A stretch of DNA of 61,587 nucleotides from Rhodoferax sp. (lineage in GTDB: Bacteria; Pseudomonadota; Gammaproteobacteria; Burkholderiales; Burkholderiaceae_C). Shown here one piece after another: positions 1 through 61,587 of this stretch (position 1 is the first letter of the stretch; every line of letters begins with the position of its first letter). Both the position numbers and the translations under genes were made by a program. The notes below the pieces were generated by a model. That model ran no database searches. It was not told where the DNA came from and saw only the letters and a program-made list of their open reading frames with translations. Where the stretch lies: positions 1-61,587 of the forward strand of contig VMTC01000077.1 in assembly GCA_013791765.1 (NCBI GenBank), in the 5' to 3' direction.

Positions 1-1
1 A

Positions 2-3000
2 TTGGGTGCGAACGTCGGCAACGATGGCGTCATTTCAGCCCAACTCGGCACGGTGGCACTTGCCGCTGGCAACGCCATCACGCTGGACGTCGCTGGTGAC
101 GGCTTGCTCAATGTCACAGTCAACGAAGGCGCCATGAACGCGCTGGCGCAAAACGGCGGCCTGATCCAGGCGGACGGCGGCCAGGTGCTGCTGACCTCGC
201 GGTCGGCCAGTGCCCTGCTGCCAAGCGCCGTGAACAACACCGGCGTGGTCCGCGCACAGACGCTGGTCACCGGTGAAGACGGCAGCATCATGCTGATGGG
301 CGACATGCAAAGCGGCACCGTGAACGTGGGCGGCACGCTCGATGCGTCGGCGCCTGTTGGTGGCAATGGTGGGTTTGTTGAAACCTCGGCGGCGTATGTG
401 AAGGTGGCGGACGATGCCAAAATTACCACGTTGGCTAGCGCCGGGAAAACCGGCACTTGGTTGATCGACCCGTTTGACTATACGGTGGCAGCCCTGGGCG
501 GTGACATCACTGGCGCCTTACTGGGCAGCAACTTGGAGTCAACGAACGTGACCCTTGAAAGTAACGGGGGCAAAGCTGGTACGGAGGGCAATGTCAACGT
601 CAACGACGCGGTGTCGTGGACCGCGACGACAACCCTGACCATGAATGCCTTCAACGACGTCAATATCAATCAGGCCATTACGGGCACTAACGGCAGCGTC
701 GTTGCCAATGCAGGCAACGATGTCAACTTGAGAGCGGCGACCAAGACGACCACTGGCATGCTCAAACTGACGGCTGTGAACGATGTGGACATCACGGCGG
801 CGACAACCATCATCACCGGCAACCTGACAGCGGTTGCGGGACACGATGTGAAGGTCAGTGCGGCCTCGTCGATCACCACTGGCGACATGATTCTCCGCGC
901 TGACAACGATGGCACGGGTCCGGGCGTGGCTGCGGGCACCGTGGCGATCACCTGCGGCAGCAATTGCCTGACCATCGGCACCGGTAACCTCAGCATTCGC
1001 TTCAATCCGGTGAGCTACGCCACTACAGGTGCTGAAATAACCGCCTATGACGCGAACCTGACCGGCGCCGGTGTGCTGGACGCCAAGGCGTGGGTGTTTG
1101 GCCTGGGCGACAACAAGATGTACGACAACACGACTGCGGCCACCATCAGCGGTCTCAGACCAGATGTCGGCGGCGTTGCGCCCCCCGTCGCATTAGGTGC
1201 CGTCAGCAACGCGAATTTTGATACCGAACATGTCGGAATTAGCAAGCCAATTACGTATAACAGCACTTTTAGCGACGCTGTGTATGCGCTGTTCGCGCCT
1301 GATACGTATGCGACTGGAACCTACCTCGCACGTGGCAATATCACGGTCAGGCCGCTCACAGTCAACGCAGTCACCGATACCCGCGTCTACAACGGCACCA
1401 CCAGCTCGGTGGGTACTCCGACGGTAGTTGACCTGCAAACCGGCGACACAATCAATGGCACCCTGACGCAGGCCTATGCCAGCAAGAACGTGCTGGGCAC
1501 CGGTCTCAGTACCCTGGTTGCCAATGGTCCCTACACCGTGGCCGATGGCAATGGCGGCAACAACTACAGCGTGACCGTTAACACGGCACCGGGCACCATT
1601 ACGCCGCTGGCGCTGGTCGGCAGCATCACGGCAAACAACAAGATGTACGACGCCAACAACTCGGCTGTGATCGCGAGCCGGACTCTGGCGACACCTATTG
1701 CAGGCGACGCGGTGAGCTACGTCGGCGGCACGGCCCTGTTCAGCGACAAGAACGTGGCCAACGGCAAGACCGTGACCGGCACCGGCCTGAGCCTGGCGGG
1801 TGCCGATGCGGGCAACTACACGGTCAACTCGACCGCCACTACCACCGCCAATATCACGCCAGCACCGCTGACGGTGACGGCGAACGACCAGAGCAAGACC
1901 TATGGCACTTTGTTCACATTCGCGGGCACCGAGTTCACCAACACCGCACTGGTTGGTGGCGAAACCATTGGCACCGTGTCACTGACCAGCGCCGGCACGC
2001 CGGCTGCGGCGCATGTGGCGGGCAGCCCGTACCCGATCATTCCTTCGGCGGCAACCGGTGGCAGCTTCGCTCCATCCAACTACACCATCACTTACGTCAA
2101 CGGCGCGATGGTGGTGAATCCAGCGCCACTGACCCTGACGGCGAACGACCAAAGCAAGGTTTACGGTACGGCGTTGCCAATCCCGGGCACGGCGTTCACC
2201 GCGACCACCTTGCAGAATTCTGACTCCATCGCCAGCGTCACCATGACCAGTGCCGGTACGCCAGCGACCGCACACGTGGCGGGCAGCCCGTATCCGATCA
2301 TCATCACGCCCGGTAGTGAAACGGGCGGCACTTTCGTGCCGACCGACTACACCATCAGCTATGTCAATGGCGCCCTGACGGTGACGCCGGCGCCGCTGAC
2401 GCTGACGGCGAACGACCAGAGCAAGGTTTACGGTACCGCGTTACCGATCCCGGGCACGGCGTTCACTTCGACCACATTGCAGAACTCTGACTCCATCGCA
2501 ACTGTCGCGATGACCAGCGCCGGCACGCCAGCGACGGCGCCCGTGGCGGGCAGCCCGTATCCGATCATCATCACAGCGGGCAGCGAAACCGGCGGCACCT
2601 TCGTGCCGACCGACTACACCGTCACCTACGTCAATGGCAAACTGGTGGTGACCCCGGTGCCTCTGACCATCACGGCGACAGATGTCACCAAGAACTACGG
2701 TGAGACGCCGATCCTGTCGGGCTTCACCACGACGCCCTTGGTAAACGGTGAAACCGTGGGCAGTGTGACCGAAACCAGCCCGGGCCAGCCGGCGACCGCG
2801 CCTGCCGGGACCACCTACCCGATCACGCCAGGCGAGGCCACTGGTGGCACCTTCACGCCGTCTAACTACACCATCGGTTATGTCGATGGGGTGTTGACGG
2901 TGTTGCAATTGCCAGTGGTCGTGCCGCCCATAGTCCCTGTCGTAGTGGTGCCACCCGTGTTGCCGTCTGACGACACGACCTGGATGCCGGTGGTGGTCCC

Positions 3001-3169
3001 TGCGGCCACGCCGCCGGAGCTGTTCACTCTGGCGCCCCCGCCGGCGCCCCCGCCAGTGGTGGTGCCACCGGTGCTGGTGGTGGAGCAGCCGCCCGTGATC
3101 TTGGCGCCGGAAACCCCGCCGGAAATCTATGTGGCACCGAAGCGTGCGCGTAAGCAAGACCGCAACTAG
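2..3169 (+). CDS. Surface exoprotein with YDG and MBG repeats, 5'-truncated
   Basis: This is the 3' part of a very large secreted protein; the frame is open at the window edge, so the true start lies upstream. About residues 1-340 are Gly/Asn/Thr/Val-rich beta-helix-like sequence, as in filamentous-haemagglutinin-type exoproteins. About 365-620 hold three YDG-like units (KMYDNTTAATISG, TRVYNGTTSSVG, KMYDANNSAVI). About 620-970 hold four MBG-type units opening with a PLTLTANDQSKVYGT-like motif. A Pro/Val-rich tail (about 975-1045) ends in basic PKRARKQDRN. Such proteins are usually exported by a two-partner (TpsB) secretion route and work in adhesion or biofilm; no TpsB gene is visible here, so it may lie upstream. 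The YDG and MBG assignments rest on recognised motifs; the precise role is unknown. Confidence 0.85.
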   Translation: MGANVGNDGVISAQLGTVALAAGNAITLDVAGDGLLNVTVNEGAMNALAQNGGLIQADGGQVLLTSRSASALLPSAVNNTGVVRAQTLVTGEDGSIMLMGDMQSGTVNVGGTLDASAPVGGNGGFVETSAAYVKVADDAKITTLASAGKTGTWLIDPFDYTVAALGGDITGALLGSNLESTNVTLESNGGKAGTEGNVNVNDAVSWTATTTLTMNAFNDVNINQAITGTNGSVVANAGNDVNLRAATKTTTGMLKLTAVNDVDITAATTIITGNLTAVAGHDVKVSAASSITTGDMILRADNDGTGPGVAAGTVAITCGSNCLTIGTGNLSIRFNPVSYATTGAEITAYDANLTGAGVLDAKAWVFGLGDNKMYDNTTAATISGLRPDVGGVAPPVALGAVSNANFDTEHVGISKPITYNSTFSDAVYALFAPDTYATGTYLARGNITVRPLTVNAVTDTRVYNGTTSSVGTPTVVDLQTGDTINGTLTQAYASKNVLGTGLSTLVANGPYTVADGNGGNNYSVTVNTAPGTITPLALVGSITANNKMYDANNSAVIASRTLATPIAGDAVSYVGGTALFSDKNVANGKTVTGTGLSLAGADAGNYTVNSTATTTANITPAPLTVTANDQSKTYGTLFTFAGTEFTNTALVGGETIGTVSLTSAGTPAAAHVAGSPYPIIPSAATGGSFAPSNYTITYVNGAMVVNPAPLTLTANDQSKVYGTALPIPGTAFTATTLQNSDSIASVTMTSAGTPATAHVAGSPYPIIITPGSETGGTFVPTDYTISYVNGALTVTPAPLTLTANDQSKVYGTALPIPGTAFTSTTLQNSDSIATVAMTSAGTPATAPVAGSPYPIIITAGSETGGTFVPTDYTVTYVNGKLVVTPVPLTITATDVTKNYGETPILSGFTTTPLVNGETVGSVTETSPGQPATAPAGTTYPITPGEATGGTFTPSNYTIGYVDGVLTVLQLPVVVPPIVPVVVVPPVLPSDDTTWMPVVVPAATPPELFTLAPPPAPPPVVVPPVLVVEQPPVILAPETPPEIYVAPKRARKQDRN
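2123..2656. repeat. Two near-identical 267-bp MBG tandem repeats
   Basis: The second and third MBG units (2123-2389 and 2390-2656) are direct nucleotide repeats with a period of 267 bp (89 codons). Differences are scattered and few, so this pair looks recently duplicated or homogenised compared with the more diverged units on either side. Such tandem repeats can expand or contract by recombination. Confidence 0.8.
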
Positions 3170-3359
3170 GTTGGAGTAGCGTGAAGGGGTTGCGCCGCGC
3201 TGCTGACGGAGGTCGGCGGCGCGCTGCAGCCCCTTGCCACGTCCCCGTTTCTGGCGCGAGACCTGGCCGGCGCCGTGCGGGTTCTTCTCCACAGAGATTG
3301 AGTCGCAGTGCTACCATGACTTACTCGGCCGTCTGCACAGGCTCTGTTAAAGAATTTCA

Positions 3360-4205
3360 ATGAAAACACGCAACATCAATATCGAACTGAAGGCGGTGCT
3401 GGCAGCACCAGTCACCCGGCGTGTCCGACCCATGCGTTGGGGTGGCCCGGCGCTGGCGCGGCTGATGTGGTTGGCTGCGTTGGGTGCGAGTTGGAGTGTG
3501 ACGCCGGCCTTGGCCCTGGATGAGGCGGCGCCGCAGGTCGTGGCGCTGGCCGCTGCGACGGCAGCAAGCGCGATTCAACCCGTCAAAAGAGTCAATTTTG
3601 AGCAGGAGCGCGCGTCTGAGGCTGCGCGCCATGTGGCTGACTGGGTCATTGACGCCCGAGACAACCGCGGCTTGCCCTTTGTGATCGTCGACAAGGTCGA
3701 TGCCAAGGTTTATGTTTTTTATGCCGACGGGCGCCTGCGTGCCACGTCGCCCGTGCTGCTGGGCTCGGCAGTTGGCGACGACTCGGTGCCCGGCATTGGC
3801 GAGAAGAAATTGGCCGACATTCGCCCCGAAGAGCGCACCACGGCGGCCGGGCGCTTTGTGGCCGACCTGGATAAAAATCTGCACGGCAAGCAAATGCTGT
3901 GGGTTGACTACGCCTCATCGCTCTCAATGCATCCGGTGGTTACCAGCAAGGCCGCCGAGCGCCGCGCTGAGCGTCTGGCGTCGTCGTCGACGCTGGATAA
4001 CCGCATCTCCTATGGCTGCATCAATGTGCCGGCTGATTTCTTCAAGACTGTGGTGAGTGCGGCTTTTACCAAGACCAGCGGCATTGTTTACGTGCTGCCC
4101 GAAACCCGTTCGCCCCAAGAAGTCTTCGGGTCTTATGACGTGCAGGAGCGCGTGCGCCTGCAAGCCCTCAAGCAAATCTCGCTGGCGCCGGGGCAGGCCA
4201 ATTAG
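3360..4205 (+). CDS. L,D-transpeptidase (YkuD family)
   Basis: The 281-residue protein has an N-terminal hydrophobic export segment (about 27-52). A YkuD-type catalytic region at about 100-250 includes SMHPV and RISYGCINV, where the Cys near residue 220 is the expected nucleophile of the SxGCxN motif and the His of SMHPV is a plausible catalytic partner. Family members form 3-3 peptidoglycan cross-links or attach proteins to peptidoglycan in the periplasm. The SYGCIN core differs slightly from the common SHGCVR form. It lies between the exoprotein and the FecR-domain gene, so a role in envelope or surface-protein attachment is possible but not shown. The ATG at 3360 follows a weak purine-rich stretch. 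Confidence 0.82.
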   Translation: MKTRNINIELKAVLAAPVTRRVRPMRWGGPALARLMWLAALGASWSVTPALALDEAAPQVVALAAATAASAIQPVKRVNFEQERASEAARHVADWVIDARDNRGLPFVIVDKVDAKVYVFYADGRLRATSPVLLGSAVGDDSVPGIGEKKLADIRPEERTTAAGRFVADLDKNLHGKQMLWVDYASSLSMHPVVTSKAAERRAERLASSSTLDNRISYGCINVPADFFKTVVSAAFTKTSGIVYVLPETRSPQEVFGSYDVQERVRLQALKQISLAPGQAN

Positions 4206-4251
4206 AAATCGGCTTAAAAAAACACCTTCAAAAAACACTTGTTAGCTTGTA

Positions 4252-4280
4252 TTGACTCTGCTCAAATGACGCGGTTTAAA
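4252..4280 (+). promoter_or_regulatory. Candidate sigma-70 promoter for the FecR-domain gene
   Basis: TTGACT at 4252-4257 is followed after 17 bp by TTTAAA at 4275-4280, about 24 bp before the proposed start. The match to -35/-10 consensus is fair (5/6 and 4/6). No transcription evidence is available. Confidence 0.4.
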
Positions 4281-4304
4281 CCACAAAATTGATGGAGCAA
4301 GGTG

Positions 4305-5093
4305 ATGAAGCTTTCAATTCGTTCGGTGATGGCATGGCTGCTGCTGGGTGTGGCGCCAATGGTCATGGCCCAGATGGCGGTGGTGCAATCAACCCGCGGG
4401 GACGCCCGGCTGCAAAGCGCAGCAGGCACCACGGCGCCGCTGGTGGCGGGGCAGCAACTGGCGGTCGGCGCGCAACTGCTCACGGGCGGCGACGGGCAGG
4501 CGGTGGTTCGCTTTGCCGATGGTCATGTGCTGGCCCTGAAAGACAACTCAAACGTCAAGATTTCCGCCTATTCTTTTGATGCGCAGCGCCCGGCAGCCTC
4601 TTCATTCGTGATGGAGTTACTGCGCGGCGGCCTGCGTTCCATTACCGGTGTGCTCGGCAGGTCCAATCCGCAGGCATTTCAGCTGCGCACTGCTACCGCC
4701 ACTATCGGCATTCGCGGCAGTGACTGGGTGGCGGCATTGCAAAACAACGCCCTTTACACCGGTGTCAACAGCGGTGGCATTGCGGTGCAGAACGCGGCCA
4801 ACAGCCTTTTGGTTAATGCCGGGCAGTTCTCCCTGACCCCCGGGGTCAGTGCGTCCCAGCTGATCACGCAGTCGCAATTGCCGGTCGGCATTTTTGGCGG
4901 CTTGCAGCAGCTCAGCCCGGCCAGCGCTGCGCTTTCGGGTCCGGCGGGTGTTGCAAACGCCAGTGTCGGCGCCATTGGTGGGATTGCGCCTGCCACATTC
5001 GCCATTGGCGCCGCGGCGGCCGCAGCGCTTGTGATCAGTGTGGGCAACAACGGCAGCACCGGCACCACGGGAACCACCAGCCCAGCCCAATAG
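4305..5093 (+). CDS. FecR-domain exported protein
   Basis: The 262-residue protein has a signal peptide ending near MVMAQ (about residue 22). A FecR-type beta domain follows (about 30-150) with AGQQLAVGAQLLTGGDGQAV and TATATIGIRGSDWVA, the latter typical of stand-alone FecR-domain proteins in betaproteobacteria. The C-terminus is low-complexity, ends in a hydrophobic Ala-rich stretch (about 222-242), and finishes with Gly/Ser/Thr. Classical FecR relays siderophore signals to a sigma factor, but these stand-alone versions often sit near large exoproteins and their function is unknown. ATG 4305 was chosen over GTG 4302 because GGAG at 4294-4297 is optimally spaced from it. Confidence 0.8.
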   Translation: MKLSIRSVMAWLLLGVAPMVMAQMAVVQSTRGDARLQSAAGTTAPLVAGQQLAVGAQLLTGGDGQAVVRFADGHVLALKDNSNVKISAYSFDAQRPAASSFVMELLRGGLRSITGVLGRSNPQAFQLRTATATIGIRGSDWVAALQNNALYTGVNSGGIAVQNAANSLLVNAGQFSLTPGVSASQLITQSQLPVGIFGGLQQLSPASAALSGPAGVANASVGAIGGIAPATFAIGAAAAAALVISVGNNGSTGTTGTTSPAQ

Positions 5094-5139
5094 CCATGTG
5101 ATGGCCGCAGGTCCCGGTGCGTCAGCCGGGTGCGCGGCC

Positions 5140-6060
5140 TCACCCGGTGTCAGTTACGCGCCCTGCGCTTGCTGCCAGCTGCAGCCAATCCAGAAAACGG
5201 TTCATCACCGGGCGCTCCTCTGGCGTCTGCGGCCTCACCAGGTAGTAAGCGCGCTCACTGGGCAGCACCTGCTCACACGCCACCACCAGTTCACCACGCG
5301 CCAGCTCGGGCTCGATCAGCAAACGCGGCACCAGCGCCACGCCCAGGCCGTGCGCGGCCGCCGCTGCCGTCATGGAAAACAGCTCAAAGCGCGGGCCCGA
5401 CAAGGCCAGCGGTGCGCTCACGCCCATGGCGTCAAACCAGCGCCGCCAGGCCTCGGTGCGGGTGCTTTGCTGCAGCAGGGGCAAGGCGGCAATGGCGGCG
5501 GGCGTCAAGCTGCTCTGGCCGGCCAGGAAATGCGGGCTGCACACCGGCACCACCTGTTCGGCCATCAGCTTGTGCGCGTGCGTGCCGGCCCACTGGCTCA
5601 CCTGCTCGGGCGTGCCGGCAAACAGCGCGGCGTCAAATACGGTGTCGGCAAACATGAAGGGGCGGGTGCTGGTTTCAATGTGCAGGCTCAGATCGGGCTG
5701 CAACTGCTTCAGCTCGGGCAGGCGCGGGATCAGCCAGCGCGTGGCAAAGGTGGGCACCGCCGCCAGGTGCAGGGTGCCGCCCGGGCCCTGGGCCGACATG
5801 GCATCTAAGGTGTCCTGCTCCAGCGCCTGCAAGCGCGGCGCCACCTGGGCAAAGTAGTCGGCGCCGCGCTCGGTCAGCAGCACGCCGTGGCGCGTGCGGC
5901 GAAACAGCGCAATGCCTAAGAAGTCTTCCAGCGCCGTGATCTGGCGCGACACCGCGCCTTGCGTGAGCGCCAGCTCCTGCGCGGCGCGCGTGTAGCTTTG
6001 CTGGCGGGCAGCGGCTTCAAAGCAGGCCAGGGCCTGGAGCGAGGGGATTTTTCTGCGCAT
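5140..6060 (-). CDS. LysR-family transcriptional regulator (GcvA-like)
   Basis: The 306-residue protein has a winged helix-turn-helix at about 1-60 (LQALACFEAAARQQSYTRAA, then LTQGAVSRQITALEDFLG) and a LysR substrate-binding domain from about 90. The sequence around TERGADYFAQVAPRLQAL and the overall length match the GcvA/AmpR branch. ATG at 6060 (MRRKIPSLQ) is preferred to a GTG 18 bp upstream because it places the DNA-binding domain at the usual N-terminal position. No divergent metabolic gene is adjacent, so the regulon cannot be inferred. The gene is convergent with the FecR-domain gene. Confidence 0.9.
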   Translation of the reverse strand: MRRKIPSLQALACFEAAARQQSYTRAAQELALTQGAVSRQITALEDFLGIALFRRTRHGVLLTERGADYFAQVAPRLQALEQDTLDAMSAQGPGGTLHLAAVPTFATRWLIPRLPELKQLQPDLSLHIETSTRPFMFADTVFDAALFAGTPEQVSQWAGTHAHKLMAEQVVPVCSPHFLAGQSSLTPAAIAALPLLQQSTRTEAWRRWFDAMGVSAPLALSGPRFELFSMTAAAAAHGLGVALVPRLLIEPELARGELVVACEQVLPSERAYYLVRPQTPEERPVMNRFLDWLQLAASAGRVTDTG

Positions 6061-6117
6061 GGTGTGCGTAATATACACAATTTATTATTCACTGTGTAAC
6101 TATTAAGCTATGCTATT

Positions 6118-6172
6118 AATAGCTAACATCGCTTTATATGCGTGGGCTAGCTTCAGTTATTTGGCTTAAATC
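6118..6172 (+). repeat. Dispersed ~55-bp repeat, copy a
   Basis: This is a divergent copy of the dispersed repeat family (AATAGCTNN...GCGTGGGCT...TTTGGCTTAAAT). It lies in the 302-bp spacer 6061-6362 between the LysR and TerC genes. That spacer also holds short tandem copies of CTATTGC around 6278-6312 and the presumed LysR promoter. Nothing else was recognised there. Confidence 0.55.
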
Positions 6173-6362
6173 AGGCGGATTTGAAATGGGCGTTTGCAAG
6201 GCAATATATTAGTAATACGCATGTCTTTGCGTGGCCAACCGCCCGTTTGTGGGTGCAGCGGGACTCGGTTGGCTGTGGCTATTGCCTATTGCTAATGCCT
6301 ATTGCCTATTGCATGACGGCTCAGATTGAATCCGGCCGATGCGGCTCCCAAGGCGTGTCAGA

Positions 6363-7103
6363 TCATGACGCTTGGACTAAACGCTTGTTGCGCGCCCGGA
6401 TGTTGAGCGCCTCCACCCCCAGCGAGAACAGCATGGCGGTGTAAACATAGGCTTTGGGCACATGCACGTCAAAGCCTTCGGCAATCAGCAAGGTGCCCAC
6501 CATGGTCAAAAAGGCCAGTGCCAGCACCTTGATGGACGGGTGCTTGTCTACAAAGTCACCGATCGGCTTGGCCGCAAACATCATGACGGCCACAGACGCC
6601 ACCACCGCAGCCACCATCACGCTAATGTGCTCCACCATGCCCACGGCGGTGATCACAGAGTCCAGCGAAAAGACGATGTCGACGATGCCAATCTGCACAA
6701 TGGTGCCCCAAAACATGTTGGCGCCGGTCTTGACGGACTCAACCCCGGCGCTGACCACCTTGGGTTCTTGCGCCTCGACTTCCATAAAAATCTCGTGCGA
6801 GGCTTTGTACAGCAGGAACAAGCCGCCGCCCAGCAAAATCAGATCGCGCCCGCTGATTTCTTCACCCATCAGCGTGACAAGTGGGCTGGTCAGCTTCATC
6901 ACCCACGCCAGGCTGAATAGCAGAGCGATGCGCGAAAACATCGCAAACCCCAGCCCGAGACGGCGCGCCAGATCGCGCTTTTCGGGGGGCAGGCGCCCGA
7001 CCAGGATGCTGATAAAAATGATGTTGTCGATACCCAGCACGATCTCCAGGGCGGCGAGCATGAAGAAGGCGATCCAGATATTCGGGTCGGAGAGTAGTTC
7101 CAT
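6363..7103 (-). CDS. TerC/YgdQ-family integral membrane protein
   Basis: The 246-residue protein has about seven hydrophobic segments. Conserved acidic motifs lie within the membrane: LEIVLGIDNIIFISILV near the N-terminus and IVDIVFSLDSVITAVG in the second half, the two-fold motif typical of TerC proteins. TerC-like proteins are linked to tellurium resistance or to metal ion (Mn2+) export during protein metalation; the substrate here is not determinable. ATG 7103 (MELLSDPNIW) was chosen because the family starts close to this motif; the extra upstream codons in the frame lack hydrophobic or conserved sequence. No clear ribosome binding site precedes it. Confidence 0.88.
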   Translation of the reverse strand: MELLSDPNIWIAFFMLAALEIVLGIDNIIFISILVGRLPPEKRDLARRLGLGFAMFSRIALLFSLAWVMKLTSPLVTLMGEEISGRDLILLGGGLFLLYKASHEIFMEVEAQEPKVVSAGVESVKTGANMFWGTIVQIGIVDIVFSLDSVITAVGMVEHISVMVAAVVASVAVMMFAAKPIGDFVDKHPSIKVLALAFLTMVGTLLIAEGFDVHVPKAYVYTAMLFSLGVEALNIRARNKRLVQAS

Positions 7104-7240
7104 AGGGGCTTTAAATAATTGAGAAAAACCCACCAGTTTACCGGGGTCGCCAGGGCCCACCCCTTGATCCGGGCTTTGAGGTCACAGCAGAGTGAAGGTC
7201 TATTCGCCCTCAACACCGGCGCCTGGCACCGCGTCAAATG

Positions 7241-7563
7241 GGGTGCGATTCAAAGTGAGTGGGCTTCAGGTCAATGGTTCTTTTCCGAAGTACTCGGGTA
7301 CGTCTATTGGATCGGGGATCGGGGCAGACATCACGGTGGTGGGGGAATCAGCCGGGCGATGCGCTTTGCTACGTGTCCCCCGCCCGCTTCGCGTTCTCCT
7401 CCTTTACCTTCGCAAAGCGTATCACCCGACTGATTCTGCGAGCGATTGGGTGCGCTGACAGGGGGAAATTCAAAAGTTGCCGGGCCGGGTTTGATGCGCT
7501 GCGCCGGGTTTGACGTGAAGCCTTGATTTCTTCAGCGTGCCACATCACTTTGAATCGCACCCC
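7241..7563. repeat. TIR element, copy 1 (MITE-like)
   Basis: A 323-bp non-coding element begins with GGGTGCGATTCAAAGTGA and ends with its reverse complement, giving an 18-bp perfect terminal inverted repeat. Inside, 7346-7369 and 7412-7435 form a 24-bp imperfect inverted repeat around a 42-nt loop. TCAAATG occurs immediately left of the element (7234-7240) and one base beyond the right end (7565-7571), a possible 7-bp target duplication. Further copies occur at 12895-13207 and 56944-57444. Open frames inside it are not conserved between copies. Confidence 0.85.
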
Positions 7564-7635
7564 TTCAAATGCCCGGCAAAGCGTGCTCGGTAAAATGCAA
7601 AGTTGTTCAACTGAGATTGTCCATTAGGGTTTGAG

Positions 7636-7893
7636 ATGATGGCGAGTGGATTTGCGAGACAGTTTGTGTGGCTGGGAGGCGTTCATAGCACCGCTATGGA
7701 CATCGAGTGCGGGCGCGACCACACCCTCAGCGGCATGATGCTGCTGCTCACCGGTCGCCTGCCCAAGGTCGCCGACACCATTCAGTGGCAAGACTGGCGG
7801 TTTGAGATCGTGGACATGGATGGCAAGACCGTTGACAAGGTGCTGGCGAGCCGCTTGTCTGATGAGTCCACCAACGCACTGGCTGCTGCGTGA
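7636..7893 (+). pseudogene. C-terminal remnant of CorC/HlyC-type transporter
   Basis: The frame encodes about 85 residues. From about residue 30 it matches the C-terminal CorC_HlyC domain of CNNM/CorC 'hemolysin' proteins (TLSGMMLLLTGRLPKVADTI, then WRFEIVDMDGKTVDKVLASR). Full proteins are about 400 residues with a DUF21 membrane domain and CBS pair, which are missing. The first 25-30 residues are not family-like. The fragment begins about 70 bp after TIR element copy 1, suggesting that a deletion or rearrangement removed the 5' part. Its stop overlaps the exoD start (GTGA), so the two were probably an operon. Whether this piece is still translated is unknown. Confidence 0.7.
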
Positions 7894-8504
7894 CACCAGC
7901 CTCAGGCGGTCGGGCGCTGTCGGTCATGCTGTGGCAATTGTCCACAGAGGCCGAGGGGGAACGAATCTCTATCGGTGACCTGCTGGCCGCGCTGGGCGAC
8001 CGGGCGACGGCGGCCCTGATGTTCATCTTTGCGTTTCCGAACGTCTTGCCCACGCCGCCTGGCACTTCCACGATTCTGGGCGCACCGCTGATCTTTCTGG
8101 CGGCGCAACTGATGCTGGGCCGGGCCCCGTGGCTGCCGGCCTTTGTGGCCAAGCGCTCGATGAGCCGCGCAGACTTTAGGCGGCTGGTCAAACGCATCGT
8201 GCCCTGGCTGGTGCGGGCCGAAAGCCTGTTGCGGCCCCGCCTGGCGCTGCTCGCCCGCCCGCCGATGGAGTACCTCATCGGCGTGCTGTCGCTCCTGCTG
8301 GCGGTGCTGCTGGTGTTGCCGATTCCTTTGGGCAACATGTTGCCGGCGCTGGCCATCAGCCTGCTGGCGCTGGGTGTGATGGAGCGCGACGGCGTGTGGG
8401 TGCTTGCCGGATTTGCCGCCGCGGTGGCAGGGGTGTCGCTGGTTTCTGGCGTGGTGTTTGCGATGGCCAAGGCCGCCGTGTATTTTTTTGCCCAGCTAGG
8501 GTAG
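7890..8504 (+). CDS. ExoD-family exopolysaccharide synthesis protein
   Basis: The 204-residue membrane protein resembles the ExoD family: an N-terminal cytosolic part (ISIGDLLAALGDRATAALMF), the signature region FAFPNVLPTPPGTSTILGAP, and three or four C-terminal transmembrane segments (LLLAVLLVLPIPLGNMLPAL, GVSLVSGVVFAMAKAAVYFF). ExoD influences exopolysaccharide production and alkaline tolerance in rhizobia; its biochemical function is unknown. The GTG start overlaps the stop of the CorC remnant by 4 bp, implying past translational coupling. An in-frame ATG at 7926 is an alternative start. Confidence 0.85.
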   Translation: MTPASGGRALSVMLWQLSTEAEGERISIGDLLAALGDRATAALMFIFAFPNVLPTPPGTSTILGAPLIFLAAQLMLGRAPWLPAFVAKRSMSRADFRRLVKRIVPWLVRAESLLRPRLALLARPPMEYLIGVLSLLLAVLLVLPIPLGNMLPALAISLLALGVMERDGVWVLAGFAAAVAGVSLVSGVVFAMAKAAVYFFAQLG

Positions 8505-8641
8505 CGACCCAAGCACTTGCGAGCGGTTTTCCTGGCCGCGGTCGGCAATCGGGCAGGGCGATGCAAGGAGCCGTTTTTCTGAGAATGATATGTAGATCAC
8601 GCACAATTAAAACTTCTACACGTCAAATTACTACTATATTT

Positions 8642-8694
8642 TGATAGCGCATAAGCGTTTATTAACGTGGGCCAATACTGAATTTATATAAAAG
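8642..8694 (+). repeat. Dispersed ~55-bp repeat, copy b
   Basis: This divergent copy (GATAGCGCATAAGCG...AACGTGGGCC...) sits in the 325-bp spacer 8505-8829. The rest of that spacer is AT-rich compared with its surroundings (8580-8760). It presumably carries the promoter of the acyl-CoA dehydrogenase gene, but no clear -35/-10 pair stands out. Confidence 0.5.
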
Positions 8695-8829
8695 CAGCGA
8701 CGAATTTCAATGCTGTTGATTCAAGCCATATATGAGCTAAGTGCATGACTTTGTGACTACAAGTCGTTTGCCATGGCCGCTGGCGTCCGCTACCATGAGG
8801 CTCCTCAGTCACTCACCCGGAGATTCCCC

Positions 8830-10026
8830 ATGGCCCACGCAAGTTTCAACTGGCAAGACCCTTTTTTACTGAACAACCAACTCAGTGACGACGAGCGCAT
8901 GGTGCAGGCTGCCGCTGGCGCCTACTGCCAGGGCAAGCTGCAGCCGCGCGTGCTGGAAGCCTTTCGCGCCGAGAAAACCGATGTCGCCGTCTTTCGTGAA
9001 ATGGGCGAACTCGGCCTGCTTGGCCCCACGATCCCGCAAGCTTTTGGGGGCCCCGGCCTCAACTACGTCGCCTACGGCCTGATCGCGCGCGAAGTCGAGC
9101 GCGTGGACAGCGGCTACCGCTCCATGATGAGCGTGCAAAGCTCGCTGGTGATGGTGCCGATCTTTGAATTCGGCACCGAAGCACAGAAGCAAAAATACCT
9201 GCCCAAGCTGGCTACCGGCGAGTGGATCGGCTGTTTTGGCCTGACCGAGCCCGACCACGGCTCCGACCCCGGCTCCATGGCGAGTCGCGCGCACAAGGTG
9301 GCCGGTGGCTACAAATTGAGCGGCAGCAAGATGTGGATCTCCAACAGCCCGATTGCCGACGTGTTTGTGGTTTGGGCCAAAGAGGTGTCTGAGGCCGGCC
9401 AGGTCGGGCCGATTCGCGGCTTTGTGCTGGACAAAGGCGCCAAAGGCTTGAGCGCTCCGGCCATTCACGGCAAGGTCGGCTTGCGCGCCAGCATCACCGG
9501 CGAAATCGTGATGGACGCTGTCTTTTGCCCGGAAGAAAACGCCTTCCCTGAAGTGCAAGGCCTCAAAGGCCCGTTCACCTGCCTGAACTCGGCGCGCTAC
9601 GGCATCGCCTGGGGCGCCCTGGGCGCGGCCGAAGACTGCTGGTTCCGTGCCCGCCAGTACACGCTGGACCGCAAGCAGTTCGGCCGCCCGCTGGCCGCCA
9701 ACCAGTTGATCCAGAAGAAGCTGGCCGACATGCAGACTGAAATTGCGCTCGGTCTGCAAGGCTGCTTGCGCCTGGGGCGCATGAAGGACGAAGGAACCGC
9801 CTCAGTCGAGCTGACCTCCCTGCTGAAACGCAATTCTTGCGGCAAGTCGCTCGACATTGCCCGCCTGGCGCGCGACATGATGGGCGGCAATGGTATTTCG
9901 GATGAGTTTGGCGTGGCGCGGCATTTGGTGAATCTGGAAGTGGTGAACACCTATGAAGGCACGCACGACATTCATGCGCTGATTCTGGGTCGGGCCCAGA
10001 CCGGGATTGCGGCGTTTGCGAACTGA
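8830..10026 (+). CDS. gcdH: Glutaryl-CoA dehydrogenase-like acyl-CoA dehydrogenase
   Basis: The 398-residue flavoprotein has the acyl-CoA dehydrogenase fold: an N-terminal helical domain ([20 protein letters not shown]), a middle beta domain with the FAD/substrate motif [17 protein letters not shown], and a C-terminal helical domain with [20 protein letters not shown] and [27 protein letters not shown] contains the Glu that is the catalytic base in glutaryl-CoA dehydrogenases. GGNGISDEF is also typical. The enzyme oxidatively decarboxylates glutaryl-CoA to crotonyl-CoA in lysine/tryptophan and aromatic degradation. The downstream CaiB-type CoA-transferase fits glutarate activation. ATG 8830 has GGAG about 10 bp upstream; a longer frame from 8773 is unlikely. 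Confidence 0.9.
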
Positions 10027-10139
10027 GTGATTTCTGGCATGGCGGGCCGAGGGCGGGCCATCGTGAGATTCAGTTGGCAGAGTGTTGGTTTGGTTCGCTG
10101 ATTGGCTCGTGGGGGAGATTGACTTTGCTGCTTTTGTAT

Positions 10140-10480
10140 TCCCCCCCTCTCCCCCAACCCCTCTCCACCCCCGCCGGGGCGGAAAGGGGAGCTAACAGCC
10201 ACATGTGGCCAACGCTTTGATGGTGGGAAATCTGTTTCTGGATGGCGCGCTGCCTCAAAGTGATTGAAACAGTATGTCGAGGCCGATCCCCCGCGCCGCC
10301 GTTGCGGGCTTTGCCGACCGGATTGGAGCGCAACTTGCCCATGGACGAGAGCGACTGGTTCATGAGATACCGTCACTTTGAGACCAGCGCGCCGTCGAGC
10401 GCAAAGTTCCCGCCTTAAGAAACGCGGCCACATGAAGCCCCCCTCTTTCGCCCGGCGGGGCGAGAGAGGGGTTGGATAAA
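10140..10480. repeat. Inverted-repeat-bounded spacer element
   Basis: The 587-bp spacer 10027-10613 contains two inverted copies of a roughly 45-60 bp sequence: one around 10140-10220 (CCCAACCCCTCTCC, a GC-rich CCGCCGGGGCGG core, then CACATGTGGCC) and one around 10405-10480 on the other strand. Each copy can also fold locally through its GC-rich core. Between them no coding signal is seen. The tail of the spacer (10560-10605) has about four short tandem copies of an AATTGAAAAAGC-like unit just before the CoA-transferase start. Confidence 0.6.
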
Positions 10481-10613
10481 GTGAGTGGGGGAAAAATGGC
10501 AAAAAACAAATCCTCACCCGTCAACCGCAATGCATTCAATCCAGACATGAGCAAGTCAACAACGAATTGAAAAAGCAATTGAAAAAGCAATTGAAAACGA
10601 ATTGAAAGCCACC

Positions 10614-11894
10614 ATGCACCCAACAGACCCACAAGCTTCCACGCCGGTCGGCGCCCTGTCCCACCTCAAGGTGCTGGACCTCTCCCGCGTCCTGGCCGGC
10701 CCCTGGTGCACCCAGATGCTGGCCGACCTGGGCGCTGATGTCATCAAGGTTGAACGCCCCGGCTTAGGGGACGACACGCGCCACTGGGGCCCGCCCTTCC
10801 TCAAGGATGCTGACGGCAACGACACGACCCAAGCCACCTATTTCACCGCCTGCAACCGCAACAAACGCGCCATCACGCTCGACATGGCCACGGCGCAAGG
10901 CCAGGCTTTGATTCTCCAATTGGCCGCGCAAAGCGACATCCTGGTCGAGAATTTCAAGGTGGGCGGCCTGAAAAACTATGGGCTCGATTACGCGAGCCTG
11001 AAAGAAGTCAACCCGCGCCTGATCTACTGCTCGGTCACCGGTTTTGGCCAAGACGGCCCGTATGCCGAGCGCGCCGGCTACGACCTGATGATCCAGGCCA
11101 TGAGCGGCCTGATGAGCATCACCGGCGAGGCCGATGCGGCGCCCGGCGGCGGCCCGATGCGCGTCGGTGTGGCGGTGATCGACATCTTCACCGGCGTCTA
11201 TGCCACCAGCGCCATTCTGGCGGCGCTTGAAGTGCGCAACCGCACGGGCGCAGGTCAGCACATCGACATGGCGCTGCTCGATGTCGGCATGGCGGTGTTG
11301 GGCAACCAGGCGGCGGGCTACCTGAACACCGGCGCCGTGCCGCAGCGCCAGGGCAACACGCACCCGAGCCTGGCGCCGTACCAGACCTTCGCCACGCTGG
11401 ACGGCGCGATGCTGCTGGCGATCGGCAACGACGGCCAGTTTGCGCGCTTTTGCCACGCTTGCGGGCACCCCGAGTGGGCCCTGGATGCGCGTTTTGCCAG
11501 CAACACCTTGCGCGTGAAAAATCGCGATGCCTTGATCCCGGCGTTGCAGGCCGTCACGCGCAGCCGCAGCACCGCCCACTGGATTGCCCTGCTCGAAGAC
11601 AAAGCCGTGCCTTGCGGGCCCATCAACGATATGGCCCAGGCTTTTGCCGATGCCCAGGTGCAGGCCCGTGCTTTAGTAATCAATCAGGCTGTAGCCCACG
11701 TCGATACTGCGCAAGCAGCTATTAAATCAATCCAAAATATAGTGACGGTGGCAAGCCCGCTGCGCCTGTTGGCCACGCCACCGGTGCTGCACCGCGCGCC
11801 CCCCAGCTTGGGGCAGCACACCGAGGAGGTGCTGGCGGAGTTGGGGCTGGATGCGGCGGCGATTGCTGCGTTGCGTGTGGCGGGGGTGGTGTAA
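10614..11894 (+). CDS. CaiB/BaiF-family (class III) CoA-transferase
   Basis: The 426-residue protein shows class III CoA-transferase features: LKVLDLSRVLAGPWCTQMLA at the N-terminus, DLGADVIKVERPGLGDDTR with the conserved Asp-Val-Ile-Lys-Val-Glu strand, NRNKRAITLD, and SVTGFGQDGPYAERAGYDLM. Directly downstream of gcdH, it most plausibly transfers CoA to glutarate, as SUGCT-type enzymes do; that substrate is inferred from context. Residues about 354-371 are encoded by a dispersed repeat copy (11676-11726), so the linker INQAVAHVDTAQAAIKSI is foreign to the family. ATG 10614 is preferred to TTG 10602. Confidence 0.88.
   Translation: MHPTDPQASTPVGALSHLKVLDLSRVLAGPWCTQMLADLGADVIKVERPGLGDDTRHWGPPFLKDADGNDTTQATYFTACNRNKRAITLDMATAQGQALILQLAAQSDILVENFKVGGLKNYGLDYASLKEVNPRLIYCSVTGFGQDGPYAERAGYDLMIQAMSGLMSITGEADAAPGGGPMRVGVAVIDIFTGVYATSAILAALEVRNRTGAGQHIDMALLDVGMAVLGNQAAGYLNTGAVPQRQGNTHPSLAPYQTFATLDGAMLLAIGNDGQFARFCHACGHPEWALDARFASNTLRVKNRDALIPALQAVTRSRSTAHWIALLEDKAVPCGPINDMAQAFADAQVQARALVINQAVAHVDTAQAAIKSIQNIVTVASPLRLLATPPVLHRAPPSLGQHTEEVLAELGLDAAAIAALRVAGVV
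11676..11726 (-). repeat. Dispersed ~55-bp repeat, copy c, inside a CDS
   Basis: The reverse-orientation copy (TCAGGCTGTAGCCCACG...GCAAGCAGCTATTA) lies wholly within the CoA-transferase frame and keeps it open. It is the only copy in the window that sits inside an apparently functional gene. Confidence 0.7.
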
Positions 11895-11918
11895 TCCGGC
11901 TCTTTGGTTGGTCCCTTG

Positions 11919-12884
11919 ATGAAGCATTACAAAGCCCAGCATTGGCTCCTGCTGTTGAGCCTGTTGGCCAACCTGGCATGCGCCCAACCGGTTTCCTTCG
12001 GTCTGATCGGCGACATGCCCTACAGCGCCTGGGAGCGCCGCAATCTGCCCGCGCTGCTGGCCGACATGGACCGCGAAGGCTTGGCCTTTGTCGTCCATGA
12101 CGGCGACATCAAGGGCGGTGGCAGCGTCTGCAGCGATGCGGTGCTGCGCGACGTTTTGAAAGTCTTTCAAGCGTCTAAAACCCCGCTGATCTATGTGCCC
12201 GGCGACAACGAGTGGACCGATTGCCACCGCAGCAGCAACGGCGGCTACGACCCGCTGGAGCGCTTGCAAAAACTGCGCGCACTTTTCTTTGCTGGGGACG
12301 CGTCGCTGGGTCAGCGTGCCATGCCGTTGCAGCGCCAGAGCCGGGATCCGGCCTTTGCCAGCTACCGCGAAAACGTGCGCTGGGAGGCCGGTGGCGCGCT
12401 GTTCGTCGGCCTGAATCTGCCCGGCAGCGAGAACAATTTTCATGGCACGACCCGCAGGGGCGGCCCGTCGCCGGAGTTCATCGCGCGCAGTGCCGCCAAC
12501 CGGGTCTGGCTGGCGCAGGCCTTTGAGCATGCCCGCAGCGAACAGTTAGCGGGCATCCTGATCGTGATCCAGGGCAACCCCGATTTTGACGGTGCCAATC
12601 AAGGCCGCGCGCAGCCGGGTTATGCCGCGTTCCTGACGCAGTTGCGCGAGCAAACCCAGGCCTTTGCTGGGCAGGTGGTGCTGGTGCATGGCGACACGCA
12701 TTGGCAGCGCATCGACCAGCCGCTGCGCGACCCGGTCAGCGGGCAAGTCATCAGCAACTTCACGCGGGTGGAAACCTACGGCTACCCGTTCTTTGGCTGG
12801 GTCAAGGCCAGCGTGGATGCGACCGACCCGCAGGTGTTCCGCTTTTCACCGCGGACGTGGCGCGCGGCCCAGGCTCAGCCTTGA
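11919..12884 (+). CDS. Exported calcineurin-like metallophosphoesterase
   Basis: The 321-residue protein begins with a signal peptide (about 1-22, LLLLSLLANLACAQ). Metallophosphoesterase motifs follow in order: FGLIGDMPY (G-D-x near the start), VHDGDIKGGG, YVPGDNEWTDC (GDNE), and VLVHGDTHWQRID (the GDTH metal-binding block). The spacing and DMPY opening match a proteobacterial periplasmic subgroup of unknown substrate. It probably hydrolyses a phosphoester outside the cytoplasm. ATG 11919 (MKHYKAQHW) puts the charged and hydrophobic segments of the signal peptide in normal positions. Confidence 0.82.
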   Translation: MKHYKAQHWLLLLSLLANLACAQPVSFGLIGDMPYSAWERRNLPALLADMDREGLAFVVHDGDIKGGGSVCSDAVLRDVLKVFQASKTPLIYVPGDNEWTDCHRSSNGGYDPLERLQKLRALFFAGDASLGQRAMPLQRQSRDPAFASYRENVRWEAGGALFVGLNLPGSENNFHGTTRRGGPSPEFIARSAANRVWLAQAFEHARSEQLAGILIVIQGNPDFDGANQGRAQPGYAAFLTQLREQTQAFAGQVVLVHGDTHWQRIDQPLRDPVSGQVISNFTRVETYGYPFFGWVKASVDATDPQVFRFSPRTWRAAQAQP

Positions 12885-12894
12885 GGGTGGCCTG

Positions 12895-13207
12895 GCGTGG
12901 GATTCAAAGTGAGTGCTGGCTTCAGATGAATGGTTCTTTTTTTTGAAGCACGCAGGTGCGGCCATTGGATCGGGGCTGACATCGCGGTGGTGGGTGAATC
13001 AGCCGGGCGATACGCTTTGCTACGTGTCCCCCGCCCGCTTCGCGTGCTCCTCCTTGATCCTGTCGCAAAGCGTATCACTCGACTGATTCTGCGAGCGATT
13101 GGGTGCGCTGACAGGGGGAAATTCAAAAGTTGCCGGAGTTGCAGGTTGCGCGAATTGACGTGAGGCCTTGATTTCTTCAGGGTGCCACATCAATTTGAAT
13201 CGCATCC
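12895..13207. repeat. TIR element, copy 2
   Basis: A 313-bp relative of the 7241-7563 element, with more diverged ends (GCGTGGGATTC left, GAATCGCATCC right). The central hairpin arms (AATCAGCCGGGCGATACGC and its partner), the stretch GATTGGGTGCGCTGACAGGG and the right end (TTGATTTCTTCAGGGTGCCA) are strongly conserved with copy 1. It starts 10 bp after the metallophosphoesterase stop. No clear target duplication is seen. Confidence 0.85.
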
Positions 13208-13256
13208 GTGGGCGGGCGCAGCGCGAGTGCCCTGATGGTGTGTTGCGGGCCGTGAA

Positions 13257-13400
13257 TCATGGGTTGCACTCCTTGAAAATTTGCGCGCAATAGGCCCGGT
13301 TGGCCTCGATCCAGCAGCAGCGCACACAGTGGCCTTCGGGCTGGCCTTCGGTGATGTCCAGCGCATGGCTGAGCGCGCCCATGAGTTCCGATGATTTCAA
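13257..13400 (-). pseudogene. N-terminal fragment of an HD-GYP-type protein
   Basis: On the minus strand a 47-codon frame starts at TTG 13400. It includes SELMGALSHALDITEGQPEG and then HCVRCCWI, which I recognise as the N-terminal signature of a betaproteobacterial HD-GYP (c-di-GMP phosphodiesterase class II) family. After CCWI the sequence departs from the family and stops at 13257. The HD-GYP catalytic domain is absent. The break lies within about 100 bp of TIR element copy 2. Identification is by recall of the family, not by alignment. The remainder of the spacer 13208-13462 shows nothing further. Confidence 0.5.
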
Positions 13401-13462
13401 TGCTTGCCTAAACGGCTATTCCTGTTTGTCGGACAATTAGCATTTGCAAAGACCAGGCGCCC

Positions 13463-14377
13463 ATGTACAAGCTGTTCCAAAATTCCAGATGGGTTTCGAT
13501 GCTGTTGCTGGCGCTCGCCAGCCTGCTGTGCCTGGGCGCTGCGCAGGCTGAGGGCACCAGGCTTGAGACCGATTCGGCCGCCTCGCTGCGCGCCCAGTAT
13601 GTGGCCCTGGCGCCGCAACTGAGCAGCAATCAATTCAAGCGGCCCTTGTACCTGCAATCGCTCGAGTCGCCTAGCCATTTGCGCGGTGAGATCTTCGCGC
13701 TGGTGGACTACCCCTTTGCCACGGTCAACCAGGCCTTCAATGATCCGAGCCATTGGTGCGACATGTTGATCCTTCACATCAACACCAAATACTGCCAGGC
13801 CAGGGCCCAGCCCACCGGCGCCATGTTGGCCGTGAGCATCGGCAAAAAAGATTATCAACCGCTCGGGCAAGCCTACCGGGTCGACTTTGCCTACCGCGTG
13901 GCCACCAGTACGCCCGAGTATTTTGACGTCGGGCTCAGTGCCAAGACCGGGCCGCTGGGCACAAGCGACTACCGCATCCGTCTGGACGCGGTGGCGGTCG
14001 CTGGCAACAAGACCTTCCTGCACATCACTTATTCCTATGCCTACAACTTTGCCGGCCGACTCGCCATGCAAGCCTATCTGGCCACCACCGGGCGCAACAA
14101 AGTGGGTTTCAGCGCCACCAGCTCGCCGGCCAGCGGCGCCTCCGGCCTGATTGGCGGCGTGCGCGGCGTGGTGGAGCGCAACACCATGCGCTATTACCTG
14201 GCGATGGATGCGTATCTCGGCGCGCTGGCCACGCCGCCGGCGCAGCAGCTTGAAAAGCGACTGCAGAGCTGGTTCACATCCACCGAACGCTATGCCCGGC
14301 AATTGCATGAAGTGGACCGCGCCACCTACCTGGCCATGAAGCGGCGTGAGTACCAGCGCCAGCAGCCGACCCGCTAG
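13463..14377 (+). CDS. Exported protein of unknown function
   Basis: The 304-residue protein has a clear signal peptide (LLLALASLLCLGAAQA, cleavage near residue 29). The mature part is soluble, with no further long hydrophobic segment. Visible conserved-looking elements are NDPSHWCDMLILHINTKYC, with two Cys that could pair, and FLHITYSYAYNFAGRLAMQA. I recognise no catalytic motif. I recall similar proteins in related betaproteobacteria as 'hypothetical'. It precedes the penicillin-binding protein gene by 79 bp on the same strand, so an envelope role is possible. Confidence 0.7.
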   Translation: MYKLFQNSRWVSMLLLALASLLCLGAAQAEGTRLETDSAASLRAQYVALAPQLSSNQFKRPLYLQSLESPSHLRGEIFALVDYPFATVNQAFNDPSHWCDMLILHINTKYCQARAQPTGAMLAVSIGKKDYQPLGQAYRVDFAYRVATSTPEYFDVGLSAKTGPLGTSDYRIRLDAVAVAGNKTFLHITYSYAYNFAGRLAMQAYLATTGRNKVGFSATSSPASGASGLIGGVRGVVERNTMRYYLAMDAYLGALATPPAQQLEKRLQSWFTSTERYARQLHEVDRATYLAMKRREYQRQQPTR

Positions 14378-14456
14378 CTGTGGGCGGGTTCCGCGGCGCA
14401 CGAGCCGCCAAGCTGCCTAGAATGGCCCCCGCCATGATCAAACGCCACCAGCTCCC

Positions 14457-16553
14457 ATGAACCCCACTTTGCGACGCGCCGCCAGCTTTGCCACGGCCCA
14501 ATACCACCGGCTGCTGGCCGCTGCCCGGCCCGCCGCCACCTTTGCCACGGCGCAATACCACCGGCTGTTGGCCGCTGCCCGGCGCCACCCCTGGCGCGCG
14601 GCTTTGCTGCTGCCGGCTTTGCTGCTGCTTTACGTGCTGCTGCTGATTCCGTTCACGCCCGGCATTGGCGACTTGCGCAAGGCCAAGACGGAAGCGCCGT
14701 CGGTGCTGCTGGCCTCGGACGGCACGGTACTGGCCGAATACAAGCGCATGAACCGCGAGTGGGTCAGCCTGGATGCGATCGCCCCGAGCGTGGTGGACGC
14801 CTTGATCGCCACCGAAGACCGCCGCTTTTACGCGCACCACGGCATTGATTTCCGCCGTCTGGTCGGTGCCGTGCTCAGCACCTTGGGCGGCGATCTGCAG
14901 GGCGGCTCGACCATTACGCAGCAGCTCGCGCGCAACCTTTACCCGGAAGAAATCGGCCGCGCCAACAGCATCACGCGCAAGATCAAAGAGGCCATCACCG
15001 CGCTGAAGATCGAGGCGGTCTATTCCAAAGACGAAATTCTGGAGACCTACCTCAACACGGTGCCTTTTTTGTACAACGCCTTCGGCATCGAAATGGCCGC
15101 GCGCACCTACTTTGACAAAACCGCCGACAAGCTCGATGTGCTCCAGAGTGCCACGCTGATCGGCATGCTCAAGGGCACCAGCTATTACAACCCGGTGCAG
15201 AACCCAGAGCGCGCGCTCAAGCGGCGCAACCTGGTGCTGGAACAAATGGCCAAGAATGACAAGCTTGACCCGGCCCGGCTCGCGCAGTTGTCCAAACGCC
15301 CGCTCAAGCTCAATTTTGAGCGGCAAGTGGTGTCGCTCGGGCTGGCGCCGCACGTGGCCCAGCACCTGCGCAAATGGCTGGTCGACTGGGCCGACCAGCG
15401 CGACTATGACATTCAGGCCGACGGCCTGCGCGTCTTCACCAGCCTGGATGCCAATCTTCAAAAAACGGCCAATCAGGCCGTGACCCGTCAGCTGACACAG
15501 CTGCAAAAGTTGGCGGACGCCCGGCGCAAGCGCGGGCAGGAGAGCGCCGTGCTGCAAGCGGGCTTTCTGGCGCTGGACCCGCGCAGCGGCGCCGTACGCG
15601 CGTGGGTCGGCAGTCGAGACTTTGCCCAGGAGCAGTTTGACCATGTGAGCCAGGCCCGGCGCCAGCCCGGCTCGACCTTCAAGCCCTTTGTCTATGGTGC
15701 GGCGTTCATGCAGGGTTTTGATCCCTCAGACACTTTCATGGACGAGCCCGTGGAGATTGCATTGCCCGGCAGCGGCGTCTGGACTCCCAGCGACAACTCG
15801 GCGCCGAGCTACCAGCCCACCAGCCTGCGCAATGGCCTGGTCTATTCAAAAAACACCATCACGGCCCAGCTGATGCAGGAGGTGGGGCCTGCGCGCGTCG
15901 GGCGATTGGCGCAGGCCTTGGGGGTGCGCCAGAGCAAGCTCGACCTGGTGCCCTCGCTGGCGCTGGGCACCAGCCCGGTCACGCTGCTTGAGATGGTGGC
16001 GGCCTACGGCAGCATTGCCAACGGCGGCAACTACCACCAGCCGTTCTTGCTGCAGCGCGTGGAAGACCGCAACGGCAAATTGCTGGAGCAGTTTGAGCCC
16101 GTCAGCGAGCGCGCGCCGGCCATGCCGCGCGCACATGCGCTGACCCTGGTGAACGTGATGCGAGGTGTGATCGACGAGGGCACCGGCGCGGCCATTCGCT
16201 ACCGCTACGGCATTGGGGCCGATCTGGCCGGCAAGACCGGCACGACGCAGGACAACACCGACGGCTGGTTCATCATGATGAATCCGCAACTGGTGGCGGG
16301 CGCGCGCGTGGGCTTCAACGACAACAGCGCCGTGATGGGTTCGTGGGGCCAGGGTGCGCGCAGCGCGCTGCCCATGGTGGGCGAGGTGTTCCAGCAGGCT
16401 TTTCGCAAGCGTTGGCTGGACGCCAAGGCCGAGTTCGACATCCCTCGCCCGCGGCCAGCGCCACCACCAGAGCCCGAGCCGCGCAACAACCCGCTGCCAG
16501 ACGTTGTCAACAATGTGCTGGAGCGATTCTTTCAGCAGCTGCTTGGGAATTGA
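14457..16553 (+). CDS. Bifunctional class A penicillin-binding protein
   Basis: The 698-residue inner-membrane enzyme polymerises glycan strands and cross-links peptides. One transmembrane helix (about 44-64) is followed by a GT51 domain with ATEDRRFYAHHGID (catalytic Glu near 119) and GGSTITQQLARNLY. The transpeptidase domain has GSTFKPF (nucleophile Ser near 405), the SxN motif in YSKNTI (near 463) and GKTGTT (near 592). The C-terminus is Pro-rich (PRPRPAPPPEPEPR). The N-terminal cytoplasmic tail contains an 18-residue tandem duplication (FATAQYHRLLAAARPAAT), a 54-bp repeat at 14487-14594. Its size is in the usual range for PBP1A/2A-like proteins; the exact orthology is uncertain. Confidence 0.92.
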   Translation: MNPTLRRAASFATAQYHRLLAAARPAATFATAQYHRLLAAARRHPWRAALLLPALLLLYVLLLIPFTPGIGDLRKAKTEAPSVLLASDGTVLAEYKRMNREWVSLDAIAPSVVDALIATEDRRFYAHHGIDFRRLVGAVLSTLGGDLQGGSTITQQLARNLYPEEIGRANSITRKIKEAITALKIEAVYSKDEILETYLNTVPFLYNAFGIEMAARTYFDKTADKLDVLQSATLIGMLKGTSYYNPVQNPERALKRRNLVLEQMAKNDKLDPARLAQLSKRPLKLNFERQVVSLGLAPHVAQHLRKWLVDWADQRDYDIQADGLRVFTSLDANLQKTANQAVTRQLTQLQKLADARRKRGQESAVLQAGFLALDPRSGAVRAWVGSRDFAQEQFDHVSQARRQPGSTFKPFVYGAAFMQGFDPSDTFMDEPVEIALPGSGVWTPSDNSAPSYQPTSLRNGLVYSKNTITAQLMQEVGPARVGRLAQALGVRQSKLDLVPSLALGTSPVTLLEMVAAYGSIANGGNYHQPFLLQRVEDRNGKLLEQFEPVSERAPAMPRAHALTLVNVMRGVIDEGTGAAIRYRYGIGADLAGKTGTTQDNTDGWFIMMNPQLVAGARVGFNDNSAVMGSWGQGARSALPMVGEVFQQAFRKRWLDAKAEFDIPRPRPAPPPEPEPRNNPLPDVVNNVLERFFQQLLGN

Positions 16554-16570
16554 TTTATAGCTATTGAAAA

Positions 16571-16625
16571 TATAGCTACTGAGGCAGTGTATATGAGAGC
16601 TAGAGGCTGATTTGCTCTGAATATT
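16571..16625 (+). repeat. Dispersed ~55-bp repeat, copy d
   Basis: A diverged copy (TATAGCTACTGAGGCAG...AGAGGCTGATTTGCTCTGAA) lies immediately after the penicillin-binding protein stop, in the spacer between two convergent genes. Confidence 0.55.
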
Positions 16626-16673
16626 GGTGAAATTGGCGCCCGCGCTCCAGGCGCGGCCGTCCGTCCCTGCGGC

Positions 16674-17192
16674 TTACAAGGGGTGCTCGGTGTAGAACTT
16701 GCCGCCGTGAAACAGCAGCGGCGCGGCACCGGCGCGGTGGACGCAGCTCTCCACCTCACCGACAAAAATGACATGGTCGCCTTCCTCGTAGCGGCTGCGG
16801 TTGAAGCACTCAAAGGTGGCCGCCGCGCCAACCAGCAGCGGGGCACCGCTCACGCCCGGCTCGAACGCAACATTGGCGAAACGGTCCACATCGCGCGCCG
16901 CAAACTGCTGGGCCAAATTTTTTTGTTGCGCGCTCAGGATATTGATGGCGTAGTGCGAGCCGGTGCTGAAGACCGGCAGCGACGCGGCGGCCCGCGCCAG
17001 GCTCCACAGCACCAGCGGCGGGTTCAGCGACACCGAGTTGAACGAGTTGGCGGTGAGCCCGACCAGCGCGCCATCGACGGTGCGGGCGGTGACGATCGTC
17101 ACGCCGGTGGCAAACATGCCCAGGGCAAGACGAAATTCGGGTGCAGAGAAATTGGGTTTTTGCGCCAGACGGCGCCGATCAGGCAGAGACAT
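16674..17192 (-). CDS. Flavin reductase-like domain protein
   Basis: The 172-residue protein matches the small flavin reductase family (HpaC/FMN-binding split barrel): RLALGMFATGVTIVTART at the N-terminus, GLTANSFNSVSLNPPLVLWS (the FMN-binding segment) and GDHVIFVGEVESC near the end. Members supply reduced flavin to a partner monooxygenase, or act as NAD(P)H:flavin oxidoreductases. No monooxygenase is adjacent, so the partner is unknown. The gene stands alone, convergent with the PBP gene. Confidence 0.88.
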   Translation of the reverse strand: MSLPDRRRLAQKPNFSAPEFRLALGMFATGVTIVTARTVDGALVGLTANSFNSVSLNPPLVLWSLARAAASLPVFSTGSHYAINILSAQQKNLAQQFAARDVDRFANVAFEPGVSGAPLLVGAAATFECFNRSRYEEGDHVIFVGEVESCVHRAGAAPLLFHGGKFYTEHPL

Positions 17193-17306
17193 GCTTCCAA
17201 TTTACCCGAAATGTCAGTCCGAGCCGCGCTGTCCACGCAATCCTTGGAATAAACCAAGGCCAAAGCCGGCGCTGCGGGCCGCCGAGCGGCCTCCTAGAAT
17301 CCAGTC

Positions 17307-18152
17307 ATGCACTTTCCCCGCTTTTTACTGGCTCTGCTCACGACCCTCGTCATGGCGGGCCCTGTCGGCGCGAGCGCGCTGTGTGACGATTTCTACGCCC
17401 GCCTGCCCAATGTGTCGCGCGCCTTGTGTGAGAGCGCCCAGCTGCAGGCCAGCGTGGCGCGCAGCGTCAAGGGGCGCACCATCTACACGCGCGACGTTGC
17501 GCCCGGCGCCGCCCGGTTGCGGGTGCTGGTGGTGGGCGCCATGCATGGCGACGAGCTGTCGTCTGCGTCAGTGGCCCTGCACTGGATCAGGCTGGCACAG
17601 GACGCGCCAATGCAAACGCACTGGCGCTTTATCCCCGTACTCAACCCGGACGGGCTTTTCAGCCGACCGGCGCGCCGCGTCAATGCCAACGGGGTCGACC
17701 TGAACCGCAACTTCCCGACTCCAAACTGGGCGCGCGAGTCGGTGCTTTACTGGGAGAAGCGGGTTCGCAAGGACCCGCGCCGCTGGCCGGGCAAGCAAGC
17801 CCTGAGCGAGCCTGAATCGAAGTTTCTGTTTGATGAAATGCAGCGCTTCCAGCCCGACCTCATTGTCAGCATTCACGCGCCCTATGGCGTGCTTGACTTC
17901 GACGGCCCAGCGCCGGCGCCGAGTCGCTTGGGTCGCTTGTATCTGGATCAGGTTGGCGTCTTCCCCGGATCGCTGGGAAATTACGCAGGCGTGCATCGGG
18001 GCATGCCGGTGGTCACCATCGAGCTGGCAAACGCCCAGCGCACACCCACCGACGCCGAAACCGTGCGCATGTGGCGTGATTTGCAGCGCTGGATGGATAA
18101 AACCCTGCAGCAGACGGTTGCCGCGCGCGCTGGCGGGCGCACACTGCGCTAA
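17307..18152 (+). CDS. M14-family zinc carboxypeptidase (murein amidase-like)
   Basis: The 281-residue protein has a signal peptide (LLALLTTLVMAGPVGASA) and a carboxypeptidase core. GAMHGDELSS holds the zinc-binding His and Glu (HxxE), IPVLNPDGLF and NANGVDLNRNFP form the substrate-binding arginine region, IVSIHAPYGVLDF holds the third zinc ligand His, and VVTIELAN supplies the probable general-base Glu. The order matches M14 murein peptide amidases (MpaA-like) more than animal-type carboxypeptidases. A periplasmic role in peptidoglycan peptide trimming is likely; the substrate is inferred. Confidence 0.87.
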   Translation: MHFPRFLLALLTTLVMAGPVGASALCDDFYARLPNVSRALCESAQLQASVARSVKGRTIYTRDVAPGAARLRVLVVGAMHGDELSSASVALHWIRLAQDAPMQTHWRFIPVLNPDGLFSRPARRVNANGVDLNRNFPTPNWARESVLYWEKRVRKDPRRWPGKQALSEPESKFLFDEMQRFQPDLIVSIHAPYGVLDFDGPAPAPSRLGRLYLDQVGVFPGSLGNYAGVHRGMPVVTIELANAQRTPTDAETVRMWRDLQRWMDKTLQQTVAARAGGRTLR

Positions 18153-18187
18153 GGGTTAGCGTTGCGGCGTCGGCGGCGCAGTCGTCG

Positions 18188-19036
18188 TCAGCGCGCTGTT
18201 TGCTGGCGCAGCAGGCGCGCCGCCTCTTGCGCCTGGGCGTCGCCAATCTCGCGCAACACGCCAGTCACATTAACCTCGCCTTTTTTATGCGCAAAGCGGC
18301 CCGTGAGCGCCACCTCGGGGCTGAGCAGGCCGCGCTGGTACAGGTCCCAGATCTCATGCCCGTAGTCGGTGTGCAACAACTCGGGGGCGAACTGGCCAAA
18401 GAAATTGCGCAGGTTGTTCACATCGCGCAGCAGCATGCGCTGCGCATGCTGGTTACCCGCTGCGTCCACCGCCTGCGGCAGGTCGATGATGACCGGGCCG
18501 TCCACGCCCAGCAGAATATTGAATTCCGACAAATCACCGTGCACTACCCCGGCGCACAGCATGCGCACCACTTCTATCAGCAGCGTGGCGTGGTGCCTGC
18601 GCGCCTGCTCGGGGGTGAGCACGACGTCGTTCAGGCGCGGCGCCGCGTCGCCGTTGGCGTCGGTCACCAGCTCCATCAGCAGCACGCCTTCAATGAAATT
18701 GTGCGGTTTTGGCACGCGCACGCCAGCACCGGCGAGCCGGTACAGCGCGTCCACCTCGGCGCTTTGCCAGGCGGCCTCGGCGGCCTCCCGGCCAAAACGC
18801 GTGCCCTTGGCCATGGCGCGGGCCTGGCGTGAGTTCTTGACCTTGCGGTTTTCGGTGTAGTCCACCGCCTGGCGAAAGCTGCGCTCGGTCGCCGCTTTGT
18901 AAATCTTGGCGCACCAGGTCTCATCGCCGCGGCGCACCACGTAGACCGTGGCCTCCTTGCCGCTCATCAACTGGCGCACCACGGTGTCGATCAGGCCTTC
19001 TTCAATCAGCGTTTGCAGTCTTGCGGGTGGTTTCAT
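18188..19036 (-). CDS. RIO-type serine protein kinase
   Basis: The 282-residue protein has RIO1-like features: KEATVYVVRRGDETWCAKIY (ATP-binding region with the conserved Lys), VVHGDLSEFNILLG (catalytic loop with Asp and Asn) and VIIDLPQAVD (metal-binding Asp). ATG 19036 (MKPPARLQTL) is at the family's usual position; an extension to 19123 adds unrelated residues. Bacterial RIO kinases are uncommon relative to archaeal and eukaryotic ones and have no settled substrate. It is divergent from the EAL-domain gene. Confidence 0.88.
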   Translation of the reverse strand: MKPPARLQTLIEEGLIDTVVRQLMSGKEATVYVVRRGDETWCAKIYKAATERSFRQAVDYTENRKVKNSRQARAMAKGTRFGREAAEAAWQSAEVDALYRLAGAGVRVPKPHNFIEGVLLMELVTDANGDAAPRLNDVVLTPEQARRHHATLLIEVVRMLCAGVVHGDLSEFNILLGVDGPVIIDLPQAVDAAGNQHAQRMLLRDVNNLRNFFGQFAPELLHTDYGHEIWDLYQRGLLSPEVALTGRFAHKKGEVNVTGVLREIGDAQAQEAARLLRQQTAR

Positions 19037-19157
19037 GGGCGGTATTTTGCACTGTCGCGCTCGCCTCTTGCGGCAACCGGCGTCGCTATACTGCACGCCG
19101 GGAATGAAAAACTGACGGCGCACTCACTGATCTGCTCCGCATTGCTTGGGAAGAAGA

Positions 19158-22100
19158 ATGACTGGTCCAGAGGGCAAACGCGGCGATACACCCAAGGTGT
19201 CACCGCGCCAGTCGCTCAAAACAAAAGTCACACTGATTACGCTGCTGGTGTTTGTGCTGAGCCTGTGGTCGCTGTCGTATTACGCCAGCCGAATGTTGCG
19301 CCAGGACATGCAACGCCTGCTCGGTGTACAGCAGTTTGCCACCGCGTCGCTGGTGGCGGCGCAGGTGGATCAGGCGTTGCAGACGCGCGTTAGTGCGCTC
19401 GAGACGGTGGCGCGCGCGATCCGCCCGGCGCTGGAGGAGGGTCCGCCAGCGCTGGAAGTCTTTCTTTCGCAACGGGTTATTTTGCAGACCCTGTTCAACG
19501 CCGGCGTGTATGTCCTCGGGCCAGGCGGCGTCCTGATCGGGACCGTGGCCATGGCCGATCGTGTCGGCGCAGATTATTTCCAGAGTCCTGCCGTGCAGGC
19601 GGCTTTTGCGGAAGGAAAAACCAGCGTAGGCCCGCCGACTCACGAGCGCCTGCTCAAGCAGCCCGTGTTCCCGGTCGTCGCCATGATCCACGATGCTGGC
19701 GGCCAGGTGGTTGGCGCCCTGATCGGCGTGACCCGACTGGATCAGCCCAGTTTTCTCGATATCATTTCCCAAAGCCGCTACGGCAAGACCGGCGGCTACT
19801 TTCTGGTGGCACCCCAGAGTCGCCTGGTGATCATGGCCTCGGGCCAGCGGCAGGTGATGCAGGCGCTGCCAGTGCCCGGCCTGAACCCGGCCATCGACCG
19901 GTTCATTTTGGGCCAGCAGGGCCATGCGCTGATCGACATTCCGAATCCGCTGGGGGTCGAAGTTGTGGCGTCGAGCAAGGCCATCCAGGTGGCGCCTTGG
20001 CACGTGGCGGCGGTGCTACCCACCGCCGAAGCCTTCGCCCCGATTCGCGCCATGCAAGAGCGCATGTGGCTGGCCACCGGCGCTTTGACGCTGCTGGCAG
20101 GCGTGCTGGTTTGGTGGTTGCTTGCGCGTCAGCTGGCGCCGTTGCAAGCCACCGCACGCCGTTTGGCAGCCATGGCCGACGAGCAAGCGCCGCTGCAAGC
20201 CCTGCCGGCAACCCGCCTTGATGAAATTGGCCAGGTGGTCAAAGGCTTCAACCGCCTGCTGGGCACCTTGGGGCAGCGCGAAGCCTTGCTGCAGCAAATC
20301 CTTGACACCTCCAGCGTGGCGATCTTTCTGGTGGATCGCCAGGGCTACATCACGCGCGCCAATCAGCGCATGGTCGCGCTGTTTGGCTACCCGCTCAACC
20401 AGTTGCAGGCCATGGAATACGTGGCGCTGGTGCACCCGACCCAGCGCGAAGCCGGGCGCCAGAAGATGCAGGCACTGCTGGCCAGTCAGATCCAGTCGGT
20501 GGATCTGGAGCGGCTGTACTGGCGCGCCGACCAGACCGAGTTCTGGGGCCATTTGACTGGCCAGCGTTTTGTCGATGCCAATGGCGTCGAGCAGGGCCTG
20601 GTCGGTGTGATCGCCGACGTGACCGAGCGCCGCCAGCTTGACGCCGAACTGCGCATTGCCGCCATTGCGTTTGAGTCGCAGCAAGGCATGAGCATCACCG
20701 ATGCGCAGGGCGTGATCCTGCGGGTCAACCAGGCTTTCAGTGCGATCACGGGCTACAGTGCCTTGGAGGCGGTCGGGCAAAGCCCGCGCCTGCTCAGCTC
20801 CGGGCGCCATGACGCTGCCTTTTATGCCGCCATGTGGGGCAGTATTGCCCGTAGCGGTGCCTGGCAGGGCGAAATCTGGAACCGGCGCAAGAACGGCGAG
20901 GTGTTCCCCGAATGGCTCAGCATCAGCGCCGTCAAAGACCCCGGCGGGCAGGTGACGCACTATGTGGCAACCTTCAGCGACATCAGCGCCCACAAGGCGG
21001 CCCAAGACCAGATCAAGAGCCTGGCTTTTTTTGACACCCTGACCGGTCTGCCCAACCGCCGTCTCTTGCTGGATCGCCTGGTGCAGGCGATGGTCAACGG
21101 CGCGCGGCACGGGCGCCAGGGCGCGCTCTTGTACATTGACCTTGATGACTTCAAGACCCTCAACAACAGCTACGGCCATGACGTGGGCGACGCCGTGTTG
21201 CAGCAGGTGGCGCAGCGTTTGAGCGCCTGCATGCGCGAGGGCGACACCGTGGCGCGCCCCGGCGCTGACTCCTTTGCCGTGTTGTTGGAGGCGCTCAGCA
21301 GCAACGCCGTCGAGGCCGCAACCCAGGCCGAAAGCGTGGGTGAAAAAATCCGGCTTGCGCTCAGTCAGCCCTATGATCTAGACGGCCGCCTGCACCGCAG
21401 CACGGCCAGCATTGGCGTGACCCTGCTCGATGACCGGCAACAAGAAGGCGTTGATGAGCCCTTGAAACGGGCAGAGCTGGCCATGTACCAGGCCAAGACT
21501 GCCGGGCGCAACACGCTGCGCTTTTTTGACCCGCAGATGCAGACCGCCGTGCTGGCGCTGGCGGCGCTGGAGGCTGATTTGCGCGAGGCGCTGCGCAGCG
21601 ACCAGTTTCTGCTGTACTACCAGGCCCAGGTCAATGGTCAGGGCGGTGTCAGCGGGGGGGAGGCGCTGGTGCGCTGGCAGCACCCGCTGCGCGGCCTGGT
21701 GCCGCCAAGCGAGTTCATTGCGCTGGCCGAGCAGACCAGCTTGATTCTGCCGCTGGGTCAATGGGTGCTGGAAACCGCTTGCGCCCAGCTGGCCGCTTGG
21801 GCCAGTCGGCCTGAGCGCGCGCAACTCACGGTGGCGGTCAACGTGAGCGCGCTGCAGTTTCACCAGGGCGATTTTGTCGCGCAGGTGATGGCAGCGCTTG
21901 AGCGCAGCGGCGCCAACCCGCAACGCCTCAAGTTAGAGCTCACGGAGAGCCTGCTGGTGCACGATGTGGAAGGCATCATCGCCAAAATGAGCGCGCTGCA
22001 AGCCCAGGGCGTTGGCTTTTCGCTCGACGACTTTGGCACCGGCTATTCGTCGCTGTCTTACCTCAAGCGTCTGCCGCTCAATCAACTCAAGATCGACCAG

Positions 22101-22331
22101 GGTTTTGTGCGCGACATCCTGCACGACGCCAACGACGCCGCCATTGCCAAAATGGTGGTGGCGCTGGCCGACACCCTGGGGCTGGCGGTGATTGCCGAAG
22201 GCGTGGAAACCGCGGCCCAGCGCGACTTTCTGGCAGCCCAGGGCTGCCACGCCTACCAGGGCTATTTGTTCAGCCGGCCGCTACCGATTGCCCAATTCGA
22301 GGCCTTCATGCAGCAGGAGCCGATCGCTTGA
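19158..22331 (+). CDS. Cache-PAS-PAS-GGDEF-EAL c-di-GMP enzyme
   Basis: The 1057-residue sensor has a transmembrane segment (about 13-33), a periplasmic Cache-like region, a second transmembrane segment (about 303-324) and a HAMP-like linker. Two PAS domains follow (about 375-500 and 500-620, the second starting near QGMSITDAQGVILRVNQAF), then GGDEF and EAL domains. The GGDEF active site is degenerate, reading GADSF near residue 701, but REGD just upstream keeps the RxxD inhibitory-site pattern. The EAL domain looks intact: GEALVRWQH, NVSALQF, ELTES, SLDDFGTGYSSLSYLK, KIDQGFV, IAEGVET. The protein is probably a c-di-GMP phosphodiesterase gated by a periplasmic ligand. GGGAAGAAG precedes ATG 19158. 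Confidence 0.9.
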   Translation: MTGPEGKRGDTPKVSPRQSLKTKVTLITLLVFVLSLWSLSYYASRMLRQDMQRLLGVQQFATASLVAAQVDQALQTRVSALETVARAIRPALEEGPPALEVFLSQRVILQTLFNAGVYVLGPGGVLIGTVAMADRVGADYFQSPAVQAAFAEGKTSVGPPTHERLLKQPVFPVVAMIHDAGGQVVGALIGVTRLDQPSFLDIISQSRYGKTGGYFLVAPQSRLVIMASGQRQVMQALPVPGLNPAIDRFILGQQGHALIDIPNPLGVEVVASSKAIQVAPWHVAAVLPTAEAFAPIRAMQERMWLATGALTLLAGVLVWWLLARQLAPLQATARRLAAMADEQAPLQALPATRLDEIGQVVKGFNRLLGTLGQREALLQQILDTSSVAIFLVDRQGYITRANQRMVALFGYPLNQLQAMEYVALVHPTQREAGRQKMQALLASQIQSVDLERLYWRADQTEFWGHLTGQRFVDANGVEQGLVGVIADVTERRQLDAELRIAAIAFESQQGMSITDAQGVILRVNQAFSAITGYSALEAVGQSPRLLSSGRHDAAFYAAMWGSIARSGAWQGEIWNRRKNGEVFPEWLSISAVKDPGGQVTHYVATFSDISAHKAAQDQIKSLAFFDTLTGLPNRRLLLDRLVQAMVNGARHGRQGALLYIDLDDFKTLNNSYGHDVGDAVLQQVAQRLSACMREGDTVARPGADSFAVLLEALSSNAVEAATQAESVGEKIRLALSQPYDLDGRLHRSTASIGVTLLDDRQQEGVDEPLKRAELAMYQAKTAGRNTLRFFDPQMQTAVLALAALEADLREALRSDQFLLYYQAQVNGQGGVSGGEALVRWQHPLRGLVPPSEFIALAEQTSLILPLGQWVLETACAQLAAWASRPERAQLTVAVNVSALQFHQGDFVAQVMAALERSGANPQRLKLELTESLLVHDVEGIIAKMSALQAQGVGFSLDDFGTGYSSLSYLKRLPLNQLKIDQGFVRDILHDANDAAIAKMVVALADTLGLAVIAEGVETAAQRDFLAAQGCHAYQGYLFSRPLPIAQFEAFMQQEPIA

Positions 22332-22365
22332 AAATTCGCTGCTGGGTTATTAGCGCTGCGAATGA

Positions 22366-23616
<1,251 letters not shown>

Positions 23617-23649
23617 GACGGCCGGTGCCTACTCGCCGCTATCTAAAAT

Positions 23650-23719
23650 AATAGCTGCCCACGCTTATTCGACGTGGGCTGCAGCCTGAAAAAGCATAAA
23701 TTAATTGGAATCTGAGTCC
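23650..23719 (+). repeat. Dispersed repeat copy e1 and left edge motif of TA cassette 1
   Basis: Copy e1 (AATAGCTGCCCACGCTTATT to CATAAATTAA, about 23650-23703) is followed by TAATTGGAATCTGAGTCC (23702-23719). The same pair occurs beyond the cassette: the edge motif at 24381-24398 as TAATTGGAATCTGACCCC, and the repeat at 24588-24643. The cassette is therefore bracketed by direct repeats. Confidence 0.75.
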
Positions 23720-23889
23720 ATTTGATTCCCAAAGTGGTGGGGCTGGCTTGCAAAGGCTGGGAGTTAGCGCGCCAATCCCAGCACTGATGCACTTGCCGCA
23801 AAAAACCGTGGTCTGTCCCCTATTTCCTCTGCTTTCAAAGATGACAACCGGCGTACAGTACTGCAGAGAAAACCCGAACAGGAGAAGGC

Positions 23890-24081
23890 ATGAACACCGC
23901 CGCACTTGATCCCCGCATTTCTGAATTCGATACCGAAGAACAACCGGCTAGTTATGACGCTTGGTTCCGCCTCAAGGTGCAAGAGGCCATCGACGATAAG
24001 CGGCCACGCATCCCGCACGACCAAGTCGCACACAGAGTAGAAAAAATCCTCTCTGAAATTCGCTCAAAAAAAGCTGCGTGA
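23890..24081 (+). CDS. RelB/ParD-like antitoxin
   Basis: The 63-residue protein (SEFDTEEQPASYDAWFRLKV core, then IPHDQVAHRVEKIL) resembles the short antitoxins paired with RelE/ParE toxins. I recognise it from the YDAWFRxKVQ and IPHDxV elements. It would bind the toxin and, as a dimer, autoregulate the operon. AGGAGAAGGC just upstream is a strong ribosome binding site. Its stop codon directly abuts the toxin start (TGAATG), the usual coupled order. The linked toxin is frameshifted. Confidence 0.75.
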   Translation: MNTAALDPRISEFDTEEQPASYDAWFRLKVQEAIDDKRPRIPHDQVAHRVEKILSEIRSKKAA

Positions 24082-24361
24082 ATGCTGCCAATTGTTTGGT
24101 CTGTTAATGCTGAGGACGACATTGATGAGATCGTCCGCTTTGTTGGCGAAAGGAATCCACTCGCAGCAGAAAAAACTGTGGAACCTACTGCACGATAGCG
24201 TTCTGCCCTTGTCTGATCATCCTTATTTGTACCGGAAAAGTGAGCGCGTTCCTGGTACAAGAAAAATAGTTGCCCACCCAAACTATGTTGTCGTGTATCA
24301 GGTTACTGCCAACGCCATAGATGTGCTTCGCGTGCTGCATTCCCGCCAACAGTATCCATAA
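24082..24361 (+). pseudogene. RelE/ParE-type toxin, frameshifted
   Basis: From ATG 24082 the frame reads MLPIVWSVNAEDDIDEIVRF, then VGERNPLAAEK, and stops after 38 codons at TAG. The rest of a RelE/ParE toxin continues in another frame: LLHDSVLPLSDHPYLYRKSE, then RVPGTRKIVAHPNYVVVYQV, ending with a VLRVLHSRQQYP-like tail at 24361. Dropping one A from the A6 run at 24170-24175 restores one frame of about 92 residues (AEKLWNLLHD). Possible explanations are an inactivating insertion, a homopolymer sequencing error, or slippage on the A tract. As read, the toxin is broken. Confidence 0.75.
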
Positions 24362-24405
24362 CGACAAAAATCAAAAAAGGTAATTGGAATCTGACCCCAA
24401 TTACT

Positions 24406-24554
24406 TGGGTGAAGCCTGCGCCGCGCTGGTGCGCGGCCTGCCCTTGCCCGCGCACATTGCGGCCCATGGCTTGACGCCCGAGATGCTGGCGCCGCAGCGG
24501 CTGGCGTGCGTGCAGCCGGTTCACCGTTTGGAAGTTGAACCTGTGTGTGCCTGA
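24406..24554 (+). pseudogene. Duplicated 3' end of the DAO-family oxidase gene
   Basis: Positions 24406-24503 are identical to 23471-23568 inside the upstream oxidase gene (98 bp). Beyond that the frame continues as ACVQPVHRLEVEPVCA and stops at 24554, unlike the upstream gene, which ends [15 protein letters not shown]. The fragment has no start of its own. It looks like the displaced 3' end of the original gene, left downstream of the toxin-antitoxin insertion, or the relic of a tandem paralogue. Confidence 0.8.
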
Positions 24555-24587
24555 GGCGTTCTGGGGTAGTCCGTTTAAATTAAAAAT

Positions 24588-24643
24588 AATAGCTGCTCAC
24601 GCTTATTCGACGAGGGCTGCAGCCCAATAAGGCATAAATTAAC
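24588..24643 (+). repeat. Dispersed ~55-bp repeat, copy e2
   Basis: It closely matches e1 (AATAGCTGCTCACGCTTATT...GGGCTGCAGCCC...CATAAATTAA) and lies at the same distance class behind the duplicated oxidase 3' end. This supports duplication of the whole segment around TA cassette 1. Confidence 0.75.
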
Positions 24644-24776
24644 TGAAATTTGAGCGCTTGGTTGAGTTCCAAAACCAAGCTGGCCTAGCGGCAGCGCATG
24701 AGGCAAGATGCGCAGCGCGGGTTAGGGCTTGTCCATGAATAAGCTGTGCATGTTATTTGTGGGCAGGTCCTTAGTT

Positions 24777-24929
24777 GTCGAGAAAAAATAACTTGAACAT
24801 TCCCCATCTTCCATACGAGCGCCATGCGGCGTTGCAAATCGCTTGTTTGGCTCGCCAAACGGCGCGCTTTGCGCCTTGCCTGGCATCTCGTCTGAAAGCG
24901 GGTCATTGTCCAATTTATTTTTTCTCGAC
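24777..24929. repeat. Inverted-repeat element upstream of pilA
   Basis: Arms 24777-24797 (GTCGAGAAAAAATAACTTGA) and 24909-24929 are inverted repeats matching at 19 of 21 positions, around about 110 bp. The surrounding spacer 24644-25274 (about 630 bp) has no convincing gene. Several open frames cross it, but none is family-like. Its end carries the pilA promoter. The arms could mark a small mobile remnant or a structured leader; this cannot be settled here. Confidence 0.55.
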
Positions 24930-25200
24930 TCCTTAGCGCAGCGCAACCCGCCATCTCCCCTGGATGAAATGCAGGTCGGCTTAGGCCTGGTGGCTGACCC
25001 AACCTGCGTGCCTTTGCCTGGGCAGAGTCGTTCAGATGGAGATCAAAGGGTCTGCGCGCAATTTTCAAGTTCGGCAAAGTGACGAAAATGGTCTGACAAA
25101 AACGTCACATCAGTGTGAACTGTTGACAAAAATCATTGCTTTGAAGCATCATTTGACGTTCAAAAGCCGTGAAAGTGGGTTTTTTAATGGCAGGGCAGCT

Positions 25201-25217
25201 TGGCACGAAAGCTGCTT
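25201..25217 (+). promoter_or_regulatory. Sigma-54 promoter of the pilin gene
   Basis: TGGCACGAAAGCTGCTT matches the -24/-12 consensus TGGCACG-N4-TTGCW, with GG at 25202-25203 and GC at 25214-25215. Type IV pilin genes are commonly driven by RpoN with PilR. The spacing to the pilA start (about 58 bp) is normal, and an AAGGAG ribosome binding site follows at 25264-25269. Confidence 0.85.
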
Positions 25218-25274
25218 TTACTTAAGTTCTCGTGTTGGTTTGGTTTTCATTTTTTATATATTTAAGGAGCATTC

Positions 25275-25748
25275 ATGAAGCGTTCTCTACAAAAGGGTTT
25301 TACCCTAATCGAGTTGATGATCGTCGTGGCGATCATTGGTATTTTGGCTGCGGTGGCTTTGCCGGCTTATCAGGATTACACGATCCGTGCCAAGATGTCT
25401 GAAGTTATTTTGGCCATGTCTGCGTGCCGCACCAGCATTACCGAGACCGTGCAGACGAATAATGCAGCCTCTTTGCCTAGCGCTGGAGACTGGGGTTGTG
25501 AGTCGTCAGTCTCAACTTCAAAGTTTGTCGCAAAGATTCGCACGAATGATGATGGCGCAGTTCAAGTGTTGACACAAGGTTTTGGGGATGCGACGATTGA
25601 CGGCAAGACTGTGCATCTGAGCCCAACCATAAATGGCGCTGCAATTACCTCCTGGCAATGTGGCCCTGGCGACTTGCCTCCCAAATATTTGCCTGGCTCA
25701 TGCCGCGACACAACGGTAGCCACCTTGACTGGTTTCTCGCCCACCTGA
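25275..25748 (+). CDS. pilA: Type IV major pilin
   Basis: The 157-residue prepilin has a short leader (MKRSLQKG), then the mature N-terminus [20 protein letters not shown] with the conserved Glu5, the hallmark of type IVa pilins cleaved by PilD. The C-terminal globular part contains a Cys pair suitable for the D-region disulfide (SWQCGPGD and PGSCRD). It forms the pilus fibre used in twitching, adhesion, DNA uptake and, in some Rhodoferax and Geobacter, electron-transfer-related surface growth; no specific role is shown here. It has its own sigma-54 promoter and a strong terminator-like hairpin just behind it. Confidence 0.95.
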
Positions 25749-25789
25749 TAGAAATCAAGTTTGTATTTTGAGTAATTCAGCTAGCGCTG

Positions 25790-25824
25790 AAAACAAAATG
25801 CCCCGCAAGGGGCATTTTGTTTTT
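25790..25824 (+). terminator. pilA terminator hairpin overlapping the next gene's start
   Basis: A 15-bp perfect stem (25790-25804 with 25809-25823) carries a GCAA tetraloop and ends in a T run. It has the form of an intrinsic terminator. The ATG at 25798-25800 of the following membrane-protein gene lies in the left arm, so the hairpin both limits read-through from pilA and would hide that start codon. Confidence 0.85.
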
Positions 25825-27504
25825 CTGGATGAAATACCGGTTGCCATCATTAGCGGCGTCCTTGTCCTATTTGCCTGGCTGCAACCACTTCATTTGTTGC
25901 CCTGGGTCAGTTTCCACAGCGAAGCCCTGGCTTTTTTTGCGGCTCTGCTGCTCGCCTGGCAAGCAGTCCTCGGCGCCGTGAAAACTCACAATATTGATGC
26001 GGTTCAATTGACTGGCGCAGCGTTTCCTGTCATTGCATTGGCGCTGTTAGTCTGGCTACAAACTACAACCGGGTTGATCGCTTTTTTTGGCGATGCTGTT
26101 GTCTTCACGCTGTACCTGATTCTCTGCGTCCTATGTATGGTGCTGGGCCGTGCCAGCAGCAGCAAATCAAACACCTACACAGTCCTGGGCGGCACCTTGC
26201 TAATGGGTGCATTTCTGTCAGCCATCGTCGCATCGGCCCAAGTTTTTGAGCTGTGGGAAGGCGCCAGTTGGATTAACCGCATGCCGCAACTACGCCGACC
26301 TGGCGGCAATATGGGACAACCGAATCATTTGGCGACCTTGCTCGTGATGGGCTTGGCCAGTCTGCTGTTCCTGTACGAGTCAAGAAAACTGGGGGCGCTG
26401 GCGTCGGCGCTGCTCGCGCTCACGCTGCTGACAGGCGTGGCCGCCACCGAATCCCGAACTGGTGTCCTGAGTCTGGCCCTGTTGACGCTTTGGTGGTTTG
26501 CCAAGCGCAAGTCACTGGGCTTGCGCCTTTCACCGGGGGTTGTGGCGGGTGCCGCCGTGGCATTCCTCGCTCTGTTCTGGTATTGGCCTAGTTTGCTGGC
26601 TGGTGTCATGCAAAGTGGCGGCGTCGACCTGCGGGTCAATACCAGTGTCGGGACGCGCTGGCTGGTGTGGCCACAATTGATCGAGGCGGTGCTGCAACGA
26701 CCTTGGTGGGGTTGGGGACTGGGCCAGGTGTCAACGGCCCATAACGCAGTGGTCAGCGCCTATCCGGTGAGTGAGCCCTTTACCTACGCCCACAACATCG
26801 TGCTGGACCTGGCCATTGGCATTGGCCTGCCGCTCACCGCGTTGATCGTGCTGGTGACCGGCGTTTGGCTCTGGCGTCGATTGAGCGCAGCCAGCCAGTT
26901 GGCGCCTTGGTACTGCCTGGCCTTGATATTGCCGGTGGCGGTGCATTCGATGTTGGAGTTTCCCTTTGCCTACGCGTACTTTCTGGTGCCCGTCATGTTC
27001 GCCGTTGGCGCGCTCGAGGGCGTCGTGAAAGCCAAACCCGCTTTTCGCCTGGGTGTGAAGCCAGCAGCTGCTATGTTGTTGGCAGCGACCGGACTGATGG
27101 CGTGGTCGGTGGTCGAGTACGTCGCGATCGAAGAAGATTTTCGAATTGTTCGCTTCGAGGCGCTGCACATTGGAACCACACCCGCCAGCTACCAGCGGCC
27201 CCATGTGATCTTGTTGACGCAACTGGACGCGCTGCTGCATGGCGGGCGCATCGTGCCCAAGCCTGGGATGAGCGCGGATGAAGTGGAGTTGGCCAGAAAA
27301 GTCGCTTTACGCTTCCCCTGGCCCGCCACCCAAAATCGCTACGCCCAGTCGCTGGCCCTCAACGGCAACCCGAACGAAGCGATCCGCCAGTTGCGGGTCA
27401 TGCGGGCTTTGCACGGTGAAAAAGCTTACGCGCAGATCAAGGCCGGGTGGGCCCAACTGGCCAATGAGAAATACCCGCAGCTGCAGGCTTTGAGGCTGCC
27501 TTAA
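25798..27504 (+). CDS. PglL/TfpW-like O-oligosaccharyltransferase, Wzy_C family
   Basis: The 568-residue polytopic membrane protein has about 12 hydrophobic segments. The region RRPGGNMGQPNHLATLL and the later ESRTGVLSL are typical of O-antigen ligase/PglL proteins. TYAHNIVLDLAIGIGLPLTA contains the conserved His of the large periplasmic loop. HSMLEFPFAYAYFLVPVMF is a PglL-type signature, and a soluble C-terminal part follows. Placed directly behind pilA, it probably transfers a lipid-linked glycan to pilin. The start is uncertain: ATG 25798 lies inside the terminator stem, and TTG 25768 is the only upstream alternative. Neither has a good ribosome binding site. Confidence 0.82.
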   Translation: MPRKGHFVFLDEIPVAIISGVLVLFAWLQPLHLLPWVSFHSEALAFFAALLLAWQAVLGAVKTHNIDAVQLTGAAFPVIALALLVWLQTTTGLIAFFGDAVVFTLYLILCVLCMVLGRASSSKSNTYTVLGGTLLMGAFLSAIVASAQVFELWEGASWINRMPQLRRPGGNMGQPNHLATLLVMGLASLLFLYESRKLGALASALLALTLLTGVAATESRTGVLSLALLTLWWFAKRKSLGLRLSPGVVAGAAVAFLALFWYWPSLLAGVMQSGGVDLRVNTSVGTRWLVWPQLIEAVLQRPWWGWGLGQVSTAHNAVVSAYPVSEPFTYAHNIVLDLAIGIGLPLTALIVLVTGVWLWRRLSAASQLAPWYCLALILPVAVHSMLEFPFAYAYFLVPVMFAVGALEGVVKAKPAFRLGVKPAAAMLLAATGLMAWSVVEYVAIEEDFRIVRFEALHIGTTPASYQRPHVILLTQLDALLHGGRIVPKPGMSADEVELARKVALRFPWPATQNRYAQSLALNGNPNEAIRQLRVMRALHGEKAYAQIKAGWAQLANEKYPQLQALRLP

Positions 27505-27567
27505 GGGCCATCGGGGCGGGCGAGTCCTGGGTCTTCAAGTCTGGAGCGGTGGCGCGCTGATTTTTAC

Positions 27568-27682
27568 AAAAATTTATATCAAATCAGCCTCTAGCCCTCG
27601 TATCTGTTGCCTGAGTAGCTACAAAAAATAAAGTGAACTGAGCGTGTGTTTGAGAGAAAAGGGGCCAGGCTCGGATTAAATT
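27568..27682 (-). repeat. Left flank of TA cassette 2: dispersed repeat copy f1 plus edge motif
   Basis: Positions 27568-27647 (TATATCAAATCAGCCTCTAG to GAACTGAGCGTGT) recur nearly unchanged at 28783-28861. Then 27661-27682 (GGGGCCAGGCTCGGATTAAA...) recurs exactly, 22 bp, at 28757-28778. The order is host repeat then edge motif on the left, and edge motif then host repeat on the right, all in direct orientation. The spacer 27505-27783 holds nothing else recognisable. Confidence 0.8.
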
Positions 27683-27783
27683 TTAAATTTGGATTAAATT
27701 GTTTGATGCGGTCACCCGGGTGGCCAAAGTGCCGGTAGGTTTTGGTAAGGTCTTTGACTGAGATTGCAATATCGTTGGCCATG

Positions 27784-28185
27784 TCAGGGTGCGTCCCGGT
27801 GATCTGCAATTTCCTCGTCAGCCCAGACAAGCAGCGAACGGATCACACGGCCAGCATCCTCACCCGATATCAGGTGGATGGCTTCGTCGTCGTAACGGAA
27901 CTCGACGGCATAAGGGGTTAGGCAGCGCAGGTCGTGCTCATCAATGTGCGGAACAACATCAATTTTTTTAAGCAAGCTTGCCAGCGCTTCCAAATCATGT
28001 GTGCGGCGAAACTCCAGGCCGTAAAGGCACATCACCGCTTTGAGTGCCTTTTCTGCGGCCTGTTGCGCATGGAAGCAGGCAACTGCAGGATCAACACCGG
28101 TCGCATTCAGCAGTGCCGCGAACGCTGCCTGATCGCGCTTGGCCAGGCGAATAAATCGCTCGGCTTCTTCACGCTGCGGCGTCAT
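27784..28185 (-). CDS. HEPN-domain toxin of a HEPN/MNT pair
   Basis: The 133-residue helical protein matches the HEPN family: EEAERFIRLAKRDQAAFAAL, CFHAQQAAEKALKAVMCLYG (the hallmark AAEKALKA helix) and FRRTHDLEALASLL. RRTHDL carries the Arg and His that are candidate active-site residues of HEPN RNases. It overlaps the 3' end of the MNT gene by 17 bp, the standard arrangement of HEPN/MNT toxin-antitoxin modules. In studied HepT/MntA pairs, the HEPN RNase is silenced by AMPylation from its MNT partner. ATG 28185 was chosen because upstream residues are not HEPN-like. Confidence 0.87.
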   Translation of the reverse strand: MTPQREEAERFIRLAKRDQAAFAALLNATGVDPAVACFHAQQAAEKALKAVMCLYGLEFRRTHDLEALASLLKKIDVVPHIDEHDLRCLTPYAVEFRYDDEAIHLISGEDAGRVIRSLLVWADEEIADHRDAP

Positions 28186-28492
28186 AGAGAATCTTGCCTT
28201 CCTTTTTTGCCCAGTAGGCGGCAGTGCCGGGCACCTGGCTGCGGCGCTCAAATTCTTGTGCAGAAACCAAAAGCAGATCGACACCAACGCCTGTATGCCC
28301 AATTGCTTCGCGCAGGCGAAGGTATTCCGTAGCTCTGTCAGTCAGCTCATTTTCAACGACCATCAAATCCAGATCCGAACCGTCGTTGGCATCTCCCCTG
28401 GCGTAGGAACCAAACAAAATAACCTTGGCAGGATGGCCAGCCCGTGCAACCAGGCGGCGTGTGGTTTGGGCGATATGTTCCGGACTCAACAT
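28169..28492 (-). CDS. MNT-domain nucleotidyltransferase antitoxin
   Basis: The 107-residue protein has the minimal nucleotidyltransferase motif VILFGSYARGDANDGSDLDL, i.e. GSYARGD followed by the DLD metal-binding pair. This is the signature of MntA-type antitoxins that AMPylate HEPN toxins. It is the first gene of the pair. ATG 28492 (MLSPEHIAQT) is preferred to a GTG one codon earlier. The catalytic Asp pair is intact, so the antitoxin is probably functional. Confidence 0.87.
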   Translation of the reverse strand: MLSPEHIAQTTRRLVARAGHPAKVILFGSYARGDANDGSDLDLMVVENELTDRATEYLRLREAIGHTGVGVDLLLVSAQEFERRSQVPGTAAYWAKKEGKILYDAAA

Positions 28493-28705
28493 CACTTACT
28501 CCTTTTCAGCGTGCACGACCAAAAGTTTCGCCGCAGCAAAGATCGTGACACTTTACATCAGAGCACATCAGCAAACGCATCCCAGCCTTGTCCAATGAGG
28601 TATGAGCCTGAACAGCGGCCTGTATTTCCAAGCAGAAATGAGCCTGAAGCCGCAATTTGAGGTGAATTGATGAGTGGGTTGATCATCCAAAGAATGGTGA
28701 TCAAC

Positions 28706-28756
28706 ATGGATGAGTCTCAACTCCGCACGATTGAACAAATTGAGAAAAGAGAGAAC
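28706..28756 (+). pseudogene. Possible remnant of a transposase/integrase start
   Basis: MDESQLRTIEQIEKREN resembles from memory the N-termini of IS481-like integrase proteins in betaproteobacteria. It is cut after 17 codons by the edge motif of TA cassette 2 at 28757. This is a weak identification based on a short match. The rest of the spacer 28493-29063 outside the repeats shows no gene. Confidence 0.25.
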
Positions 28757-28861
28757 GGGGCCAGGCTCGGATTAAATTCCATAAAAATTTATATCAAATC
28801 AGCCTCTAGACCTCGTACATATTGCCTAAGTAGCTATAAAAATAAATTGAACTGAGCGTGT
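28757..28861 (-). repeat. Right flank of TA cassette 2: edge motif plus dispersed repeat copy f2
   Basis: The edge motif (28757-28778) and the host repeat copy (28783-28861) mirror the order of the left flank while keeping direct orientation. Between the flanks lie the HEPN/MNT pair and about 260 bp of unrelated sequence. The following 28862-29063 leads into the next gene and shows only its ribosome binding site (AGGAGAAT). Confidence 0.8.
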
Positions 28862-29063
28862 CTTTGTGCTGATTGACCAGGACGCCATGCCCCCTCCTGG
28901 TCTGCCGGGTTCCCAGTCTGGCGGCCAGTACGCGGTGGTGCCCGTTACTGACCGGGCAGCGCGGCTGCGTTGCAGCGCTTGCGCTTTGTCAACACCACCA
29001 GGACCACGATCACCAGAATTGAAGGGCCAGCTTTATCGCTGACGTTCACTTCAGGAGAATATT

Positions 29064-30950
29064 ATGAAATTGAGTTTTCCGGTAAGATTTCAAAGGCTAT
29101 GCCGGGTGCCAGGGGTTGTAGAGGGTAGAGCCCGAGCGCGCTTGATGCTGGCTACGGCCGCACTTGCCCTGGGTGGCGTTTTTGCCGCGCCGCTTCAGGC
29201 GCAGGCGGTACTCCTTGAACCAACAGATGCCAATGTGGCTGCCGCCATTGCAGGGGGGCAGCACTATTTGTTCAACCAGTTCATCGAGACCGGTGGCGGC
29301 ACTGGCGGCTACTGGAACGATCCCAATTATGGCGGCCTCACCGCGACCGCTACCGCCGTTGCGGCCTTGGTCGAGTCGGGCATGATGAAGGACGCCGCCT
29401 ACAAAGCAAGGATCGAAAAGGGTATTGACTACATCAAGGCCCAGGTGAAGCTCGATGGCGGCATTTACACCTCCCACCACGCCTATGAAACCGGCCTGGC
29501 GCTGGTCGCGCTGGGCCTGTACGGCCAGGCCACCACCACCGATGCAGCCTACAAGACGATCGTGCGCAACGCGGTTGACTTCCTCAAGAGCTACCAGAAC
29601 ATCGAGGGATCAACCCGAGGCGGTGACTACGGGCCCAACGGCGAGGCCACCAGCACCAACACCACCGCCTGCGGCGCCAGCTACAAGCCCTACTATGGTG
29701 CCTGGGGCTATTACCCAGGCAATTCCAACGCCGGGAATAAGTGTGTTTCTGGGGGCGACCTGTCCAACACCCAGTTTGTCGTGATGGGCCTGTGGTACGG
29801 CTCGCGCTACCTGGGCGACGCCATCGACACCGCGCCGTGGGCCAAGGCTGTGCTTTACTTCCTGAAAAGCCAGCAGGGTGCCAGTGGCGGCTTCACGGTG
29901 TATGCCGGCGAGGGCTACGAATATCCCAGCATCACCGGAACGGCCGGCGGCCTGTGGATACTGTCGATGATTGGCCAAAAAGACACGGCTAAGCGCCTAC
30001 CGGCTGATACCAAAACCATGGCGCAAAACGCCATCGACTGGTATGGCGAGGCCAGCAATTACAGCTGGAACTACAACGGCTCCTACGTCTATTTCATCTA
30101 CGGCATGGCCAAGGCGCTGACAGCGACGATCGGCCCGGGCGCTTTGATCGGTACCCATGACTGGGCAGCTGACATGAAGTCCGAGGTGCTCAACAGTGCG
30201 TATCGGGTCCACACAGACGCCGTTACCGGCGGCGCTGCGGCCACCGACTCATGGGCCGGCTACACCGGGCTTGACCCTGACACCGTCGGCAAGACCTCCT
30301 GGGTACTGATGTCCCTGGCGTTTGCCAGCACCAGCACGGAGTCGACGGAGAAACTGCTGGCCCAGGAGGATGGCTTGGACAACGTGGTCAAGGGCCTGTT
30401 GACGCTGCACACCACTGACGGTGTAACCATCAGCGCGGCCGGCCGCAGCAATGTGGCCGCAGCCAATCTGGGTCAAAACGTGGTGTTGCCTATTGGGGCC
30501 GTCTCGTTCACGCTGAAAAATGTGGTGCCTGTGGGCGGCACTGCCGTGCTGTCGATCGCGCCACCGGCCGGCGCACTTGACCCAACCAACGCCAATAGCT
30601 TTGTCAATGCAGACGGCACGACCCTCAAGGCGGGGCTGAGCTGGTTCAAGATCACCGCAGGCGCATGGCAGGGCTTGTCCAGCGTACCGATCACGGTGGA
30701 TTTGGCCAAAGGTGTGATTCTGGTAACGCTCAAGGACGGCGGGCCGGAAGATGCAGACGGTGTTGCCGACGGCAAAATTGTCGACCCGGGCGCGCCAGGC
30801 TATGGGGCTGAGGCAGCGGCCGTTGTCACGAGCAGTGACAGTGACAGCGACTGGTTCGGCTGTAGCGTAGGCAATGGGCGCCCAGACCCGACGCTCCTGA
30901 TCCTGCTGGCCGGTGGTGTGGCTTACCTGGTGCGGCGCCGCCGCGATTAA
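29064..30950 (+). CDS. Exported alpha/alpha-toroid protein with JDVT-CTERM-like tail
   Basis: The 628-residue protein has a long signal peptide (about 1-46, AALALGGVFAAPLQAQA). It then has prenyltransferase/squalene-cyclase-like toroid repeats (about 55-480: AYETGLALVALGLYGQ, GGDLSNTQFVVMGLW, TGTAGGLWILSMIG, TVGKTSWVLMSLAFAS). A beta-type domain follows (about 490-590). The end is a tripartite sorting tail: WFGCSVGNGRPDP, a hydrophobic helix TLLILLAGGVAYLV and RRRRD, with Cys near residue 600. This tail resembles the JDVT-CTERM signal. The next gene, 7 bp on, encodes a matching glutamic intramembrane protease. The toroid lacks an obvious cyclase DXDD motif, so it is probably a surface or glycan-related protein rather than a terpene cyclase. 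Function unknown. Confidence 0.8.
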   Translation: MKLSFPVRFQRLCRVPGVVEGRARARLMLATAALALGGVFAAPLQAQAVLLEPTDANVAAAIAGGQHYLFNQFIETGGGTGGYWNDPNYGGLTATATAVAALVESGMMKDAAYKARIEKGIDYIKAQVKLDGGIYTSHHAYETGLALVALGLYGQATTTDAAYKTIVRNAVDFLKSYQNIEGSTRGGDYGPNGEATSTNTTACGASYKPYYGAWGYYPGNSNAGNKCVSGGDLSNTQFVVMGLWYGSRYLGDAIDTAPWAKAVLYFLKSQQGASGGFTVYAGEGYEYPSITGTAGGLWILSMIGQKDTAKRLPADTKTMAQNAIDWYGEASNYSWNYNGSYVYFIYGMAKALTATIGPGALIGTHDWAADMKSEVLNSAYRVHTDAVTGGAAATDSWAGYTGLDPDTVGKTSWVLMSLAFASTSTESTEKLLAQEDGLDNVVKGLLTLHTTDGVTISAAGRSNVAAANLGQNVVLPIGAVSFTLKNVVPVGGTAVLSIAPPAGALDPTNANSFVNADGTTLKAGLSWFKITAGAWQGLSSVPITVDLAKGVILVTLKDGGPEDADGVADGKIVDPGAPGYGAEAAAVVTSSDSDSDWFGCSVGNGRPDPTLLILLAGGVAYLVRRRRD

Positions 30951-30957
30951 GCCGCGC

Positions 30958-31398
30958 ATGCAGGTCTTGCAAGACCGACAACTGGGGGTGGCTCTTGGGG
31001 CTGCCCCCTTTTTTTGGCTGCTGCTGTTCTTCTTTCGCGCGCCGGCCCCAGACCTGCTGTGGCCACTCCAGGACTCAATGCGTTTTTTGCTGCCTGTGCT
31101 GGTCTATCCCTTGCTGGAGGAACTCACGTTCCGGGGCTGGTTGCAGCCCCTGCTTTACCAGCGCCAGTGGGGCGCTGCGCACTATGCTGGCCTGAGCGCG
31201 GCCAACTTGCTCACGACTCTCTTGTTTGCTGCCAGCCACCTGGCCTGGCACAGCTGGCCGCAGGCCTTGGTCGTCATTTTGCCCAGTCTGGTGTTCGGCT
31301 ACTTTCGCGATCGCTACGGACGCGTCGGGCCGTCCGTGGCCTTGCATGTCTTTTATAACAGTGGCTTTGTCTGGCTGTTTGCCAACCCGTTACCTTGA
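30958..31398 (+). CDS. CPBP glutamic-type intramembrane protease, MrtJ-like
   Basis: The 146-residue membrane protein has the three CPBP/ABI motifs in order: LLEELTFRGWLQ (EExxxR, about 51-57), LLFAASHLAWH (FxxxH) and ALHVFYNSG (HxxxN). The two Glu and the His residues form the active site in this family. ATG 30958 lies 7 bp after the upstream stop. As the immediate neighbour of a gene with a JDVT-CTERM-like tail, it most plausibly cleaves that tail during sorting. That pairing is known for the JDVT-CTERM/MrtJ family from recall; here it is inferred from context. At 146 residues it is compact for a CPBP protein. Confidence 0.82.
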   Translation: MQVLQDRQLGVALGAAPFFWLLLFFFRAPAPDLLWPLQDSMRFLLPVLVYPLLEELTFRGWLQPLLYQRQWGAAHYAGLSAANLLTTLLFAASHLAWHSWPQALVVILPSLVFGYFRDRYGRVGPSVALHVFYNSGFVWLFANPLP

Positions 31399-31420
31399 GT
31401 AGCTGCCACTGGGTTGGGCT

Positions 31421-33193
31421 TTACGGTTGGCTGGAGGCTGCGCGAAAGCCGAAGTAGGGTCCGTTGTAATTGGCAGTGCGAAACATCTTGTCGAAATTGC
31501 GCAGGTAACGTTCACCGTACACGTAGCTGCCACCGCGCCGAACGCGCAGCAGGCCAGTCGCTGGCCCATGCGGATTGGTGACGCCGGCCGCATCAAGGCC
31601 GTAGTTGGCTGAGTCGCGGTCCCAGGTCCATTCCCATACGTTGCCAGCCATGTCGTACAGGCCGTAGCCGTTTGGCGCGTAGCTGCCGATGGACGTGGAG
31701 GTGCCGCGGTCATAGTTGGCGCGGCTGGCGTCGAGCACATTGCCCCAGGGGTAGAGCTGAGCCATCAAGCCGCCACGCGCCGCGTATTCCCACTCAGCTT
31801 CGGTGGGCAGGCGGTAGCCGTTGGCCTGCCAGGCCACTGCGGCGTTGCTCAGGTCAAGGTTGCCGCTGCGGTATACGTTGCTCTGGCTGGCATCGGTGAA
31901 GTAGACCGGGTTGCGCCCTTCTTTTTCGGAGCGGGCGTTGAGCCACTTCACGGCGTCGTACCAGCTGATCTGCGTGACCGGCATGTGGGTGCCAAGCTGC
32001 AACGCGCCGTTGCGCCCGGGTGAGTCAAAAACGTAACCGTTGACCACGGCCCAGTCCAGCACCGCACGCCATTGCGCGTAACTGGTTTCGTAGCGCGCCA
32101 TGGAGAATGCGCTCAGGCTCACGCTGTGCACCGGTGTGGCGTAGGGAGCGCTCGCGCTGGGGTCGGCCACGTTGTCGCCCATCTGGAAGCTGCCCGCCGG
32201 GATCGACACCATGGCGGGCACCGGCGTGCTTGCCATCGGCGTGGCGGCGACCTGCACCGACTCAACGCTCTCGCCACCGGGCCCCACGGCAGTGACCGCC
32301 AGGAAATAGGCGGTGTTGTTGCTCAGGTCGTTCAAGGTGAACGCACTGTTGACACCCGCCAGCTTGATGCCGCTGGCTTTGCCGACACCGAACTCGGTGC
32401 CGTAGTACAGGTTGTACGTGTTCGCGCCCGCTGCGGCATTCCAGCTTAGGGTCACCGTGCCATTGCCTTCTGTCGCGCTGACGCCTGTTGGCGCCGCCGG
32501 TGGCGGGCTGGCCACTGGCGTGGCGGCAACTTGGAAGGACAGCGCGCTCTCGCCGTTGACGGTATTGGCGGTCACTGCAAAATAGTAGCTTGTCCCGTTG
32601 ACCAGTCTGGTCAAGGTCTGCGGGGATGCTACGGCCGCCGCCTTCATTGCCGTGGTCTTGCTCAGCGGAAGCGTGGTGCTGAAGTAAATGGTGTAGCTGG
32701 TGGCCTCGCTGGTCGCCAGGAAGCCGGGCTCCCAGCTCAGGCGCACTTGCTGGCTGTCTGCGTCAGCCCGAATGCTCACTGGCGCAGGCTGCGTCGGGTT
32801 CGCGCTCGGGGTGGCCGAGACCTCGGCCGACAGCGCGCCTTCCCCCGTGACCCCGACTGCAGACACGGCGAAGTAATAGCGCGTGCCATTGAGTAGCTCG
32901 CGCATCACGTAGATGCTGTGGGCGTCGCGAACTTTGGGGTTGGACTTGGAGACGCCGGGCGCGGTGCCGTAATAGATCGTGAAGGAGGTCGCCGTTGGCA
33001 CGTTGGACCAGTTCAGCGTAACCCGCTCCTTGCCGGCATCGGCAGTGAGGTTGGCCGGGGGCTGAAGGCTGACGGCAAGGGGTGCGTCCATACTTCCTGC
33101 CGCCCCGCCGCCACAGCCGGTCAACCCGAAGGGCAGGCAAAGCAAGCCCCCGGCCGCCAGTAACCATGTCATCAAGCTATGCGCGCAAACCAT
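31421..33193 (-). CDS. Fibronectin type III lipoprotein with SUMF1/FGE-sulfatase domain
   Basis: The 590-residue protein starts with a lipoprotein signal (LCLPFGLTGC lipobox, Cys near 27). Three fibronectin type III repeats follow (about 42-130, 137-228, 234-325, each with YYGT- or YYFAV-like strands). A SUMF1 domain occupies about 345-590 (AGSFQMGDNVADP, MPVTQISWYDAVKWLNARSE, YRLPTEAEWEYAARGG, NGYGLYDMAGNVWEWTWD, RVRRGGSY). SUMF1 domains occur in formylglycine-generating enzymes but also in many non-catalytic surface proteins. Cys residues of true FGE active sites were not found in the domain, so a binding role is more likely. It converges on the protease gene. AGGGAG precedes ATG 33193. Confidence 0.87.
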   Translation of the reverse strand: MVCAHSLMTWLLAAGGLLCLPFGLTGCGGGAAGSMDAPLAVSLQPPANLTADAGKERVTLNWSNVPTATSFTIYYGTAPGVSKSNPKVRDAHSIYVMRELLNGTRYYFAVSAVGVTGEGALSAEVSATPSANPTQPAPVSIRADADSQQVRLSWEPGFLATSEATSYTIYFSTTLPLSKTTAMKAAAVASPQTLTRLVNGTSYYFAVTANTVNGESALSFQVAATPVASPPPAAPTGVSATEGNGTVTLSWNAAAGANTYNLYYGTEFGVGKASGIKLAGVNSAFTLNDLSNNTAYFLAVTAVGPGGESVESVQVAATPMASTPVPAMVSIPAGSFQMGDNVADPSASAPYATPVHSVSLSAFSMARYETSYAQWRAVLDWAVVNGYVFDSPGRNGALQLGTHMPVTQISWYDAVKWLNARSEKEGRNPVYFTDASQSNVYRSGNLDLSNAAVAWQANGYRLPTEAEWEYAARGGLMAQLYPWGNVLDASRANYDRGTSTSIGSYAPNGYGLYDMAGNVWEWTWDRDSANYGLDAAGVTNPHGPATGLLRVRRGGSYVYGERYLRNFDKMFRTANYNGPYFGFRAASSQP

Positions 33194-33563
33194 AGGTACT
33201 CCCTGTCTGTTGACTGTTCATTTAATGCCGAACCTGCATGTCAACTTAGCAGACCCTCTGAACGAGGCGTTGCGAAATATCATGGCCCGCTCGCCGTCTT
33301 CAAACCGCCCGATTCCCAGGCGTGGCGCCGAGGCATCGCATGGCTCGGCGAAGCGGCATCCAGGTCGTGAGCTGAATCCGAGTTATCCATGCAAACAACT
33401 TGTAAAAATACTTAAAAAACGCTTAAACGGCATCAAGTTGCCCATACGGCGTGATAACCGCATCGAGAGCCGGTGGTCTTGTGCTGCGCCTGGGCCTCCG
33501 CAAAATTCCGCATTCTGTCAGCCTGGAAGGTGCCTCAAGGCCAAAACACGGCTGGTTTCTACC

Positions 33564-33569
33564 TATAAT
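33564..33569 (+). promoter_or_regulatory. Candidate -10 element of the atp operon
   Basis: A perfect TATAAT at 33564-33569 lies 61 bp before atpI. No good -35 hexamer is seen 16-18 bp upstream, so activity would depend on an activator or on other elements. The 436-bp spacer 33194-33629 otherwise contains an AT-rich stretch near 33395-33430 and no gene. Confidence 0.45.
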
Positions 33570-33629
33570 GCGAGGCTTTTGTGACAAATGTCGCGTGTAA
33601 CCTGCGTGTAATTTGAGAGGTCAATAATC

Positions 33630-34109
33630 ATGCCGGTCCCCGAAGTTGACGCAGACGAGTTGGACGAGTCGGGGTTCAAGCCGCTCAGCGCCGAACAAGC
33701 GCAGGCTTTGCTGCAACGCAATCCGCCACTGTCGCCCTGGCGCGTGGTGGTCTGGCAGGCTGCAGTGGGTTTGCTGGTGGCGTTGCTGGCCTGGGGCTTG
33801 ACGCAAAACCGGGTGGCCGGTGTGTCAGCGGCGTACGGCGCGATGGCGGTGGTGCTACCCGCTGCGCTGTTTGCGCGGGGCTTGTTGCGGCAGCGACGCG
33901 CCCCCAATGCAGGCGCCGCCTTGAGTGGTTTTTTTGTGTGGGAAATGGTCAAGATTGCCGTGACCGTGGCAATGCTGGTGCTTGCCCCAAGGCTGATCTC
34001 GAATTTGAACTGGCTGGCGCTGCTGGCTGGTTTTGTGGTGACGATGAAGGTGTACTGGGTGGCCATGTGGCTGCGCCCGGCGCGCCGCGATCCAATTAAC
34101 AAGAATTGA
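33630..34109 (+). CDS. atpI: ATP synthase subunit I
   Basis: The 159-residue membrane protein has an acidic cytoplasmic N-terminus (PVPEVDADELDESG) and four hydrophobic segments (AAVGLLVALLAWGLT, AYGAMAVVLPAALFARGLL, FFVWEMVKIAVTVAMLVLAP, LLAGFVVTMKVYWVAMWL). It has the position and shape of AtpI, the assembly factor for the c-ring, at the head of the operon. AtpI sequences are poorly conserved, so context carries much of the evidence. The next gene follows after 14 bp. Confidence 0.85.
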   Translation: MPVPEVDADELDESGFKPLSAEQAQALLQRNPPLSPWRVVVWQAAVGLLVALLAWGLTQNRVAGVSAAYGAMAVVLPAALFARGLLRQRRAPNAGAALSGFFVWEMVKIAVTVAMLVLAPRLISNLNWLALLAGFVVTMKVYWVAMWLRPARRDPINKN

Positions 34110-34123
34110 CTGACTGGTGAAAT

Positions 34124-35381
<1,258 letters not shown>

Positions 35382-35418
35382 GTTTGCTTAAACTTTCACG
35401 CTTGAAAGGGAATAAGCA

Positions 35419-35889
35419 GTGAATATCAATTCAACCCTGTTCCTGCAGGCCATCGTCTTTGCGATTTTGGTGTGGTTCACGATGAAATTCGTGTGGCCGC
35501 CGATCACAAAGGCCTTGGACGAGCGGGCGCAGAAAATAGCCGACGGCCTCGCGGCCGCCGACAAAGCCAAGTCCGAGCTTTCTTCCGCCAACAAGCGTGT
35601 TGAAGCCGAATTGGCCGTGTCGCGCACCGAGACGACCGCGCGCCTGGCCGATGCGGACCGTCGCGGTCAGAGCATCGTCGAAGAAGCCAAGGCCAAAGCG
35701 ACCGAAGAAGCCAACAAGATCATTGCGGCTGCCAAGGTTGAAGCCGAGCAGCAAAGCAACAAGGCGCGTGAAGTCTTGCGTGAGCAAGTGGCAGCGCTGG
35801 CGGTCAAGGGTGCCGAGCAAATTCTGCGCAAGGAAGTCAATGCCAACGTGCACGCTGACTTGCTTGGCCGCTTGAAGCTGGAACTGTAA
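35419..35889 (+). CDS. atpF: F0F1 ATP synthase subunit b
   Basis: The 156-residue peripheral-stalk subunit has an N-terminal membrane helix ([20 protein letters not shown]) and a long charged coiled coil (about 30-145, Ala/Glu/Lys/Arg-rich), the usual b-subunit plan. It starts with GTG at 35419, preceded by AAAGGGAATAAGC. The length matches the family. It bridges subunit a to delta and alpha/beta. Confidence 0.95.
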
Positions 35890-35899
35890 GAGCGCAACC

Positions 35900-36430
35900 A
35901 TGGCTGAACTCGCCACTATTGCACGCCCTTACGCCGAAGCCTTGTTCAAGGCTTCGCTATCCGACCTCAACGCCGCGGCGCTTTGGGTCGAAGAGTTGGA
36001 GACGATTGCCAAGAACCCGCAATTGCTTCAGTTCTCCGACAACCCGAACGTCACAGCCACGCAGGTGTTTGACTTGGTTGCGGGTGTCGCCCAGAGGCCT
36101 TTGCCAGAGATGGCACAGAACTTTCTGCGCACCGTGATTGAAAACGGGCGCTTGAGTGCCTTGCCGCAAATCGCGGCGCAGTTTCGTGCGATGAAGAACG
36201 CCCAAAGTGGTTCTTCGGACGCGGTGGTCTACAGTGCCTTTGCCATTGACAGCGCGGCCCTGGCCGATCTGGCGGCAACGCTGGAGCAGCGCTTTGCGCG
36301 CAAGCTCAATGTGTCGGTTCAATTGCAGCCTGAATTGATCGGTGGCATTCGCGTGGTGGTGGGGGACGAGGTTCTTGACACTTCTGTCAAAGCCCGTCTG
36401 GAACAAATGAAAGTGGCATTGACCGCCTGA
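35900..36430 (+). CDS. atpH: F0F1 ATP synthase subunit delta
   Basis: The 176-residue protein starts [20 protein letters not shown], the typical delta opening, and ends with the conserved [20 protein letters not shown] and [12 protein letters not shown]. It links the b-subunit stalk to the alpha3beta3 head. It follows atpF by 10 bp and precedes atpA by 50 bp. Confidence 0.95.
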
Positions 36431-36480
36431 GGCATACGCCTCTCGTTGTCGGGCCCATTTAACGAAAGAAGGAAAGAGTC

Positions 36481-38034
36481 ATGCAACTCAATCCCGCAGA
36501 GATTTCTGAACTGATCAAGAGCCGAATTGAAGGCCTGACAGCCACGGCGAACATTCGCAACCAGGGCACCGTGGTGTCCGTGACCGACGGCATTGTCCGC
36601 ATTCACGGCCTGTCGGACGTGATGCAGGGCGAGATGCTCGAATTTCCGGCCGACGCCGAGGGCCAGCCCACCTACGGTCTGGCGCTGAATCTGGAGCGTG
36701 ACTCGGTCGGTGCCGTGATTCTGGGTGCTTACGAGCACATCTCGGAAGGCAATACCGTCAAGTGCACCGGCCGTATTCTGGAAGTACCGGTCGGTCCCGA
36801 ACTCAAAGGCCGCGTGGTCAATGCGCTGGGTCAGCCGATTGACGGCAAGGGCCCGATCAACGCCAAGATGACCGACGTGATCGAAAAAGTCGCCCCCGGC
36901 GTGATTGCGCGTCAGTCGGTGAGTCAGCCGATGCAAACCGGCCTGAAGTCGATCGACTCCATGGTGCCGGTCGGGCGCGGTCAGCGCGAACTGATCATTG
37001 GTGACCGTCAGACCGGCAAGACCGCGGTCGCGATTGACGCCATCATCAACCAAAAAGGTCAGAACATGACCTGCGTTTATGTCGCGATTGGCCAGAAGGC
37101 CTCTTCCGTCAAAAACGTGGTGCGCTCGCTCGAGCAAGCCGGCGCCATGGAGTACACCATTGTGGTGGCCGCTACCGCCTCCGAATCAGCCGCCATGCAA
37201 TACGTTGCCGCCTATTCGGGCTGCACCATGGGCGAGTTTTTCCGCGACCGCGGCGAAGACGCGCTGATCGTGTATGACGATCTGTCCAAGCAAGCCGTGG
37301 CTTATCGCCAGTTGTCGTTGTTGCTGCGTCGCCCGCCAGGGCGTGAAGCCTACCCCGGCGACGTGTTCTATCTGCACAGCCGCCTGTTGGAACGTGCCGC
37401 TCGCGTCAATGAAAAGTACGTTGAAGACTTCACCAAGGGTGCCGTCAAAGGCAAGACTGGTTCTTTGACCGCCTTGCCGATCATTGAAACCCAGGCCGGT
37501 GACGTGTCGGCCTTCGTTCCGACCAACGTGATCTCGATCACCGACGGCCAGATCTTTTTGGAAACCTCGCTGTTCAACGCCGGTATTCGCCCCGCCATCA
37601 ACGCCGGTATTTCGGTGTCGCGCGTCGGTGGTGCGGCCCAGACCAAGCTAATCAAGAACCTGTCGGGTGGTATCCGTACCGACTTGGCCCAGTACCGTGA
37701 GTTGGCCGCGTTCGCGCAGTTTGCATCAGATCTGGACGAAGCGACCCGCAAGCAGTTGGAGCGCGGTGCCCGCGTGACTGAATTGCTCAAGCAAGCGCAG
37801 TACAGCCCGCTGCCGATTTCCCTGATGGGCGCCACGCTGTTTGCCGTGAACAATGGCTACCTGGACGATATCGCTGTCAACAAGTTACTGGCCTTTGAGC
37901 ACGGCCTGCATGGTTACCTCAAGGACAAGCACGCTGCGTTGCTGGCCAAGCTGGAAGCCGACAAGGCCATGGACAAAACCGCCGAAGCCGAAATGAACGC
38001 CGCCACCGCAGCCTTCAAAAAGACCTTCGCTTAA
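36481..38034 (+). CDS. atpA: F0F1 ATP synthase subunit alpha
   Basis: The 517-residue subunit has the Walker A motif [32 protein letters not shown] (Walker B region), the catalytic-interface Arg region [12 protein letters not shown], and an N-terminal crown ([20 protein letters not shown]). Length and motifs are normal. AAGAAGGAAAG upstream of ATG 36481 is a good ribosome binding site. It alternates with beta in the catalytic hexamer; its nucleotide site is non-catalytic. Confidence 0.97.
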
Positions 38035-38065
38035 GACCCCTGAAACCCTAAGCGAAGGAGTCTTT

Positions 38066-38962
38066 ATGGCAACAGGCAAGGAAATACGCGGCAAGATCAA
38101 AAACTTCGAGAGCACGAAGAAGATCACCAAGGCCATGGAGATGATCTCCGTGTCCAAGATGCGCAAAGCCCAGGAACGCATGCGCGCAGCCCGCCCGTAT
38201 GCAGACAAGGTGCGCAACATCGCTGCCAATTTGGGCCAGGCCAATCCTGAGTACATTCATGTCTTCATGAAGACCAATGAAGCCCCGGTGGTGGGCATGA
38301 TTGTGGTCACGACCGACAAGGGGCTGTGCGGTGGCCTCAATACCAACGTGCTGCGCAGCGTGACCAACAAGCTGCGCGAATTGCAGGGTGCGGGCATGAC
38401 GGCGCAAACCGTTGCCATTGGTAACAAGGGCTTTGGTTTTCTCAACCGCATCGGTGCCAAGGTGGTGTCGCATGTGACCCAACTGGGCGACAAGCCGCAT
38501 CTGGAGCGTCTGATCGGCCCGGTCAAGGTGCTACTCGATGCCTACTCCCGCGGTGAGATCAGTGCGGTTTACCTCTCTTATACCAAGTTCATCAACACGA
38601 TGAAGCAGGAAGTGGTGCTGGAGCAGTTGTTGCCCTTGTCGGCTGAGCGTATGCAAGCCGAAGCCCGGGCCAGCGACACCGCCTCTGGCACCAAGCATGG
38701 CTGGGATTACATCTACGAACCCGACGCGCAGGCGGTCATTGATGACCTGCTGGTGCGTTATGTCGAAGCGCTGGTATACCAGTCCGTCGCCGAGAACATG
38801 GCTTCGGAACATGCGGCCCGCATGGTCGCCATGAAGGCGGCGACCGACAACGCGGGCAGCGTGATTGGCGAATTGAAGCTGGTCTACAACAAGACCCGAC
38901 AAGCCGCGATCACCAAGGAATTGTCCGAGATCGTCTCCGGGGCTGCCGCGATCGGGGCTTAG
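38066..38962 (+). CDS. atpG: F0F1 ATP synthase subunit gamma
   Basis: The 298-residue rotor subunit has [20 protein letters not shown] at the N-terminus, [15 protein letters not shown] in the centre, and the C-terminal helix [20 protein letters not shown], all diagnostic. It forms the rotating central stalk. Spacing is 31 bp after atpA and 51 bp before atpD. Confidence 0.97.
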
Positions 38963-38998
38963 GCCAACAACGCAGTCCGCTAGCAAGATTCAAACTGA

Positions 38999-40438
<1,440 letters not shown>

Positions 40439-40439
40439 T

Positions 40440-40856
40440 ATGAATACCATCCACGTTGATGTGGTCAGTGCCGAAGAGTCCATCTTCTCGGGCGAAGCGC
40501 GTTTTGTCGTGTTGCCCGGTGAAGTGGGTGAACTCGGCATTTACCCGAACCACACCCCGTTGATCTCGCGCATCAAGGCGGGCTCGGTTCGCATTGAAAA
40601 GGCGGACGGCAGCGAAGAATTTGTCTTTGTCGCCGGCGGCCTGCTCGAGGTTCAACCCCATTGCGTGACGGTTTTGTCAGACACCGCCATTCGCGGCAAA
40701 GACCTGGACGAAGAAAAGGCCAACGCCGCCAAATTGGCCGCTGAGGAAGCTATGAAGAATGCCAAGACCGATATCGATCTGGCACGGGCGACCTCCGAGC
40801 TGGCTGTCATGGCCGCGCAAATTGCGGCACTGCGCAAGTACCGTCAGAAAAAATAG
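40440..40856 (+). CDS. atpC: F0F1 ATP synthase subunit epsilon
   Basis: The 138-residue protein starts [20 protein letters not shown] and has the N-terminal beta sandwich ([20 protein letters not shown]) and a C-terminal helical hairpin ([20 protein letters not shown]) that can inhibit ATP hydrolysis. It is translationally coupled to atpD (TGATATG). The strong hairpin behind it ends the operon. Confidence 0.96.
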
Positions 40857-40897
40857 CGGGCTGCCATCTGGTGGCCAGTGCTAGCGGCTCAAAATGC

Positions 40898-40927
40898 AAA
40901 GCCCGGCTCTGAAAAGAGCCGGGCTTT
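40898..40927. terminator. Terminator of the atp operon, probably bidirectional
   Basis: A 13-bp perfect stem AAAGCCCGGCTCT / AGAGCCGGGCTTT has a GAAA loop. It lies 41 bp after atpC and 24 bp from the end of the convergent TPM-domain gene. The A/T flanks give a short U run in both directions, so it could serve both transcripts. Confidence 0.85.
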
Positions 40928-40951
40928 GCTGCTTTCAGGCACCCGCCTCAA

Positions 40952-41473
40952 TCAATTCAAAATCGGCGCATCTGGCAGTTCGTTTGGGTTCGCCTCGTTG
41001 GCGCCGAGCGGGAAATGCTGCACCAGCAGGGCAGAAACTTCAGCCAACGCGGTGGTGAGTCCCTCTTCAAACTGCGCCTGTTTGAAAGCGCCACTCATTC
41101 GCGTCACCAGAGCCTGCCAGAGCGCTGGCGCAACGCGGTCATTCAAACCCCGATCCGCCACAATCTCAATTTCATGCTCGGCCAGCAGCAGGTAGATCAG
41201 CACACCATTGTTGGCCACGGTGTCCCAGACGCGCAGCTGGCTAAACAGGTTGAGCGCGCGCTGGCGGGCAATCGCTTGTGTCGGCGCATCGCTCCACAGG
41301 TAGCCCAATGGCAAGCCGACTTCAATATAGATACGGACCTCGCCTGAATGGCGCTGTTCGCTCGCCGCCACCCGTTGCTGCAGTCGCTCGAGCATGCCGG
41401 GCGCAATGACGCGCTGGGTCGCTGCGTCATCGACCCAGTGGTGTCTGAAAATGCGTTTGACTCGGCTCAGCAT
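40952..41473 (-). CDS. TPM-domain protein, cytosolic
   Basis: The 173-residue protein resembles the second, non-secreted TPM protein of LemA-TPM clusters: LQQRVAASEQRHSGEVRIYI, ARQRALNLFSQLRVWDT, NNGVLIYLLLAEHEIEIVAD (the TPM beta-strand signature). It lacks a signal peptide. The start MLSRVKRIF overlaps the stop of the upstream TPM gene (TGATG) with GGAG 6 bp ahead, so the two are coupled. Function in the cluster is unknown; some TPM proteins have phosphatase-like or photosystem-repair roles. Confidence 0.82.
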   Translation of the reverse strand: MLSRVKRIFRHHWVDDAATQRVIAPGMLERLQQRVAASEQRHSGEVRIYIEVGLPLGYLWSDAPTQAIARQRALNLFSQLRVWDTVANNGVLIYLLLAEHEIEIVADRGLNDRVAPALWQALVTRMSGAFKQAQFEEGLTTALAEVSALLVQHFPLGANEANPNELPDAPILN

Positions 41474-42402
41474 CACCATCTCCCCGAGGCGCCGCCGCCA
41501 CCAAAGTCACCACCACCGCCCGAGCCGAAGCCGCCGCCGCCACCGAATCCACCGCTGCCAAAACCACCGCCTGAGCCCGCACCCCAGCCGCCACGGCGAC
41601 CGCCGCCGCGTCCGCCAGTGGGCATTGATCCCGAGAAAAGCGCGAACAGGAACGCCGCCATGGCCCCCAGCACGGCCAGCACCAGGCTGGCCGTCGCAAA
41701 CCAGGCGATGCCCCCGACCACGCCACCCGTGGCCAGGGAGCCCAGCTTGTTGCCCAAAATGCGACGTGCCACCGCGCCCAAAACCGGCACGGCGAAGAAC
41801 ATGAAGATGGCCATATCGGTCAATTGAAACCCGGCCTGCCCGCCCCCGACTGCTGCCACCGGCGCAGGTAGCGCCTCGCCGCTTACGAGCGCTATCAGTT
41901 GATCCACAGCCGCGTTGAGACCCCCGGCAAAATCACCCTGCTTGAAGCGCGGCGTGATGGCCTGCTCAATGACACGTTTGGCGGCCAGGTCGGGAATAGC
42001 GCCCTCTAAGGTCTTGGCGACTTCAATGCGAACCTGGCGGTCGTCTTTGGCCACGATCAGCAGCAGGCCGTCGCCGATTTCCTTGCGGCCGATCTTCCAG
42101 CTGTTGGCGACCCGGTTGCCGTAGCTGGCGATGTCCTCGGGCTGGGTTGTTGGCACCAGCAGCAGCACCAGTTGGGTGCCTCGGCTCAGCTCAAACGCGC
42201 TGAGTTTGGCCTCTAACTGCTGCGCCTGTGCGGCGTTCAAAGTGCCAGTGCTGTCGATGACGTGGCCTGTGAGTGCCGGCACTGCCAATTGCGCCTGCGC
42301 CTGGGACAGCGCTAGCAGCCAGCCCAGCCCCGCCAGCAGCAGCCATTGCCCGAATCGTCGCAGTGGCGCTGGCCCGCTTTGCCGGAGAAAAATGGCACAC
42401 AT
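41473..42402 (-). CDS. TPM-domain membrane protein (YgcG-like) with Gly-rich tail
   Basis: The 309-residue protein has an N-terminal signal/hydrophobic segment (LLLAGLGWLLALSQAQA). A TPM domain follows (about 40-180: GHVIDSTGTLNAAQAQQLEA, LVLLLVPTTQPEDIASYG, GDGLLLIVAKDDRQVRIEVA). There are two or three transmembrane segments (about 200-265) and a very Gly/Ser-rich C-terminal tail (GGGFGSGGFGGGGGFGSGGG). The Gly-rich tail is characteristic of YgcG-type proteins next to lemA. The start ATG 42402 is 19 bp after lemA and has no strong ribosome binding site. Confidence 0.87.
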   Translation of the reverse strand: MCAIFLRQSGPAPLRRFGQWLLLAGLGWLLALSQAQAQLAVPALTGHVIDSTGTLNAAQAQQLEAKLSAFELSRGTQLVLLLVPTTQPEDIASYGNRVANSWKIGRKEIGDGLLLIVAKDDRQVRIEVAKTLEGAIPDLAAKRVIEQAITPRFKQGDFAGGLNAAVDQLIALVSGEALPAPVAAVGGGQAGFQLTDMAIFMFFAVPVLGAVARRILGNKLGSLATGGVVGGIAWFATASLVLAVLGAMAAFLFALFSGSMPTGGRGGGRRGGWGAGSGGGFGSGGFGGGGGFGSGGGGDFGGGGASGRW

Positions 42403-42421
42403 CGGGGTGACCGGCGCCGAG

Positions 42422-43009
42422 TTACTTCTTGTTGAAGTCAACAACCGGCGGCGTCGATATGGCAGCCTCGTTTTGCACGCTGAAGCTGGGTTTGGGCTGG
42501 TAACCAAAGACCATGGCCGTCAGGTTACTGGGGAAACTGCGCGCCAGCACGTTGTAGGCCTGCACCGCCTGGATATAGCGGTTTCGCGCCACGGTAACCC
42601 GGTTTTCGGTGCCTTCAAGCTGCACCCGCAAATCTGAAAAGCCCTGGTTGGCCTTGAGGTTGGGGTACTGCTCGGACACCATCATCAAGCGGCTCAAGGC
42701 CGAACCCAGCTCGCCCTGTGCCGCCTGAAACTTGTTGAAGGCCTCAGGGTTGTTCAGGGTTTCGGGCGTTACCTGGATCGAGGTCGCCTTGGCACGCGCC
42801 TCAATCACCTTGGTCAGGGTTTCCTGCTCAAAGGCAGCTTCGCCTTTGACCGTAGCCACAATGTTGGGCACCAGGTCAGCGCGCCGCTGGTATTGGTTCA
42901 GCACCTCGCTCCAAGCTGACTTGGTTTGTTCGTCCAGGCGTTGAAAATCGTTATAGCCACAGCCAGTCAGGGACAGGGCAGTCAACAGAATCAGGAACCA
43001 GCGGGTCAT
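42422..43009 (-). CDS. lemA: LemA-family lipoprotein
   Basis: The 195-residue protein has a lipobox (LLTALSLTGC, Cys near 17), then coiled helices: YNDFQRLDEQTKSAWSEVLN, QYQRRADLVPNIVATVKGEA (the LemA signature with RRADLVPN) and NRYIQAVQAYNVLARSFPSN. LemA proteins anchor in the membrane with a helical bundle and commonly sit with TPM proteins as here. The biochemical role is unresolved. Confidence 0.92.
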   Translation of the reverse strand: MTRWFLILLTALSLTGCGYNDFQRLDEQTKSAWSEVLNQYQRRADLVPNIVATVKGEAAFEQETLTKVIEARAKATSIQVTPETLNNPEAFNKFQAAQGELGSALSRLMMVSEQYPNLKANQGFSDLRVQLEGTENRVTVARNRYIQAVQAYNVLARSFPSNLTAMVFGYQPKPSFSVQNEAAISTPPVVDFNKK

Positions 43010-43169
43010 ATAAATCTCCAGCGTGAAGGGCGCAACCTTAGCATAAACACGCATTGCAACTTTGCCTGATGTGTGCACGCTAAGTCAGTTCAGCGGCTGC
43101 GCCGGTGCAGCCAGGCCAAAGCACGGCAAAATCATCACCCAAGCCAAGCAAATGCAACTCAAGGTCACC

Positions 43170-43619
43170 ATGTCCAAAGCCAAAAAACAAGACGCCACCG
43201 TGGGCGGCAGTGCCGACGAAATCGAGGCCAGTTTTTACGAGGCACTGCAGGTGGGTGATATTGAAAAGCTCATGGCCTGCTGGGCCGATGAGGATGAAAT
43301 TGTGTGTGTCCACCCGGGCGGACCCCGGCTGGTCGGTCTGGGCGCCATTCGCTCTGCTTTTGATGCGATCTTCAGTCATGGCAGCATCCGGGTGCAGCCG
43401 CAGTCGGTGCGCAAGATTGAGTCGCTTGCCAGCGTGGTGCACAACGTGCGCGAGTGCATTGAGGTCTTGACCGAGGACGGCCCGGTACAGGCTTTTGTCA
43501 TTGCCACCAACGTCTACCACCGCACGGCGCAGGGCTGGCGCATGGTGGCGCACCATGCCAGCCCGGGCTCGCCGCAAGAAGCGCAGGACGGCCTTGAGGC
43601 GTCTCCCGTGTTCCATTGA
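43170..43619 (+). CDS. NTF2-like (SnoaL/DUF4440-type) protein
   Basis: The 149-residue protein has the cone-shaped NTF2-like fold pattern: ASFYEALQVGDIEKLMACWA, DEDEIVCVHPGGPRLVGLGA, and VQAFVIATNVYHRTAQGWRM followed by VAHHASPG. The HPGG and VAHHAS elements are typical of small proteobacterial SnoaL-like proteins of unknown activity. AAGGTCACC precedes ATG 43170. It lies 40 bp upstream of the hydrolase gene on the same strand. Confidence 0.8.
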   Translation: MSKAKKQDATVGGSADEIEASFYEALQVGDIEKLMACWADEDEIVCVHPGGPRLVGLGAIRSAFDAIFSHGSIRVQPQSVRKIESLASVVHNVRECIEVLTEDGPVQAFVIATNVYHRTAQGWRMVAHHASPGSPQEAQDGLEASPVFH

Positions 43620-43659
43620 AAAATGGCCTGCAGCCCTTGACCACTGTGCTTGCCTAGCT

Positions 43660-44631
43660 ATGAATTATGAAGCACCTGCGTGGTTGCCTGGCGGTCACTT
43701 GCAAACCATTTGGTCGGCTTTGTATGCCCGCCCGGTTGCAGGTGTGTCGCTGCAGTACCGGCGCGAGCGCTGGGACACGCCCGACGGTGACTTCATTGAT
43801 GTGGACTGGTTGCCGGGCCCAGCGCAGCGCCGCCTGCTGGTGCTGTTTCATGGGCTGGAGGGCTCATCAAGCAGTCACTACGCGCAGGCTTTTGCAGGCT
43901 GCGCCCGAGCCCACGACTGGGGTTTTGCCGTGGCGCACTTCCGTGGCTGCAGTGGCGAGTTGAACCACGGTCCGCGCGCCTACCACTCCGGTGACTTTGA
44001 AGAAATTGGCTGGATTCTGGCCCGGTTTCGCCAGCAGCACCAAGGCGCGTTGCTGGCCGTGGGAATTTCGCTGGGCGGCAATGCCTTGTTGCGTTGGGCC
44101 GAAGAACTCGGGGAGCAGGCGGCCCGCCTGGTGGATGCTGTGGCCAGCGTCTGCGCGCCCGTTGACTTGGCGGCCAGCGGCGCCACGATCGGGCGCGGTT
44201 TCAGTCGGCTGGTTTACACCCGGCGCTTTCTGGCGACCATGAAGCCCAAGGCGATGCAAAAGCTGGCTCAGCATCCGGGCCTGTTCAGCGCCGATGCCTT
44301 GCGCGTTGCCCAGGATTTGTATACTTTTGACAATGTATTCACCGCGCCGCTGCATGGCTTCAGGGACACGCAGGACTACTGGCGGCGCGCTTCGGCCAAG
44401 CCGCATTTGCACCAGATTCGCATTCCAGCGCTGGTGCTCAATGCGCGCAACGACCCCTTTGTACCGGCCTGGAGCTTGCCGCGCCCGGTTGATGTGGGCC
44501 GCTGGGTAACGCTGTGGCAACCAGACCAGGGTGGCCACGTCGGCTTTGCGCAGGGCCGCGCCCCCGGCCATCTGCAAGCGATGCCCGAGGCCGTGGCGGG
44601 TTGGCTTGCAGCTCAAATTCGCACCACCTGA
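43660..44631 (+). CDS. Alpha/beta hydrolase, YheT-like
   Basis: The 323-residue protein matches the YheT/Abhd hydrolase subgroup: WLPGGHLQTIWSALYARP at the start, LVLFHGLEGSSSSHYAQAFA (oxyanion region), AVGISLGGNALLRW (nucleophile Ser in GISLGG), VLNARNDPFVP (Asp) and QGGHVGFAQG (His). These give a complete triad. It probably hydrolyses esters; the natural substrate is unknown. Start at ATG 43660 (MNYEAPAWL). Confidence 0.87.
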   Translation: MNYEAPAWLPGGHLQTIWSALYARPVAGVSLQYRRERWDTPDGDFIDVDWLPGPAQRRLLVLFHGLEGSSSSHYAQAFAGCARAHDWGFAVAHFRGCSGELNHGPRAYHSGDFEEIGWILARFRQQHQGALLAVGISLGGNALLRWAEELGEQAARLVDAVASVCAPVDLAASGATIGRGFSRLVYTRRFLATMKPKAMQKLAQHPGLFSADALRVAQDLYTFDNVFTAPLHGFRDTQDYWRRASAKPHLHQIRIPALVLNARNDPFVPAWSLPRPVDVGRWVTLWQPDQGGHVGFAQGRAPGHLQAMPEAVAGWLAAQIRTT

Positions 44632-44646
44632 TACCGGGACTTATTT

Positions 44647-45186
44647 ATGGATGACATCGTCAAGCAAGCTTTACTCAAATGGCCCAACGTGCCCGCCTGC
44701 TATGGCTGGCTCGGCCTGGATGCGCGCGGTAATTGGTTCATGCGCGACGAGCGCGCACAGGCGCTCGGGCCCTTTGCCGGCAACGGCGCGCCCAGCAAGG
44801 GCTCGATGCTCAAGCACGACAAGCTGATTGACTTCATCGGGCGCAACTACCAGAGCGATGCGCGCGGGCAGTGGTTCTTCCAGAACGGGCCGCAGTGCGT
44901 GTATGTAGAGTTGGAGGCGACGCCGCTGATCTGGCGTGTGCATCAGGATTTGTCGGTTCAAGATCATTGTGGCAGGCCAGCGTCGGTGCTGCACTGTTGG
45001 CTCGACGAGTTGGGACGGGTCTATCTGGAAACCTCAATCGGCTTCGGCCTGGTGCACAGCCTGGACATGGGCTATGTGGCGGACGCGGTGGAGCGGAGCC
45101 TGTGGTCGCCCCAAGAGCTGCTTCTCAGCGATCTGCCGACGCGCTTCGCCTATGTGCTAAGTCCGTTATCAATGCAAAAACAATAG
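44647..45186 (+). CDS. Conserved protein of unknown function
   Basis: The 179-residue soluble protein starts MDDIVKQALLKWPNVPACYG and has GWLGLDARGNWFMRDERAQA, FIGRNYQSDARGQWFFQNGP and VLHCWLDELGRVYLETSIGF. These repeated (D/L)xxGxW(F) blocks suggest a beta-rich fold. I recall it as a conserved betaproteobacterial family without known function. It follows the hydrolase by 15 bp, so they may be co-expressed. Confidence 0.75.
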   Translation: MDDIVKQALLKWPNVPACYGWLGLDARGNWFMRDERAQALGPFAGNGAPSKGSMLKHDKLIDFIGRNYQSDARGQWFFQNGPQCVYVELEATPLIWRVHQDLSVQDHCGRPASVLHCWLDELGRVYLETSIGFGLVHSLDMGYVADAVERSLWSPQELLLSDLPTRFAYVLSPLSMQKQ

Positions 45187-45235
45187 CGACAAACGCATAT
45201 AGAACGTGGGATACAGCCTGATTTGTCTTAAATTC
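45182..45235 (+). repeat. Dispersed ~55-bp repeat, copy g
   Basis: This copy (CAATAGCGACAAACGC...AACGTGGGATACAGCCTGAT...TTAAATT) overlaps the stop codons of both convergent neighbours: it begins at the stop of the upstream gene and ends within the last codons of the kinase gene. Confidence 0.65.
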
Positions 45236-46316
45236 TGCCAAAAGCGTAACCATCAGCAACGACCAGGCCCTCGACCCGCTCAATCAGGCGCAACAGGGGT
45301 TTGAGCTCGCGGTAGCGGCCACACGTGGCGCGAATGTAATTGATGAAACGCGGCGTGTCGGCCAGGTACTGGGGCTTGCCATCACGCAGGCTCAGGCGCG
45401 CAAAAATGCCGGCCACTTTGAGGTGGCGCTGCAGGCCCATCCATTCGACCCCGCGGTAGAACTCGCCAAAGTCATCACCCACCGGCAGGCCGGCCTTGCG
45501 CGCCCTTTCCCAGTAACGGATTGTGATGTCGAGGCAGAAGTCCTCGTCCCAGCTCAGGAAAGCGTCGCGCATCAGACTGGCCACGTCATAGGTGATGGGG
45601 CCATAGACCGCGTCCTGGAAGTCGAGCACGCCCAGGCGCTGAACTGCGCCGGGCGGCGCCACCATCAGGTTGCGCGGCATGAAGTCGCGGTGCACATAAA
45701 CGGCGGGCCACGCCAGGTTGTGCGCCACGATCTGCGCAAAAGCTTCGTCGAGCGTGCGCCGCACCTGCGTGTCAACCGCAACGCCGCGGTGCCGGGCCAG
45801 ATACCAGTCAGGAAACAGCTCCAGCTCACGGCGCAGCAGCGCTTCATCGTAGAGCGGCAGAACGCCCGGCGTGGAGGCGCTTTGCCAGGCAATCAGGGCG
45901 TCTACCGCCTGCAGGTACAGACCCTGGTTGAGCTGCGGGTCGTCCCGATTGATCACCTGCATCATGGTTTGCGCGCCCAGATCGCTCAGCAGCATGAAGC
46001 CGTGGGCGGCGTCCCAGTCTAGAACCTCGGGCGCATGCACCTGCGCCTGGTGCAGCAACTGGGCCACTTTGACAAAAGGCTGGCAATCCTCCTTGTCGGG
46101 TGGCGCGTCCATGATGATGTAGCTGCCCTGGCGGCCGTCCACGCGAAAATAGCGCCGGAAACTGGCATCAGCCGAGGCGCTGCGCACGGACTGGAGAAGC
46201 AGGCCGTGCAGCGGCACCAGTCGGGCCAGCCAGGCGTTGAAATCAGCTTCGCGCTGGGCATCAGCCCAAATGGAGGCGATGACGGGGGTGGTTTCGGGTC
46301 GGGGGGGTGAGCTCAT
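45228..46316 (-). CDS. Aminoglycoside-phosphotransferase-fold kinase (AmgK-like)
   Basis: The 362-residue kinase has ADASFRRYFRVDGRQGSYII (ATP-binding lobe), VYVHRDFMPRNLMV (catalytic loop, Asp and Asn) and LGVLDFQDAVYGPITYDVAS (metal-binding Asp). The family member AmgK phosphorylates the anomeric position of N-acetylmuramate or N-acetylglucosamine in peptidoglycan recycling. A divergent neighbourhood with lptD-surA-ksgA is also seen around amgK-murU in Pseudomonas. The usual partner murU is not found immediately downstream here, so the exact substrate is inferred. Confidence 0.85.
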   Translation of the reverse strand: MSSPPRPETTPVIASIWADAQREADFNAWLARLVPLHGLLLQSVRSASADASFRRYFRVDGRQGSYIIMDAPPDKEDCQPFVKVAQLLHQAQVHAPEVLDWDAAHGFMLLSDLGAQTMMQVINRDDPQLNQGLYLQAVDALIAWQSASTPGVLPLYDEALLRRELELFPDWYLARHRGVAVDTQVRRTLDEAFAQIVAHNLAWPAVYVHRDFMPRNLMVAPPGAVQRLGVLDFQDAVYGPITYDVASLMRDAFLSWDEDFCLDITIRYWERARKAGLPVGDDFGEFYRGVEWMGLQRHLKVAGIFARLSLRDGKPQYLADTPRFINYIRATCGRYRELKPLLRLIERVEGLVVADGYAFGRI

Positions 46317-46393
46317 GGATAATCCATTCTACAAAGCCAATTGCGCCCCGTTTCTTTTTAACCTGATTTCACCACCGTGACTGCCCCTGCCTG

Positions 46394-48820
46394 ATGCGCT
46401 TTTTGATGCACGATCCCGTCTTGCGAGCACCCCCGGCCTGCTTCGTCCCGCGCCCGCTGGCCGTGCTGGCTTGGCTGTTGCTGCAGGGGGCAAGCGTCGG
46501 TGCGCAAGTGGCTCCGGCCGCACCCGACGAAGCGCCCCTGCCGCTCAAAGCCACTCCGGTGTTGCAGGAGCAGGTCGACCCCGCATCGCGCGCCGGCTTG
46601 CCGACCTTCATCTTTGCCGAGCGCATCTTCGGGCGCCCTGACCTGGAAACCGTGCTCGAAGGTCGCGCCGAGCTGCGCCGCGGCGACCTGGTGATCAAAG
46701 CCGACCGGCTGGAGTATGACCAGCCCAGTGACCTGGCCAAGGCCAGTGGGGGTGTCCTGATCAACCGTGCCGGCAATGTGTATGAGGGGCCGCTGCTTGA
46801 GCTCAAGCTCGATGCGTTTGAGGGTTTTTTTGACCACCCCCGCTACTTTTTTATCAAGAATGAGGCACATGGCGAAGCGGATCGCATTGACTTCATCGAC
46901 GAGCAACGCGCCGTCATTCACAACGCCACCTACACCACCTGCCGGCGCTTGCCGGGCCCGAGCTGGCTGCCCGACTGGATTCTGCGGGCCACCAGCATCA
47001 GCCTGGACCAGGGGGAAGACGTGGGCACGGCCAAAGGCGCGGTGCTGAGCTTCAAGGGGGTGCCGTTGCTGCCGATTCCCTACCTGAGTTTCCCCTTGAG
47101 CGACAAACGCAAGTCGGGCGTCATGCCGCCTACGCTGGGGCTGGACAACGTCAATGGGGCTGAAGTGAGTGTGCCCTACTACTGGAACATCGCGCCGAAC
47201 CGGGACGCCACTTTCACCCCGACGCTCATGAGCAAGCGCGGCGTCAACCTGGGCAGTGAGTTTCGGTATCTCGAGGCGGACTATGCGGGGCAGCTGCGCC
47301 TGGACTGGATGCCGTCGGACCAGCTGCGTGAGCGCAACCGCTGGGGCCTGGCTTATGTGCACCAGGCCGTGGTGCAGAACAGTTGGACCGAGCGCTTGAC
47401 CGAGGGCGCCATGGCCCTGAACCTCAACCTGAACCGCGTCGGCGATGACAATTACTGGCGTGACTTCGCCCGCGCTTCCACCACCTCGCTAACCCAGCGC
47501 CTGCTGCCCAGTGATGCCACCTTGAGCTGGCGCAGCGGCGATTTTTCCAACAGTGTGCGCACGCTCAAATGGCAAACGCTGCAGGACGTCAACTCGCCCA
47601 TCGTTCCGCCCTATGACCGCTTGCCGCAGCTGACGACACGTTACGCGCGCAGCAATGTCAGCGGTTTTGATTATTCGGTAGAGGCGGATCTCACTCGGTT
47701 TGAGTCCGAACGCAGCCTGACGCTGCAACCCAACGGTCAGCGCGTTTTTTCGGTGCTGCAGCTCAGCAGGCCATGGCTGGGTGCGGCCGGTTTCATCACG
47801 CCCAAGCTGCAGCTGCATGCCAGCAATTACCAGTTTGACAGTCCCCTTGCAAACGGCGCCACCGCCGCCACCCGGTTCGTGCCGACCATCAGTGTGGACA
47901 GCGGCCTGGTGTTTGAGCGCGATGCCGGCTACTTTGGCAAGAGCTTTCGCCAGACGCTGGAGCCCCGGGCGTTTTACGTCAACACGCCATTTCGTGACCA
48001 GAGTGCGCTGCCCAACTACGACTCGGGCGCGCACGACTTCAACTTCGCCACCATCTACACCGACAACGCCTTCGTTGGCAATGACCGGATCTCCGACAGC
48101 AATTTGCTTACGCTGGGTGTGAGCACGCGCCTGCTGGATCCGGCTACCGGGGCGCAGGTGGCGCGTTTTGGCGTTGCACAGCGCTTGCGTTTTAGAGACC
48201 AGAACGTCACCTTGCCGCCCTTGCCGGGCAGTGCGATCACTGGCGTTCCTGTGACCGACCGGATCAGCGATGTACTGCTGGGCGCGGCCATCAACTGGGA
48301 TCCGAAATGGGCTTTCGACTCGACCGTGCAGTTCAATCCCACCACCCAAAAGTCGGTGCGCTCCACTATTGGCGCGCGTTACAGCGCGGGTCACTACAGA
48401 ACGGTGAGCGCGGCGTATCGCTACCAGCGCGATTCCAGTGAGCAAATCGACATCGGCTGGCAGTGGCCCATCAATGACCTCTGGGGTGATCGCGGCCAGG
48501 AGATGGGCGTCGGCCGGGGTCAAGGCGCGGGCCGTTGGTACAGTGTCGGGCGCCTCAATTACAGTATGAAAGAAAGCAAGCTGGTCGATGCTGTGCTCGG
48601 TTTTGAGTACGATGCAGGTTGCTGGCTCGGTCGCATTGTGCTGGAACAACTGCAAACCAGCAGCGCATCAAGCAATCAGCGAATCATGTTCCAGCTTGAG
48701 TTTATTGGCTTGACCCGTCTGGGCGTGAGCCCCTTGAAGTCTTTGAAAGACAATATTCCCGGTTACCAGTATCTGCGAGAGACCACCAGTCCTCCCAGTC
48801 GTTTCAGCAACTACGATTAA
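46394..48820 (+). CDS. lptD: LPS-assembly outer-membrane protein LptD
   Basis: The 808-residue protein has a signal sequence (LAVLAWLLLQGASVGAQVAP), an N-terminal OstA/jellyroll domain (about 70-190: RAELRRGDLVIKADRLEYDQ, SDLAKASGGVLINRAGNVYE) and a long C-terminal beta barrel (LSFPLSDKRKSGVMPPTLGL is typical). It inserts LPS into the outer leaflet with LptE. Mature cysteines are only about 183 (TTCRRL) and about 741 (GCWLGR). Escherichia coli has four, so a single interdomain disulfide is expected here. It is followed after 6 bp by surA, its periplasmic folding partner. Confidence 0.93.
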   Translation: MRFLMHDPVLRAPPACFVPRPLAVLAWLLLQGASVGAQVAPAAPDEAPLPLKATPVLQEQVDPASRAGLPTFIFAERIFGRPDLETVLEGRAELRRGDLVIKADRLEYDQPSDLAKASGGVLINRAGNVYEGPLLELKLDAFEGFFDHPRYFFIKNEAHGEADRIDFIDEQRAVIHNATYTTCRRLPGPSWLPDWILRATSISLDQGEDVGTAKGAVLSFKGVPLLPIPYLSFPLSDKRKSGVMPPTLGLDNVNGAEVSVPYYWNIAPNRDATFTPTLMSKRGVNLGSEFRYLEADYAGQLRLDWMPSDQLRERNRWGLAYVHQAVVQNSWTERLTEGAMALNLNLNRVGDDNYWRDFARASTTSLTQRLLPSDATLSWRSGDFSNSVRTLKWQTLQDVNSPIVPPYDRLPQLTTRYARSNVSGFDYSVEADLTRFESERSLTLQPNGQRVFSVLQLSRPWLGAAGFITPKLQLHASNYQFDSPLANGATAATRFVPTISVDSGLVFERDAGYFGKSFRQTLEPRAFYVNTPFRDQSALPNYDSGAHDFNFATIYTDNAFVGNDRISDSNLLTLGVSTRLLDPATGAQVARFGVAQRLRFRDQNVTLPPLPGSAITGVPVTDRISDVLLGAAINWDPKWAFDSTVQFNPTTQKSVRSTIGARYSAGHYRTVSAAYRYQRDSSEQIDIGWQWPINDLWGDRGQEMGVGRGQGAGRWYSVGRLNYSMKESKLVDAVLGFEYDAGCWLGRIVLEQLQTSSASSNQRIMFQLEFIGLTRLGVSPLKSLKDNIPGYQYLRETTSPPSRFSNYD

Positions 48821-48826
48821 TTCATC

Positions 48827-50200
48827 ATGACCCATCGCCTTGTGGCCCTCAGTGTGGCCAGCCTTGCCCTTCTCGCTCCCTTGATTGCCCCGGCGCAGGG
48901 CTTGCGACCGTCAACCGGCAGCGTCGTTGCGGCCAGCGTGGAGCCGCCAGCGGCCAGCGGCTTGGCCGCCGACTACATTGTGGCGGTGGTCAATTCCGAA
49001 CCCATCACCAACAACGAGGTGCGTGCGGCCACGCAACGCCTGCAGCAGCAACTGGCCCAGCATGGCCGCCCAGCGGTGGACAGCAGAGCCTTGGCGCGCG
49101 AGGTACTGGAGCGCCTGATCAATGAAAAAGCCCAAATGCAGCAGGCGCGTGAGTCCGGCATCAACGCGGACGAAGCGGCCATTGACCAGGCCGAGCAGAA
49201 CATCGCCCAGCAGAATCAACTGACGGTGCCAGAGTTGCGTCGCCGCCTAGCTCAGCAAGGCACAACGCCCGCTCAGTTCCGCAGCCAGTTGCGCGATCAG
49301 ATTGTGCTGGCGCGCCTGCGGGAACGCGAGGTCGATGCGCGGGTGCGGGTGTCGGACCTGGAGGTTGATCAATACCTGCGTGAGCAGCAAAGCAGCAATG
49401 ACCCCGCGACCCAGCAAATCAATCTGGCTCAAATCCTGGTGTCGGTGCCCGATACCGCCACCCCGGTGCAGCTTGCGGCCTTGCAGGCGCGGGCGCAGCG
49501 CGCGTTGGTGCGGGCGCAAGCCGGTGAAGACTTCGCCGCCCTGGTGCGCGAGTTCTCTGACGCGTCGGACAATGCCAGCCTGACCCAAGGCGGCGAGCTC
49601 GGGCTGCGTACCCTTGATCGCTACCCACCCCTGTTTCTGCAGGCGACGCAGAATCTGGCGCTGGGAGAGCTGTCCGCGCTGGTGCGTTCGGGCGCGGGTT
49701 TTCACATTCTCAAGGTAGTCGAAAAGAAGAGTGCCGCCCTGGCGGCGATGACGGTGACACAAAGCCGCGCGCGCCACATTCTGCTGCGCGTGAGCCCGCA
49801 GCTCAGTGAGGGCGCAGCCCGGGACAAGCTGAACGAATTCAAGAAGAATATCGCGGCCGGCAAGGCCAACTTTGCCGATTTGGCGCGCGAGCAGTCGCAA
49901 GATGGCAGCGCCGCCCAGGGAGGTGACTTGGGCTGGGCCAGCCCGGGCATGTTTGTGCCGGAGTTTGAGACCGTCATGAACGCGCTGGAGCCCGGCCAGA
50001 TCAGCGAGCCCCTGGTTTCGCGCTTTGGCGTGCATTTGATCCAGCTGATGGAACGCCGCCAGGCCAGCCTGAGCCCGCAGGAGCAGCGTGAGAGCGTGCG
50101 CGCCATGTTGCGCGAGAAGAAGCTCGACGAGACCTACGGGCGCTGGGCGCAAGACGTACGGGGCCGCGCTTATGTCGAGCTGCGCGAGCCGCCGCAGTAA
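48827..50200 (+). CDS. surA: Periplasmic chaperone SurA
   Basis: The 457-residue protein has a signal peptide (ASLALLAPLIAPAQG). The N-terminal SurA chaperone domain covers about 45-170 (YIVAVVNSEPITNNEVRAAT). Two parvulin-type PPIase domains follow (about 190-290 with FSDASDNASLTQGGELGLRT, and about 305-405 with ARHILLRVSPQLS and QSQDGSAAQGGDLGWASPGM). A C-terminal helix closes the chaperone. It helps fold outer-membrane barrels, LptD in particular. It is part of an lptD-surA-ksgA operon. Confidence 0.95.
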   Translation: MTHRLVALSVASLALLAPLIAPAQGLRPSTGSVVAASVEPPAASGLAADYIVAVVNSEPITNNEVRAATQRLQQQLAQHGRPAVDSRALAREVLERLINEKAQMQQARESGINADEAAIDQAEQNIAQQNQLTVPELRRRLAQQGTTPAQFRSQLRDQIVLARLREREVDARVRVSDLEVDQYLREQQSSNDPATQQINLAQILVSVPDTATPVQLAALQARAQRALVRAQAGEDFAALVREFSDASDNASLTQGGELGLRTLDRYPPLFLQATQNLALGELSALVRSGAGFHILKVVEKKSAALAAMTVTQSRARHILLRVSPQLSEGAARDKLNEFKKNIAAGKANFADLAREQSQDGSAAQGGDLGWASPGMFVPEFETVMNALEPGQISEPLVSRFGVHLIQLMERRQASLSPQEQRESVRAMLREKKLDETYGRWAQDVRGRAYVELREPPQ

Positions 50201-50227
50201 GGCCAATTCGGCCACCACACCAGTCTC

Positions 50228-51016
50228 ATGAAACACATTGCCCGCAAGCGCTTTGGTCAGCATTTCCTGACCGACGGCTTCATGATTGAAGCCATCGTCG
50301 ACGCCATTGCCCCCAAGCCGGGGCAAGCCATGGTGGAGATCGGGCCGGGTCTGGCGGCATTGACGCAGCCGCTGGTGGAGCGATTGGGTCAGCTCACCGT
50401 GATCGAGCTTGACCGGGATCTGGCGACGCGCCTGCGCGCGCATCCCCAGCTCAGGGTGCTTGAATCCGACGTGCTGCGCGTAAACTTTGCCGATTTGGCG
50501 CAGCAGCTGGCCGCTACAAAATTAAGAGTAGTTGGCAACCTGCCCTACAACATCTCGACGCCGATTCTGTTTCACCTGCTGAACTTCATCGATCTGATTG
50601 AAGACCAGCATTTCATGCTGCAAAAAGAGGTGATCGACCGCATGGTGGCGCGCCCTTGCACGGCGGCTTACGGCCGTTTGAGTGTCATGTTGCAGTGGCG
50701 CTACGCCATGGAAAACGTGTTGCTGGTGCCGCCCGAGAGCTTTGAGCCGCCCCCGCGCGTCAACAGTGCCGTGGTGCGCATGGTGCCGCTCCAGAGCCCG
50801 GTGGCGGTGGATGGACCGCTTTTGAGCGAACTGGTTCAAGTCGCATTCAGCCAACGGCGCAAGCTCTTGCGTCATACCCTGGGCCAGTGGCTGCAGGAAA
50901 AAGCCTACGCCGACAGTTTTGACGTGCAGCGCCGGGCCGAAGAAGTGCCGGTGGCTCAATACCTGGACTTGGCCTTGAAGTTGGCGCAGCAGCGGCCGCC
51001 GACGAACGCCGCATAG
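50228..51016 (+). CDS. ksgA: 16S rRNA dimethyladenosine transferase
   Basis: The 262-residue enzyme has [10 protein letters not shown], the SAM-binding motif [29 protein letters not shown] and the catalytic NLPYNIS. It dimethylates two adjacent adenines near the 3' end of 16S rRNA. pdxA, which lies between surA and ksgA in enteric bacteria, is absent here. The terminator hairpin behind it closes the operon. Confidence 0.96.
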
Positions 51017-51024
51017 ACAAAAAA

Positions 51025-51047
51025 AGGCCCGGTCTTTCGACGGGCCT
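51025..51047 (+). terminator. Terminator after ksgA
   Basis: A stem of AGGCCCG (51025-51031) and CGGGCCT (51041-51047) carries a 9-nt loop, preceded by an A run and followed by CTTGCTTTC. It lies 8 bp behind the ksgA stop. The following 51048-51274 shows only a weak minus-strand frame. Confidence 0.75.
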
Positions 51048-51274
51048 CTTGCTTTCGGAAACTTGGAGCAGCGATCAGGCCGCAGTCAACCAATACCCGG
51101 AATTGAAGGGGCTGCTCATGCGCAGCGCCAGTGGCGAGATGTCCAAGAGCTTGTCTGTTGGCATTTTTTCGCCCGATTCGGTCATGAGCTCTATGCCTGA
51201 CAAGGGCTGGCTCGCGCCGCCGGTGCCTTTTGCCTCGTTCGCCCGTTCTGCTTGGCTGGTGTGTGCAGAACGGG

Positions 51275-51718
51275 CTACAGAAAAGAATAGAAACATCGAA
51301 ACGGAATCTTCCGATCGGCCCAGTAGTCAGCGGCGTCACGGAAGATGTCAAGCAGTTGCTCGCGCGCTTCCTTGTCGAACTTGGCATGGGCGGGAATGTG
51401 CTCCAGCACCACGATAAAGCCAGGTTGTGGGCCGGACTTGTGCAGCGGGTCGGTCATGCTGTCATACAGGGCATCAAAATTCTTGCCGACGTGCACGGAC
51501 AGCATGAACTGCTGGCCAATCAGATCCAACACATCCTGCTTGGTCTGGGCATTGGCCAGATTGGCATAAAGAAAATGCTGGCCCAGGGACTGGGCTGCCC
51601 CTTGCAATTCGGGCACTCGAAAGGCCCGAATGGACTGGACGATATTTGGCCGCACACCGCGCAGCGGCACCTCTGCTGCAGCACGCTGCAGCACGGCGGT
51701 TTCTTGACTCAATGACAT
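51275..51718 (-). CDS. Barstar-like RNase inhibitor
   Basis: The 147-residue protein carries barstar-family blocks: KQDVLDLIGQQFMLSVHVGK followed by NFDALYDSMTD (the barstar helix that fills the RNase active site, with the conserved Asn-Phe-Asp-Ala-Leu), and PGFIVVLEHIPAHAKFDKEA. The end is RKIPFRCFYSFL. It has an N-terminal extension of about 45 residues relative to Bacillus barstar. ATG 51718 was chosen because GAGG lies 6 bp ahead; a second ATG 6 bp upstream is less likely. It is the second gene after the RNase and should be cytosolic immunity. Confidence 0.87.
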   Translation of the reverse strand: MSLSQETAVLQRAAAEVPLRGVRPNIVQSIRAFRVPELQGAAQSLGQHFLYANLANAQTKQDVLDLIGQQFMLSVHVGKNFDALYDSMTDPLHKSGPQPGFIVVLEHIPAHAKFDKEAREQLLDIFRDAADYWADRKIPFRCFYSFL

Positions 51719-51758
51719 ATTCATCCTCGATCCACTTTTCGTAAGAAATAAACCAGTT

Positions 51759-52151
51759 TCACGGCACGATCCGGCGGAAGCTCCCGTAGTGATCGGCGGT
51801 GTAATAACAAGCGTCAGGCGTCTTGGGCGCCCCTCCACACACAATGCGCCGGGCTCCCCGGGCGCGTAAATTCGGCGTTGCGACGGTGTATTCACGGTAG
51901 TAGCCACGCTTATGGAGTGGCAGCAATCGTTCCCGGTTGCCAAACACCACACCATCCTTTTCATAGGCAAACGGACCGCCTTGATGAATCAGGATGTAGG
52001 TCTGTACGCCCTGCTGTGGCAAGGCCGCTACCGCGATCACGGAGGCTGTATCGGCCAAGGCAGGCGCTTTGGCGAAAACCCCGAAACTGGTAAAAATCGC
52101 AGCAAGAACAATGCCGGTGAGCAGTAACTTGGCGCTTTTCAGACGCAACAT
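51759..52151 (-). CDS. Secreted barnase-like ribonuclease
   Basis: The 130-residue protein has a signal peptide (LLLTGIVLAAIFTSFGVFA) and a microbial guanyl-RNase domain. Visible elements are FGNRERLLPLHKRGYYREYT with the catalytic Glu, ARGARRIVCGG with the catalytic Arg, and CYYTADHYGSFRRIV with the catalytic His. All three barnase-type active-site residues are in place. CGG and CYY Cys may form a disulfide. It cleaves RNA outside the cytoplasm, or acts as a toxin in competitors or the host cell when unprocessed. The inhibitor gene follows after 40 bp. Confidence 0.87.
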   Translation of the reverse strand: MLRLKSAKLLLTGIVLAAIFTSFGVFAKAPALADTASVIAVAALPQQGVQTYILIHQGGPFAYEKDGVVFGNRERLLPLHKRGYYREYTVATPNLRARGARRIVCGGAPKTPDACYYTADHYGSFRRIVP

Positions 52152-52309
52152 GAAGAAAACACCTCTCGCAATACTCCGGGTTAACCCGGTAATTTCAAGA
52201 GACGCAGTGTCGCTTATTTACGCCAGAAATGCAAGCGATTGCCCAAAAAATAGGCAGTGCAAAAAGCTGGAAAAGGGGGCTAAGTTAGCGCCAGCTTCGG
52301 CGTTAGCGC

Positions 52310-54619
52310 TTAACGACTGGCGTTTGCGTCCACCACCGTGAGGGCTGTCATGTTCACAATGCGCCGCACTGTGGCGCTGGCGGTCAAGATATGCACCGGT
52401 TTGGATGCCCCCAACAGCACCGGGCCCACGGCAATATTGCCGCCGGCGGCAGTTTTGAGTAGGTTGTAAGCAATATTGGCGGCATCAATGTTGGGTAGCA
52501 CCAACAAATTGGCATCGCCTGCCAGCGTGCTGCTGGGCAATAGGGTGGCCCGGGCAGCGCCGTCCAGCGCTACGTCGCCATGCATCTCGCCGTCCACCTC
52601 CAGCCAGGGCGCCTGCACCCGCAGCAAAGCCAGGGCTTCGCGCATCTTCACGGCGCTGGGTTGGTTGCTGCTTCCAAAATTGGAGTGCGACAGCAGGGCG
52701 GCTTTGGGCTGAATGCCAAAACGCATCATTTCCTCCGCGGCCATGATGGTGATCTCTGCCAGCTGCTCGGCGCTGGGGTCGTAGTTGACGTGGGTGTCCA
52801 CGATGAACAACTGGCGCTCAGGCAGCATCAGGCAATTCATGCAGGCATAGGTGTTGACGCCAGCGCGTTTGCCAATCACCTGGTCCAGGTACTGCAGGTG
52901 CATGCTGGTGGTGCCCCAGGTGCCGCAAATCAGCCCATCCACATCGCCCTTGTGCAGCAGCATGGTGCCGATCAAGGTCAGGCGCCGGCGCATCTCGATT
53001 TTCGCGACCTGCGCGGTCATGCCCTTGCGCTCGGTCATCTGCAGGTAGGTCTGCCAGAAATCACGGTAGCGATGATCGTGCTCCACATTGACCACGCTGT
53101 AGTCTTGCCCCTCTTCCAGGCGCAAGCCAAATTCCTGGATGCGTTCGGCAATCACAAGTGGCCGGCCAATCAGGGTCGGCATGGCCACGCCTTCGTCCAC
53201 CACGATCTGGGCCGCGCGCAACACGCGTTCGTCTTCGCCCTCGGCATAAGCGATGCGCTTTTTCAGCGCACTTTTCGCAGCGGCAAAAATCGGCTTCATC
53301 AAAGTGCCCGAGGCATAGACAAAGCTTTGCAGCTTGTCACGGTACGCATCCATATCGAGGATCGGGCGCAAGGCCACGCCGCTGTCAAAAGCGGCCTGAG
53401 CCACCGCAGGCGCCACCTTGATCATCAGGCGCGGATCAAAGGGCTTGGGGATCAGGTACTCGGGTCCAAAGGCCAGCGGCTCACCGACATAGGCGGCAGC
53501 CACCACTTCGCTCTGCTCGGCCTGCGCCAGTTCGGCAATCGCGTGCACGGCGGCCATTTCCATCTCGACCGTGATGGTGGAGGCGCCCGCATCGAGCGCG
53601 CCCCGAAAAATATAGGGGAAGCACAGGATGTTGTTGATCTGGTTCGGGTAGTCCGAGCGGCCCGTGCCAATGATGGCGTCGCCGCGCACGGCCTTGACTT
53701 CTTCGGGTGTGATCTCGGGCGTCGGGTTAGCCAGCGCAAAAATGATGGGACGCGGCGCCATCTTTTTCACCATCTCGCCCTTGAGAACGCCGCCGGCCGA
53801 GAGCCCCAGAAAAACGTCGGCCCCTTCAATGACTTCACCGAGCGTGCGCGCGGATGTTTTTTGGCTGTAAATGATCTTGTCCGGGTCCATCAGCTCAGTG
53901 CGGCCCTCGTACACGACGCCGGCCAGATCGGTCACCCAAACGTTTTCGCGCGGGATGCCGAGCTTGACCAGCAGGCCGACGCAGGCCAGCGCTGCGGCGC
54001 CCGCGCCCGAGGTCACCAGTTTCACGTCTTTGGGCTCCTTGCCCGCGACTTTCAGGCCGTTCAGGATGGCCGCGCCCACCGTGATCGCGGTGCCGTGCTG
54101 GTCATCATGAAACACCGGAATCTTCATGCGCTCGCGCAACTTGCGCTCGACGTAAAAACAGTCGGGCGCCTTGATGTCTTCCAGGTTGATGCCGCCAAAG
54201 GTAGGCTCCAGCGAGGCAATGATGTCCACCAGTTTGTCGAGATCGTGCTTTTCGTCGATCTCGATGTCAAACACGTCAATGCCAGCGAATTTCTTGAACA
54301 ACACTGCCTTGCCTTCCATCACCGGCTTGCCCGCCAGCGGGCCAATGTCACCCAGGCCCAGCACCGCCGTGCCGTTGGTAATGACCGCCACCAGGTTGCC
54401 ACGGCTGGTGTACTTGTAGGCGTTGTTCGGGTCCTTGACGATTTCTTCGCACGGGATGGCCACGCCCGGTGTGTAGGCCAGGCCCAGATCATGCTGGTTG
54501 ATTAACTGCTTGGTGGGCGCAATGGAGATTTTTCCGGGCGTGGGGAACTGGTGGTATTCGAGGGTGGCTCGGCGCAATTCAGCGCGTTTCTCTGCGGCAT
54601 TGGCCGACGTATTGGACAT
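52310..54619 (-). CDS. maeB: NADP-dependent malic enzyme with phosphotransacetylase domain
   Basis: The 769-residue protein fuses a malic enzyme (about 1-430) with a C-terminal phosphate acetyl/butyryltransferase-like domain (about 430-760). Malic-enzyme signatures include [27 protein letters not shown] and [20 protein letters not shown] with the metal site. It oxidatively decarboxylates malate to pyruvate and NADPH. In MaeB the PTA-like domain is regulatory and responds to acetyl-CoA. Length is normal for MaeB. It is transcribed alone. Confidence 0.95.
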
Positions 54620-54692
54620 GGAATCTCCTGTTTTTCAAGCCGTAGAACCGCGCGGCCAATGTCAAGGCGGCGCTGCGGGATTGAAATTGTAG

Positions 54693-54730
54693 GCCTTGCC
54701 GATTAGCACGCTCGTGCTAAACGGCAAGGC
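54693..54730 (-). terminator. Terminator-like hairpin after the rubredoxin reductase gene
   Basis: GCCTTGCCG (54693-54701) pairs with CGGCAAGGC (54722-54730), and TTAGCA inside pairs with TGCTAA. Together they form a 15-bp stem with a single A/A mismatch. It lies 10 bp behind the end of the peroxide-defence operon. A T-rich run is weak. Confidence 0.55.
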
Positions 54731-54739
54731 GCCACGGCC

Positions 54740-55984
54740 TCAGACCCGCACCAGCTTGGCTTGTTCGGCCCGGCGCGCGCTGTGCTTGCCGCTCAGCACA
54801 AAGCCACGCATATGCTGCTCAGAATCGATGAACTGCCACAGGCCAGGCTCCTCGCTGCGCCACTCTCCAGCCGTTCCCGGCAAAGGCGGCGCCACCACAA
54901 TCGGCAGCGCCGGGGTCTTGATGGCCACCGGCATCAGCGGGAAAAGCACAGCGCTTGGCGTGCCGGCCAGTGTGGCGGCCAGTGCACGCGCGGCGCTCAT
55001 GATCGGCAACACATAGGGCAGGGTGCGCCCGCCTGACACCGGCGCCGCAGCGGCATCAAGCGCCTCGCCCCAGCGCCCGCTCGCGTACTGCGCGCTGTCA
55101 CCCAAGGCGTAGATGCTTGGGCTGCTGGTGCGCAAGGTGCTGTCGACCACGATACCGCGTTCGCACACCAGCGCGCCGGTCTGCGCCACGCTCAGGTCTG
55201 CTTTTAAACCGATAGCGCTCAACACAATGTCCACCTGGATTAACTTCCCATTTGACAGCTCAACCTGAAGCGCGGGCTCGGCGCCAGCCAAGTTGGCTGA
55301 GGCCGCTGGCACCCAGTTGACCGCCTTGACGGTGGCGCCAAAATGCCAGCGCACGCCCAAGTCCAACAGTGCCTGCTGCAACTGTGCGCTGACCGCCTCA
55401 GGCAGCAAGGCCGCCACCGGCCCAGCCGAAGGGTCCACCACCGTGACGCCAAAACCGCTGGCCGCAAGGTCGTTGGCAAACTCGCAGCCGATCAGACCGG
55501 CGCCCATGATCAGCACCTGGCGCGGGCGGCTCTCAAGCTGACCGTCTGCCTGATCAGCGCACGTCAGGCGCTGGTAAAACGAGGTGAAGTCATCCAGCGA
55601 ATTGATCGACTGCACCTGGTCAGCAGCATCCCCCGCCAGGGGCACGCGAATCGGCTGGGCACCGGTGGCCAGCACCAACTGGCTGTATTGAAAGTCGCCA
55701 CCCGAGGTTTGCAGCGAGCGCGTGGCCGGGTCAATGGCCAGCACCCGGGTGTGCGCCACGACGCGCACGTTGTGCGTCTGGGCCATTTTGGCCGCTGGCG
55801 TGCTCACCAATTGCGCTGGCGTGCGCTTTTGCTGCAAGGCGTTTGACAGCGATGGCTTGGCGTAGAAGTCCCCGCTGTCGGCCGTGATCAGCAGCACCGG
55901 CGTGCTCGGATCGAGCTTGCGCAGCTCGCGCGCGGTGGTCCAGCCGGCCAGCCCGGCGCCAATGATGATGATTGGGAGCGTCAT
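54740..55984 (-). CDS. FAD-dependent rubredoxin reductase-like oxidoreductase
   Basis: The 414-residue protein has two Rossmann motifs: LPIIIIGAGLAGWTTARELR for FAD and QVLIMGAGLIGCEFANDLAA for NAD(P)H. It also has SPSIYALGDSAQYA, the FAD-ribityl Asp motif, and lacks the active CxxxxC disulfide of glutathione-reductase types. This is the layout of rubredoxin-NAD+ reductase (AlkT/RubB type). It follows the rubredoxin gene by 16 bp. It ends in a family-typical C-terminal domain (FVLSGKHSARRAEQAKLVRV). Confidence 0.87.
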   Translation of the reverse strand: MTLPIIIIGAGLAGWTTARELRKLDPSTPVLLITADSGDFYAKPSLSNALQQKRTPAQLVSTPAAKMAQTHNVRVVAHTRVLAIDPATRSLQTSGGDFQYSQLVLATGAQPIRVPLAGDAADQVQSINSLDDFTSFYQRLTCADQADGQLESRPRQVLIMGAGLIGCEFANDLAASGFGVTVVDPSAGPVAALLPEAVSAQLQQALLDLGVRWHFGATVKAVNWVPAASANLAGAEPALQVELSNGKLIQVDIVLSAIGLKADLSVAQTGALVCERGIVVDSTLRTSSPSIYALGDSAQYASGRWGEALDAAAAPVSGGRTLPYVLPIMSAARALAATLAGTPSAVLFPLMPVAIKTPALPIVVAPPLPGTAGEWRSEEPGLWQFIDSEQHMRGFVLSGKHSARRAEQAKLVRV

Positions 55985-56000
55985 GACTGGCCTTTGAGTT

Positions 56001-56165
56001 TCAGATTTCGACGATTTCAAAGTCGGCCTTGGCAACGCCGCAGTCCGGGCAGGCCCAGGTCTCGGGAACATCGGCCCATTTGGTGCCAGCAGCAAGGCCG
56101 TCTTCAGGGCGGCCAGCAGCCTCGTCATAGATAAAGCCGCAAACAATGCAAAGATAAGTTTTCAT
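56001..56165 (-). CDS. Rubredoxin
   Basis: The 54-residue protein reads [20 protein letters not shown] through to [19 protein letters not shown]. Two CxxCG iron-binding pairs (Cys6/Cys9 and Cys39/Cys42), the spacing and the aromatic residues match rubredoxins exactly. It transfers single electrons between the reductase encoded downstream and the rubrerythrin encoded upstream. Its length is normal for the family. Confidence 0.95.
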
Positions 56166-56177
56166 GGGTACTTCCAA

Positions 56178-56234
56178 ATAAATTTAAGTAAAACAGGGCT
56201 CTAGCCCGCGTGGATATTGCCTAAGCAGCTATCG
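56178..56234 (-). repeat. Dispersed ~55-bp repeat, copy h
   Basis: A reverse-orientation copy (AAATTTAAGTAAAACAGGGC...TAGCCCGCGTGGATATTGCC...AGCAGCTAT) lies between the rubrerythrin and rubredoxin genes, directly upstream of the rubredoxin start. Confidence 0.75.
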
Positions 56235-56292
56235 TTAATGAAGTAGATTGGCGTCACTGCCGGCGCGTGATGACGCCGCAGCAGCTTGGCAC

Positions 56293-56775
56293 TTAGGCCT
56301 GCACTTTGGCCAGTTGCGCTTTGTAATGGTTGGCGTGGCGTTCTTCCACCTTGGCCAGCGCAGAAAAACGCTTTTGCGCTTTTTCCAGCGTTGAGCGGAA
56401 CCGGGCTGCGTGCTCTTTGGATTCGCCAATCTGCTCGTCCATCTCAGCCACGGCGGCCGCGTGACCTTCCGCTTCGGCGGTGGCGCGAAAGCCGGGGTAC
56501 ATCTCGGTGTACTCGTAGGTTTCGCCGTCGATTGCGATTTGCAGGGCCTTGTCCGGCGTCATTGTGGCCTTGGGGTAGAGCAGGTCGAGGTGGCCAAAGG
56601 CATGCATCACTTCCTGGTCAGCCGTGGCTTCAAAGACGCGGGCGGTGTCTTCGTCACCCATCTCGCGCGCCAATTTAGCGAAGTAGCGGTATTTGATGTG
56701 CGCCATGGATTCGCCGGCAAAGGCGGCTTCCAGGTTGGCCAGGGTCTTGATCTCGGGGCGTTGTTGCGTTGTCAT
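56293..56775 (-). CDS. Rubrerythrin-family diiron protein without rubredoxin domain
   Basis: The 160-residue ferritin-like protein has the diiron ligand pattern: FAGESMAHIKYRYFA (Glu), EATADQEVMHAFGH (ExxH), EMYPGFRATAEAEGH and KVEERHANHYKAQL (ExxH). Rubrerythrins normally end with a rubredoxin-like CxxC domain; this one stops at KAQLAKVQA, and the rubredoxin is supplied by the next gene. It probably reduces H2O2 under low oxygen. AGGAG precedes ATG 56775. The region to 56943 upstream contains its promoter, AT-rich but not resolved. Confidence 0.9.
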   Translation of the reverse strand: MTTQQRPEIKTLANLEAAFAGESMAHIKYRYFAKLAREMGDEDTARVFEATADQEVMHAFGHLDLLYPKATMTPDKALQIAIDGETYEYTEMYPGFRATAEAEGHAAAVAEMDEQIGESKEHAARFRSTLEKAQKRFSALAKVEERHANHYKAQLAKVQA

Positions 56776-56943
56776 AGGGTGCTCCTGTGGGTTGAAGGGT
56801 TGATTGATCAACAGAGTTAATCAACGTGACCGCAATCATAGGTCTTATAAATACAAGAAGCTAATTGACTTTAACTAATCAATTGATAGAGACTATTTTG
56901 TGGGCGGCCCAAGCGCATGTCCACCCAGCTGCCGGCACGCGTG

Positions 56944-57444
56944 GGGTTCGATTCAACGTGGACTTCAGATCAAAGTTCATTTCCGAAGCACTCAGGTGCG
57001 TCTATGGGATCGGGGCTGATATCACTTTGGTTGTTGAATCAGCCGGGCGATACGCTTTGCTACGTGTCCCCCGCCCGCTTCGCGTTCTCCTCCTTTACCT
57101 TCGCAAAGCGCATCACCCGACTGATTTTGCGAGCGGCCGGGCACGCTGGCAGGGGGAATTCAAATGGTGCCTGCGGTGGGTGTGACGCGAACGGATGTGG
57201 GCCGTTGACTCAAAATTTCTGACCCTCACAACGCTAGGCACGGTGATTGGGCTATGCGACCGGGCTTTGGGGTGAAAGGCGCGCGCCCACAAGCGGTTGC
57301 CTACTTCAGCTTCAATTTCGCGTGTGTTTTCACCCCAAAACCGCATGCGCATGGCCCAGTCGCCGGGCCGGTTTCATACGCAAAGCCGGGTTTGACCTGA
57401 GGCCTTGATTTCTTCAGCGTGCCACATTACTTTGAATCGCACCC
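56944..57444. repeat. TIR element, copy 3, with nested insertion
   Basis: This copy shares the left end (GGGTTCGATTC), the central hairpin (GATACGCTTTGC and partner) and the right end (TTGATTTCTTCAGCGTGCCA...GAATCGCACCC) with copies 1 and 2. About 57173-57384 is extra sequence absent from them. That insert contains its own hairpin: 57245-57260 with 57347-57361, and TTTGGGGTGAAA (57266-57277) with TTTCACCCCAAA (57328-57339). With flanking sequence the element fills most of the 789-bp spacer 56776-57564, in which no gene is supported. Confidence 0.82.
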
Positions 57445-57498
57445 GCACCCGCACCCGCACCCGCACCCGCACCCGCACCCGCACCCGCACCCGTATCC
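57439..57498. repeat. (GCACCC)9 hexanucleotide tract
   Basis: Nine exact GCACCC units (57439-57492) plus one degenerate unit (GTATCC) form the tract. The first unit is the last six bases of the terminal repeat of TIR element copy 3, so the tract seems to have grown from the element's end. It ends 66 bp before the start of the peptidase gene. Confidence 0.95.
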
Positions 57499-57564
57499 TG
57501 CGTCTGGCGCTGCTCTTGGGCGGAGCACAATGGCAGGGTTGCAGTCCAAGAAAGTCTGTCATTC

Positions 57565-58533
57565 ATGTCCGCCACGCCTGCCCTGAGCCCTTTGTACCCG
57601 GCCATCGCGCCCTACCGCACGGGCCGCCTGCCGGTTGGTGACCTTCACACCCTGTACTGGGAAGAATGCGGCAACCCCGACGGCGCGGCGGTGCTGTTTC
57701 TGCATGGCGGTCCGGGCGCCGGTCTGTCGCCCCAGCACCGGCAATTTTTTGACCCGGCGTATTACCGCATCGTGCTGTTTGACCAGCGCGGCGCCGGCCA
57801 GTCCACGCCGCTGGGGGAAACGCTGGAAAACAGCACCGACCTGCTGATCGATGACATTGAGCGCCTGCGCGCCCTGCTGGGCATTGCACAGTGGCTGGTG
57901 TTTGGCGGCTCCTGGGGCTCGACGCTGGCGCTGGCTTATGGCCAGGCGCACCCGGATCGCTGCACCGGCTTTGTGCTACGCGGCATCTTTTTGTGCACCC
58001 GCAGCGAGATCGACTGGTTTCTGCACGGCGTCAAGATGTTCTTTCCGCAGGAGCATGCGCGCTTTGTCGCCGACATCCCCGAGGCGGAGCGCGCAGGCCT
58101 GCTGCACGCCTATGCCCGGCGCCTGTTCAGCAGCGACGCGGCAGAAAACCTGCAGGCCGCGCGCACCTGGAGCCGCTATGAAGGCAGTTGCCTGCACCTG
58201 CTGCCGCACCCGGATGTTGCCGATCAGTTTGGCTCGGCGGCGGTCGCCCTGGGCCTGGGCCGGCTCGAGGCGCACTATTTCCTGCACGACGCATTTTTGA
58301 GCGAGGATCAACTGTTGCGCAACGTGGGCCGCATCCGCCATCTGCCGGCCGTGATCATTCAGGGCCGCTACGACGTGGTCTGTCCGCCGGTGTCGGCCTG
58401 GCGCTTACATGAAGCCTGGCCCGAAGCCACATTCAACATGATCGAAGACGCCGGCCACGCCGCCTTTGAGCCTGGCATCGCCAGCGCGCTGGTGCGGGCG
58501 ACCGACCAGTTCAAGCGCGACGGCACGCTTTAG
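57565..58533 (+). CDS. pip: Proline iminopeptidase
   Basis: The 322-residue alpha/beta hydrolase has the S33 prolyl aminopeptidase signatures: FLHGGPGAGLSPQHRQFFDP, LFDQRGAGQS, FGGSWGSTLALAYGQ (nucleophile Ser in GGSWGS), GRYDVVCPP (Asp) and EDAGHAAFEPG (His). It removes N-terminal proline from peptides. Length is normal. The upstream TIR element and GCACCC tract may contribute to its promoter region. Confidence 0.93.
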   Translation: MSATPALSPLYPAIAPYRTGRLPVGDLHTLYWEECGNPDGAAVLFLHGGPGAGLSPQHRQFFDPAYYRIVLFDQRGAGQSTPLGETLENSTDLLIDDIERLRALLGIAQWLVFGGSWGSTLALAYGQAHPDRCTGFVLRGIFLCTRSEIDWFLHGVKMFFPQEHARFVADIPEAERAGLLHAYARRLFSSDAAENLQAARTWSRYEGSCLHLLPHPDVADQFGSAAVALGLGRLEAHYFLHDAFLSEDQLLRNVGRIRHLPAVIIQGRYDVVCPPVSAWRLHEAWPEATFNMIEDAGHAAFEPGIASALVRATDQFKRDGTL

Positions 58534-58633
58534 CCCGAAATTGTCAAAGCACGGCGCGCTCGCGCGGCGCACAATTTTCAGAATCAATAGATTTCGCTTT
58601 TCAACTTTCTCATTTTTTTGAATTGGAGTCCCC

Positions 58634-61429
<2,796 letters not shown>

Positions 61430-61460
61430 GGCGGGCGCGCCGCGCGCTGCGCTAAGGGCC

Positions 61461-61587
61461 TTAACGCGCGGCGCTTGGCAGCAGGTTTTGCACCAGGCCC
61501 TTGAGCTCGGTGAGGTGCAAGACGCCCGGGGCCAGCGCTGGCAGCGTTCGGTCGGCGACCATGATCACTGGCAGCTTGAAGTCCTCA
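61461..61587 (-). CDS. C-terminal end of an unidentified protein, partial
   Basis: A minus-strand frame open to the window edge encodes EDFKLPVIMVADRTLPALAP then GVLHLTELKGLVQNLLPSAA and stops at 61461. It has good coding character and convergent placement with ppdK. I do not recognise the family from 41 residues. Confidence 0.55.
   Translation of the reverse strand, partial: EDFKLPVIMVADRTLPALAPGVLHLTELKGLVQNLLPSAAR

Follow-up and report, generated by a model that had tools for sequence, protein, structure and literature searches.

The 61,587-nucleotide stretch of Rhodoferax sp. DNA analysed here (assembly GCA_013791765.1, contig VMTC01000077.1), referred to below as the window, carries two small toxin-antitoxin (TA) cassettes located 3.3 kb apart. 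The presence of TA genes between transposon-end repeats and copied neighbour DNA, in this bacterium and in its relatives, suggests insertion by recombination between repeats, with no integrase of their own. A sequence-only reading had attributed a common architecture to the two cassettes; they do share it, and other genomes show it around TA modules of unrelated types. These observations bear on the wider question of what brings small chromosomal TA modules to new sites when no recombinase is evident. Genomes, loci and contigs are designated by G, L and C numbers.

Organization of the Two Cassettes

Cassette 2 comprises a HEPN-domain gene (27784–28302, minus strand; PF05168, E 6e-19), with a likely inner start at 28185, and its partner, an MNT nucleotidyltransferase gene (28169–28495, minus strand; PF01909, E 6.6e-12; PADLOC PDC-S09, E 4.7e-12). 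The presence of HEPN and MNT domains in adjacent genes indicates, by domain content, a putative HEPN/MNT toxin-antitoxin pair. It is enclosed by two class-B terminal repeats (TIRs; the classes are defined below), both on the plus strand (27661–27682 and 28757–28778), the first being located 107 bp 3' of the HEPN gene; as first seen from the letters of the sequence, these are exact 22-bp direct repeats. Outside them are two copies of a dispersed REP-like repeat (27568–27652 and 28783–28866), which has 40 matches at E ≤ 0.001 in the 4.17-Mb genome of this organism. The duplication of a dispersed repeat is thus as originally described; the copies had, however, been called near-identical, and are in fact 89.4% identical over 85 bp.

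The G+C content of the cassette is 52%, compared with 61% in the window. No transposase gene is present inside cassette 2, and the two PF01797 matches of the Rhodoferax sp. genome are on contigs C93 and C90, so that the cassette is not an autonomous IS200/IS605 element. Terminal inverted repeats are also absent, the edge repeats being on the same strand, and the cassette is therefore not a classical transposon. A plasmid-borne cassette was considered and rejected (a single weak plasmid match, 35% identity). The HEPN protein has no matches at E ≤ 1e-20 in 298 other family genomes sampled, few of them from this genus. A HEPN/MNT homologue is present in G169 (L305), a genus member not among the matches of that search; it has 78% DNA identity over 495 bp, is split over two frames, and carries a class-A repeat where the window has class B. 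The repeat therefore seems to be no inherited part of the gene unit; it seems to come with the site, not with the gene.

Cassette 1 is linked to an oxidoreductase gene (22447–23616), the 3' part of which forms the first copy of a duplicated host segment (23471–23568, plus strand); in this copy the C-terminal type is the same as in the G195 orthologue. It is followed by a REP with the left class-A terminal repeat (23645–23719, minus strand; 88% identical to 24583–24654, motif with two mismatches), a PaaA2-type antitoxin gene (23890–24081, plus strand; PF21217, E 2.6e-13), a ParE-type toxin gene (24092–24361, plus strand; PF05016, E 1.3e-10) and the right class-A terminal repeat (24381–24398, minus strand), 20 bp past the parE stop codon. 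The 3' part of the host gene then recurs at 24406–24503 (plus strand); this copy begins 8 bases beyond the last C of the motif and is 100% identical to the first over 98 bp. The REP, too, is present again further downstream (24583–24654, minus strand), with a class-A repeat that has decayed, and over about 253 bp including the REP the duplication is 80% identical. Inside cassette 1, at 23800–23830 of the window, is GTGGTCTGTCCCC, which we take to resemble another repeat family near RAYT genes.

Edge Motifs Correspond to Transposase Ends

The edge motifs of the two cassettes are alike, with 13 of 18 bases agreeing by eye, and form two classes: A (AATTGGGGTCAGATTCCAATT, cassette 1) and B (AAAAGGGGCCAGGCTCGGATTAA, cassette 2). 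The motif GGGGYCAGRYTCSRATTA has 21 sites with at most two mismatches in the Rhodoferax sp. genome compared with 0 for a reversed-pattern control, and thus does not occur by chance; the looser pattern GGGGYCAGRNTCNNATT with two mismatches is noisy (123 sites vs. 26 in the control). Class A with one mismatch was detected in 54 of 150 family genomes, and a pattern spanning classes A and B in 54 of 60 genus genomes, the controls giving zero in all cases. An Rfam search of window positions 23400–29100 gave no match, and the motif was rejected as a known RNA.

Class-A inverted pairs about 840 bp apart enclose MARLPRL-type ORFs at L054, L058–L062 and L064, and the gene is also present at L063. A Y1 tyrosine transposase (TIRYT) gene with class-A inverted ends is located upstream of gltB in several genera. 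Homologues of TIRYT (E ≤ 1e-30) are encoded by 139 of 150 family genomes, and a similarity of at least 330 bits was found in 41 of 54 genomes with class A vs. 13 of 96 without it. The name TIRYT and the terminal consensus GGGGWSAS are from Di Nocera et al. (2013; PMC3733652). Class A (GGGGTCAG) meets this consensus, and class B (GGGGCCAG), with C at position 5, is one base outside it. Class-B ends around a transposase gene were found at one locus only, L313 (plus strand at 1244 and 1287, minus strand at 2061, around a PF01797 gene at 1330–2025); this TIRYT is 44% identical to that of the Rhodoferax sp. genome. By sequence, the cassette-edge motifs represent terminal repeats belonging to TIRYT transposases (RAYT-type Y1) and are dispersed through the genomes. 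As a TIRYT end, the motif is ruled out as a unique TA-cassette site.

According to the Pfam search, the Rhodoferax sp. genome encodes two Y1 transposases, neither of them in the window: one is at the gltB locus, and the other is flanked by a different palindrome, which excludes it as the source of class B. This search revealed no transposase fitting class B in the genome, where class B appears to be an orphan. PMC6006769 places 20 of 26 TIRYTs in TnpA-Y1 subclass 2.1 and assigns RAYT group 1 there; the TIRYT/TIRtron system thus probably corresponds to TnpA-Y1 subclass 2.1 (RAYT group 1).

The TIRYT gene upstream of gltB (L054, L058–L061, L063, L064, L081, L118, L122, L129 and L130) is mostly present in a single copy and looks like a domesticated gene. 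At L048, L050, L056 and L213, repeat dimers or singles lie within a uvrA-type frame of about 1900–2000 codons and leave it unbroken.

Distribution of the Motifs and Enrichment in TA Genes

The exact class-A core is present in at least 120 contig stretches, mostly from Comamonadaceae, Burkholderiales or “beta proteobacterium.” The 120 stretches listed contain 219 motif sites, including 58 at TIRYT/gltB loci, 51 in close inverted dimers and 110 that are either isolated (64) or members of same-strand pairs (46). This distribution does not support the initial idea of a cassette-specific motif. Of 29 neighbouring non-TIRYT pairs with a spacing of 350–3500 bp, 22 share a strand (p = 0.008, an optimistic value since the genomes are not independent). 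Within the genus, 11 of the 17 same-strand pairs listed enclose TA, Fic or AAA_14/DUF4143 genes, as judged by eye; of the remaining six, one holds a DUF1640-like ORF (by eye) and one an ammonium transporter, two cover host regions and two contain no recognised gene. Much of the prediction that such motifs would enclose small TA or defence cassettes therefore holds.

Pfam analysis of 91 ORFs by same-strand pairs identified, among others, HipA (3), Fic (3), HTH_3 (4), Gp49/HigB (2), nucleotidyltransferases (2) and AAA_14 (1) among the best 25 of 55 families; 127 ORFs by lone sites yielded a few TA families (best 25 of 103) and 127 distant ORFs none (best 25 of 118). Short ORFs of TA type, with HTH_3 scored as such, make up 20 of 104 located no more than 600 bp from a motif, lone or paired, and 5 of 94 more than 2.5 kb away (best 25 of 37 and 25 of 43 families, respectively; Fisher p = 0.005, or 0.010 with barstar counted in the control, both optimistic for non-independent genomes). 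The five distant ones are PIN (2), CcdB, YafQ and RelB. Flanking direct repeats scoring at least 20 were found for 14 of 33 TA cassettes and 10 of 300 control intervals, and those scoring at least 60 for 6 of 33 and 2 of 300; these ratios are biased upward, since the cassettes were picked as motif neighbours, some of them for a repeat already seen, and motif-holding intervals were excluded from the controls.

Genes for AAA_14/DUF4143 ATPases recur between same-strand motifs in a TA-like manner (L007, 4808–5992; L012, 4097–5278; L247, 6641–7789).

Other Cassettes and Their Flanking Duplications

In the Rhodoferax sp. genome, L006 contains DUF2442 and a DUF4160-like partner between 122-bp copies of the vapC 3' end (DUF4160 and vapC assigned by eye), L007 and L012 contain AAA_14/DUF4143 genes, accompanied by VapBC in L012, and L003 contains ParDE, AbiE and other modules. 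Among relatives, with host genes named by eye, NTP_transf_8 lies between 355-bp copies of part of pepP (L131), Fic is found with a sugar-transferase copy (L112), a PIN toxin pair is flanked by 358-bp copies that comprise a transporter 3' end and the motif (L309), a Fic pair has 348-bp GAPDH copies (L315), and a BrnT/antitoxin pair with a TIRYT lies between copies of the ruvC 3' end (L313). Further cassettes of relatives carry DUF1902 (L116), TacAT (L119), BrnTA (L121), PemK (L113), and ParDE and HEPN (L305). In L003 (2400–10000, contig C8), TA modules are heaped among broken copies of sugar epimerase and sugar transferase genes, and similar fragments recur in G180, G192 and G195.

Flanking duplications had been predicted for such cassettes, and several have them. 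Copies of at least 80 bp are present in 15 of 21 re-examined loci, at 16 places (two in the window and 14 at other loci); they are 80–98% identical, and 83–90% in 9 of the 16. This is near the between-species level, the host gene DNA being 86% identical to that of G195. At 85–358 bp, and mostly diverged, the duplications are ruled out as normal short target duplications. In the wider set, a duplication of at least 80 bp at a distance of 300–4000 bp is found in only 11 of the 120 stretches listed. Many of the genomes are draft metagenome assemblies, in which repeats may be misassembled; the states with and without a cassette recur in separate assemblies.

At 9 of the 16 places, the outer (GGGG) edge of the motif is within 13 bases of a duplication end; the places were picked for the motif or the duplication, so that this is no genus-wide estimate. 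The duplicated segment is outside the motif in cassettes 1 and 2, L006 and L131, whereas in L113, L116, L304, L305 and L309 it contains the motif, whose outer edge forms its border. The seven exceptions are L003, L112, L115, L117, L119, L313 and L315; in L315 the copied GAPDH fragment ends instead 3 bases from the inner edge of the motif.

Sites Without a Cassette and Insertions Without the Motif

The predicted empty sites were found in relatives. Downstream of wzy, as we call the O-antigen-ligase-like gene, G195 contains a single REP copy without HEPN/MNT genes, and G192 has neither a REP nor the HEPN/MNT genes. A capD-type gene is followed in L270 by one terminal repeat, compared with two same-strand copies around HigBA in L047; the single repeat of L270 reads the opposite way to those of L047. 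The oxidoreductase gene is directly followed by the next gene in G193, while inserts of about 2.3 kb and 4.2 kb are present in G203 and G153, respectively. They consist of cargo genes and copies of roughly 365 bp of the gene's 3' end, and lack the motif; of four cargo proteins scanned, one matched HNH_5, and the others had no Pfam match. This site (L165 and L166) is an insertion hot spot without the motif, and G193 represents the site without inserts. In L165 and L166 the oxidoreductase 3' end is repeated two to three times, with membrane-protein-like, HNH_5 and other ORFs between the copies.

The motif-free arrays of G153 and G203 indicate that the motif is not needed. A 1390-bp Xre-AbiEii block, common to G000 and G195 at 97% identity, likewise has edges without the motif. 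Together with the seven exceptional duplication places, these cases rule out the motif as an obligatory edge. A tight link between motif and cassette is countered by these arrays, in which similar long host duplications occur with other cargo and no motif.

Possible Mechanisms of Insertion

Additive single-crossover insertion of TA-bearing DNA, via portable repeats or host 3' ends, is the best reading of these data, with chances that we put at about even. A segment already on the chromosome, in cassette 2 the REP-like repeat downstream of wzy, would pair with the same segment on incoming TA-bearing DNA, circular or tandem and perhaps derived from another species. A single crossover, presumably of the RecA type, would insert the TA module and leave the common segment duplicated on both sides. 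In cassette 1 the shared segment would comprise the host gene 3' end, the REP and the terminal repeat, and several TA modules of related genomes would have entered by the same route. The terminal repeats would act as portable homology and in many cassettes form the 3' edge, and selection may retain the TA genes, since their loss would harm the cell. On this reading, the HEPN/MNT pair of cassette 2 would be a horizontally gained module.

Additive crossover explains the long copies at the flanks and why they have diverged, as well as the arrays and the many different genes and sites involved. It is also favoured by the cassette-free sites, the same-strand bias, the motif edges at duplication ends (9/16 places), the class-A repeat of the G169 homologue, the link between class A and TIRYT similarity, the class-B ends around the TIRYT of L313 and the TA enrichment. 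Of the common mode of capture originally proposed, the shared architecture, the duplications and the cassette-free sites stand, but the motif as a cassette-specific signal does not. Several observations argue against an additive crossover. No circle, donor or recombinant was observed in the genomes compared; the downstream copy in cassette 1 diverges abruptly past its 98 identical bases, and the tail has no donor match among the loci compared. The motif-free arrays of G153 and G203, the motif-free edges of the Xre-AbiEii block, the seven exceptional duplication places, the small share of listed stretches with a duplication (11/120), the six listed same-strand pairs with host or unrecognised genes and the TA genes among far-control ORFs (5/94) also speak against it, and homologous recombination within 20–25-bp repeats would be expected to be rare.

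Catalysis by TIRYT is an unlikely alternative, in which the enzyme would cut the outer edges of two same-strand repeats, free a single-stranded circle of a gene with one repeat and join it beside another repeat, giving integron-like strings. For IS608-type enzymes, excision via a single-stranded circular intermediate is described (PMC6006769). A TIRYT role is favoured by the motif edges at duplication ends (9/16 places), by the BrnT/antitoxin pair and TIRYT inside the ruvC duplication of L313 and by the folding of class A as a single-stranded hairpin (z -3.2). In line with such catalysis, same-strand repeats are often just 3' of genes (0–47 bp in many cases, by eye), and gene-repeat arrays occur at L202, L204/L308, L289 and L307. 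However, class B does not fold (z +1.0) and is an orphan in the Rhodoferax sp. genome, TIRYT ends are normally inverted, and the reversed polarity of L315, the other exceptions, the motif-free arrays and the edges of the Xre-AbiEii block do not fit. Moreover, TIRYT catalysis alone does not make duplications of 85–358 bp.

We also doubt that the cassettes reflect passive hot spots, i.e., tolerant intergenic sites downstream of genes in which TA genes and terminal repeats gather, with duplications produced by unrelated illegitimate events. REPs in general are mostly downstream of genes (PMC3733652), 109 of the 219 motif sites in the stretches listed belong to TIRYT loci or to dimers, TA genes and fragmented copies of host genes are heaped together in the L003 island, and duplications with other cargo exist. 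Against this stand the same-strand bias, the position of motif edges at duplication ends, the excess of direct repeats around cassettes (14/33 vs. 10/300) and the change of repeat class on the HEPN/MNT homologue.

It is unlikely that TIRYT catalysis and recombination together form an integron-like cassette system of Comamonadaceae without an integrase, in which TIRYTs, so far regarded as serving only themselves and their miniature repeats, would also excise cassettes of a gene and one repeat (often TA, Fic or AAA_14/DUF4143) and insert them next to existing terminal repeats, and the strings would then spread between species by recombination in duplicated host ends. Tandem duplication within the genome around a previously resident TA gene, with a fork stalled at the repeat re-copying the upstream host segment, is very unlikely: segments do end at motif edges at 9 of 16 places, but the TA gene is absent from the downstream copies examined, no long 99–100% copy was seen except the 98 bases of cassette 1, and cassette-free sites exist.

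Comparison With Known Systems

Additive insertion at transposase ends dispersed through the genome and at duplicated 3' ends of host genes would offer a concrete, testable route for the spread of TA genes and possibly a second role for TIRYT/RAYT enzymes, and such edges could help in practice to recognise TA or defence genes acquired recently. In additive (Campbell-type) integration of a circular donor, the shared segment is duplicated on both sides. The cassettes resemble it in the duplicated segment on both sides of the new gene, and differ in their homology, in many cases a dispersed repeat, and in their cargo, in many cases TA genes. Integron gene cassettes carry small TA genes, each with a 3' repeat, in head-to-tail strings; all three features are found here, but the repeat is a transposase end and host DNA is duplicated. 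REPIN/RAYT systems consist of short repeats, including inverted dimers, tied to a single-copy Y1 transposase. The present repeats share this link and form inverted dimers about 44–60 bp apart, whereas the same-strand pairs lie 0.35–3.5 kb apart around foreign genes. One-ended mobilisation by IS91/ISCR elements, with one fixed and one variable end, carries neighbouring DNA along; such a combination of ends and the taking of neighbour DNA are seen here too, but here a Y1-type enzyme is concerned, which does not lie beside most of the cassettes seen.

The literature searched, in which subscription papers were few, contained no account of TA cassettes between TIRYT repeats. In E. coli strains, a REPtron locus was replaced by a toxin/antitoxin operon (earlier work cited in PMC6006769). 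That case likewise ties a RAYT-type locus to TA genes at one site, but involves gene loss and replacement at a single locus, without repeat-flanked cassettes. The TIRYT/TIRtron repeats are also comparable: class A fits GGGGWSAS, forms the inverted ends of Y1 genes and occurs, as in that system, as singles, dimers and clusters. Class B departs from the consensus by its C at the fifth position, and the sections of PMC3733652 cited here do not mention same-strand TA cassettes.
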